DNA of 64,000 nucleotides from the NCBI GenBank assembly GCA_026545225.1, contig CM048847.1, positions 620,001 through 684,000 on the forward strand, read 5' to 3'. The stretch is from Cornus controversa (taxonomy: Eukaryota; Streptophyta; Magnoliopsida; Cornales; Cornaceae). The notes below the pieces were generated by a model that made no database searches, was not told the DNA's origin, and was given only the letters and a program-made list of their open reading frames with translations. Shown one piece after another: positions 1 to 64,000 of the stretch; position 1 is the stretch's first letter; the number at the start of each line of letters is the position of its first letter. Position numbers and translations under genes: made by a program.

Positions 1-640
1 AAGCCCAATCAACATCCTATCATCCTAGAACCCCTCAAACATGATTAAGAACATAAATGGAAGGTTCCAACATCAATCAAACTCTCAAGATCACATCCAT
101 AATTGAATTATACATCAAAATGAATCATTTTCCTCCACAACCACACTTCATTCACAATAAAGGCATCCTCAAATGAACAAGATGCCACCATGGGCGTTAC
201 ATATATTAAACCGTTGTCTTTTCACACCCAACAAGTTTAAAATCCCATACATACATCCAAATTACATATGTCCAAAGTACAACCACAACAAAAAGGGAAG
301 TCACATGCCACAAGCCGGCATGGATAGCCACAAAAATGATCAAAACTCAAAAGATAGCAAAACCACCACTAATGTTCCACTTGGACACTCACGTGCCATC
401 CGTCATCGGCGCTTTATCTGTAAAATATTTAGAATAAAGGGGTGAGCACCACTGCGGCTCAGTAAAGGTTCCCCAACCCTTCTAAGTGCCGACCCGACAC
501 GACCTACATGGAATGCATATGAATACACTACATGCCACGTCCACAATCTCACAAACACATCAATAATAGCAATTTAAGAGGATTGCACATATCACGAATC
601 ATGTATAACATGTTCAAACATAAAAGCATTAAGGAAGTGA
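1..640. other. Left 640 bases: no gene recognised, presumed interior of the LTR-like flank
   Basis: This is AT-rich, low-complexity-leaning sequence. The only open frames are short (about 90 residues at 173-445, and about 70-90 residues overlapping on both strands from about 532 to 818), without recognisable domains and with biased, unstructured composition. They look like chance frames. The stretch around 430-520 is richer in G and C and resembles the interior of long plant LTRs, but nothing here can be assigned a function. Confidence 0.4.
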
Positions 641-677
641 GTAAATGCTCTCTCTCTCGGTCCTTATCCGATACCCT

Positions 678-1001
678 ACATGATTGGTCCGCTCCGAGGA
701 TCATGTCACCTTGGACACCTCCGATAACCATCCAATGACCGGGACAACTCCGAAAGGTCATTCTACCATAGCAATATATGGGATTGCCATAGAGTGAGGG
801 GGCAACTCCGAGGCTCACAAGTCATGGACATCCTCCGATAATCATCTTATGACCGGGACAACTCCGAAAGGTCATTAGTATTGGACATACTCCGATCCTA
901 GGCATTAAGCCTTAGTATGGCGGGTCCACTCCGAGGGCCATACATAGTGGATAATTTTACCACCTTTCACAACACGGTTGGACTACTCCGAAGCCCCGTG
1001 T
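678..1001 (-). repeat. Array of short hairpins with a shared CTCCGA loop
   Basis: At least six clear stem-loops follow one another. ACATGAT/ATCATGT is at 678-684/700-706. TTGGA/TCCAA is at 711-715/731-735. AATGACC/GGTCATT is at 734-740/756-762. GTGAG/CTCAC is at 794-798/814-818. ATGACC/GGTCAT is at 849-854/870-875. GTATGGC/GCCATAC is at 915-921/937-943. A further one, ACACGG/CCGTGT, is at 972-977/996-1001 with an 18-nt loop, and a weaker one with an imperfect stem spans about 822-850. In the first six the loop is exactly 15 nt and always contains CTCCGA. The stems differ between hairpins yet stay complementary within each, so structure rather than stem sequence has been kept. The strand given is the presumed sense strand of the LTR; hairpins form equally on either strand. 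Confidence 0.75.
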
Positions 1002-1021
1002 ACCTCTTTTGCGTCATTTTT

Positions 1022-1400
1022 CCCGCAACTTCCCACATATGCAATATGAATGCATAAACACATGATATTTTGTTTTCATGCTCAACTCATGCTCATTGAT
1101 ACTAAAAGGAAGTAATAAGCATATTTTCCATCACCACATACCACATATAGCACATATATGTAAAACACATGCATATATCATCTCATATGCATACAACTTC
1201 AAAATTAGCATATTTTACTCATGCTACATTCAATGCATAATTTTAGCACATAGAACTAAACATGCATTCAACAACCACATTCCCACATATAATCACATAT
1301 ATGACACTTGGTACACATTTTTCCACATATACACCAAATTGAGCACATAATACCTATGTATCAATTTCTTACACTCACATACTTCAAACCCACATGCTAC
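1022..1400. other. AT-rich CACATA/GCATA-rich stretch without a gene
   Basis: This is a degenerate alternation of CACATA, CATAT and GCATA words with scattered A and T runs. There is no fixed period long enough to call a microsatellite. The one open frame here (1078-1350 on the plus strand, 90 residues) is rich in His, Ile and Tyr because of the CATA repeats and is considered spurious. It lies within the presumed LTR. Confidence 0.5.
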
Positions 1401-1800
1401 CACCAACACAATATACACAATTGTGAAAAGATAGGACTCTAGAGGAGAAGAAAACACAACTTTCTACACCTCTCACCATCCTAAAGCATGTGAAACACAA
1501 CCTACACCTCTCTTCTTCACCCGAAACCCTAGAATCGACAATTAGAAGAGAAGAAGAACCCCTACCTCAAAAATGAAGGCCTTCCAAGCACTTCACCAAT
1601 TTTCCAGCAGAGTCTACCTTGCCGAATCACCACTTTGTTCGGTTCAAATGGAAGCCCTAGCCGTCCCCTACGTATCTCCCTCCTTCGGCAAGTCTTGAAT
1701 CCAAGCCGAACGGGTCCGAAATGTAGAGAGAAGGGAGAGCTTTGAAGATGAAGAGCTTTAGAGAGAGAAAGAGGCGTGAGATATGGCTGAACACCTCTGC
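1400..1800 (-). other. CT-rich leader-like stretch downstream of a TATA-like site
   Basis: On the minus strand the sequence after the TATA-like palindrome is rich in CT runs (CTCTTTCTCTCTCT and similar, about 1790-1740) and continues with a purine/pyrimidine-biased tract to about 1400. Such CT-rich sequence is typical of plant transcript leaders, including the R/U5 part of LTRs. A 92-residue minus-strand frame (1562-1840) crosses the stretch but starts upstream of any plausible transcription start and has no recognisable domain, so I do not call it a gene. Confidence 0.35.
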
Positions 1801-1804
1801 CACT

Positions 1805-1819
1805 GATATTTAAAATATC
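1805..1819 (-). promoter_or_regulatory. TATA-like palindrome, candidate LTR core promoter
   Basis: The 15-base palindrome GATATTTAAAATATC (7-bp arms around one central base) contains a TATTTTAAATA core on the minus strand. It is followed in the minus direction by CT-rich leader-like sequence and preceded by about 375 bases ending at the TG terminus, which is a sensible U3 length. Promoter function is inferred from position and composition only. Confidence 0.35.
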
Positions 1820-2189
1820 TAGGGTTTGCAAAAAGACCAAAATACCCCCGGGCCACTTAACGTACCTTCCCGGACTCCTTTTTCGATTCCGAAAACTCCT
1901 ACAGTCTCGAAATCACTTCCTCTACTCTCTAAACATTTCATCTCAGCCATTCTCAAAAATAAATATTTCTAAGAATTTTCCGGATTCCCAGGCCCACTTA
2001 AGTCACATCCCGGGCCTCGGTTTGACCAAAAAGTCAAACTTCTCCAATTCTCCCGAAAACTTCCCAAAACCTTAAAAACACTTCCCAAACATGTTCCCCA
2101 CACTCGAAACATGCTAATCACCACTCAAAATGCATTTATGGCAATTATAATGCGAAAAATGCAAAACCGGCCAAAATTGGTCACGGTCT

Positions 2190-2199
2190 CTACAAAAGG
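2190..2199. other. Junction between LTR-like flank and satellite, with a candidate 5-bp target site
   Basis: Sequence up to 2194 (...CTCTACA) is flank. From 2195 (AAAGGAAACAATTAGC) it follows the satellite, matching for example 2930-2945, where the preceding bases are ACATCT rather than CTCTACA. The break falls inside the tail of module E, not at a module boundary. If the flank is an LTR, AAAGG (2195-2199) would be the target-site duplication, and the other end of the element should be preceded by ACATCTAAAGG. Confidence 0.6.
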
Positions 2200-2987
2200 A
2201 AACAATTAGCAAGCTACCAACCATTTTAAACTTGTTTCATTTGAGTTGTTTTGATTCAAAAACCGCATTCCAAGAGAAGTCGTGCCATAATACTAATCGT
2301 ACGCTGCTTTTTTCAAAATGAAACCATCAAAGGGTCCCAAAGAAACGACGAGCATGTCGATCCGATATTCATCCATGTTTGTTTGAGTTGTTCTGTGTCA
2401 AAAGAACAATTGCTTGCTATAATCAGGCATGACGACAACCGTATGGTGCTTTGTGCTAGAATTGACCATCTGGATGTCTAGAAGAGTAGAGAATGACAAC
2501 AACGGTTTTGAACTTGTTTCGTTTGACCTGTCCTGATTCGAAAAGTCCAATCCACGTGAAATCGTGCCATACATAGAATTATACGTTGCTTTATGCCTAA
2601 TTCGACCGTGAGGACGTCCTGAATCGAAAAGAGTAATTTCTTGCTGCACCCATGAATGATCACAACCGTATGGTGCTCTATGCCAACTTCAACCATCTGG
2701 ACAAGTAAAAGAAACAATTCCCAAGCTATCGATGATTTCAAACAAGTTTAGTTTGAGTTGTTCTGATTCAAAAACCCATTCCTTGAGAAGTCGTGCCATA
2801 ATCAGAATCGTAAGTTTCTTTTTTCCAAATTAGACCATCAAAGCATCCAAAAGAAGTGACGAACATGTCAATCCGATCTTCATCACAACCGTATGGTGCT
2901 TTGTTCCAAATTCGACCGTTTGGACATCTAAAGGAAACAATTAGCAAGCTACCAACCATTTTAAACTTGTTTCATTTGAGTTGTTTT
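2195..2987 (+). repeat. Edge of array: tail fragment plus first complete monomer
   Basis: Bases 2195-2252 are the end of a module E cut by the flank junction, and 2253-2987 is a 735-bp monomer. This first monomer carries TGTGTCAAAAG at the start of module B (where most copies have TGAGTCGAAAG) and GAAGAGTAG at its end. The same TGTGTCAAAAG variant occurs deep in the array near 15650, 23010, 45090, 49505, 56130 and 60545. The edge monomer is therefore not especially diverged, which argues that the array was interrupted here rather than decaying at a natural edge. Confidence 0.8.
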
Positions 2988-3129
2988 GATTCAAAAACCG
3001 CATTCCAAGAGAAGTCGTGCCATAATACTAATCGTACGCTGCTTTTTGCAAAATGAAACCATCAAAGGGTCCCAAAGAAACGACGAGCATGTCGATCCGA
3101 TATTCATCCATGTTTGTTTGAGTTGTTCT
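2988..3129 (+). repeat. Module A of a representative monomer (142 bp)
   Basis: The module starts GATTCAAAAACC. Its 86-bp body (2988-3073) contains GTCGTGCCATAATAC, AATCGTACGCTGC, a T-run and ACCATCAAAGGGTCCC. A 56-bp tail (3074-3129) follows and ends TTTGAGTTGTTCT. The body aligns position by position with the bodies of B, C and D, all about 86 bp from the GAKTC start. Across the array module A comes in several haplotypes, recognised by GATTC or GATTA at the start and by TTTTTTC, TTTTTTTG or TTTTTTCTAAAC around the T-run. Confidence 0.85.
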
Positions 3130-3269
3130 GAGTCGAAAGAACAATTGCTTGCTATAATCAGGCATGACGACAACCGTATGGTGCTTTGTGCTAGAATTGA
3201 CCATCTGGATGTCCAGAAGAATAGAGAATGACAACAACGGTTTTGAACTTGTTTCGTTTGACCTGTCCT
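3130..3269 (+). repeat. Module B of a representative monomer (140 bp)
   Basis: The module starts GAGTCGAAAG. Its body of about 86 bp includes the strongly conserved core CAACCGTATGGTGCTTTG and GACCATCTGGATGTCC. A tail of about 54 bp ends GTTTCGTTTGACCTGTCCT, clearly related to the tails of D and E. It corresponds to module A body for body and tail for tail, but with many substitutions, so the A/B duplication is much older than the copies of the whole monomer. Confidence 0.85.
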
Positions 3270-3355
3270 GATTCGAAAAGTCCAATCCACGTGAAATCGT
3301 GCCATACATAGAATTATACGTTGCTTTATGCCTAATTCGACCGTGAGGACGTCCT
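3270..3355 (+). repeat. Module C of a representative monomer (86 bp, no tail)
   Basis: The module starts GATTCGAAAAGTCC and includes ATCGTGCCATAC, TATACGTTGCTTTATGCC and TTCGACCGTGAGGACGTCC. It consists of the 86-bp body only; the next GAATCGAAAAG start follows at once at 3356. The missing tail suggests either deletion of about 56 bp or an exchange between body ends when the composite monomer formed. The same lack is present in every monomer examined, so it predates spread of the 736-bp unit. Confidence 0.8.
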
Positions 3356-3499
3356 GAATCGAAAAGAGTAATTTCTTGCTGCACCCATGAATGATCACAA
3401 CCGTATGGTGCTCTATGCCAACTTCAACCATCTGGACAAGTAAAAGAAACAATTCCCAAGCTATCGATGATTTGAAACAAGTTTAGTTTAAGTTGTTCT
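3356..3499 (+). repeat. Module D of a representative monomer (144 bp)
   Basis: The module starts GAATCGAAAAGAG. The body contains ATGATCACAACCGTATGG, TGCTCTATGCC and ACCATCTGGACAAG, and the tail AAACAATTCCCAAGCTATC ends AAGTTGTTCT. It aligns with B over its full length. It carries an array-wide indel polymorphism in which some copies read AAACGAATTCCC instead of AAACAATTCCC. Confidence 0.85.
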
Positions 3500-3723
3500 G
3501 AGTCGAAATCCCCAGTCCTTGAGAAGTTGTGTCATAATCAGAATCGTAAGTTTCTTTTTTCCAAATTAGACCATCAAAGCATCCAAAAGAAGTGACGAAC
3601 ATGTCAATCCGATCTTCATCACAACCGTATGGTGCTTTGTTCCAAATTCGACCGTTTCGACATCTAAAGGTAACAATTTGTAAGCTACCAACCATTTTAA
3701 ACTTGTTTCATTTGAGCTGTTAT
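3500..3723 (+). repeat. Module E of a representative monomer (224 bp, fused)
   Basis: The first about 120 bp (GAGTCGAAA, GTCATAATCAG, ACCATCAAAGCATCC, GTCAATCCGATCTTCAT) follow module A, body and the first part of the tail. The sequence then switches to CACAACCGTATGGTGCT, the middle of a B/D-type body, and runs through a full tail ending GAGCTGTTAT. Module E is thus best read as a fusion of an A-type and a B/D-type unit, joined at TTCATCACAAC. Three E haplotypes alternate along the array, starting GATTCAAAAACCCATT, GAGTCGAAAACCCCAG or GATTCGAAAACCCTAG. Confidence 0.8.
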
Positions 3724-5197
3724 GATTAGAAAACCACATTCCAAGAGAAGTCGTGCCATAATACTAATCGTACGCTGTTTTTTTGTAAATGAAACCATCA
3801 AAGCGTCCCAAAGAAACGACGAGCATGTCGATCCGATCTTCATCCATATTTGTTTGAGTTGTTATGAGTCGAAAAGAACAATTCCTTGCAATAACCAGGC
3901 ATGACCACAACCGTGTGGTGCTTTGTCCTAGAATTGACCATCTGGATGTCTAGAAGAATAGAGAATGACAACAACGGTTTTGAACTTGTTTCGTTTGACC
4001 TGTCCTGATTCGAAAAGTCCAATCCACGTGAAATCGTGCCATACATAGAATTATACGTTGCATTATGCCTAATTCGACCGTGAGGACGTCCTGAATCGAA
4101 AATAGTAATTCCTTGCTGCACTCATGAATGATCACAACCGTATGGTGCTCTATGCCAACTTCAACCATCTGGAAAAGTAAAAGAAACAATTCCCAAGCTA
4201 TCGAGGATTTTAAATAAGTTTAGTTTGAGTTGTTCTGATTCAAAAACCCATTCCTTGAGAAGTCGTGCCATAATCAGAATCGTAAGTTTCTTTTTTCCAA
4301 ATTAGACCATCAAAGCATCCAAAAGAAGTGACGAACATGTCAATCCGATCTTCATCACAATCGTATGGTGCTTTGTTCCAAATTCGACCGTTTGGACATC
4401 TAAAGGAAACAATTTGTAAGCTACCAACCATTTTAAACTTGTTTCATTTGAGTTGTTTTGATTAGAAAACCACATTCCAAGAGAAGTCTTGCCATAATAT
4501 TAATCGTACACTACTTTTTTCTAAACGAAACCATCAAAGGGTCCCAAAGAAACGACGAGGATGTCGATCCGATCTTCATCCATGTTTGTTTGAGTTGTTC
4601 TGAGTCAAAAAGAACAATTCCTTGCAATAACCAGGCATGACCACAACCGTATGGCGCTTTGTGCTAGAATTGACCATCTGGATGTCCAGAAAAATAGAGA
4701 ATGACAACAATGGTTTCGAACTTGTTTCGTTTGACTTGTCCTGATTCGAAAATTCCAATCCATGTGAAATCGTGCCATACTTAGAATTATACGTTGCTTT
4801 ATGCCAAATTCAACCGTCAGGACTTCCTGAATCAAAAAGAGTAATTCCATACTGCACCCATGAGTGATCACAACCGTATGGTGCTCTATGCCAACTTCAA
4901 CCATCTGGACAAGTAAAAGAAACAATTCCCAAGCTATCGATGATTTGAAACAAGTTTAGTTTGAGTAGTTTTTTGATTCAAAAACCCATTCCTTGAGAAG
5001 TCGTGCCATAATCAGAATCGTAAGTTTCTTTTTTCCAAATTAGACCATCAAAGCATCCAAAAGAAGTGACGAACATGTCAATCCGATCTTCATCACAACC
5101 GTATGGTGCTTTATTCTAAGTTCGACCGTTTGGACATCTAAAGGAAACAATTAGCGAGCTACCAACCATTTTAAACTTGTTTCATTTGAGTTGTTTT

Positions 5198-7407
5198 GAT
5201 TCAAAAACCGCATTCCAAGAGAAGTCGTGCCATAATACTAATCGTACGCTGCTTTTTTCAAAATGAAACCATCAAAGGGTCCCGAAGAAACGACGAGCAT
5301 GTCGATCCGATATTCATCCATGTTTGTTTGAGTTGTTCTGAGTCGAAAGAACAATTGCTTGCTATAATCAGGCATGACGACAACCGTATGGTGCTTTGTG
5401 CTAGAATTGACCATCTGGATGTCCAGAAGAATAGAGAATGACAACAACGGTTTTGAACTTGTTTCGTTTGACCTGTCCTGATTCGAAAAGTCCAATCCAC
5501 GTGAAATCGTGCCATACATAGAATTATACGTTGCTTTATGCCTAATTCGACCGTGAGGACGTCCTGAATCGAAAAGAGTAATTTCTTGCTGCACCCATGA
5601 ATGATCACAACCGTATGGTGCTCTATGCCAACTTCAACCATCTGGACAAGTAAAAGAAACAATTCCCAAGCTATCGATGATTTGAAACAAGTTTAGTTTA
5701 AGTTGTTCTGAGTCGAAATCCCCAGTCCTTGAGAAGTTGTGTCATAATCAGAATCGTAAGTTTCTTTTTTCCAAATTAGACCATCAAAGCATCCAAAAGA
5801 AGTGACGAACATGTCAATCCGATCTTCATCACAACCGTATGGTGCTTTGTTCCAAATTCGACCGTTTCGACATCTAAAGGAAACAATTTGTAAGCTACCA
5901 ACCATTTTAAACTTGTTTCATTTGAGCTGTTATGATTAGAAAACCACATTCCAAGAGAAGTCGTGCCATAATACTAATCGTACGCTGTTTTTTTGTAAAT
6001 GAAACCATCAAAGCGTCCCAAAGAAACGACGAGCATGTCGATCCGATCTTCATCCATATTTGTTTGAGTTGTTATGAGTCGAAAAGAACAATTCCTTGCA
6101 ATAACCAGGCATGACCACAACCGTGTGGTGCTTTGTCCTAGAATTGACCATCTGGATGTCTAGAAGAATAGAGAATGACAACAACGGTTTTGAACTTGTT
6201 TCGTTTGACCTGTCCTGATTCGAAAAGTCCAATCCACGTGAAATCGTGCCATACATAGAATTATACGTTGCATTATGCCTAATTCGACCGTGAGGACGTC
6301 CTGAATCGAAAATAGTAATTCCTTGCTGCACTCATGAATGATCACAACCGTATGGTGCTCTATGCCAACTTCAACCATCTGGAAAAGTAAAAGAAACAAT
6401 TCCCAAGCTATCGAGGATTTTAAATAAGTTTAGTTTGAGTTGTTCTGATTCAAAAACCCATTCCTTGAGAAGTCGTGCCATAATCAGAATCGTAAGTTTC
6501 TTTTTTCCAAATTAGACCATCAAAGCATCCAAAAGAAGTGACGAACATGTCAATCCGATCTTCATCACAATCGTATGGTGCTTTGTTCCAAATTCGACCG
6601 TTTGGACATCTAAAGGAAACAATTTGTAAGCTACCAACCATTTTAAACTTGTTTCATTTGAGTTGTTTTGATTAGAAAACCACATTCCAAGAGAAGTCTT
6701 GCCATAATATTAATCGTACACTACTTTTTTCTAAACGAAACCATCAAAGGGTCCCAAAGAAACGACGAGGATGTCGATCCGATCTTCATCCATGTTTGTT
6801 TGAGTTGTTCTGAGTCAAAAAGAACAATTCCTTGCAATAACCAGGTATGACCACAACCGTATGGCGCTTTGTGCTAGAATTGACCATCTGGATGTCCAGA
6901 AAAATAGAGAATGACAACAATGGTTTCGAACTTGTTTCGTTTGACTTGTCCTGATTCGAAAATTCCAATCCATGTGAAATCGTGCCATACTTAGAATTAT
7001 ACGTTGCTTTATGCCAAATTCAACCGTCAGGACTTCCTGAATCAAAAAGAGTAATTCCATACTGCACCCATGAGTGATCACAACCGTATGGTGCTCTATG
7101 CCAACTTCAACCATCTGGACAAGTAAAAGAAACAATTCCCAAGCTATCGATGATTTGAAACAAGTTTAGTTTGAGTAGTTTTTTGATTCAAAAACCCATT
7201 CCTTGAGAAGTCGTGCCATAATCAGAATCGTAAGTTTCTTTTTTCCAAATTAGACCATCAAAGCATCCAAAAGAAGTGACGAACATGTCAATCCGATCTT
7301 CATCACAACCGTATGGTGCTTTGTTCCAAGTTCGACCGTTTGGACATCTAAAGGAAACAATTAGCGAGCTACCAACCATTTTAAACTTGTTTCATTTGAG
7401 TTGTTTT
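5198..7407 (+). repeat. Higher-order trimer, copy 2 (2210 bp)
   Basis: It is nearly identical to the preceding trimer. Shared diagnostic variants include GTCGAAATCCCCAG at the start of module E in the first monomer (most of the array has GTCGAAAACCCC) and the GAGTAGTTTTTTGATT indel at the end of the third. Private differences include CCCGAAG near 5283 and CCAGGTATG near 6843. Confidence 0.85.
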
Positions 7408-9616
7408 GATTCAAAAACCGCATTCCAAGAGAAGTCGTGCCATAATACTAATCGTACGCTGCTTTTTTCAAAATGAAACCATCAAAGGGTCCCAAAGAAA
7501 CGACGAGCATGTCGATCCGATATTCATCCATGTTTGTTTGAGTTGTTCTGAGTCGAAAGAACAATTGCTTGCTATAATCAGGCATGACGACAACCGTATG
7601 GTGCTTTGTGCTAGAATTGACCATCTGGATGTCCAGAAGAATAGAGAATGACAACAACGGTTTTGAACTTGTTTCGTTTGACCTGTCCTGATTCGAAAAG
7701 TCCAATCCACGTGAAATCGTGCCATACATAGAATTATACGTTGCTTTATGCCTAATTCGACCGTGAGGACGTCCTGAATCGAAAAGAGTAATTTCTTGCT
7801 GCACCCATGAATGATCACAACCGTATGGTGCTCTATGCCAACTTCAACCATCTGGACAAGTAAAAGAAACAATTCCCAAGCTATCGATGATTTGAAACAA
7901 GTTTAGTTTAAGTTGTTCTGAGTCGAAATCCCCAGTCCTTGAGAAGTTGTGTCATAATCAGAATCGTAAGTTTCTTTTTTCCAAATTAGACCATCAAAGC
8001 ATCCAAAAGAAGTGACGAACATGTCAATCCGATCTTCATCACAACCGTATGGTGCTTTGTTCCAAATTCGACCGTTTCGACATCTAAAGGTAACAATTTG
8101 TAAGCTACCAACCATTTTAAACTTGTTTCATTTGAGCTGTTATGATTAGAAAACCACATTCCAAGAGAAGTCGTGCCATAATACTAATCGTACGCTGTTT
8201 TTTTGTAAATGAAACCATCAAAGCGTCCCAAAGAAACGACGAGCATGTCGATCCGATCTTCATCCATATTTGTTTGAGTTGTTATGAGTCGAAAAGAACA
8301 ATTCCTTGCAATAACCAGGCATGACCACAACCGTGTGGTGCTTTGTCCTAGAATTGACCATCTGGATGTCTAGAAGAATAGAGAATGACAACAACGGTTT
8401 TGAACTTGTTTCGTTTGACCTGTCCTGATTCGAAAAGTCCAATCCACGTGAAATCGTGCCATACATAGAATTATACGTTGCATTATGCCTAATTTGACCG
8501 TGAGGACGTCCTGAATCGAAAATAGTAATTCCTTGCTGCACTCATGAATGATCACAACCGTATGGTGCTCTATGCCAACTTCAACCATCTGGAAAAGTAA
8601 AAGAAACAATTCCCAAGCTATCGAGGATTTTAAATAAGTTTAGTTTGAGTTGTTCTGATTCAAAAACCCATTCCTTGAGAAGTCGTGCCATAATCAGAAT
8701 CGTAGGTTTCTTTTTTCCAAATTAGACCATCAAAGCATCCAAAAGAAGTGACGAACATGTCAATCCGATCTTCATCACAATCGTATGGTGCTTTGTTCCA
8801 AATTCGACCGTTTGGACATCTAAAGGAAACAATTTGTAAGCTACCAACCATTTTAAACTTGTTTCGTTTGAGTAGTTTTGATTAGAAAACCACATTCCAA
8901 GAGAAGTCTTGCCATAATATTAATCGTACGCTACTTTTTTCTAAATGAAACCATCAAAGGGTCCCAAAGAAACGACGAGCATGTCGATCCGATCTTCATC
9001 CATGTTTGTTTGAGTTGTTCTGAGTCAAAAAGAACAATTCCTTGCAATAACCAGGCATGACCACAACCGTATGGCGCTTTGTGCTAGAATTGACCATCTG
9101 GATGTCCAGAAGAATAGAGAATGACAACAACGGTTTTGAACTTGTTTCGTTTGACCTGTCCTGATTCGAAAAGTCCAATCCACGTGAAATCGTGCCATAC
9201 ATAGAATTATACGTTGCTTTATGCCTAATTCGACCGTCAGGACGTTCTGAATCGAAAAGAGTAATTTCTTGCTGCACCCATGAATGATCACAACCGTATG
9301 GTGCTCTATGCCAACTTCAACCATCTGGACAAGTAAAAGAAACAATTCCCAAGCTATCGATGATTTGAAACAAGTTTAGTTTAAGTTGTTCTGAGTCGAA
9401 AACCCCAGTCCTTGAGAAGTTGTGTCATAATCAGAATCGTAAGTTTCTTTTTTCCAAATTAGACCATCAAAGCATCCAAAAGAAGTGACGAACATGTCAA
9501 TCCGATCTTCATCACAACCGTATGGTGCTTTGTTCCAAATTCGACCGTTTCGACATCTAAAGGAAACAATTTGTAAGCTACCAACCATTTTAAACTTGTT
9601 TCATTTGAGTTGTTAT
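7408..9616 (+). repeat. Higher-order trimer, copy 3 (2209 bp, third monomer of a different type)
   Basis: The first two monomers follow copies 1 and 2, including GTCGAAATCCCCAG near 7924. The third (module A at 8880) is of another haplotype: GAGTAGTTTTGATTAG before the module, ACGAGCATG instead of ACGAGGATG, and a B-D segment of the common type. AGGTAACAATTT near 8090 matches copy 1 (near 3669) but not copy 2 (AGGAAACAATTT near 5879), so this base has been shuffled between copies. Confidence 0.8.
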
Positions 9617-12600
9617 GATTAGAAAACCACATTCCAAGAGAAGTCGTGCCATAATACTAATCGTACGCTGTTTTTTTGTAAATGAAACCATCAAAGCGTC
9701 CCAAAGAAACGACGAGCATGTCGATCCGATCTTCATCCATATTTGTTTGAGTTGTTATGAGTCGAAAAGAACAATTCCTTGCAATAACCAGGCATGACCA
9801 CAACCGTGTGGTGCTTTGTCCTAGAATTGACCATCTGGATGTCTAGAAGAATAGAGAATGACAACAACGGTTTTGAACTTGTTTCGTTTGACCTGTCCTG
9901 ATTCGAAAAGTCCAATCCACGTGAAATCGTGCCATACATAGAATTATACGTTGCATTATGCCTAATTCGACCGTGAGGACGTCCTGAATCGAAAATAGTA
10001 ATTCCTTGCTGCACTCATGAATGATCACAACCGTATGGTGCTCTATGCCAACTTCAACCATCTGGAAAAGTAAAAGAAACAATTCCCAAGCTATCGAGGA
10101 TTTTAAATAAGTTTAGTTTGAGTTGTTCTGATTCAAAAACCCATTCCTTGAGAAGTCGTGCCATAATCAGAATCGTAAGTTTCTTTTTTCCAAATTAGAC
10201 CATCAAAGCATCCAAAAGAAGTGACGAACATGTCAATCCGATCTTCATCACAATCGTATGGTGCTTTGTTCCAAATTCGACCGTTTGGACATCTAAAGGA
10301 AACAATTTGTAAGCTACCAACCATTTTAAACTTGTTTCATTTGAGTTGTTTTGATTAGAAAACCACATTCCAAGAGAAGTCTTGCCATAATATTAATCGT
10401 ACGCTACTTTTTTCTAAACGAAACCATCAAAGGGTCCCAAAGAAACGACGAGGATGTCGATCCGATCTTCATCCATGTTTGTTTGAGTTGTTCTGAGTCA
10501 AAAAGAATAATTCCTTGCAATAACCAGGCATGACCACAACCGTATGGCGCTTTGTGCTAGAATTGACCATCTGGATGTCCAGAAAAATAGAGAATGACAA
10601 CAATGGTTTCGAACTTGTTTCGTTTGACTTGTCCTGATTCGAAAATTCCAATCCATGTGAAATCGTGCCATACTTAGAATTATACGTTGCTTTATGCCAA
10701 ATTCAACCGTCAGGACTTCCTGAATCAAAAAGAGTAATTCCATACTGCACCCATGAATGATCACAACCGTATGGTGCTCTATGCCAACTTCAACCATCTG
10801 GACAAGTAAAAGAAACAATTCCCAAGCTATCGATGATTTCAAACAAGTTTAGTTTGAGTTGTTCTGATTCAAAAACCCATTCCTTGAGAAGTCGTGCCAT
10901 AATCAGAATCGTAAGTTTCTTTTTTCCAAATTAGACCATCAAAGCATCCAAAAGAAGTGACGAACATGTCAATCCGATCTTCATCACAACCGTATGGTGC
11001 TTTGTTCCAAATTCGACCGTTTGGACATCTAAAGGAAACAATTAGCAAGCTACCAACCATTTTAAACTTGTTTCCTTTGAGTTGTTTTGATTCAAAAACC
11101 GCATTCCAAGAGAAGTCGTGCCATAATACTAATCGTACGCTGCTTTTTTCAAAATGAAACCATCAAAGGGTCCCAAAGAAACGACGAGCATGTCGATCCG
11201 ATATTCATCCATGTTTGTTTGAGTTGTTCTGAGTCGAAAGAACAATTGCTTGCTATAATCAGGCATGACGACAACCGTATGGTGCTTTGTGCTAGAATTG
11301 ACCATCTGGATGTCCAGAAGAATAGAGAATGACAACAACGGTTTTGAACTTGTTTCGTTTGACCTGTCCTGATTCGAAAAGTCCAATCCACGTGAAATCG
11401 TGCCATACATAGAATTATACGTTGCTTTATGCCTAATTCGACCGTGAGGACGTCCTGAATCGAAAAGAGTAATTTCTTGCTGCACCCATGAATGATCACA
11501 ACCGTATGGTGCTCTATGCCAACTTCAACCATCTGGACAAGTAAAAGAAACGAATTCCCAAGCTATCGATGATTTGAAACAAGTTTAGTTTAAGTTGTTC
11601 TGAGTCGAAAACCCCAGTCCTTGAGAAGTTGTGTCATAATCAGAATCGTAAGTTTCTTTTTTCCAAATTAGACCATCAAAGCATCCAAAAGAAGTGACGA
11701 ACATGTCAATCCGATCTTCATCACAACCGTATGGTGCTTTGTTCCAAATTCGACCGTTTCGACATCTAAAGGAAACAATTTGTAAGCTACCAACCATTTT
11801 AAACTTGTTTCATTTGAGCTGTTATGATTAGAAAACCACATTCCAAGAGAAGTCGTGCCATAATACTAATCGTACGCTGTTTTTTTGTAAATGAAACCAT
11901 CAAAGCGTCCCAAAGAAACGACGAGCATGTCGATCCGATCTTCATCCATATTTGTTTGAGTTGTTATGAGTCGAAAAGAACAATTCCTTGCAATAACCAG
12001 GCATGACCACAACCGTGTGGTGCTTTGTCCTAGAATTGACCATCTGGATGTCTAGAAGAATAGAGAATCACAACAACGGTTTTGAACTTGTTTCGTTTGA
12101 CCTGTCCTGATTCGAAAAGTCCAATCCACGTGAAATCGTGCCATACATAGAATTATACGTTGCATTATGCCTAATTCGACCGTGAGGACGTCCTGAATCG
12201 AAAAGAGTAATTCCTTGCTGCACTCATGAATGATCACAACCGTATGGTGCTCTATGCCAACTTCAACCATCTGGACAAGTAAAAGAAACAATTCCCAAGC
12301 TATCGATGATTTCAAACAAGTTTAGTTTGAGTTGTTCTGATTCAAAAACCCATTCCTTGAGAAGTCGTGCCATAATCAGAATCGTAAGTTTCTTTTTTCC
12401 AAATTAGACCATCAAAGCATCCAAAAGAAGTGACGAACATGTCAATCCGATCTTCATCACAACCGTATGGTGCTTTGTTCCAAATTCGACCGTTTGGACA
12501 TCTAAAGGAAACAATTAGCAAGCTACCAACCATTTTAAACTTGTTTCATTTGAGTTGTTTTGATTCAAAAACCGCATTCCAAGAGAAGTCGTGCCATAAT

Positions 12601-15600
12601 ACTAATCGTACGCTGCTTTTTTCAAAATGAAACCATCAAAGGGTCCCAAAGAAACGACGAGCATGTCGATCCGATATTCATCCATGTTTGTTTGAGTTGT
12701 TCTGAGTCGAAAGAACAATTGCTTGCTATAATCAGGCATGACGACAACCGTATGGTGCTTTGTGCTAGAATTGACCATCTGGATGTCCAGAAGAATAGAG
12801 AATGACAACAACGGTTTTGAACTTGTTTCGTTTGACCTGTCCTGATTCGAAAAGTCCAATCCACGTGAAATCGTGCCATACATAGAATTATACGTTGCTT
12901 TATGCCTAATTCGACCGTGAGGACGTCCTGAATCGAAAAGAGTAATTTCTTGCTGCACCCATGAATGATCACAACTGTATGGTGCTCTATGCCAACTTCA
13001 ACCATCTGGACAAGTAAAAGAAACGAATTCCCAAGCTATCGATGATTTGAAACAAGTTTAGTTTAAGTTGTTCTGAGTCGAAAACCCCAGTCCTTGAGAA
13101 GTTGTGTCATAATCAGAATCGTAAGTTTCTTTTTTCCAAATTAGACCATCAAAGCATCCAAAAGAAGTGACGAACATGTCAATCCGATCTTCATCACAAC
13201 CGTATGGTGCTTTGTTCCAAATTCGACCGTTTCGACATCTAAAGGAAACAATTTGTAAGCTACCAACCATTTTAAACTTGTTTCATTTGAGCTGTTATGA
13301 TTAGAAAACCACATTCCAAGAGAAGTCGTGCAATAATACTAATCGTACGCTGCTTTTTTGTAAATGAAACCATCAAAGGGTCCCAAAGAAACGACGAGCA
13401 TGTCGATCCGATCTTCATCCATATTTGTTTGAGTTGTTATGAGTCGAAAAGAACAATTCCTTGCAATAACCAGGCATGACCACAACCGTGTGGTGCTTTG
13501 TCCTAGAATTGACCATCTGGATGTCTAGAAGAATAGAGAATAACAACAACGGTTTTGAACTTGTTTCGTTTGACCTGTCCTGATTCGAAAAGTCCAATCC
13601 ACGTGAAATCGTGCCATACATAGAATTATACGTTGCATTATGCCTAATTCGACCGTGAGGACGTCCTGAATCGAAAAGAGTAATTCCTTGCTGCACTCAT
13701 GAATGATCACAACCGTATGGTGCTCTATGCCAACTTCAACCATCTGGACAAGTAAAAGAAACAATTCCCAAGATATCGATGATTTTAAACAAGTTTAGTT
13801 TGAGTTGTTCTGATTCAAAAACCCCATTGCTTGAGAAGTTGTGTCATAATCAGAATCGTAAGTTTCTTTTTTCCAAATTAGACCATCAAAGCATCCAAAA
13901 GAAGTGACGAACCTGTCAATCCGATCTTCATCACAACCGTATGGTGCTTTGTTCCAAATTCGACCATTTCGACATCTAAAGGAAACAATTTGCAAGCTAC
14001 CAACCATTTTAAACTTGTTTCATTTGAGTTGTTATGATTAGAAAACCACATTCCAAGAGAAGTCGTGCCGTAATAGTAATCGTACGCTGCTTTTTTCTAA
14101 ATGAAACCATCAAAGCGTCCCAAAGAAACGACGAGCATGTCGATCCGATCTTCATCCATGTCTGTTTGAGTTGTTCTGAGTCGAAAGAACTAATGCTTGC
14201 AATAATCAAGCATGACGACAACCGTATGGCGCTTTGTGCTAGAATTGACCATCTAGATGTCCAGAAAAATAGAGAATGACAACAACAGTTTCGAACTTGT
14301 TTCGTTTGACTTGTCCTGATTCAAAAATTCCAATCCATGTGAAATCGTGCCATAGTTAGAATTATACGTTGCTTCATGCCAAATTCAACCGTCAGGACTT
14401 CCTGAATCAAAAAGAGTAATTCCATACTGCACCCATGAATGATCACAACCGTATGGTGCTCTATGCCAACTTCAACCATCTGGACAAGTAAAAGAAACAA
14501 TTCCCAAGCTATCGATGATTTTAAACAAGTTTAGTTTCAGTTGTTCTGATTCGAAAACCCTAGTCCTTGAGAAGTTGTGTCATAATCAGAATCGTAAGTT
14601 TCTTTTTTCCAAATTAGACCATGAAAGCATCCAAAAGAAGTGACGAACATGTCAATCCGATCTTCATCACAACCGTATGGTGCTTTGTTCCAAATTCGAC
14701 CGTTTGGACATCTAAAGGAAACAATTAGCAAGCTCACAAACATTTTAAACTTGTTTCATTTGAGTTGTTATGATTAGAAAACCACATTCCAAGAGAAGTC
14801 GTGCCATAATACTAATCGTACGCTGCTTTTTTCTAAATGAAACCATCAAAGCGTCCCAAAGAAAGGACGATCATGTCGATCCGATATTCATCCATGTTTG
14901 TTTGAGTTGTTCTGAGTCGAAAGAACAATTGCTTGCTATAATCAGGCATGACGACAACCGTATGGTGCTTTGTGCTAGAATTGACCATCTGGATGTCCAG
15001 AAAAATAGAGAATGACAACAACGGTTTTGAACTTGTTTCGTTTGACCTGTCCTGATTCAAAAAGTCCAATCCACGTGAAATCGTGGCATACATAGAATTA
15101 TACGTTGCTTTATGCCTAATTCGACCGTGAGGACGTCCTGAATCGAAAAGAGTAATTCCTTGCTGCACTCATGAATGATCACAACCGTATGGTGCTCTAT
15201 GCCAACTTCAACCATCTGGACAAGTAAAAGAAACAATTCCCAAGCTATCGATGATTTTAAACAAGTTTAGTTTGAGTTGTTCTGATTCAAAAACCCATTC
15301 CTTGAGAAGTCGTGCCATAATCAAAATCGTAAGTTTCTTTTTTCCAAATTAGACCATCAAAGCATCCAAAAGAAGTGACGAACATGTTAATCCGATCTTC
15401 ATCACAACCGTATGGTGCTTTGTTCCAAATTCGACCGTTTGGACATCTAAAGGAAACAATTAGCAAGCTACCAACCATTTTAAACTTGTTTCATTTGAGT
15501 TGTTTTGATTCAAAAACCGCATTCCAAGAGAAGTCGTGCCATAATACTAATCGTACGCTGCTTTTTGCAAAATGAAACCATCAAAGGGTCCCAAAGAAAC

Positions 15601-16785
15601 GACGAGCATGTCGATCCGATATTCATCCATGTTTGTTTGAGTTGTTCTGTGTCAAAAGAACAATTGCTTGCTATAATCAGGCATGACGACAACCGTATGG
15701 TGCTTTGTGCTAGAATTGACCATCTGGATGTCCAGAAGAGTAGAGAATGACAACAACGGTTTTGAACTTGTTTCGTTTGACCTGTCCTGATTCGAAAAGT
15801 CCAATCCACGTGAAATCGTGCCATACATAGAATTATACGTTGCTTTATGCCTAATTCGACCGTGAGGACGTCCTGAATCGAAAAGAGTAATTTCTTGCTG
15901 CACCCATGAATGATCACAACCATATGGTGCTCTATGCCAACTTCAACCATCTGGACAAGTAAAAGAAACAATTCCCAAGCTATCGATGATTTCAAACAAG
16001 TTTAGTTTGAGTTGTTCTGATTCAAAAACCCATTCCTTGAGAAGTCGTGCCATAATCAGAATCGTAAGTTTCTTTTTTCCAAATTAGACCATCAAAGCAT
16101 CCAAAAGAAGTGACGAACATGTCAATCCGATCTTCATCACAACCGTATGGTGCTTTGTTCCAAATTCGACCGTTTGGACATCTAAAGGAAACAATTAGCA
16201 AGCTCACAAGCATTTTAAACTTGTTTCATTTGAGTTGTTATGATTAGAAAACCACATTCCAAGAGAAGTCGTGCCATAATACTAATCGTACGCTGCTTTT
16301 TTCTAAATGAAACCATCAAAGGGTCCCAAAGAAAGGACGAGCATGTCGATCCGATATTCATCCATGTTTGTTTGAGTTGTTCTGAGTCGAAAGAACAATT
16401 GCTTGCTATAATCAGGCATGACGACAACCGTATGGTGCTTTGTGCTAGAATTGACCATCTGGATGTCCAGAAGAATAGAGAATGACAACAACGGTTTTGA
16501 ACTTGTTTCGTTTGACCTGTCCTGATTCAAAAAGTCCAATCCACGTGAAATCGTGCCATACATAGAATTATACGTTGCATTATGCCTAATTCGACCGTGA
16601 GGACGTCCTGAATCGAAAATAGTAATTCCTTGCTGCACTCATGAATGATCACAACCGTATGGTGCTCTATGCCAACTTCAACCATCTGGAAAAGTAAAAG
16701 AAACAATTCCCAAGCTATCGAGGATTTTAAATAAGTTTAGTTTGAGTTGTTCTGATTCAAAAACCCATTCCTTGAGAAGTCGTGC
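9426..16785 (+). repeat. Ten-monomer higher-order unit, copy 1 (7360 bp)
   Basis: This block of ten monomers recurs at an offset of exactly 7360 bases. Identity starts at 9426 (9425 is T, its partner 16785 is C) and holds until 16877 (16878 is C, its partner 24238 is T). Rare variants inside it are all matched in copy 2: AAAGAATAATTCC near 10501, AGAATCACAAC near 12064, ACAACTGTAT at 12971, AACCTGTCAA near 13910, CGTAATAGTAATCG near 14069, and GAATTC sites at 11552 and 13025. I found no difference in the spots compared. Confidence 0.9.
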
Positions 16786-19700
16786 CATAATCAGAATCGT
16801 AAGTTTCTTTTTTCCAAATTAGACCATCAAAGCATCCAAAAGAAGTGACGAACATGTCAATCCGATCTTCATCACAACCGTATGGTGCTTTGTTCCAAAT
16901 TCGACCGTTTCGACATCTAAAGGAAACAATTTGTAAGCTACCAACCATTTTAAACTTGTTTCATTTGAGTTGTTATGATTAGAAAACCACATTCCAAGAG
17001 AAGTCGTGCCATAATACTAATCGTACGCTGTTTTTTTGTAAATGAAACCATCAAAGCGTCCCAAAGAAACGACGAGCATGTCGATCCGATCTTCATCCAT
17101 ATTTGTTTGAGTTGTTATGAGTCGAAAAGAACAATTCCTTGCAATAACCAGGCATGACCACAACCGTGTGGTGCTTTGTCCTAGAATTGACCATCTGGAT
17201 GTCTAGAAGAATAGAGAATGACAACAACGGTTTTGAACTTGTTTCGTTTGACCTGTCCTGATTCGAAAAGTCCAATCCACGTGAAATCGTGCCATACATA
17301 GAATTATACGTTGCATTATGCCTAATTCGACCGTGAGGACGTCCTGAATCGAAAATAGTAATTCCTTGCTGCACTCATGAATGATCACAACCGTATGGTG
17401 CTCTATGCCAACTTCAACCATCTGGAAAAGTAAAAGAAACAATTCCCAAGCTATCGAGGATTTTAAATAAGTTTAGTTTGAGTTGTTCTGATTCAAAAAC
17501 CCATTCCTTGAGAAGTCGTGCCATAATCAGAATCGTAAGTTTCTTTTTTCCAAATTAGACCATCAAAGCATCCAAAAGAAGTGACGAACATGTCAATCCG
17601 ATCTTCATCACAATCGTATGGTGCTTTGTTCCAAATTCGACCGTTTGGACATCTAAAGGAAACAATTTGTAAGCTACCAACCATTTTAAACTTGTTTCAT
17701 TTGAGTTGTTTTGATTAGAAAACCACATTCCAAGAGAAGTCTTGCCATAATATTAATCGTACGCTACTTTTTTCTAAACGAAACCATCAAAGGGTCCCAA
17801 AGAAACGACGAGGATGTCGATCCGATCTTCATCCATGTTTGTTTGAGTTGTTCTGAGTCAAAAAGAATAATTCCTTGCAATAACCAGGCATGACCACAAC
17901 CGTATGGCGCTTTGTGCTAGAATTGACCATCTGGATGTCCAGAAAAATAGAGAATGACAACAATGGTTTCGAACTTGTTTCGTTTGACTTGTCCTGATTC
18001 GAAAATTCCAATCCATGTGAAATCGTGCCATACTTAGAATTATACGTTGCTTTATGCCAAATTCAACCGTCAGGACTTCCTGAATCAAAAAGAGTAATTC
18101 CATACTGCACCCATGAATGATCACAACCGTATGGTGCTCTATGCCAACTTCAACCATCTGGACAAGTAAAAGAAACAATTCCCAAGCTATCGATGATTTC
18201 AAACAAGTTTAGTTTGAGTTGTTCTGATTCAAAAACCCATTCCTTGAGAAGTCGTGCCATAATCAGAATCGTAAGTTTCTTTTTTCCAAATTAGACCATC
18301 AAAGCATCCAAAAGAAGTGACGAACATGTCAATCCGATCTTCATCACAACCGTATGGTGCTTTGTTCCAAATTCGACCGTTTGGACATCTAAAGGAAACA
18401 ATTAGCAAGCTACCAACCATTTTAAACTTGTTTCCTTTGAGTTGTTTTGATTCAAAAACCGCATTCCAAGAGAAGTCGTGCCATAATACTAATCGTACGC
18501 TGCTTTTTTCAAAATGAAACCATCAAAGGGTCCCAAAGAAACGACGAGCATGTCGATCCGATATTCATCCATGTTTGTTTGAGTTGTTCTGAGTCGAAAG
18601 AACAATTGCTTGCTATAATCAGGCATGACGACAACCGTATGGTGCTTTGTGCTAGAATTGACCATCTGGATGTCCAGAAGAATAGAGAATGACAACAACG
18701 GTTTTGAACTTGTTTCGTTTGACCTGTCCTGATTCGAAAAGTCCAATCCACGTGAAATCGTGCCATACATAGAATTATACGTTGCTTTATGCCTAATTCG
18801 ACCGTGAGGACGTCCTGAATCGAAAAGAGTAATTTCTTGCTGCACCCATGAATGATCACAACCGTATGGTGCTCTATGCCAACTTCAACCATCTGGACAA
18901 GTAAAAGAAACGAATTCCCAAGCTATCGATGATTTGAAACAAGTTTAGTTTAAGTTGTTCTGAGTCGAAAACCCCAGTCCTTGAGAAGTTGTGTCATAAT
19001 CAGAATCGTAAGTTTCTTTTTTCCAAATTAGACCATCAAAGCATCCAAAAGAAGTGACGAACATGTCAATCCGATCTTCATCACAACCGTATGGTGCTTT
19101 GTTCCAAATTCGACCGTTTCGACATCTAAAGGAAACAATTTGTAAGCTACCAACCATTTTAAACTTGTTTCATTTGAGCTGTTATGATTAGAAAACCACA
19201 TTCCAAGAGAAGTCGTGCCATAATACTAATCGTACGCTGTTTTTTTGTAAATGAAACCATCAAAGCGTCCCAAAGAAACGACGAGCATGTCGATCCGATC
19301 TTCATCCATATTTGTTTGAGTTGTTATGAGTCGAAAAGAACAATTCCTTGCAATAACCAGGCATGACCACAACCGTGTGGTGCTTTGTCCTAGAATTGAC
19401 CATCTGGATGTCTAGAAGAATAGAGAATCACAACAACGGTTTTGAACTTGTTTCGTTTGACCTGTCCTGATTCGAAAAGTCCAATCCACGTGAAATCGTG
19501 CCATACATAGAATTATACGTTGCATTATGCCTAATTCGACCGTGAGGACGTCCTGAATCGAAAAGAGTAATTCCTTGCTGCACTCATGAATGATCACAAC
19601 CGTATGGTGCTCTATGCCAACTTCAACCATCTGGACAAGTAAAAGAAACAATTCCCAAGCTATCGATGATTTCAAACAAGTTTAGTTTGAGTTGTTCTGA

Positions 19701-22700
19701 TTCAAAAACCCATTCCTTGAGAAGTCGTGCCATAATCAGAATCGTAAGTTTCTTTTTTCCAAATTAGACCATCAAAGCATCCAAAAGAAGTGACGAACAT
19801 GTCAATCCGATCTTCATCACAACCGTATGGTGCTTTGTTCCAAATTCGACCGTTTGGACATCTAAAGGAAACAATTAGCAAGCTACCAACCATTTTAAAC
19901 TTGTTTCATTTGAGTTGTTTTGATTCAAAAACCGCATTCCAAGAGAAGTCGTGCCATAATACTAATCGTACGCTGCTTTTTTCAAAATGAAACCATCAAA
20001 GGGTCCCAAAGAAACGACGAGCATGTCGATCCGATATTCATCCATGTTTGTTTGAGTTGTTCTGAGTCGAAAGAACAATTGCTTGCTATAATCAGGCATG
20101 ACGACAACCGTATGGTGCTTTGTGCTAGAATTGACCATCTGGATGTCCAGAAGAATAGAGAATGACAACAACGGTTTTGAACTTGTTTCGTTTGACCTGT
20201 CCTGATTCGAAAAGTCCAATCCACGTGAAATCGTGCCATACATAGAATTATACGTTGCTTTATGCCTAATTCGACCGTGAGGACGTCCTGAATCGAAAAG
20301 AGTAATTTCTTGCTGCACCCATGAATGATCACAACTGTATGGTGCTCTATGCCAACTTCAACCATCTGGACAAGTAAAAGAAACGAATTCCCAAGCTATC
20401 GATGATTTGAAACAAGTTTAGTTTAAGTTGTTCTGAGTCGAAAACCCCAGTCCTTGAGAAGTTGTGTCATAATCAGAATCGTAAGTTTCTTTTTTCCAAA
20501 TTAGACCATCAAAGCATCCAAAAGAAGTGACGAACATGTCAATCCGATCTTCATCACAACCGTATGGTGCTTTGTTCCAAATTCGACCGTTTCGACATCT
20601 AAAGGAAACAATTTGTAAGCTACCAACCATTTTAAACTTGTTTCATTTGAGCTGTTATGATTAGAAAACCACATTCCAAGAGAAGTCGTGCAATAATACT
20701 AATCGTACGCTGCTTTTTTGTAAATGAAACCATCAAAGGGTCCCAAAGAAACGACGAGCATGTCGATCCGATCTTCATCCATATTTGTTTGAGTTGTTAT
20801 GAGTCGAAAAGAACAATTCCTTGCAATAACCAGGCATGACCACAACCGTGTGGTGCTTTGTCCTAGAATTGACCATCTGGATGTCTAGAAGAATAGAGAA
20901 TAACAACAACGGTTTTGAACTTGTTTCGTTTGACCTGTCCTGATTCGAAAAGTCCAATCCACGTGAAATCGTGCCATACATAGAATTATACGTTGCATTA
21001 TGCCTAATTCGACCGTGAGGACGTCCTGAATCGAAAAGAGTAATTCCTTGCTGCACTCATGAATGATCACAACCGTATGGTGCTCTATGCCAACTTCAAC
21101 CATCTGGACAAGTAAAAGAAACAATTCCCAAGATATCGATGATTTTAAACAAGTTTAGTTTGAGTTGTTCTGATTCAAAAACCCCATTGCTTGAGAAGTT
21201 GTGTCATAATCAGAATCGTAAGTTTCTTTTTTCCAAATTAGACCATCAAAGCATCCAAAAGAAGTGACGAACCTGTCAATCCGATCTTCATCACAACCGT
21301 ATGGTGCTTTGTTCCAAATTCGACCATTTCGACATCTAAAGGAAACAATTTGCAAGCTACCAACCATTTTAAACTTGTTTCATTTGAGTTGTTATGATTA
21401 GAAAACCACATTCCAAGAGAAGTCGTGCCGTAATAGTAATCGTACGCTGCTTTTTTCTAAATGAAACCATCAAAGCGTCCCAAAGAAACGACGAGCATGT
21501 CGATCCGATCTTCATCCATGTCTGTTTGAGTTGTTCTGAGTCGAAAGAACTAATGCTTGCAATAATCAAGCATGACGACAACCGTATGGCGCTTTGTGCT
21601 AGAATTGACCATCTAGATGTCCAGAAAAATAGAGAATGACAACAACAGTTTCGAACTTGTTTCGTTTGACTTGTCCTGATTCAAAAATTCCAATCCATGT
21701 GAAATCGTGCCATAGTTAGAATTATACGTTGCTTCATGCCAAATTCAACCGTCAGGACTTCCTGAATCAAAAAGAGTAATTCCATACTGCACCCATGAAT
21801 GATCACAACCGTATGGTGCTCTATGCCAACTTCAACCATCTGGACAAGTAAAAGAAACAATTCCCAAGCTATCGATGATTTTAAACAAGTTTAGTTTCAG
21901 TTGTTCTGATTCGAAAACCCTAGTCCTTGAGAAGTTGTGTCATAATCAGAATCGTAAGTTTCTTTTTTCCAAATTAGACCATGAAAGCATCCAAAAGAAG
22001 TGACGAACATGTCAATCCGATCTTCATCACAACCGTATGGTGCTTTGTTCCAAATTCGACCGTTTGGACATCTAAAGGAAACAATTAGCAAGCTCACAAA
22101 CATTTTAAACTTGTTTCATTTGAGTTGTTATGATTAGAAAACCACATTCCAAGAGAAGTCGTGCCATAATACTAATCGTACGCTGCTTTTTTCTAAATGA
22201 AACCATCAAAGCGTCCCAAAGAAAGGACGATCATGTCGATCCGATATTCATCCATGTTTGTTTGAGTTGTTCTGAGTCGAAAGAACAATTGCTTGCTATA
22301 ATCAGGCATGACGACAACCGTATGGTGCTTTGTGCTAGAATTGACCATCTGGATGTCCAGAAAAATAGAGAATGACAACAACGGTTTTGAACTTGTTTCG
22401 TTTGACCTGTCCTGATTCAAAAAGTCCAATCCACGTGAAATCGTGGCATACATAGAATTATACGTTGCTTTATGCCTAATTCGACCGTGAGGACGTCCTG
22501 AATCGAAAAGAGTAATTCCTTGCTGCACTCATGAATGATCACAACCGTATGGTGCTCTATGCCAACTTCAACCATCTGGACAAGTAAAAGAAACAATTCC
22601 CAAGCTATCGATGATTTTAAACAAGTTTAGTTTGAGTTGTTCTGATTCAAAAACCCATTCCTTGAGAAGTCGTGCCATAATCAAAATCGTAAGTTTCTTT

Positions 22701-24145
22701 TTTCCAAATTAGACCATCAAAGCATCCAAAAGAAGTGACGAACATGTTAATCCGATCTTCATCACAACCGTATGGTGCTTTGTTCCAAATTCGACCGTTT
22801 GGACATCTAAAGGAAACAATTAGCAAGCTACCAACCATTTTAAACTTGTTTCATTTGAGTTGTTTTGATTCAAAAACCGCATTCCAAGAGAAGTCGTGCC
22901 ATAATACTAATCGTACGCTGCTTTTTGCAAAATGAAACCATCAAAGGGTCCCAAAGAAACGACGAGCATGTCGATCCGATATTCATCCATGTTTGTTTGA
23001 GTTGTTCTGTGTCAAAAGAACAATTGCTTGCTATAATCAGGCATGACGACAACCGTATGGTGCTTTGTGCTAGAATTGACCATCTGGATGTCCAGAAGAG
23101 TAGAGAATGACAACAACGGTTTTGAACTTGTTTCGTTTGACCTGTCCTGATTCGAAAAGTCCAATCCACGTGAAATCGTGCCATACATAGAATTATACGT
23201 TGCTTTATGCCTAATTCGACCGTGAGGACGTCCTGAATCGAAAAGAGTAATTTCTTGCTGCACCCATGAATGATCACAACCATATGGTGCTCTATGCCAA
23301 CTTCAACCATCTGGACAAGTAAAAGAAACAATTCCCAAGCTATCGATGATTTCAAACAAGTTTAGTTTGAGTTGTTCTGATTCAAAAACCCATTCCTTGA
23401 GAAGTCGTGCCATAATCAGAATCGTAAGTTTCTTTTTTCCAAATTAGACCATCAAAGCATCCAAAAGAAGTGACGAACATGTCAATCCGATCTTCATCAC
23501 AACCGTATGGTGCTTTGTTCCAAATTCGACCGTTTGGACATCTAAAGGAAACAATTAGCAAGCTCACAAGCATTTTAAACTTGTTTCATTTGAGTTGTTA
23601 TGATTAGAAAACCACATTCCAAGAGAAGTCGTGCCATAATACTAATCGTACGCTGCTTTTTTCTAAATGAAACCATCAAAGGGTCCCAAAGAAAGGACGA
23701 GCATGTCGATCCGATATTCATCCATGTTTGTTTGAGTTGTTCTGAGTCGAAAGAACAATTGCTTGCTATAATCAGGCATGACGACAACCGTATGGTGCTT
23801 TGTGCTAGAATTGACCATCTGGATGTCCAGAAGAATAGAGAATGACAACAACGGTTTTGAACTTGTTTCGTTTGACCTGTCCTGATTCAAAAAGTCCAAT
23901 CCACGTGAAATCGTGCCATACATAGAATTATACGTTGCATTATGCCTAATTCGACCGTGAGGACGTCCTGAATCGAAAATAGTAATTCCTTGCTGCACTC
24001 ATGAATGATCACAACCGTATGGTGCTCTATGCCAACTTCAACCATCTGGAAAAGTAAAAGAAACAATTCCCAAGCTATCGAGGATTTTAAATAAGTTTAG
24101 TTTGAGTTGTTCTGATTCAAAAACCCATTCCTTGAGAAGTCGTGC
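16786..24145 (+). repeat. Ten-monomer higher-order unit, copy 2 (7360 bp)
   Basis: This is a direct, head-to-tail duplicate of the preceding 7360 bp. It carries the same rare markers, including GAATTC at 18912 and 20385, ACAACTGTAT at 20331 and CGTAATAGTAATCG near 21429. Similarity continues 92 bases beyond the nominal end, to 24237, because the exchange occurred within sequence shared by both monomer types. The unit count is integral (ten monomers), as expected from unequal exchange between aligned monomers. Confidence 0.9.
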
Positions 24146-24237
24146 CATAATCAGAATCGTAAGTTTCTTTTTTCCAAATTAGACCATCAAAGCATCCAAA
24201 AGAAGTGACGAACATGTCAATCCGATCTTCATCACAA

Positions 24238-26800
24238 TCGTATGGTGCTTTGTTCCAAATTCGACCGTTTGGACATCTAAAGGAAACAATTTGTAAGCTA
24301 CCAACCATTTTAAACTTGTTTCGTTTGAGTAGTTTTGATTAGAAAACCACATTCCAAGAGAAGTCTTGCCATAATATTAATCGTACGCTACTTTTTTCTA
24401 AATGAAACCATCAAAGGGTCCCAAAGAAACGACGAGCATGTCGATCCGATCTTCATCCATGTTTGTTTGAGTTGTTCTGAGTCAAAAAGAACAATTCCTT
24501 GCAATAACCAGGCATGACCACAACCGTATGGCGCTTTGTGCTAGAATTGACCATCTGGATGTCCAGAAGAATAGAGAATGACAACAACGGTTTTGAACTT
24601 GTTTCGTTTGACCTGTCCTGATTCGAAAAGTCCAATCCACGTGAAATCGTGCCATACATAGAATTATACGTTGCTTTATGCCTAATTCGACCGTGAGGAC
24701 GTTCTGAATCGAAAAGAGTAATTTCTTGCTGCACCCATGAATGATCACAACCGTATGGTGCTCTATGCCAACTTCAACCATCTGGACAAGTAAAAGAAAC
24801 AATTCCCAAGCTATCGATGATTTGAAACAAGTTTAGTTTAAGTTGTTCTGAGTCGAAAACCCCAGTCCTTGAGAAGTTGTGTCATAATCAGAATCGTAAG
24901 TTTCTTTTTTCCAAATTAGACCATCAAAGCATCCAAAAGAAGTGACGAACATGTCAATCCGATCTTCATCACAACCGTATGGTGCTTTGTTCCAAATTCG
25001 ACCGTTTCGACATCTAAAGGAAACAATTTGTAAGCTACCAACCATTTTAAACTTGTTTCATTTGAGTTGTTATGATTAGAAAACCACATTCCAAGAGAAG
25101 TCGTGCCATAATACTAATCGTACGCTGTTTTTTTGTAAATGAAACCATCAAAGCGTCCCAAAGAAACGACGAGCATGTCGATCCGATCTTCATCCATATT
25201 TGTTTGAGTTGTTATGAGTCGAAAAGAACAATTCCTTGCAATAACCAGGCATGACCACAACCGTGTGGTGCTTTGTCCTAGAATTGACCATCTGGATGTC
25301 TAGAAGAATAGAGAATGACAACAACGGTTTTGAACTTGTTTCGTTTGACCTGTCCTGATTCAAAAAGTCCAATCCACGTGAAATCGTGCCATACATAGAA
25401 TTATACGTTGCATTATGCCTAATTTGACCGTGAGGACGTCCTGAATCGAAAATAGTAATTCCTTGCTGCACTCATGAATGATCACAACCGTATGGTGCTC
25501 TATGCCAACTTCAACCATCTGGAAAAGTAAAAGAAACAATTCCCAAGCTATCGAGGATTTTAAATAAGTTTAGTTTGAGTTGTTCTGATTCAAAAACCCA
25601 TTCCTTGAGAAGTCGTGCCATAATCAGAATCGTAAGTTTCTTTTTTCCAAATTAGACCATCAAAGCATCCAAAAGAAGTGACGAACATGTCAATCCGATC
25701 TTCATCACAATCGTATGGTGCTTTGTTCCAAATTCGACCGTTTGGACATCTAAAGGAAACAATTTGTAAGCTACCAACCATTTTAAACTTGTTTCATTTG
25801 AGTTGTTTTGATTAGAAAACCACATTCCAAGAGAAGTCTTGCCATAATATTAATCGTACGCTACTTTTTTCTAAACGAAACCATCAAAGGGTCCCAAAGA
25901 AACGACGAGGATGTCGATCCGATCTTCATCCATGTTTGTTTGAGTTGTTCTGAGTCAAAAAGAACAATTCCTTGCAATAACCAGGCATGACCACAACCGT
26001 ATGGCGCTTTGTGCTAGAATTGACCATCTGGATGTCCAGAAAAATAGAGAATGACAACAATGGTTTCGAACTTGTTTCGTTTGACTTGTCCTGATTCGAA
26101 AATTCCAATCCATGTGAAATCGTGCCATACTTAGAATTATACGTTGCTTTATGCCAAATTCAACCGTCAGGACTTCCTGAATCAAAAAGAGTAATTCCAT
26201 ACTGCACCCATGAATGATCACAACCGTATGGTGCTCTATGCCAACTTCAACCATCTGGACAAGTAAAAGAAACAATTCCCAAGCTATCGATGATTTCAAA
26301 CAAGTTTAGTTTGAGTTGTTCTGATTCAAAAACCCATTCCTTGAGAAGTCGTGCCATAATCAGAATCGTAAGTTTCTTTTTTCCAAATTAGACCATCAAA
26401 GCATCCAAAAGAAGTGACGAACATGTCAATCCGATCTTCATCACAACCGTATGGTGCTTTGTTCCAAATTCGACCGTTTGGACATCTAAAGGAAACAATT
26501 AGCAAGCTACCAACCATTTTAAACTTGTTTCATTTGAGTTGTTTTGATTCAAAAACCGCATTCCAAGAGAAGTCGTGCCATAATACTAATCGTACGCTGC
26601 TTTTTTCAAAATGAAACCATCAAAGGGTCCCAAAGAAACGACGAGCATGTCGATCCGATATTCATCCATGTTTGTTTGAGTTGTTCTGAGTCGAAAGAAC
26701 AATTGCTTGCTATAATCAGGCATGACGACAACCGTATGGTGCTTTGTGCTAGAATTGACCATCTGGATGTCCAGAAGAATAGAGAATGACAACAACGGTT
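24238..26800 (+). repeat. Satellite monomers resembling those just before the ten-monomer block
   Basis: The monomers with module A at 24337, 25074, 25810 and 26546 match, in order, those at 8880, 9617, 10353 and 11089 (offset about 15,457, 21 monomers) with few changes. Among those changes are ACCGTGAGG for ACCGTCAGG near 24693 and TTCAAAAAG for TTCGAAAAG near 25360. The ten-monomer block therefore sits inside a longer related register. Confidence 0.7.
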
Positions 26801-29800
26801 TTGAACTTGTTTCGTTTGACCTGTCCTGATTCGAAAAGTCCAATCCACGTGAAATCGTGCCATACATAGAATTATACGTTGCTTTATGCCTAATTCGACC
26901 GTGAGGACGTCCTGAATCGAAAAGAGTAATTTCTTGCTGCACCCATGAATTATCACAACCGTATGGTGCTCTATGCCAACTTCAACCATCTGGACAAGTA
27001 AAAGAAACAATTCCCAAGCTATCGATGATTTGAAACAAGTTTAGTTTAAGTTGTTCTGAGTCGAAAACCACAGTCCTTGAGAAGTTGTGTCATAATCAGA
27101 ATCGTAAGTTTCTTTTTTCCAAATTAGACCATCAAAGCATCCAAAAGAAGTGACGAACATGTCAATCCGATCTTCATCACAACCGTATGGTGCTTTGTTC
27201 CAAATTCGACCGTTTCGACATCTAAAGGAAACAATTTGTAAGCTACCAACCATTTTAAACTTGTTTCATTTGAGCTGTTATGATTAGAAAACCACATTCC
27301 AAGAGAAGTCGTGCCATAATACTAATCGTACGCTGTTTTTTTGTAAATGAAACCATCAAAGCGTCCCAAAGAAACGACGAGCATGTCGATCCGATCTTCA
27401 TCCATATCTGTTTGAGTTGTTATGAGTCGAAAAGAACAATTCCTTGCAATAACCAGGCATGACCACAACCGTGTGGTGCTTTGTCCTAGAATTGACCATC
27501 TGGATGTCTAGAAGAATAGAGAATAACAACAACGGTTTTGAACTTGTTTCGTTTGACCTGTCCTGATTCGAAAAGTCCAATCCACGTGAAATCGTGCCAT
27601 ACATAGAATTATACGTTGCATTATGCCTAATTCGACCGTGAGGACGTCCTGAATCGAAAAGAGTAATTCCTTGCTGCACTCATGAATGATCACAACCGTA
27701 TGGTGCTCTATGCCAACTTCAACCATCTGGACAAGTAAAAGAAACAATTCCCAAGCTATCGATGATTTCAAACAAGTTTAGTTTGAGTTGTTCTGATTCA
27801 AAAACCCATTCCTTGAGAAGTCGTGCCATAATCAGAATCGTAAGTTTCTTTTTTCCAAATTAGACCATCAAAGCATCCAAAAGAAGTGACGAACATGTCA
27901 ATCCGATCTTCATCACAACCGTATGGTGCTTTGTTCCAAATTCGACCGTTTGGACATCTAAAGGAAACAATTAGCAAGCTACCAACCATTTTAAACTTGT
28001 TTCATTTGAGTTGTTTTGATTCAAAAACCGCATTCCAAGAGAAGTCGTGCCATAATACTAATCGTACGCTGCTTTTTTCAAAATGAAACCATCAAAGGGT
28101 CCCAAAGAAACGACGAGCATGTCGATCCGATATTCATCCATGTTTGTTTGAGTTGTTCTGAGTCGAAAGAACAATTGCTTGCTATAATCAGGCATGACGA
28201 CAACCGTATGGTGCTTTGTGCTAGAATTGACCATCTGGCTGTCCAGAAGAATAGAGAATGACAACAACGGTTTTGAACTTGTTTCCTTTGACCTGTCCTG
28301 ATTCAAAAAGTCCAATCCACGTGAAATCGTGCCATACATAGAATTATACGTTGCATTATGCCTAATTCGACCGTGAGGACGTCCTGAATCGAAAAGAGTA
28401 ATTCCTTGCTGCACTCATGAATGATCACAACCGTATGGTGCTCTATGCCAACTTCAGCCATCTGGAAAAGTAAAAGAAACAATTCCCAAGCTATCGAGGA
28501 TTTTAAATAAGTTTAGTTTGAGTTGTTCTGATTCAAAAACCCATTCCTTGAGAAGTCGTGCCATAATCAGAATCGTAAGTTTCTTTTTTCCAAATTAGAC
28601 CATCAAAGCATCCAAAAGAAGTGACGAACATGTCAATCCGATCTTCATCACAATCGTATGGTGCTTTGTTCCAAATTCGACCGTTTGGACATCTAAAGGA
28701 AACAATTTGTAAGCTACCAACCATTTTAAACTTGTTTCGTTTGAGTAGTTTTGATTAGAAAACCACATTCCAAGAGAAGTCTTGCCATAATATTAATCGT
28801 ACGCTACTTTTTTCTAAATAAAACCATCAAAGGGTCCCAAAGAAACGACGAGCATGTCGATCCGATCTTCATCCATGTTTGTTTGAGTTGTTCTGAGTCA
28901 AAAAGAACAATTCCTTGCAATAACCAGGCATGACCACAACCGTATGGCGCTTTGTGCTAGAATTGACCATCTGGATGTCCAGAAGAATAGAGAATGACAA
29001 CAACGGTTTTGAACTTGTTTCGTTTGACCTGTCCTGATTCGAAAAGTCCAATCCACGTGAAATCGTGCCATACATAGAATTATACGTTGCTTTATGTCTA
29101 ATTCGACCGTGAGGACGTTCTGAATCGAAAAGAGTAATTTCTTGCTGCACCCATGAATGATCACAACCGTATGGTGCTCTATGCCAACTTCAACCATCTG
29201 GACAAGTAAAAGAAACAATTCCCAAGCTATCGATGATTTGAAACAAGTTTAGTTTAAGTTGTTCTGAGTCGAAAACCCCAGTCCTTGAGAAGTTGTGTCA
29301 TAATCAGAATCGTAAGTTTCTTTTTTCCAAATTAGACCATCAAAGCATCCAAAAGAAGTGACGAACATGTCAATCCGATCTTCATCACAACCGTATGGTG
29401 CTTTGTTCCAAATTCGACCGTTTCGACATCTAAAGGAAACAATTTGTAAGCTACCAACCATTTTAAACTTGTTTCATTTAAGCTGTTATGATTAGAAAAC
29501 CACATTCCAAGAGAAGTCGTGCCATAATACTAATCGTACGCTGTTTTTTTGTAAATGAAACCATCAAAGCGTCCCAAAGAAACGACGAGCATGTCGATCC
29601 GATCTTCATCCATATCTGTTTGAGTTGTTATGAGTCGAAAAGAACAATTCCTTGCAATAACCAGGCATGACCACAACCGTGTGGTGCTTTGTCCTAGAAT
29701 TGACCATCTGGATGTCTAGAAGAATAGAGAATAACAACAACGGTTTTGAACTTGTTTCGTTTGACCTGTCCTGATTCGAAAAGTCCAATCCACGTGAAAT

Positions 29801-31200
29801 CGTGCCATACATAGAATTATACGTTGCATTATGCCTAATTCGACCGTGAGGACGTCCTGAATCGAAAAGAGTAATTCCTTGCTGCACTCATGAATGATCA
29901 CAACCGTATGGTGCTCTATGCCAACTTCAACCATCTGGACAAGTAAAAGAAACAATTCCCAAGCTATCGATGATTTCAAACAAGTTTAGTTTGAGTTGTT
30001 CTGATTCAAAAACCCATTCCTTGAGAAGTCGTGCCATAATCAGAATCGTAAGTTTCTTTTTTCCAAATTAGACCATCAAAGCATCCAAAAGAAGTGACGA
30101 ACATGTCAATCCGATCTTCATCACAACCGTATGGTGCTTTGTTCCAAATTCGACCGTTTGGACATCTAAAGGAAACAATTAGCAAGCTACCAACCATTTT
30201 AAACTTGTTTCATTTGAGTTGTTTTGATTCAAAAACCGCATTCCAAGAGAAGTCGTGCCATAATACTAATCGTACGCTGCTTTTTTCAAAATGAAACCAT
30301 CAAAGGGTCCCAAAGAAACGACGAGCATGTCGATCCGATATTCATCCATGTTTGTTTGAGTTGTTCTGAGTCGAAAGAACAATTGCTTGCTATAATCAGG
30401 CATGACGACAACCGTATGGTGCTTTGTGCTAGAATTGACCATCTGGATGTCCAGAAGAATAGAGAATGACAACAACGGTTTTGAACTTGTTTCCTTTGAC
30501 CTGTCCTGATTCAAAAAGTCCAATCCACGTGAAATCGTGCCATACATAGAATTATACGTTGCATTATGCCTAATTCGACCGTGAGGACGTCCTGAATCGA
30601 AAATAGTAATTCCTTGCTGCACTCATGAATGATCACAACCGTATGGTGCTCTATGCCAACTTCAACCATCTGGAAAAGTAAAAGAAACAATTCCCAAGCT
30701 ATCGAGGATTTTAAATAAGTTTAGTTTGAGTTGTTCTGATTCAAAAACCCATTCCTTGAGAAGTCGTGCCATAATCAGAATCGTAAGTTTCTTTTTTCCA
30801 AATTAGACCATCAAAGCATCCAAAAGAAGTGACGAACATGTCAATCCGATCTTCATCACAATCGTATGGTGCTTTGTTCCAAATTCGACCGTTTGGACAT
30901 CTAAAGGAAACAATTTGTAAGCTACCAACCATTTTAAACTTGTTTCGTTTGAGTAGTTTTGATTAGAAAACCACATTCCAAGAGAAGTCTTGCCATAATA
31001 TTAATCGTACGCTACTTTTTTCTAAATAAAACCATCAAAGGGTCCCAAAGAAACGACGAGCATGTCGATCCGATCTTCATCCATGTTTGTTTGAGTTGTT
31101 CTGAGTCAAAAAGAACAATTCCTTGCAATAACCAGGCATGACCACAACCGTATGGCGCTTTGTGCTAGAATTGACCATCTGGATGTCCAGAAGAATAGAG
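26800..31200 (+). repeat. Two tandem trimers (2208-bp offset), approximate bounds
   Basis: The monomers with module A at 27282, 28018 and 28753 recur at 29490, 30226 and 30961. Shared markers are CATATCTGTTTG (near 27403 and 29611), AGAATAACAAC, TTTCCTTTGACC (near 28282 and 30490), CTAAATAAAACC (near 28815 and 31023) and TTTATGTCTAATTCG (near 29091 and 31299). Private changes include CTGGCTGTCC near 28238 and ACTTCAGCC near 28453. The edges are approximate because flanking monomers are also similar. Confidence 0.75.
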
Positions 31201-34200
31201 AATGACAACAACGGTTTTGAACTTGTTTCGTTTGACCTGTCCTGATTCGAAAAGTCCAATCCACGTGAAATCGTGCCATACATAGAATTATACGTTGCTT
31301 TATGTCTAATTCGACCGTGAGGACGTTCTGAATCGAAAAGAGTAATTTCTTGCTGCACCCGTGAATGATCACAACCGTATGGTGCTCTATGCCAACTTCA
31401 ACCATCTGGACAAGTAAAAGAAACAATTCCCAAGCTATCGATGATTTGAAACAAGTTTAGTTTAAGTTGTTCTGAGTCGAAAACCCCAGTCCTTGAGAAG
31501 TTGTGTCATAATCAGAATCGTAAGTTTCTTTTTTCCAAATTAGACCATCAAAGCATCCAAAAGAAGTGACGAACATGTCAATCCGATCTTCATCACAACC
31601 GTATGGTGCTTTGTTCCAAATTCGACCGTTTCGACATCTAAAGGAAACAATTTGTAAGCTACCAACCATTTTAAACTTGTTTCATTTGAGCTGTTATGAT
31701 TAGAAAACCACATTCCAAGAGAAGTCGTGCCATAATACTAATCGTACGCTGTTTTTTTGTAAATGAAACCATCAAAGCGTCCCAAAGAAACGATGAGCAT
31801 GTCGATCCGATCTTCATCCATATTTGTTTGAGTTGTTATGAGTCAAAAAGAACAATTCCTTGCAATAACCAGGCATGACCACAACCGTGTGGTGCTTTGT
31901 CCTAGAATTGACCATCTGGATGTCTAGAAGAATAGAGAATGACAACAACGGTTTTGAACTTGTTTCGTTTGACCTGTCCTGATTCAAAAAGTCCAATCCA
32001 CGTGAAATCGTGCCATACATAGAATTATACGTTGCATTATGCCTAATTTGACCGTGAGGACGTCCTGAATCGAAAATAGTAATTCCTTGCTGCACTCATG
32101 AATGATCACAACCGTATGGTGCTCTATGCCAACTTCAACCATCTGGAAAAGTAAAAGAAACAATTCCCAAGCTATCGAGGATTTTAAATAAGTTTAGTTT
32201 GAGTTGTTCTGATTCAAAAACCCATTCCTTGAGAAGTCGTGCCATAATCAGAATCGTAAGTTTCTTTTTTCCAAATTAGACCATCAAAGCATCCAAAAGA
32301 AGTGACGAACATGTCAATCCGATCTTCATCACAATCGTATGGTGCTTTGTTCCAAATTCGACCGTTTGGACATCTAAAGGAAACAATTTGTAAGCTACCA
32401 ACCATTTTAAACTTGTTTCATTTGAGTTGTTTTGATTAGAAAACCACATTCCAAGAGAAGTCTTGCCATAATATTAATCGTACGCTACTTTTTTCTAAAC
32501 GAAACCATCAAAGGGTCCCAAAGAAACGACGAGGATGTCGATCCGATCTTCATCCATGTTTGTTTGAGTTGTTCTGAGTCAAAAAGAACAATTCCTTGCA
32601 ATAACCAGGCATGACCACAACCGTATGGCGCTTTGTGCTAGAATTGACCATCTGGATGTCCAGAAAAATAGAGAATGACAACAATGGTTTCGAACTTGTT
32701 TCGTTTGACTTGTCCTGATTCGAAAATTCCAATCCATGTGAAATCGTGCCATACTTAGAATTATACGTTGCTTTATGCCAAATTCAACCGTCAGGACTTC
32801 CTGAATCAAAAAGAGTAATTCCATACTGCACCCATGAATGATCACAACAGTATGGTGCTCTATGCCAACTTCAACCATCTGGACAAGTAAAAGAAACAAT
32901 TCCCAAGCTATCGATGATTTCAAACAAGTTTAGTTTGAGTTGTTCTGATTCAAAAACCCATTCCTTGAGAAGTCGTGCCATAATCAGAATCGTAAGTTTC
33001 TTTTTTCCAAATTAGACCATCAAAGCATCCAAAAGAAGTGACGAACATGTCAATCCGATCTTCATCACAACCGTATGGTGCTTTGTTCCAAATTCGACCG
33101 TTTGGACATCTAAAGGAAACAATTAGCAAGCTACCAACCATTTTAAACTTGTTTCATTTGAGTTGTTTTGATTCAAAAACCGCATTCCAAGAGAAGTCGT
33201 GCCATAATACTAATCGTACGCTGCTTTTTTCAAAATGAAACCATCAAAGGGTCCCAAAGAAACGACGAGCATGTCGATCCGATATTCATCCATGTTTGTT
33301 TGAGTTGTTCTGAGTCGAAAGAACAATTGCTTGCTATAATCAGGCATGACGACAACCGTATGGTGCTTTGTGCTAGAATTGACCATCTGGATGTCCAGAA
33401 GAATAGAGAATGACAACAACGGTTTTGAACTTGTTTCGTTTGACCTGTCCTGATTCGAAAAGTCCAATCCACGTGAAATCGTGCCATACATAGAATTATA
33501 CGTTGCTTTATGCCTAATTCGACCGTGAGGACGTCCTGAATCGAAAAGAGTAATTTCTTGCTGCACCCATGAATGATCACAACCGTATGGTGCTCTATGC
33601 CAACTTCAACCATCTGGACAAGTAAAAGAAACAATTCCCAAGCTATCGATGATTTGAAACAAGTTTAGTTTAAGTTGTTCTGAGTCGAAAACCCCAGTCC
33701 TTGAGAAGTTGTGTCATAATCAGAATCGTAAGTTTCTTTTTTCCAAATTAGACCATCAAAGCATCCAAAAGAAGTGACGAACATGTCAATCCGATCTTCA
33801 TCACAACCGTATGGTGCTTTGTTCCAAATTCGACCGTTTCGACATCTAAAGGAAACAATTTGTAAGCTACCAACCATTTTAAACTTGTTTCATTTGAGCT
33901 GTTATGATTAGAAAACCACATTCCAAGAGAAGTCGTGCCATAATACTAATCGTACGCTGTTTTTTTGTAAATGAAACCATCAAAGCGTCCCAAAGAAACG
34001 ATGAGCATGTCGATCCGATCTTCATCCATATTTGTTTGAGTTGTTATGAGTCAAAAAGAACAATTCCTTGCAATAACCAGGCATGACCACAACCGTGTGG
34101 TGCTTTGTCCTAGAATTGACCATCTGGATGTCTAGAAGAATAGAGAATGACAACAACGGTTTTGAACTTGTTTCGTTTGACCTGTCCTGATTCAAAAAGT

Positions 34201-36113
34201 CCAATCCACGTGAAATCGTGCCATACATAGAATTATACGTTGCATTATGCCTAATTTGACCGTGAGGACGTCCTGAATCGAAAATAGTAATTCCTTGCTG
34301 CACTCATGAATGATCACAACCGTATGGTGCTCTATGCCAACTTCAACCATCTGGAAAAGTAAAAGAAACAATTCCCAAGCTATCGAGGATTTTAAATAAG
34401 TTTAGTTTGAGTTGTTCTGATTCAAAAACACATTCCTTGAGAAGTCGTGCCATAATCAGAATCGTAAGTTTCTTTTTTCCAAATTAGACCATCAAAGCAT
34501 CCAAAAGAAGTGACGAACATGTCAATCCGATCTTCATCACAATCGTATGGTGCTTTGTTCCAAATTCGACCGTTTGGACATCTAAAGGAAACAATTTGTA
34601 AGCTACCAACCATTTTAAACTTGTTTCATTTGAGTTGTTTTGATTAGAAAACCACATTCCAAGAGAAGTCTTGCCATAATATTAATCGTACGCTACTTTT
34701 TTCTAAACGAAACCATCAAAGGGTCCCAAAGAAACGACGAGGATGTCGATCCGATCTTCATCCATGTTTGTTTGAGTTGTTCTGAGTCAAAAAGAACAAT
34801 TCCTTGCAATAACCAGGCATGACCACAACCGTATGGCGCTTTGTGCTAGAATTGACCATCTGGATGTCCAGAAAAATAGAGAATGACAACAATGGTTTCG
34901 AACTTGTTTCGTTTGACTTGTCCTGATTCGAAAATTCCAATCCATGTGAAATCGTGCCATACTTAGAATTATACGTTGCTTTATGCCAAATTCAACCGTC
35001 AGGACTTCCTGAATCAAAAAGAGTAATTCCATACTGCACCCATGAATGATCACAACAGTATGGTGCTCTATGCCAACTTCAACCATCTGGACAAGTAAAA
35101 GAAACAATTCCCAAGCTATCGATGATTTCAAACAAGTTTAGTTTGAGTTGTTCTGATTCAAAAACCCATTCCTTGAGAAGTCATGCCATAATCAGAATCG
35201 TAAGTTTCTTTTTTCCAAATTAGACCATCAAAGCATCCAAAAGAAGTGACGAACATGTCAATCCGATCTTCATCACAACCGTATGGTGCTTTGTTCCAAA
35301 TTCGACCGTTTGGACATCTAAAGGAAACAATTAGCAAGCTACCAACCATTTTAAACTTGTTTCATTTGAGTTGTTTTGATTCAAAAACCGCATTCCAAGA
35401 GAAGTCGTGCCATAATACTAATCGTACGCTGCTTTTTTCAAAATGAAACCATCAAAGGGTCCCAAAGAAACGACGAGCATGTCGATCCGATATTCATCCA
35501 TGTTTGTTTGAGTTGTTCTGAGTCGAAAGAACAATTGCTTGCTATAATCAGGCATGACGACAACCGTATGGTGCTTTGTGCTAGAATTGACCATCTGGAT
35601 GTCCAGAAGAATAGAGAATGACAACAACGGTTTTGAACTTGTTTCGTTTGACCTGTCCTGATTCGAAAAGTCCAATCCACGTGAAATCGTGCCATACATA
35701 GAATTATACGTTGCTTTATGCCTAATTCGACCGTGAGGACGTCCTGAATCGAAAAGAGTAATTTCTTGCTGCACCCATGAATGATCACAACCGTATGGTG
35801 CTCTATGCCAACTTCAACCATCTGGACAAGTAAAAGAAACAATTCCCAAGCTATCGATGATTTGAAACAAGTTTAGTTTAAGTTGTTCTGAGTCGAAAAC
35901 CCCAGTCCTTGAGAAGTTGTGTCATAATCAGAATCGTAAGTTTCTTTTTTCCAAATTAGACCATCAAAGCATCCAAAAGAAGTGACGAACATGTCAATCC
36001 GATCTTCATCACAACCGTATGGTGCTTTGTTCCAAATTCGACCGTTTCGACATCTAAAGGAAACAATTTGTAAGCTACCAACCATTTTAAACTTGTTTCA
36101 TTTGAGCTGTTAT
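31200..36113 (+). repeat. Two further tandem trimers (2208-bp offset), approximate bounds
   Basis: The monomers at 31698, 32434 and 33170 recur at 33906, 34642 and 35378. Shared markers are AACGATGAGCATG (base change at 31794 and 34002), GAGTCAAAAAGAAC in the same monomers, and CACAACAGTATGG near 32842 and 35051. Private changes include TCATGCC at 35183. The trimer haplotypes resemble those at 2988-9616 but with GATTCAAAAACCC module E types. Confidence 0.75.
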
Positions 36114-39100
36114 GATTAGAAAACCACATTCCAAGAGAAGTCGTGCCATAATACTAATCGTACGCTGTTTTTTTGTAAATGAAACCATCAAACCGTCCCA
36201 AAGAAACGACGAGCATGTCGATCCGATCTTCATCCATATTTGTTTGAGTTGTTATGAGTCGAAAAGAACAATTCCTTGCAATAACCAGGCATGACCACAA
36301 CCGTGTGGTGCTTTGTCCTAGAATTGACCATCTGGATGTCTAGAAGAATAGAGAATAACAACAACGGTTTTGAACTTGTTTCGTTTGACCTGTCCTGATT
36401 CGAAAAGTCCAATCCACGTGAAATCGTGCCATACATAGAATTATACGTTGCATTATGCCTAATTCGACCGTGAGGACGTCCTGAATCGAAAAGAGTAATT
36501 CCTTGCTGCACTCATGAATGATCACAACCGTATGGTGCTCTATGCCAACTTCAACCATCTGGACAAGTAAAAGAAACAATTCCCAAGCTATCGATGATTT
36601 CAAACAAGTTTAGTTTGAGTTGTTCTGATTCAAAAACCCATTCCTTGAGAAGTCGTGCCATAATCAGAATCGTAAGTTTCTTTTTTCCAAATTAGACCAT
36701 CAAAGCATCCAAAAGAAGTGACGAACATGTCAATCCGATCTTCATCACAACCGTATGGTGCTTTGTTCCAAATTCGACCGTTTGGACATCTAAAGGAAAC
36801 AATTAGCAAGCTACCAACCATTTTAAACTTGTTTCATTTGAGTTGTTTTGATTCAAAAACCGCATTCCAAGAGAAGTCGTGCCATAATACTAATCGTACG
36901 CTGCTTTTTTCAAAATGAAACCATCAAAGGGTCCCAAAGAAACGACGAGCATGTCGATCCGATATTCATCCATGTTTGTTTGAGTTGTTCTGAGTCGAAA
37001 GAACAATTGCTTGCTATAATCAGGCATGACGACAACCGTATGGTGCTTTGTGCTAGAATTGACCATCTGGATGTCCAGAAGAATAGAGAATGACAACAAC
37101 GGTTTTGAACTTGTTTCGTTTGACCTGTCCTGATTCGAAAAGTCCAATCCACGTGAAATCGTGCCATACATAGAATTATACGTTGCTTTATGCCTAATTC
37201 GACCGTGAGGACGTCCTGAATCGAAAAGAGTAATTTCTTGCTGCACCCATGAATGATCACAACCGTATGGTGCTCTATGCCAACTTCAACCATCTGGACA
37301 AGTAAAAGAAACAATTCCCAAGCTATCGATGATTTGAAACAAGTTTAGTTTAAGTTGTTCTGAGTCGAAAACCCCAGTCCTTGAGAAGTTGTGTCATAAT
37401 CAGAATCGTAAGTTTCTTTTTTCCAAATTAGACCATCAAAGCATCCAAAAGAAGTGACGAACATGTCAATCCGATCTTCATCACAACCGTATGGTGCTTT
37501 GTTCCAAATTCGACCGTTTCGACATCTAAAGGAAACAATTTGTAAGCTACCAACCATTTTAAACTTGTTTCATTTGAGCTGTTATGATTAGAAAACCACA
37601 TTCCAAGAGAAGTCGTGCCATAATACTAATCGTACGCTGTTTTTTTGTAAATGAAACCATCAAAGCATCCCAAAGAAACGACGAGCATGTCGATCCGATC
37701 TTCATCCATATTTGTTTGAGTTGTTATGAGTCGAAAAGAACAATTCCTTGCAATAACCAGGCATGACCACAACCGTGTGGTGCTTTGTCCTAGAATTGAC
37801 CATCTGGATGTCTAGAAGAATAGAGAATAACAACAACGGTTTTGAACTTGTTTCGTTTGACCTGTCCTGATTCGAAAAGTCCAATCCACGTGAAATCGTG
37901 CCATACATAGAATTATACGTTGCTTTATGCCTAATTCGACCGTGAGGACGTCCTGAATCGAAAAGAGTAATTTCTTGCTGCACCCATGAATGATCACAAC
38001 CGTATGGTGCTCTATGCCAACTTCAACCATCTGGACAAGTAAAAGAAACAATTCCCAAGCTATCGATGATTTGAAACAAGTTTAGTTTAAGTTGTTCTGA
38101 GTCGAAAACCCCAGTCCTTGAGAAGTTGTGTCTTAATCAGAATCGTAAGTTTCTTTTTTCCAAATTAGACCATCAAAGCATCCAAAAGAAGTGACGAACA
38201 TGTCAATCCGATCTTCATCACAACCGTATGGTGCTTTGTTCCAAATTCGACCGTTTCGACATCTAAAGGAAACAATTTGTAAGCTACCAACCATTTTAAA
38301 CTTGTTTCATTTGAGCTGTTATGATTAGAAAACCACATTCCAAGAGAAGTCGTGCCATAATACTAATCGTACGCTGTTTTTTTGTAAATGAAACCATCAA
38401 AGCGTCCCAAAGAAACGACGAGGATGTCGATCCGATCTTCATCCATGTTTGTTTGAGTTATTCTGAGTCAAAAAGAACAATTCCTTGCAATAACCAGGCA
38501 TGACCACAACCGTATGGCGCTTTGTGCTAGAATTGACCATCTGGATGTCTAGAAGAATAGAGAATGACAACAACGGTTTTGAACTTGTTTCGTTTGACCT
38601 GTCCTGATTCAAAAAGTCCAATCCACGTGAAATCGTGCCATACATAGAATTATACGTTGCATTATGCCTAATTTGACCGTGAGGACGTCCTGAATCGAAA
38701 ATAGTAATTCCTTGCTGCACTCATGAATGATCACAACCGTATGGTGCTCTATGCCAACTTCAACCATCTGGAAAAGTAAAAGAAACAATTCCCAAGCTAT
38801 CGAGGATTTTAAATAAGTTTAGTTTGAGTTGTTCTGATTCAAAAACCCATTCCTTGAGAAGTCGTGCCATAATCAGAATCGTAAGTTTCTTTTTTCCAAA
38901 TTAGACCATCAAAGCATCCAAAAGAAGTGACGAACATGTCAATCCGATCTTCATCACAATCGTATGGTGCTTTGTTCCAAATTCGACCGTTTGGACATCT
39001 AAAGGAAACAATTTGTAAGCTACCAACCATTTTAAACTTGTTTCATTTGAGTTGTTTTGATTAGAAAACCACATTCCAAGAGAAGTCTTGCCATAATATT

Positions 39101-42100
39101 AATCGTACGCTACTTTTTTCTAAACGAAACCATCAAAGGGTCCCAAAGAAACGACGAGGATGTCGATCCGATCTTCATCCATGTTTGTTTGAGTTGTTCT
39201 GAGTCAAAAAGAACAATTCCTTGCAATAACCAGGCATGACCACAACCGTATGGCGCTTTGTGCTAGAATTGACCATCTGGATGTCCAGAAAAATAGAGAA
39301 TGACAACAATGGTTTCGAACTTGTTTCGTTTGACTTGTCCTGATTCAAAAATTCCAATCCATGTGAAATCGTGCCATACTTAGAATTATACGTTGCTTTA
39401 TGCCAAATTCAACCGTCAGGACTTCCTGAATCAAAAAGAGTAATTCCATACTGCACCCATGAATGATCACAACAGTATGGTGCTCTATGCCAACTTCAAC
39501 CATCTGGACAAGTAAAAGAAACAATTCCCAAGCTATCGATGATTTCAAACAAGTTTAGTTTGAGTTGTTCTGATTCAAAAACCCATTCCTTGAGAAGTCG
39601 TGCCATAATCAGAATCGTAAGTTTCTTTTTTCCAAATTAGACCATCAAAGCATCCAAAAGAAGTGACGAACATGTCAATCCGATCTTCATCACAACCGTA
39701 TGGTGCTTTGTTCCAAATTCGACCGTTTGGACATCTAAAGGAAACAATTAGCAAGCTACCAACCATTTTAAACTTGTTTCATTTGAGTTGTTTTGATTCA
39801 AAAACCGCATTCCAAGAGAAGTCGTGCCATAATACTAATCGTACGCTGCTTTTTTCAAAATGAAACCATCAAAGGGTCCCAAAGAAACGACGAGCATGTC
39901 GATCCGATATTCATCCATGTTTGTTTGAGTTGTTCTGAGTCGAAAGAACAATTGCTTGCTATAATCAGGCATGACGACAACCGTATGGTGCTTTGTGCTA
40001 GAATTGACCATCTGGATGTCCAGAAGAATAGAGAATGACAACAACGGTTTTGAACTTGTTTCGTTTGACCTGTCCTGATTCGAAAAGTCCAATCCACGTG
40101 AAATCGTGCCATACATAGAATTATACGTTGCTTTATGCCTAATTCGACCGTGAGGACGTCCTGAATCGAAAAGAGTAATTTCTTGCTGCACCCATGAATG
40201 ATCACAACCGTATGGTGCTCTATGCCAACTTCAACCATCTGGACAAGTAAAAGAAACAATTCCCAAGCTATCGATGATTTGAAACAAGTTTAGTTTAAGT
40301 TGTTCTGAGTCGAAAACCCCAGTCCTTGAGAAGTTGTGTCATAATCAGAATCGTAAGTTTCTTTTTTCCAAATTAGACCATCAAAGCATCCAAAAGAAGT
40401 GACGAACATGTCAATCCGATCTTCATCACAACCGTATGGTGCTTTGTTCCAAATTCGACCGTTTCGACATCTAAAGGAAACAATTTGTAAGCTACCAACC
40501 ATTTTAAACTTGTTTCATTTGAGCTGTTATGATTAGAAAACCACATTCCAAGAGAAGTCGTGCCATAATACTAATCGTACGCTGTTTTTTTGTAAATGAA
40601 ACCATCAAACCGTCCCAAAGAAACGACGAGCATGTCGATCCGATCTTCATCCATATTTGTTTGAGTTGTTATGAGTCGAAAAGAACAATTCCTTGCAATA
40701 ACTAGGCATGACCACAACCGTGTGGTGCTTTGTCCTAGAATTGACCATCTGGATGTCTAGAAGAATAGAGAATAACAACAACGGTTTTGAACTTGTTTCG
40801 TTTGACCTGTCCTGATTCGAAAAGTCCAATCCACGTGAAATCGTGCCATACATAGAATTATACGTTGCATTATGCCTAATTCGACCGTGAGGACGTCCTG
40901 AATCGAAAAGAGTAATTCCTTGCTGCACTCATGAATGATCACAACCGTATGGTGCTCTATGCCAACTTCAACCATCTGGACAAGTAAAAGAAACAATTCC
41001 CAAGCTATCGATGATTTCAAACAAGTTTAGTTTGAGTTGTTCTGATTCAAAAACCCATTCCTTGAGAAGTCGTGCCATAATCAGAATCGTAAGTTTCTTT
41101 TTTCCAAATTAGACCATCAAAGCATCCAAAAGAAGTGACGAACATGTCAATCCGATCTTCATCACAACCGTATGGTGCTTTGTTCCAAATTCGACCGTTT
41201 GGACATCTAAAGGAAACAATTAGCAAGCTACCAACCATTTTAAACTTGTTTCATTTGAGTTGTTTTGATTCAAAAACCGCATTCCAAGAGAAGTCGTGCC
41301 ATAATACTAATCGTACGCTGCTTTTTTCAAAATGAAACCATCAAAGGGTCCCAAAGAAACGACGAGCATGTCGATCCGATATTCATCCATGTTTGTTTGA
41401 GTTGTTCTGAGTCGAAAGAACAATTGCTTGCTATAATCAGGCATGACGACAACCGTATGGTGCTTTGTGCTAGAATTGACCATCTGGATGTCCAGAAGAA
41501 TAGAGAATGACAACAACGGTTTTGAACTTGTTTCGTTTGACCTGTCCTGATTCGAAAAGTCCAATCCACGTGAAATCGTGCCATACATAGAATTATACGT
41601 TGCTTTATGCCTAATTCGACCGTGAGGACGTCCTGAATCGAAAAGAGTAATTTCTTGCTGCACCCATGAATGATCACAACCGTATGGTGCTCTATGCCAA
41701 CTTCAACCATCTGGACAAGTAAAAGAAACAATTCCCAAGCTATCGATGATTTGAAACAAGTTTAGTTTAAGTTGTTCTGAGTCGAAAACCCCAGTCCTTG
41801 AGAAGTTGTGTCATAATCAGAATCGTAAGTTTCTTTTTTCCAAATTAGACCATCAAAGCATCCAAAAGAAGTGACGAACATGTCAATCCGATCTTCATCA
41901 CAACCGTATGGTGCTTTGTTCCAAATTCGACCGTTTCGACATCTAAAGGAAACAATTTGTAAGCTACCAACCATTTTAAACTTGTTTCATTTGAGCTGTT
42001 ATGATTAGAAAACCACATTCCAAGAGAAGTCGTGCCATAATACTAATCGTACGCTGTTTTTTTGTAAATGAAACCATCAAACCGTCCCAAAGAAACGACG

Positions 42101-43475
42101 AGCATGTCGATCCGATCTTCATCCATATTTGTTTGAGTTGTTATGAGTCGAAAAGAACAATTCCTTGCAATAACCAGGCATGACCACAACCGTGTGGTGC
42201 TTTGTCCTAGAATTGACCATCTGGATGTCTAGAAGAATAGAGAATAACAACAACGGTTTTGAACTTGTTTCGTTTGACCTGTCCTGATTCGAAAAGTCCA
42301 ATCCACGTGAAATCGTGCCATACATAGAATTATACGTTGCATTATGCCTAATTCGACCGTGAGGACGTCCTGAATCGAAAAGAGTAATTTCTTGCTGCAC
42401 CCATGAATGATCACAACCGTATGGTGCTCTATGCCAACTTCAACCATCTGGACAAGTAAAAGAAACAATTCCCAAGCTATCGATGATTTGAAACAAGTTT
42501 AGTTTAAGTTGTTCTGAGTCGAAAACCCCAGTCCTTGAGAAGTTGTGTCTTAATCAGAATCGTAAGTTTCTTTTTTCCAAATTAGACCATCAAAGCATCC
42601 AAAAGAAGTGACGAACATGTCAATCCGATCTTCATCACAACCGTATGGTGCTTTGTTCCAAATTCGACCGTTTCGACATCTAAAGGAAACAATTTGTAAG
42701 CTACCAACCATTTTAAACTTGTTTCATTTGAGCTGTTATGATTAGAAAACCACATTCCAAGAGAAGTCGTGCCATAATACTAATCGTACGCTGTTTTTTT
42801 GTAAATGAAACCATCAAAGCGTCCCAAAGAAACGACGAGGATGTCGATCCGATCTTCATCCATGTCTGTTTGAGTTGTTCTGAGTCGAAAGAACTAATGC
42901 TTGCAATAATCAAGCATGACGACAACCGTATGGCGCTTTGTGCTAGAATTGACCATCTAGATGTCCAGAAAAATAGAGAATGACAACAACGGTTTCGAAC
43001 TTGTTTCGTTTGACTTGTCCTGATTCAAAAATTCCAATCCATGTGAAATCGTGCCATAGTTAGAATTATACGTTGCTTTATGCCAAATTCAACCGTCAGG
43101 ACTTCCTGAATCAAAAAGAGTAATTCCATACTGCACCCATGAATGATCACAACCGTATGGTGCTCTATGCCAACTTCAACCATCTGGACAAGTAAAAGAA
43201 ACAATTCCCAAGCTATCGATGATTTTAAACAAGTTTAGTTTCAGTTGTTCTGATTCGAAAACCCTAGTCCTTGAGAAGTTGTGTCATAATCAGAATCGTA
43301 AGTTTCTTTTTTCCAAATTAGACCATGAAAGCATCCAAAAGAAGTGACGAACATGTCAATCCGATCTTCATCACAACCGTATGGTGCTTTGTTCCAAATT
43401 CGACCGTTTGGACATCTAAAGGAAACAATTAGCAAGCTCACAAGTATTTTAAACTTGTTTCATTTGAGTTGTTAT
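36114..43475 (+). repeat. Mixed satellite block with dimer-like alternation
   Basis: Monomers of the GATTA/GTAAATG and GATTC/CAAAATG haplotypes largely alternate. The rare marker CAAACCGTCCC occurs near 36190, 40607 and 42079, linking three monomers at spacings of 4417 and 1472 bp (six and two monomers). Hybrid monomers are visible. The one at 38323 starts with the GTAAATG module A but ends that module with GAGGATG from another haplotype. The one at 42740 combines a GTAAATG head with CATGTCTGTTTG and AACTAATGCTTGC. This is a patchwork rather than a clean higher-order repeat. Confidence 0.7.
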
Positions 43476-46400
43476 GATTAGAAAACCACATTCCAAGAGA
43501 AGTCGTGCCATAATACTAATCGTACGCTGCTTTTTTCAAAATGAAACCATCAAAGGGTCCCAAAGAAACGACGAGCATGTCGATCCGATATTCATCCATG
43601 TTTGTTTGAGTTGTTCTGAGTCGAAAGAACAATTGCTTGCTATAATCAGGCATGACGACAACCGTATGGTGCTTTGTGCTAGAATTGACCATCTGGATGT
43701 CCAGAAGAATAGAGAATGACAACAACGGTTTTGAACTTGTTTCGTTTGACCTGTCCTGATTCGAAAAGTCCAATCCACGTGAAATCGTGCCATACATAGA
43801 ATTATACGTTGCTTTATGCCTAATTCGACCGTGAGGACGTCCTGAATCGAAAAGAGTAATTTCTTGCTGCACCCATGAATGATCACAACCGTATGGTGCT
43901 CTATGCCAACTTCAACCATCTGGACAAGTAAAAGAAACAATTCCCAAGCTATCGATGATTTGAAACAAGTTTAGTTTAAGTTGTTCTGAGTCGAAAACCC
44001 CAGTCCTTGAGAAGTTGTGTCATAATCAGAATCGTAAGTTTCTTTTTTCCAAATTAGACCATCAAAGCATCCAAAAGAAGTGACGAACATGTCAATCCGA
44101 TCTTCATCACAACCGTATGGTGCGTTGTTCCAAATTCGACCGTTTCGACATCTAAAGGAAACAATTTGTAAGCTACCAACCATTTTAAACTTGTTTCATT
44201 TGAGCTGTTATGATTAGAAAACCACATTCCAAGAGAAGTCGTGCCATAATACTAATCGTACGCTGTTTTTTTGTAAATGAAACCATCAAAGCGTCCCAAA
44301 GAAACGACGAGCATGTCGATCCGATCTTCATCCATATTTGTTTGAGTTGTTATGAGTCGAAAAGAACAATTCCTTGCAATAACCAGGCATGACCACAACC
44401 GTGTGGTGCTTTGTGCTAGAATTGACCATCTGGATGTCCAGAAGAATAGAGAATGACAACAACGGTTTTGAACTTGTTTCGTTTGACCTGTCCTGATTCG
44501 AAAAGTCCAATCCACGTGAAATCGTGGCATACATAGAATTATACGTTGCTTTATGCCTAATTCGACCGTGAGGACGTCCTGAATCGAAAAGAGTAATTCC
44601 TTGCTGCACTAATGAATGATCACAACCGTATGGTGCTCTATGCCAACTTCAACCATCTGGACAAGTAAAAGAAACAATTCCCAAGCTATCGATGATTTTA
44701 GACAAGTTTAGTTTGAGTTGTTCTGATTCAAAAACCCATTCCTTGAGAAGTCGTGCCATAATCAAAATCGTAAGTTTCTTTTTTCCAAATTAGACCATCA
44801 AAGCATCCAAAAGAAGTGACGAACATGTCAATCCGATCTTCATCACAACCGTATGGTGCTTTGTTCCAAATTCGACCGTTTGGACATCTAAAGGAAACAA
44901 TTAGCAAGCTACCAACCATTTTAAACTTGTTTCATTTGAGTTTTTTTGATTCAAAAACCGCATTCCAAGAGAAGTCGTGCCATAATACTAATCGTACGCT
45001 GCTTTTTTCAAAATGAAACCATCAAAGGGTCCCAAAGAAACGACGAGCATGTCGATCCGATATTCATCCATGTTTGTTTGAGTTGCTCTGTGTCAAAAGA
45101 ACAATTGCTTGCTATAATCAGGCATGACGACAACCGTATGGTGCTTTGTGCTAGAATTGACCATCTGGATGTCCAGAAGAGTAGAGAATGACAACAACGG
45201 TTTTGAACTTGTTTCGTTTGACCTGTCCTTATTCGAAAAGTCCAATCCACGTGAAATCGTGCCATACATAGAATTATACGTTGGTTTATGCCTAATTCGA
45301 CCGTGAGGACGTCCTGAATCGAAAAGAGTAATTTCTTGCTGCACCCATGAATGATCACAACCATATGGTGCTCTATGCCAACTTCAACCATCTGGACAAG
45401 TAAAAGAAACAATTCCCAAGCTATCGATGATTTCAAACAAGTTTAGTTTGAGTTGTTCTGATTCAAAAACCCATTCCTTGAGAAGTCGTGCCATAATCAG
45501 AATCGTAAGTTTCTTTTTTCCAAATTAGACCATCAAAGCATCCAAAAGAAGTGACGAACATGTCAATCCGATCTTCATCACAACCGTATGGTGCTTTGTT
45601 CCAAATTCGACCGTTTGGACATCTAAAGGAAACAATTAGCAAGCTACCAACCATTTTAAACTTGTTTCATTTGAGTTGTTTTGATTCAAAAACCGCATTC
45701 CAAGAGAAGTCGTGCCATAATACTAATCGTACGCTGCTTTTTTCAAAATGAAACCATCAAAGGGTCCCAAAGAAACGACGAGCATGTCGATCCGATGTTC
45801 ATCCATGTTTGTTTGAGTTGTTCTGAGTTGAAAGAACAATTGCTTGCTATAATCAGGCATGACGACAACCGTATGGTGCTTTGTGCTAGAATTGACCATC
45901 TGGATGTCCAGAAGAATAGAGAATGACAACAACGGTTTTGAACTTGTTTCGTTTGACCTGTCCTGATTCGAAAAGTCCAATCCACGTGAAATCGTGCCAT
46001 ACATAGAATTATACGTTGCTTTATGCCTAATTCGACCGTGAGGACGTCCTGAATCGAAAAGAGTAATTTCTTGCTGCACCCATGAATGATCACAACCGTA
46101 TGGTGCTCTATGCCAACTTCAACCATCTGGACAAGTAAAAGAAACAATTCCCAAGCTATCGATGATTTGAAACAAGTTTAGTTTAAGTTGTTCTGAGTCG
46201 AAAACCCCAGTCCTTGAGAAGTTGTGTCATAATCAGAATCGTAAGTTTCTTTTTTCCAAATTAGACCATCAAAGCATCCAAAAGAAGTGACGAACATGTC
46301 AATCCGATCTTCATCACAACCGTATGGTGCTTTGTTCCAAATTCGACCGTTTCGACATCTAAAGGAAACAATTTGTAAGCTACCAACCATTTTAAACTTG

Positions 46401-47890
46401 TTTCGTTTGAGTAGTTTTGATTAGAAAACCACATTCCAAGAGAAGTCTTGCCATAATATTAATCGTACGCTACTTTTTTCTAAATAAAACCATCAAAGGG
46501 TCCCAAAGAAACGACGAGCATGTCGATCCGATCTTCATCCATGTTTGTTTGAGTTGTTCTGAGTCGAAAGAACAATTGCTTGCTATAATCAGGCATGACG
46601 ACAACCGTATGGTGCTTTGTGCTAGAATTGACCATCTGGATGTCCAGAAGAATAGAGAATGACAACAACGGTTTTGAACTTGTTTCGTTTGACCTGTCCT
46701 GATTCGAAAAGTCCAATCCACGTGAAATCGTGCCATACATAGAATTATACGTTGCTTTATGCCTAATTCGACCGTGAGGACGTCCTGAATCGAAAAGAGT
46801 AATTTCTTGCTGCACCCATGAATGATCACAACCGTATGGTGCTCTATGCCAACTTCAACCATCTGGACAAGTAAAAGAAACAATTCCCAAGCTATCGATG
46901 ATTTGAAACAAGTTTAGTTTAAGTTGTTCTGAGTCGAAAACCCCAGTCCTTGAGAAGTTGTGTCATAATCAGAATCGTAAGTTTCTTTTTTCCAAATTAG
47001 ACCATCAAAGCATCCAAAAGAAGTGACGAACCTGTCAATCCGATCTTCATCACAACCGTATGGTGCTTTGTTCCAAATTCGACCGTTTCGACATCTAAAG
47101 GAAACAATTTGCAAGCTACCAACCATTTTAAACTTGTTTCATTTGAGTTGTTATGATTAGAAAACCACATTCCAAGAGAAGTCGTGCCGTAATAGTAATC
47201 GTACGCTGCTTTTTTCTAAATGAAACCATCAAAGCGTCCCAAAGAAACGACGAGCATGTCGATCCGATCTTCATCCATGTCTGTTTGAGTTGTTCTGAGT
47301 CGAAAGAACTAATGCTTGCAATAATCAAGCATGACGACAACCGTATGGCGCTTTGTGCTAGAATTGACCATCTAGATGTCCAGAAAAATAGAGAATGACA
47401 ACAACGGTTTCGAACTTGTTTCGTTTGACTTGTCCTGATTCAAAAATTCCAATCCATGTGAAATCGTGCCATAGTTAGAATTATACGTTGCTTTATGCCA
47501 AATTCAACCGTCAGGACTTCCTGAATCAAAAAGAGTAATTCCATACTGCACCCATGAATGATCACAACCGTATGGTGCTCTATGCCAACTTCAACCATCT
47601 GGACAAGTAAAAGAAACAATTCCCAAGCTATCGATGATTTTAAACAAGATTAGTTTCAGTTGTTCTGATTCGAAAACCCTAGTCCTTGAGAAGTTGTGTC
47701 ATAATCAGAATCGTAAGTTTCTTTTTTCCAAATTAGACCATGAAAGCATCCAAAAGAAGTGACGAACATGTCAATCCGATCTTCATCACAACCGTATGGT
47801 GCTTTGTTCCAAATTCGACCGTTTGGACATCTAAAGGAAACAATTAGCAAGCTCACAAGCATTTTAAACTTGTTTCATTTGAGTTGTTAT
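43476..47890 (+). repeat. Six-monomer segment with partners 4415 bp downstream
   Basis: The monomers at 43476, 44212, 44948 and 45683 match those at 47891, 48627, 49363 and 50098 (offset 4415). Shared rare markers include GAGTTTTTTTGATTC (near 44938 and 49353), GAGTTGCTCTGTGTC, GTCCTTATTCG, TACGTTGGTTTATG, ATTTTAGACAAG and CACAACCATATGG. The next monomer (46419) differs from its expected partner (50834), so the shared register ends at about 46.4 kb. Confidence 0.75.
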
Positions 47891-50800
47891 GATTAGAAAA
47901 CCACATTCCAAGAGAAGTCGTGCCATAATACTAATCGTACGCTGCTTTTTTCAAAATGAAACCATCAAAGGGTCCCAAAGAAACGACGAGCATGTCGATC
48001 CGATATTCATCCATGTTTGTTTGAGTTCTTCTGAGTCGAAAGAACAATTGCTTGCTATAATCAGGCATGACGACAACCGTATGGTGCTTTGTGCTAGAAT
48101 TGACCATCTGGATGTCCAGAAGAATAGAGAATGACAACAACGGTTTTGAACTTGTTTCGTTTGACCTGTCCTGATTCGAAAAGTCCAATCCACGTGAAAT
48201 CGTGCCATACATAGAATTATACGTTGCTTTATGCCTAATTCGACCGTGAGGACGTCCTGAATCGAAAAGAGTAATTTCTTGCTGCACCCATGAATGATCA
48301 CAACCGTATGGTGCTCTATGCCAACTTCAACCATCTGGACAAGTAAAAGAAACAATTCCCAAGCTATCGATGATTTGAAACAAGTTTAGTTTAAGTTGTT
48401 CTGAGTCGAAAACCCCAGTCCTTGAGAAGTTGTGTCATAATCAGAATCGTAAGTTTCTTTTTTCCAAATTAGACCATCAAAGCATCCAAAAGAAGTGACG
48501 AACATGTCAATCCGATCTTCATCACAACCGTATGGTGCTTTGTTCCAAATTCGACCGTTTCGACATCTAAAGGAAACAATTTGTAAGCTACCAACCATTT
48601 TAAACTTGTTTCATTTGAGCTGTTATGATTAGAAAACCACATTCCAAGAGAAGTCGTGCCATAATACTAATCGTACGCTGTTTTTTTGTAAATGAAACCA
48701 TCAAAGCGTCCCAAAGAAACGACGAGCATGTCGATCCGATCTTCATCCATATTTGTTTGAGTTGTTATGAGTCGAAAAGAACAATTCCTTGCAATAACCA
48801 GGCATGACCACAACCGTGTGGTGCTTTGTGCTAGAATTGACCATCTGGATGTCCAGAAGAATAGAGAATGACAACAACGGTTTTGAACTTGTTTCGTTTG
48901 ACCTGTCCTGATTCGAAAAGTCCAATCCACGTGAAATCGTGGCATACATAGAATTATACGTTGCTTTATGCCTAATTCGACCGTGAGGACGTCCTGAATC
49001 GAAAAGAGTAATTCCTTGCTGCACTCATGAATGATCACAACCGTATGGTGCTCTATGCCAACTTCAACCATCTGGACAAGTAAAAGAAACAATTCCCAAG
49101 CTATCGATGATTTTAGACAAGTTTAGTTTGAGTTGTTCTGATTCAAAAACCCATTCCTTGAGAAGTCGTGCCATAATCAAAATCGTAAGTTTCTTTTTTC
49201 CAAATTAGACCATCAAAGCATCCAAAAGAAGTGAAGAACATGTCAATCCGATCTTCATCACAACCGTATGGTGCTTTGTTCCAAATTCGACCGTTTGGAC
49301 ATCTAAAGGAAACAATTAGCAAGCTACCAACCATTTTAAACTTGTTTCATTTGAGTTTTTTTGATTCAAAAACCGCATTCCAAGAGAAGTCGTGCCATAA
49401 TACTAATCGTACGCTGCTTTTTTCAAAATGAAACCATCAAAGGGTCCCAAAGAAATGACGAGCATGTCGATCCGATATTCATCCATGTTTGTTTGAGTTG
49501 CTCTGTGTCAAAAGAACAATTGCTTGCTATAATCAGGCATGACGACAACCGTATGGTGCTTTGTGCTAGAATTGACCATCTGGATGTCCAGAAGAGTAGA
49601 GAATGACAACAACGGTTTTGAACTTGTTTCGTTTGACCTGTCCTTATTCGAAAAGTCCAATCCACGTGAAATCGTGCCATACATAGAATTATACGTTGGT
49701 TTATGCCTAATTCGACCGTGAGGACGTCCTGAATTGAAAAGAGTAATTTCTTGCTGCACCCATGAATGATCACAACCATATGGTGCTCTATGCCAACTTC
49801 AACCATCTGGACAAGTAAAAGAAACAATTCCCAAGCTATCGATGATTTCAAACAAGTTTAGTTTGAGTTGTTCTGATTCAAAAACCCATTCCTTGAGAAG
49901 TCGTGCCATAATCAGAATCGTAAGTTTCTTTTTTCCAAATTAGACCATCAAAGCATCCAAAAGAAGTGACGAACATGTCAATCCGATCTTCATCACAACC
50001 GTATGGTGCTTTGTTCCAAATTCGACCGTTTGGACATCTAAAGGAAACAATTAGCAAGCTACCAACCATTTTAAACTTGTTTCATTTGAGTTGTTTTGAT
50101 TCAAAAACCGCATTCCAAGAGAAGTCGTGCCATAATACTAATCGTACGCTGCTTTTTTCAAAATGAAACCATCAAAGGGTCCCAAAGAAACGACGAGCAT
50201 GTCGATCCGATGTTCATCCATGTTTGTTTGAGTTGTTCTGAGTCGAAAGAACAATTGCTTGCTATAATCAGGCATGACGACAACCGTATGGTGCTTTGTG
50301 CTAGAATTGACCATCTGGATGTCCAGAAGAATAGAGAATGACAACAACGGTTTTGAACTTGTTTCGTTTGACCTGTCCTGATTCGAAAAGTCCAATCCAC
50401 GTGAAATCGTGCCATACATAGAATTATACGTTGCTTTATGCCTAATTCGACCGTGAGGACGTCCTGAATCGAAAAGAGTAATTTCTTGCTGCACCCATGA
50501 ATGATCACAACCGTATGGTGCTCTATGCCAACTTCAACCATCTGGACAAGTAAAAGAAACAATTCCCAAGCTATCGATGATTTGAAACAAGTTTAGTTTA
50601 AGTTGTTCTGAGTCGAAAACCCCAGTCCTTGAGAAGTTGTGTCATAATCAGAATCGTAAGTTTCTTTTTTCCAAATTAGACCATCAAAGCATCCAAAAGA
50701 AGTGACGAACATGTCAATCCGATCTTCATCACAACCGTATGGTGCTTTGTTCCAAATTCGACCGTTTCGACATCTAAAGGAAACAATTTGTAAGCTACCA

Positions 50801-53777
50801 ACCATTTTAAACTTGTTTCATTTGAGCTGTTATGATTAGAAAACCACATTCCAAGAGAAGTCGTGCCATAATACTAATCGTACGCTATTTTTTTGTAAAT
50901 GAAACCATCAAAGCGTCCCAAAGAAACGACGAGCATGTCGATCCGATCTTCATCCATATTTGTTTGAGTTGTTATGAGTCGAAAAGAACAATTCCTTGCA
51001 ATAACCAGGCATGACCACAACCGTGTGGTGCTTTGTCCTAGAATTGACCATCTGGATGTCTAGAAGAATAGAGAATAACAACAACGGTTTTGAACTTGTT
51101 TCGTTTGACCTGTCCTGATTCGAAAAGTCCAATCCACGTGAAATCGTGGCATACATAGAATTATACGTTGCATTATGCCTAATTCGACCGTGAGGACGTC
51201 CTGAATCGAAAAGAGTAATTCCTTGCTGCACTCATGAATGATCACAACCGTATGGTGCTCTATGCCAACTTCAACCATCTGGACAAGTAAAAGAAACAAT
51301 TCCCAAGCTATCGATGATTTCAAACAAGTTTAGTTTGAGTTGTTCTGATTCAAAAACCCATTCCTTGAGAAGTCGTGCCATAATCAGAATCGTAAGTTTC
51401 TTTTTTCCAAATTAGACCATCAAAGCATCCAAAAGAAGTGACGAACATGTCAATCCGATCTTCATCACAACCGTATGGTGCTTTGTTCCAAATTCGACCG
51501 TTTGGACATCTAAAGGAAACAACTAGCAAGCTACCAACCATTTTAAACTTGTTTCATTTGAGTTGTTTTGATTCAAAAACCGCATTCCAAGAGAAGTTGT
51601 GCCATAATACTAATCGTACGCTGCTTTTTTCAAAATGAAACCATCAAAGGGTCCCAAAGAAACGACGAGCATGTCGATCCGATATTCATCCATGTTTGTT
51701 TGAGTTGTTCTGAGTCGAAAGAACAATTGCTTGCTATAATCAGGCATGACGACAACCGTATGGTGCTTTGTGCTAGAATTGACCATCTGGATGTCCAGAA
51801 GAATAGAGAATGACAACAACGGTTTTGAACTTGTTTCGTTTGACCTGTCCTGATTCAAAAAGTCCAATCCACGTGAAATCGTGCCATACATAGAATTATA
51901 CGTTGCTTTATGCCTAATTCGACCGTGAGGACGTCCTGAATCGAAAAGAGTAATTTCTTGCTGCACCCATGAATGATCACAACCGTATGGTGCTCTATGC
52001 CAACTTCAACCATCTGGACAAGTAAAAGAAACAATTCCCAAGCTATCGATGATTTGAAACAAGTTTAGTTTAAGTTGTTCTGAGTCGAAAACCCCAGTCC
52101 TTGAGAAGTTGTGTCATAATCAGAATCGTAAGTTTCTTTTTTCCAAATTAGACCATCAAAGCATCCAAAAGAAGTGACGAACATGTCAATCCGATCTTCA
52201 TCACAACCGTATGGTGCTTTGTTCCAAATTCGACCGTTTCGACATCTAAAGGAAACAATTTGTAAGCTACCAACCATTTTAAACTTGTTTCATTTGAGCT
52301 GTTATGATTAGAAAACCACATTCCAAGAGAAGTCGTGCCATAATACTAATCGTACGCTGTTTTTTTGTAAATGAAACCATCAAAGCGTCCCAAAGAAACG
52401 ACGAGCATGTCGATCCGATCTTCATCCATATTTGTTTGAGTTGTTATGAGTCGAAAAGAACAATTCCTTGCAATAACCAGGCATGACCACAACCGTGTGG
52501 TGCTTTGTCCTAGAATTGACCATCTGGATGTCTAGAAGAATAGAGAATAACAACAACGGTTTTGAACTTGTTTCGTTTGACCTGTCCTGATTCGAAAAGT
52601 CCAATCCACGTGAAATCGTGCCATACATAGAATTATACGTTGCATTATGCCTAATTCGACCGTGAGGACGTCCTGAATCGAAAAGAGTAATTCCTTGCTG
52701 CACTCATGAATGATCACAACCGTATGGTGCTCTATGCCAACTTCAACCATCTGGACAAGTAAAAGAAACAATTCCCAAGCTATCGATGATTTCAAACAAG
52801 TTTAGTTTGAGTTGTTCTGATTCAAAAACCCATTCCTTGAGAAGTCGTGCCATAATCAGAATCGTAAGTTTCTTTTTTCCAAATTAGACCATCAAAGCAT
52901 CCAAAAGAAGTGACGAACATGTCAATCCGATCTTCATCACAACCGTATGGTGCTTTGTTCCAAATTCGACCGTTTGGACATCTAAAGGAAACAATTAGCA
53001 AGCTACGAACCATTTTAAACTTGTTTCATTTGAGTTGTTTTGATTCAAAAACCGCATTCCAAGAGAAGTCGTGCCATAATACTAATCGTACGCTGCTTTT
53101 TTCAAAATGAAACCATCAAAGGGTCCCAAAGAAACGACGAGCATGTCGATCCGATATTCATCCATGTTTGTTTGAGTTGTTCTGAGTCGAAAGAACAATT
53201 GCTTGCTATAATCAGGCATGACGACAACCGTATGGTGCTTTGTGCTAGAATTGACCATCTGGATGTCCAGAAGAATAGAGAATGACAACAACGGTTTTGA
53301 ACTTGTTTCGTTTGACCTGTCCTGATTCGAAAAGTCCAATCCACGTGAAATCGTGGCATACATAGAATTATACGTTGCTTTATGCCTAATTCGACCGTGA
53401 GGACGTCCTGAATCGAAAAGAGTAATTTCTTGCTGCACCCATGAATGATCACAACCGTATGGTGCTCTATGCCAACTTCAACCATCTGGACAAGTAAAAG
53501 AAACAATTCCCAAGCTATCGATGATTTGAAACAAGTTTAGTTTAAGTTGTTCTGAGTCGAAAACCCCAGCCCTTGAGAAGTTGTGTCATAATCAGAATCG
53601 TAAGTTTCTTTTTTCCAAATTAGACCATCAAAGCATCCAAAAGAAGTGACGAACCTGTCAATCCGATCTTCATCACAACCGTATGGTGCTTTGTTCCAAA
53701 TTCGACCGTTTCGACATCTAAAGGAAACAATTTGCAAGCTACCAACCATTTTAAACTTGTTTCATTTGAGTTGTTAT
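47155..53777 (+). repeat. Nine-monomer higher-order unit, copy 1 (about 6623 bp)
   Basis: Markers starting with CGTAATAGTAATCG (near 47188) and AACTAATGCTTGC (near 47307) recur 6623 bases downstream. The following monomers at 47891, 48627, 49363 and 50098 pair with 54514, 55250, 55986 and 56721. Private changes include GAGTTCTTCTG near 48028, GTGAAGAACATG near 49235, AAATGACG at 49456 and GAATTGAAAAG at 49735. The unit edges can be moved by up to about 400 bp because neighbouring sequence is shared. Confidence 0.75.
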
Positions 53778-54168
53778 GATTAGAAAACCACATTCCAAGA
53801 GAAGTCGTGCCGTAATAGTAATCGTACGCTGCTTTTTTCTAAATGAAACCATCAAAGCGTCCCAAAGAAACGACGAGCATGTCGATCCGATCTTCATCCA
53901 TGTCTGTTTGAGTTGTTCTGAGTCGAAAGAACTAATGCTTGCAATAATCAAGCATGACGACAACCGTATGGCGCTTTGTGCTAGAATTGACCATCTAGAT
54001 GTCCAGAAAAATAGAGAATGACAACAACGGTTTCGAACTTGTTTCGTTTGACTTGTCCTGATTCAAAAATTCCAATCCATGTGAAATCGTGCCATAGTTA
54101 GAATTATACGTTGCTTTATGCCAAATTCAACCGTCAGGACTTCCTGAATCAAAAAGAGTAATTCCATA

Positions 54169-57100
54169 CTGCACCCATGAATGATCACAACCGTATGGTG
54201 CTCTATGCCAACTTCAACCATCTGGACAAGTAAAAGAAACAATTCCCAAGCTATCGATGATTTTAAACAAGTTTAGTTTCAGTTGTTCTGATTCGAAAAC
54301 CCTAGTCCTTGAGAAGTTGTGTCATAATCAGAATCGTAAGTTTCTTTTTTCCAAATTAGACCATGAAAGCATCCAAAAGAAGTGACGAACATGTCAATCC
54401 GATCTTCATCACAACCGTATGGTGCTTTGTTCCAAATTCGACCGTTTGGACATCTAAAGGAAACAATTAGCAAGCTCACAAGCATTTTAAACTTGTTTCA
54501 TTTGAGTTGTTATGATTAGAAAACCACATTCCAAGAGAAGTCGTGCCATAATACTAATCGTACGCTGCTTTTTTCAAAATGAAACCATCAAAGGGTCCCA
54601 AAGAAACGACGAGCATGTCGATCCGATATTCATCCATGTTTGTTTGAGTTGTTCTGAGTCGAAAGAACAATTGCTTGCTATAATCAGGCATGACGACAAC
54701 CGTATGGTGCTTTGTGCTAGAATTGACCATCTGGATGTCCAGAAGAATAGAGAATGACAACAACGGTTTTGAACTTGTTTCGTTTGACCTGTCCTGATTC
54801 GAAAAGTCCAATCCACGTGAAATCGTGCCATACATAGAATTATACGTTGCTTTATGCCTAATTCGACCGTGAGGACGTCCTGAATCGAAAAGAGTAATTT
54901 CTTGCTGCACCCATGAATGATCACAACCGTATGGTGCTCTATGCCAACTTCAACCATCTGGACAAGTAAAAGAAACAATTCCCAAGCTATCGATGATTTG
55001 AAACAAGTTTAGTTTAAGTTGTTCTGAGTCGAAAACCCCAGTCCTTGAGAAGTTGTGTCATAATCAGAATCGTAAGTTTCTTTTTTCCAAATTAGACCAT
55101 CAAAGCATCCAAAAGAAGTGACGAACATGTCAATCCGATCTTCATCACAACCGTATGGTGCTTTGTTCCAAATTCGACCGTTTCGACATCTAAAGGAAAC
55201 AATTTGTAAGCTACCAACCATTTTAAACTTGTTTCATTTGAGCTGTTATGATTAGAAAACCACATTCCAAGAGAAGTCGTGCCATAATACTAATCGTACG
55301 CTGTTTTTTTGTAAATGAAACCATCAAAGCGTCCCAAAGAAACGACGAGCATGTCGATCCGATCTTCATCCATATTTGTTTGAGTTGTTATGAGTCGAAA
55401 AGAACAATTCCTTGCAATAACCAGGCATGACCACAACCGTGTGGTGCTTTGTGCTAGAATTGACCATCTGGATGTCCAGAAGAATAGAGAATGACAACAA
55501 CGGTTTTGAACTTGTTTCGTTTGACCTGTCCTGATTCGAAAAGTCCAATCCACGTGAAATCGTGGCATACATAGAATTATACGTTGCTTTATGCCTAATT
55601 CGACCGTGAGGACGTCCTGAATCGAAAAGAGTAATTCCTTGCTGCACTCATGAATGATCACAACCGTATGGTGCTCTATGCCAACTTCAACCATCTGGAC
55701 AAGTAAAAGAAACAATTCCCAAGCTATCGATGATTTTAGACAAGTTTAGTTTGAGTTGTTCTGATTCAAAAACCCATTCCTTGAGAAGTCGTGCCATAAT
55801 CAAAATCGTAAGTTTCTTTTTTCCAAATTAGACCATCAAAGCATCCAAAAGAAGTGACGAACATGTCAATCCGATCTTCATCACAACCGTATGGTGCTTT
55901 GTTCCAAATTCGACCGTTTGGACATCTAAAGGAAACAATTAGCAAGCTACCAACCATTTTAAACTTGTTTCATTTGAGTTTTTTTGATTCAAAAACCGCA
56001 TTCCAAGAGAAGTCGTGCCATAATACTAATCGTACGCTGCTTTTTTCAAAATGAAACCATCAAAGGGTCCCAAAGAAACGACGAGCATGTCGATCCGATA
56101 TTCATCCATGTTTGTTTGAGTTGCTCTGTGTCAAAAGAACAATTGCTTGCTATAATCAGGCATGACGACAACCGTATGGTGCTTTGTGCTAGAATTGACC
56201 ATCTGGATGTCCAGAAGAGTAGAGAATGACAACAACGGTTTTGAACTTGTTTCGTTTGACCTGTCCTTATTCGAAAAGTCCAATCCACGTGAAATCGTGC
56301 CATACATAGAATTATACGTTGGTTTATGCCTAATTCGACCGTGAGGACGTCCTGAATCGAAAAGAGTAATTTCTTGCTGCACCCATGAATGATCACAACC
56401 ATATGGTGCTCTATGCCAACTTCAACCATCTGGACAAGTAAAAGAAACAATTCCCAAGCTATCGATGATTTCAAACAAGTTTAGTTTGAGTTGTTCTGAT
56501 TCAAAAACCCATTCCTTGAGAAGTCGTGCCATAATCAGAATCGTAAGTTTCTTTTTTCCAAATTAGACCATCAAAGCATCCAAAAGAAGTGACGAACATG
56601 TCAATCCGATCTTCATCACAACCGTATGGTGCTTTGTTCCAAATTCGACCGTTTGGACATCTAAAGGAAACAATTAGCAAGCTACCAACCATTTTAAACT
56701 TGTTTCATTTGAGTTGTTTTGATTCAAAAACCGCATTCCAAGATAAGTCGTGCCATAATACTAATCGTACGCTGCTTTTTTCAAAATGAAACCATCAAAG
56801 GGTCCCAAAGAAACGACGAGCATGTCGATCCGATGTTCATCCATGTTTGTTTGAGTTGTTCTGAGTCGAAAGAACAATTGCTTGCTATAATCAGGCATGA
56901 CGACAACCGTATGGTGCTTTGTGCTAGAATTGACCATCTGGATGTCCAGAAGAATAGAGAATGACAACAACGGTTTTGAACTTGTTTCGTTTGACCTGTC
57001 CTGATTCGAAAAGTCCAATCCACGTGAAATCGTGCCATACATAGAATTATACGTTGCTTTATGCCTAATTCGACCGTGAGGACGTCCTGAATCGAAAAGA

Positions 57101-58583
57101 GTAATTTCTTGCTGCACCCATGAATGATCACAACCGTATGGTGCTCTATGCCAACTTCAACCATCTGGACAAGTAAAAGAAACAATTCCCAAGCTATCGA
57201 TGATTTGAAACAAGTTTAGTTTAAGTTGTTCTGAGTCAAAAACCCCAGTCCTTGAGAAGTTGTGTCATAATCAGAATCGTAAGTTTCTTTTTTCCAAATT
57301 AGACCATCAAAGCATCCAAAAGAAGTGACGAACATGTCAATCCGATCTTCATCACAACCGTATGGTGCTTTGTTCCAAATTCGACCGTTTCGACATCTAA
57401 AGGAAACAATTTGTAAGCTACCAACCATTTTAAACTTGTTTCATTTGAGCTGTTATGATTAGAAAACCACATTCCAAGAGAAGTCGTGCCATAATACTAA
57501 TCGTACGCTGTTTTTTTGTAAATGAAACCATCAAAGCGTCCCAAAGAAACGACGAGCATGTCGATCCGATCTTCATCCATATTTGTTTGAGTTGTTATGA
57601 GTCGAAAAGAACAATTCCTTGCAATAACCAGGCATGACCACAACCGTGTGGTGCTTTGTCCTAGAATTGACCATCTGGATGTCTAGAAGAATAGAGAATA
57701 ACAACAACGGTTTTGAACTTGTTTCGTTTGACCTGTCCTGATTCGAAAAGTCCAATCCACGTGAAATCGTGCCATACATAGAATTATACGTTGCATTATG
57801 CCTAATTCGACCGTGAGGACGTCCTGAATCGAAAAGAGTAATTCCTTGCTGCACTCATGAATGATCACAACCGTATGGTGCTCTATGCCAACTTCAACCA
57901 TCTGGACAAGTAAAAGAAACAATTCCCAAGCTATCGATGATTTCAAACAAGTTTAGTTTGAGTTGTTCTGATTCAAAAACCCATTCCTTGAGAAGTCGTG
58001 CCATAATCAGAATCGTAAGTTTCTTTTTTCCAAATTAGACCATCAAAGCATCCAAAAGAAGTGACGAACATGTCAATCCGATCTTCATCACAACCGTATG
58101 GTGCTTTGTTCCAAATTCGACCGTTTGGACATCTAAAGGAAACAATTAGCAAGCTACCAACCATTTTAAACTTGTTTCATTTGAGTTGTTTTGATTCAAA
58201 AACCGCATTCCAAGAGAAGTCGTGCCATAATACTAATCGTACGCTGCTTTTTTCAAAATGAAACCATCAAAGGGTCCCAAAGAAACGACGAGCATGTCGA
58301 TCCGATGTTCATCCATGTTTGTTTGAGTTGTTCTGAGTCGAAAGAACAATTGCTTGCTATAATCAGGCATGACGACAACCGTATGGTGCTTTGTGCTAGA
58401 ATTGACCATCTGGATGTCCAGAAGAATAGAGAATGACAACAACGGTTTTGAACTTGTTTCGTTTGACCTGTCCTGATTCGAAAAGTCCAATCCACGTGAA
58501 ATCGTGCCATACATAGAATTATACGTTGCTTTATGCCTAATTCGACCGTGAGGACGTCCTGAATCGAAAAGAGTAATTTCTTG
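54169..58583 (+). repeat. Six-monomer higher-order unit, copy 1 (4415 bp)
   Basis: The sequence pairs with the next 4415 bases. The left break is placed at 54169, where ...CCATACTGCACCC changes to the sequence shared with ...TTGCTGCACCC at 58584. Few differences were seen between copies, among them AAGATAAGTCG near 56744 and GTGCCATAC/GTGGCATAC near 57768. Its first part also belongs to copy 2 of the nine-monomer unit (53778 onward), so the two registers overlap. Confidence 0.8.
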
Positions 58584-61500
58584 CTGCACCCATGAATGAT
58601 CACAACCGTATGGTGCTCTATGCCAACTTCAACCATCTGGACAAGTAAAAGAAACAATTCCCAAGCTATCGATGATTTTAAACAAGTTTAGTTTCAGTTG
58701 TTCTGATTCGAAAACCCTAGTCCTTGAGAAGTTGTGTCATAATCAGAATCGTAAGTTTCTTTTTTCCAAATTAGACCATGAAAGCATCCAAAAGAAGTGA
58801 CGAACATGTCAATCCGATCTTCATCACAACCGTATGGTGCTTTGTTCCAAATTCGACCGTTTGGACATCTAAAGGAAACAATTAGCAAGCTCACAAGCAT
58901 TTTAAACTTGTTTCATTTGAGTTGTTATGATTAGAAAACCACATTCCAAGAGAAGTCGTGCCATAATACTAATCGTACGCTGCTTTTTTCAAAATGAAAC
59001 CATCAAAGGGTCCCAAAGAAACGACGAGCATGTCGATCCGATATTCATCCATGTTTGTTTGAGTTGTTCTGAGTCGAAAGAACAATTGCTTGCTATAATC
59101 AGGCATGACGACAACCGTATGGTGCTTTGTGCTAGAATTGACCATCTGGATGTCCAGAAGAATAGAGAATGACAACAACGGTTTTGAACTTGTTTCGTTT
59201 GACCTGTCCTGATTCGAAAAGTCCAATCCACGTGAAATCGTGCCATACATAGAATTATACGTTGCTTTATGCCTAATTCGACCGTGAGGACGTCCTGAAT
59301 CGAAAAGAGTAATTTCTTGCTGCACCCATGAATGATCACAACCGTATGGTGCTCTATGCCAACTTCAACCATCTGGACAAGTAAAAGAAACAATTCCCAA
59401 GCTATCGATGATTTGAAACAAGTTTAGTTTAAGTTGTTCTGAGTCGAAAACCCCAGTCCTTGAGAAGTTGTGTCATAATCAGAATCGTAAGTTTCTTTTT
59501 TCCAAATTAGACCATCAAAGCATCCAAAAGAAGTGACGAACATGTCAATCCGATCTTCATCACAACCGTATGGTGCTTTGTTCCAAATTCGACCGTTTCG
59601 ACATCTAAAGGAAACAATTTGTAAGCTACCAACCATTTTAAACTTGTTTCATTTGAGCTGTTATGATTAGAAAACCACATTCCAAGAGAAGTCGTGCCAT
59701 AATACTAATCGTACGCTGTTTTTTTGTAAATGAAACCATCAAAGCGTCCCAAAGAAACGACGAGCATGTCGATCCGATCTTCATCCATATTTGTTTGAGT
59801 TGTTATGAGTCGAAAAGAACAATTCCTTGCAATAACCAGGCATGACCACAACCGTGTGGTGCTTTGTGCTAGAATTGACCATCTGGATGTCCAGAAGAAT
59901 AGAGAATGACAACAACGGTTTTGAACTTGTTTCGTTTGACCTGTCCTGATTCGAAAAGTCCAATCCACGTGAAATCGTGGCATACATAGAATTATACGTT
60001 GCTTTATGCCTAATTCGACCGTGAGGACGTCCTGAATCGAAAAGAGTAATTCCTTGCTGCACTCATGAATGATCACAACCGTATGGTGCTCTATGCCAAC
60101 TTCAACCATCTGGACAAGTAAAAGAAACAATTCCCAAGCTATCGATGATTTTAGACAAGTTTAGTTTGAGTTGTTCTGATTCAAAAACCCATTCCTTGAG
60201 AAGTCGTGCCATAATCAAAATCGTAAGTTTCTTTTTTCCAAATTAGACCATCAAAGCATCCAAAAGAAGTGACGAACATGTCAATCCGATCTTCATCACA
60301 ACCGTATGGTGCTTTGTTCCAAATTCGACCGTTTGGACATCTAAAGGAAACAATTAGCAAGCTACCAACCATTTTAAACTTGTTTCATTTGAGTTTTTTT
60401 GATTCAAAAACCGCATTCCAAGAGAAGTCGTGCCATAATACTAATCGTACGCTGCTTTTTTCAAAATGAAACCATCAAAGGGTCCCAAAGAAACGACGAG
60501 CATGTCGATCCGATATTCATCCATGTTTGTTTGAGTTGCTCTGTGTCAAAAGAACAATTGCTTGCTATAATCAGGCATGACGACAACCGTATGGTGCTTT
60601 GTGCTAGAATTGACCATCTGGATGTCCAGAAGAGTAGAGAATGACAACAACGGTTTTGAACTTGTTTCGTTTGACCTGTCCTTATTCGAAAAGTCCAATC
60701 CACGTGAAATCGTGCCATACATAGAATTATACGTTGGTTTATGCCTAATTCGACCGTGAGGACGTCCTGAATCGAAAAGAGTAATTTCTTGCTGCACCCA
60801 TGAATGATCACAACCATATGGTGCTCTATGCCAACTTCAACCATCTGGACAAGTAAAAGAAACAATTCCCAAGCTATCGATGATTTCAAACAAGTTTAGT
60901 TTGAGTTGTTCTGATTCAAAAACCCATTCCTTGAGAAGTCGTGCCATAATCAGAATCGTAAGTTTCTTTTTTCCAAATTAGACCATCAAAGCATCCAAAA
61001 GAAGTGACGAACATGTCAATCCGATCTTCATCACAACCGTATGGTGCTTTGTTCCAAATTCGACCGTTTGGACATCTAAAGGAAACAATTAGCAAGCTAC
61101 CAACCATTTTAAACTTGTTTCATTTGAGTTGTTTTGATTCAAAAACCGCATTCCAAGAGAAGTCGTGCCATAATACTAATCGTACGCTGCTTTTTTCAAA
61201 ATGAAACCATCAAAGGGTCCCAAAGAAACGACGAGCATGTCGATCCGATGTTCATCCATGTTTGTTTGAGTTGTTCTGAGTCGAAAGAACAATTGCTTGC
61301 TATAATCAGGCATGACGACAACCGTATGGTGCTTTGTGCTAGAATTGACCATCTGGATGTCCAGAAGAATAGAGAATGACAACAACGGTTTTGAACTTGT
61401 TTCGTTTGACCTGTCCTGATTCGAAAAGTCCAATCCACGTGAAATCGTGCCATACATAGAATTATACGTTGCTTTATGCCTAATTCGACCGTGAGGACGT

Positions 61501-62998
61501 CCTGAATCGAAAAGAGTAATTTCTTGCTGCACCCATGAATGATCACAACCGTATGGTGCTCTATGCCAACTTCAACCATCTGGACAAGTAAAAGAAACAA
61601 TTCCCAAGCTATCGATGATTTGAAACAAGTTTAGTTTAAGTTGTTCTGAGTCAAAAACCCCAGTCCTTGAGAAGTTGTGTCATAATCAGAATCGTAAGTT
61701 TCTTTTTTCCAAATTAGACCATCAAAGCATCCAAAAGAAGTGACGAACATGTCAATCCGATCTTCATCACAACCGTATGGTGCTTTGTTCCAAATTCGAC
61801 CGTTTCGACATCTAAAGGAAACAATTTGTAAGCTACCAACCATTTTAAACTTGTTTCATTTGAGCTGTTATGATTAGAAAACCACATTCCAAGAGAAGTC
61901 GTGCCATAATACTAATCGTACGCTGTTTTTTTGTAAATGAAACCATCAAAGCGTCCCAAAGAAACGACGAGCATGTCGATCCGATCTTCATCCATATTTG
62001 TTTGAGTTGTTATGAGTCGAAAAGAACAATTCCTTGCAATAACCAGGCATGACCACAACCGTGTGGTGCTTTGTCCTAGAATTGACCATCTGGATGTCTA
62101 GAAGAATAGAGAATAACAACAACGGTTTTGAACTTGTTTCGTTTGACCTGTCCTGATTCGAAAAGTCCAATCCACGTGAAATCGTGGCATACATAGAATT
62201 ATACGTTGCATTATGCCTAATTCGACCGTGAGGACGTCCTGAATCGAAAAGAGTAATTCCTTGCTGCACTCATGAATGATCACAACCGTATGGTGCTCTA
62301 TGCCAACTTCAACCATCTGGACAAGTAAAAGAAACAATTCCCAAGCTATCGATGATTTCAAACAAGTTTAGTTTGAGTTGTTCTGATTCAAAAACCCATT
62401 CCTTGAGAAGTCGTGCCATAATCAGAATCGTAAGTTTCTTTTTTCCAAATTAGACCATCAAAGCATCCAAAAGAAGTGACGAACATGTCAATCCGATCTT
62501 CATCACAACCGTATGGTGCTTTGTTCCAAATTCGACCGTTTGGACATCTAAAGGAAACAATTAGCAAGTTACCAACCATTTTAAACTTGTTTCATTTGAG
62601 TTGTTTTGATTCAAAAACCGCATTCCAAGAGAAGTCGTGCCATAATACTAATCGTACGCTGCTTTTTTCAAAATGAAACCATCAAAGGGTCCCAAAGAAA
62701 CGACGAGCATGTCGATCCGATGTTCATCCATGTTTGTTTGAGTTGTTCTGAGTCGAAAGAACAATTGCTTGCTATAATCAGGCATGACGACAACCGTATG
62801 GTGCTTTGTGCTAGAATTGACCATCTGGATGTCCAGAAGAATAGAGAATGACAACAACGGTTTTGAACTTGTTTCGTTTGACCTGTCCTGATTCGAAAAG
62901 TCCAATCCACGTGAAATCGTGCCATACATAGAATTATACGTTGCTTTATGCCTAATTCGACCGTGAGGACGTCCTGAATCGAAAAGAGTAATTTCTTG
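58584..62998 (+). repeat. Six-monomer higher-order unit, copy 2 (4415 bp)
   Basis: This is the head-to-tail duplicate of the preceding 4415 bp. The hybrid monomer at the join (module A at 58193) has a front of the CAAAATG/GATGTTC type and a module E of the GATTCGAAAACCCTAG type (58706 on), copied from the one at 54291. Similarity runs on to 63093; 58679 is T where its partner 63094 is G. The monomer carries the recombination join inside module D or its tail. Confidence 0.8.
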
Positions 62999-63343
62999 CT
63001 GCACCCATGAATGATCACAACCGTATGGTGCTCTATGCCAACTTCAACCATCTGGACAAGTAAAAGAAACAATTCCCAAGCTATCGATGATTTGAAACAA
63101 GTTTAGTTTAAGTTGTTCTGAGTCGAAAACCCCAGTCCTTGAGAAGTTGTGTCATAATCAGAATCGTAAGTTTCTTTTTTCCAAATTAGACCATCAAAGC
63201 ATCCAAAAGAAGTGACGAACATGTCAATCCGATCTTCATCACAACCGTATGGTGCTTTGTTCCAAATTCGACCGTTTCGACATCTAAAGGAAACAATTTG
63301 TAAGCTACCAACCATTTTAAACTTGTTTCATTTGAGCTGTTAT

Positions 63344-64000
63344 GATTAGAAAACCACATTCCAAGAGAAGTCGTGCCATAATACTAATCGTACGCTATTT
63401 TTTTGTAAATGAAACCATCAAAGCGTCCCAAAGAAACGACGAGCATGTCGATCCGATCTTCATCCATATTTGTTTGAGTTGTTATGAGTCGAAAAGAACA
63501 ATTCCTTGCAATAACCAGGCATGACCACAACCGTGTGGTGCTTTGTCCTAGAATTGACCATCTGGATGTCTAGAAGAATAGAGAATAACAACAACGGTTT
63601 TGAACTTGTTTCGTTTGACCTGTCCTGATTCGAAAAGTCCAATCCACGTGAAATCGTGCCATACATAGAATTATACGTTGCATTATGCCTAATTCGACCG
63701 TGAGGACGTCCTGAATCGAAAAGAGTAATTCCTTGCTGCACTCATGAATGATCACAACCGTATGGTGCTCTATGCCAACTTCAACCATCTGGACAAGTAA
63801 AAGAAACAATTCCCAAGCTATCGATGATTTCAAACAAGTTTAGTTTGAGTTGTTCTGATTCAAAAACCCATTCCTTGAGAAGTCGTGCCATAATCAGAAT
63901 CGTAAGTTTCTTTTTTCCAAATTAGACCATCAAAGCATCCAAAAGAAGTGACGAACATGTCAATCCGATCTTCATCACAACCGTATGGTGCTTTGTTCCA
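63344..64000 (+). repeat. Last monomer, cut by the window edge
   Basis: The final monomer begins at 63344 and is truncated at 64000 within module E. It shares the rare CGCTATTTTTTTG with the monomer at 50834 (offset 12,510 bp, 17 monomers), and otherwise follows the GTAAATG haplotype. The array clearly continues to the right. Confidence 0.9.

What the first reader, a model, noticed from the sequence alone, without database searches (positions are those of the whole stretch)
678..1001. Chain of hairpins whose stems vary but stay paired, around a fixed 15-nt CTCCGA loop
Six hairpins have stems of different sequence (ACATGAT, TTGGA, AATGACC, GTGAG, ATGACC, GTATGGC), each perfectly complementary to its own partner, with loops of exactly 15 nt containing CTCCGA. 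A seventh (ACACGG) has an 18-nt loop. Stem divergence with retained pairing is the classic sign of structure under selection or of a templated hairpin-generating process. I know of no named element with this design. It could be an RNA packaging, dimerisation or translation structure in the LTR transcript, or a protein-binding array.
Basis: partly seen in the sequence, partly recalled or inferred. Interest (0 to 1): 0.75.

Follow-up and report, generated by a model that had tools for sequence, protein, structure and literature searches.

The report
Paired-stem hairpin array in plant LTR
A stretch of what looks like a plant jumping gene's terminal repeat carries a row of small hairpins whose stems differ in sequence but still pair, around one nearly fixed core; the pattern is far beyond chance, but what it does is not known.

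Summary
Region 640-1015 has seven perfect stems (5 bp or more) closing a 15-nt loop; none of 5000 dinucleotide shuffles reaches seven (mean 0.28, maximum 3). The window's nine CTCCGA copies lie at 692-991. At one register 5 of 9 have stems of at least 5 bp; permuted flanks match that in 5 of 20000 trials. True units: A1-A5, plus A6 with an 18-nt loop, motif spacing 56-67 bp. A2 and A4 are one duplication; the TTGGA hairpin has another register. Arms of the five independent units look related (ATGA/TCAT; 4 of 2000 random sets as close), and the four substitutions in that core are all compensated (by eye; units were picked because they pair).

The array lies in LTR-like sequence (1-2194) abutting a 736-bp-period satellite. 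Against structure: overall folding energy is ordinary, A1-A5 stem columns show no G-U cells, three B units lack the stem. Best reading: hairpins presenting a core to an RNA-binding protein, perhaps Gag. Template-switch upkeep and DNA-level sites stay open. No homologue was found, so the decisive covariation test is undone.

The parts
1..2194 (-). LTR-like sequence, at least 2194 bp, cut by the window edge; terminus TGTAGAGACC on minus at 2194. Minus as sense strand is an inference
   Evidence: Junction with intact satellite copies at 2194|2195; no satellite similarity in 1-2194; orientation by eye and weak
678..706 (.). A1 hairpin, ACATGAT stem, 15-nt loop
711..735 (.). B1 unit: CTCCGA at 719; TTGGA stem at another register, probably not the same design
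734..762 (.). A2 hairpin, AATGACC stem, 15-nt loop
   Evidence: duplicate of A4
766..792 (-). H: hairpin without CTCCGA; 10 bp with two G-U pairs in minus-strand RNA
794..818 (.). A3 hairpin, GTGAG stem, 15-nt loop
819..848 (.). B2 unit: CTCCGA at 833, shared stem absent (2-bp run; best 3 of 4 pairs at nearby registers)
849..875 (.). A4 hairpin, ATGACC stem, 15-nt loop, duplicate of A2
876..906 (.). B3 unit: CTCCGA at 890, shared stem absent
915..943 (.). A5 hairpin, GTATGGC stem, 15-nt loop
972..1001 (.). A6 hairpin, ACACGG stem, 18-nt loop
2195..64000 (+). Satellite array, 736-bp period, into which the LTR-like sequence abuts

Best explanation
The feature is a tandem array of diverged copies of one hairpin unit inside what looks like the LTR of a plant LTR retrotransposon. 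Shown: six A-type hairpins, motif spacing 56-67 bp, share a core (GGNCNNCTCCGA on plus; UCGGAGNNGNCC in minus-strand RNA), and their stems differ in sequence while staying paired. Inferred: the units work in the element's RNA, where the stem presents the core, with its GGAG element, to an RNA-binding protein. The element's own Gag is the likeliest partner, several copies together marking the genomic RNA for packaging or dimerisation. Selection would act on core sequence and stem pairing, not on stem sequence.
For: 0 of 5000 shuffles match the 15-nt-loop count. 5 of 9 motif copies have a stem of at least 5 bp at one register: binomial 8.7e-14, times 169 registers 1.5e-11, or 8.8e-9 without the duplicate; flank permutation 5 of 20000 and, on total run length, 1 of 20000. 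Pair counts on A1-A5: 32 of 35 cells paired (0 of 500 shuffles as high), covariation score 1.20 against 0.38 (0 of 500), pairs with double change 7 against 4.4 (10 of 500), further pair types 11 against 7.7 (24 of 500). The five independent arms look related (distance 4 against a random mean of 7.84, 4 of 2000), and 4 of 4 core substitutions are compensated A-T/G-C transitions (read by eye). Watson-Crick stems of 6 bp or more: 7 against 2.1 (2 of 400 shuffles). Hairpin H is unbroken only in minus-strand RNA, through two G-U pairs. Multi-hairpin packaging signals with an RGAG loop motif are described for HBV (PMC7612645, passages), and NC binds GGAG elements in the HIV-1 leader (PMC7395439, passages).
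Against: The array folds no better than shuffles on the presumed sense strand (z +1.08; z -1.35 to +0.21 by span). In minus-strand RNA context the A stems form very unevenly: span 40 gives A1 0.12, A2 0.96, A3 0.63, A4 0.06, A5 0.99, A6 0.75; span 150 gives 0.00, 0.97, 0.00, 0.00, 0.79, 0.01. No G-U cell among the 35 of A1-A5. B1-B3 lack the stem. With G-U allowed, counts of stems of 6 bp or more are not unusual (plus 117 of 400 shuffles as high, minus 31 of 400). Short-span energies favour plus, not minus. In HIV-1, GGAG is important but not sufficient, and replacing the apical GGAG loop did not significantly affect packaging (PMC7395439). Orientation, transcript, Gag and binding are untested. 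Rfam: no match at E up to 1 in 1-4000.
Confidence: 0.38

Rival explanations
1. Template switching during replication or reverse transcription copies one arm onto the other and so keeps the stems perfect; structure need not be selected, only the core is, or nothing is.
For: All 32 paired cells of A1-A5 are Watson-Crick, with no one-sided change. If arms are aligned on ATGA, A2/A4 carry an extra pair on both sides (by eye). The mechanism is proposed in print (PMC8794818, abstract and passages).
Against: Unit geometry is constant (7 nt before and 2 nt after CTCCGA in 5 of 9), and in isolated RNA folds the inner helix is set off from the outer stem by an unequal bulge in most units, which simple self-priming from the inner helix would not give (inference). 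The four core substitutions are transitions.
Confidence: 0.25
2. A DNA-level regulatory array: the core, partly a dyad (GGA ... TCC), is repeated as binding sites for a plant transcription factor or chromatin protein, like tandem repeats in other LTRs.
For: CTCCGA, with a GG 4 nt upstream (5 nt in B2 and B3), is kept in all nine units with or without the outer stem. [quoted passage not shown] If plus is the sense strand, the array lies upstream of the plus-strand TATA-like match at 1807.
Against: Does not explain complementary outer arms that vary between units. If minus is sense, the array lies about 800-1100 bp downstream of the one minus-strand match to three TATA-like patterns (1814), not in U3.
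Confidence: 0.25
3. A neutral tandem-repeat relic: one palindromic unit duplicated, with stems still intact only for lack of time.
For: A2 and A4 are clear duplicates; B units lack the stem.
Against: Arms of A1, A2, A3, A5 and A6 differ at many positions while each pairs with its own partner, and reassigned flanks seldom pair.
Confidence: 0.1

Closest known systems
Dispersed RNA packaging signals (HBV; PMC7612645, passages)
   Same: Several stem-loops with a shared loop motif (RGAG there, GGAG in the minus-strand core here)
   Different: Here a regular tandem array with larger loops; no protein binding shown
HIV-1 packaging leader with GGAG elements (PMC7395439, passages)
   Same: GGAG near or in hairpins of an RNA leader, if minus is the sense strand here
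   Different: No homology tested; here one unit is repeated six times and GGAG sits in a large loop that may hold an inner helix
Tandem repeats in LTR U3 regions (retroviruses, Tnt1; PMC3601003, passages)
   Same: Short tandem repeats inside an LTR
   Different: Complementary varying arms are not mentioned in the 12 passages seen
Template-switch hairpins (PMC8794818, abstract and passages)
   Same: Perfect stems and simultaneous double changes
   Different: Fixed core, fixed geometry and regular spacing are not part of that process as described in the passages seen
Plant Ty3/gypsy Tekay (Del) type LTRs
   Same: Long LTR and this kind of terminus, by recall only
   Different: No coding region in the window; a hairpin array in this group was not seen in the listings of my searches

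Membership tests
LTR of an LTR retrotransposon | TG...CA termini at a sharp boundary with host DNA | tested here: met
   One end only: ACA (TGT on minus) at 2194 against satellite; the other end is outside the window
LTR of an LTR retrotransposon | Target site duplication and a second LTR copy | not testable with these tools
   Window begins inside the element
LTR of an LTR retrotransposon | Primer binding site or polypurine tract next to the LTR | tested here: inconclusive
   None of five recalled primer-site strings found exactly in 1-2194, either strand; six purine runs of 12 or more, none assignable
Tekay/Del chromovirus | Chromodomain integrase and RT phylogeny | not testable with these tools
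   Coding region not in the window as far as seen; assignment recalled
Rfam family | Covariance-model match | tested here: not met
   0 matches at E up to 1 in window 1-4000
Multi-site RNA packaging signal | Shared loop motif on several hairpins with differing stems | tested here: met
   (at sequence level)
Multi-site RNA packaging signal | Hairpins form in the packaged RNA | tested here: inconclusive
   Predicted pairing of A stems 0.00-0.99 by unit, strand and span; no probing data
Multi-site RNA packaging signal | Binding by the capsid or Gag protein | not testable with these tools
   Needs a binding assay
Template-switch hairpin | Reverse-complement copying seen against an ancestor | not testable with these tools
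   No homologue found

The most novel reading that the evidence does not exclude
A plant LTR retrotransposon carries a repeated RNA recognition array, six or more hairpins with a common core and freely varying stems, that marks its own full-length RNA for Gag: a modular packaging or dimerisation signal placed in the LTR itself.
Probability: 0.2. Interest if true: 0.75.

Novelty: new variant of a known kind. Interest (0 to 1): 0.5.

Why it matters
How plant LTR retrotransposons select their own RNA is, as far as I recall, poorly known. A repeated hairpin unit with compensated stems would give a concrete signal to test. If instead template switching keeps the arms, this is a natural case in which covariation misleads as a sign of selection.

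Tried and rejected
blastn of 1-2194 against the 133 fetched loci listed matches of 18-49 nt, best E 0.004, most of them around CTCCGA, as expected since the loci were picked by that motif; I took them as chance or coding repeats without examining each. Two LTR patterns in viral contigs found nothing. Phages and plasmids: no match at E 0.01. No whole genome is held.

Chance: rejected. An unusually stable global fold: not found (at full span). Strand assignment: inconclusive (hairpin H favours minus; short-span energies favour plus). A leader intron holding the array was considered: acceptor-like tract at 418 on minus, but the only minus-strand donor-like sites scoring 5 or more lie at 1865, 507 and 392, none fitting, so not claimed. 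Rfam: none.

Papers: 10 searches ran. Judged by titles and abstract beginnings of the papers listed (in several calls only the top 8-20 of more hits), none describes this hairpin design in a plant LTR. That is no proof of absence, and most subscription papers are missing. Passages seen: PMC3601003, PMC7730604, PMC6911290, PMC7395439, PMC8794818, PMC7612645. None was read whole; all others were seen in listings only.

Full report
Setting. From 2195 to 64000 the window is a satellite array of 736-bp period; a query of its first 1500 bp covers 100% of it on one strand and 0% of 1-2194. Satellite copies read GACATCT|AAAGGAAAC where the window reads CTCTACA|AAAGGAAAC, so the boundary is at 2194|2195. 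The end (ACA on plus, TGT on minus) fits an LTR. Only one end is in the window, so the target duplication and second LTR could not be checked. No whole genome is held. The family (Tekay/Del type) is recalled from the look of the terminus, not tested, and so is the plant origin. Minus is probably the sense strand: T- and G-rich, with a pyrimidine-rich stretch after a TATA-like match at 1814. This is weak: plus has a TATA-like match at 1807 in the same AT-rich spot.

Observation. Perfect stems of at least 5 bp with a 15-nt loop number seven in 640-1015; 5000 shuffles give a mean of 0.28 and a maximum of 3. One of the seven overlaps A5 and is not part of the pattern, and B1 has another register. 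CTCCGA occurs nine times in the window, all at 692-991. With a left gap of 7 and a right gap of 2, 5 of 9 copies have stems of 5-7 bp; the other four have runs of 1, 2, 0 and 0. Permuting left flanks among the nine sites reaches five stems in 5 of 20000 trials and the total run length in 1 of 20000.

Anatomy. A units have their motif at 692, 748, 806, 862, 929 and 986, spaced 56, 58, 56, 67 and 57. B units (719, 833, 890) lie between A1 and A2, A3 and A4, and A4 and A5. They have the core (one base longer in B2 and B3) but not the stem; at gaps 7-9 and 2-4 their best 4-bp matches are 1, 3 and 2 of 4 pairs. Between A2 and A3 lies a hairpin without the motif (766-792). A2 and A4 are a duplication. 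A1-A5 align without gaps. Of 35 cells 32 pair, all Watson-Crick; all seven pairs show double changes and none a one-sided change. Sliding the partner by 1-3 columns drops pairing to 20-40%. That control favours the stated structure partly because the structure was read from these sequences, and five rows, two of them duplicates, are few.

Are the stems related? Taking four bases near the core (left gap 8 or 9), the independent units A1, A2, A3, A5 and A6 read ATGA/TCAT, ATGA/TCAT, GTGA/TCAC, ATGG/CCAT and ACGG/CCGT. Their summed distance to a best 4-mer is 4, against a mean of 7.84 for random letters of the same composition; 4 of 2000 random sets are as close. So the arms look like descendants of one hairpin, and the four substitutions in this core are matched by changes in the partner, all A-T to G-C type. 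Two cautions: the offsets were chosen after seeing the data, and the units were classed as A because they pair. B units may be copies that lost the stem. This is a test on paralogous units within one LTR, not on homologues.

Against structure. Minus folds no better than shuffles (z +1.08, 89 of 100 as low, z -1.35 at span 35, 29 of 300 as low, rising to +0.21). Plus does at short span (z -2.8, 1 of 300) but less at full span (-1.04, 49 of 300; and -0.47). In context A stems form with predicted probability from 0.00 to 0.99 depending on unit, strand and span. Watson-Crick stems of 6 bp or more are in excess (7 against 2.1, 2 of 400), but with G-U pairs allowed the excess fades (16 against 13.6 on plus, 30 against 23.3 on minus). 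G-U pairs are absent from the A1-A5 stem columns, though one extends A1 inward on plus and two occur in each of H and B1 on minus. Folded alone, A units show an inner helix within the loop.

Mechanism. Three readings survive. RNA display: variable stems hold a constant core for a protein, as HBV packaging signals do with RGAG in vitro (PMC7612645, passages) and as GGAG elements serve NC in HIV-1, where GGAG alone is not sufficient (PMC7395439, passages). DNA sites: the core is kept in all nine units regardless of stem. Template switching: it can make perfect stems and double changes in one step (PMC8794818, passages) and fits the lack of G-U cells. Constant geometry and transition-only core changes tilt me to selection on RNA pairing, but not strongly.

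Limits. No paper listed in ten searches of an open-licence library describes this design.

Noticed in passing
2195-64000: Satellite array with 736-bp period on one strand to the window end; TRF also reports 223-224-bp two-copy units inside it.
   Followed up: partly
766-792: Hairpin lacking the motif: 10 bp with two G-U pairs and no mismatch in minus-strand RNA, where the plus strand has A-C mismatches; hints that minus-strand RNA is the structured one.
   Followed up: partly
901-1550 and 1801-2150: With pairing span 45, 350-bp windows here fold better than 60 shuffles each on both strands (z about -2.4 to -5.2, and -3.2/-3.9). The first stretch is rich in CATATG-like words by eye.
   Followed up: no
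1-2194 minus strand: Acceptor-like T-rich tracts before AG, such as TATTTTACAG at 418; a leader intron was considered but no fitting donor was found.
   Followed up: partly
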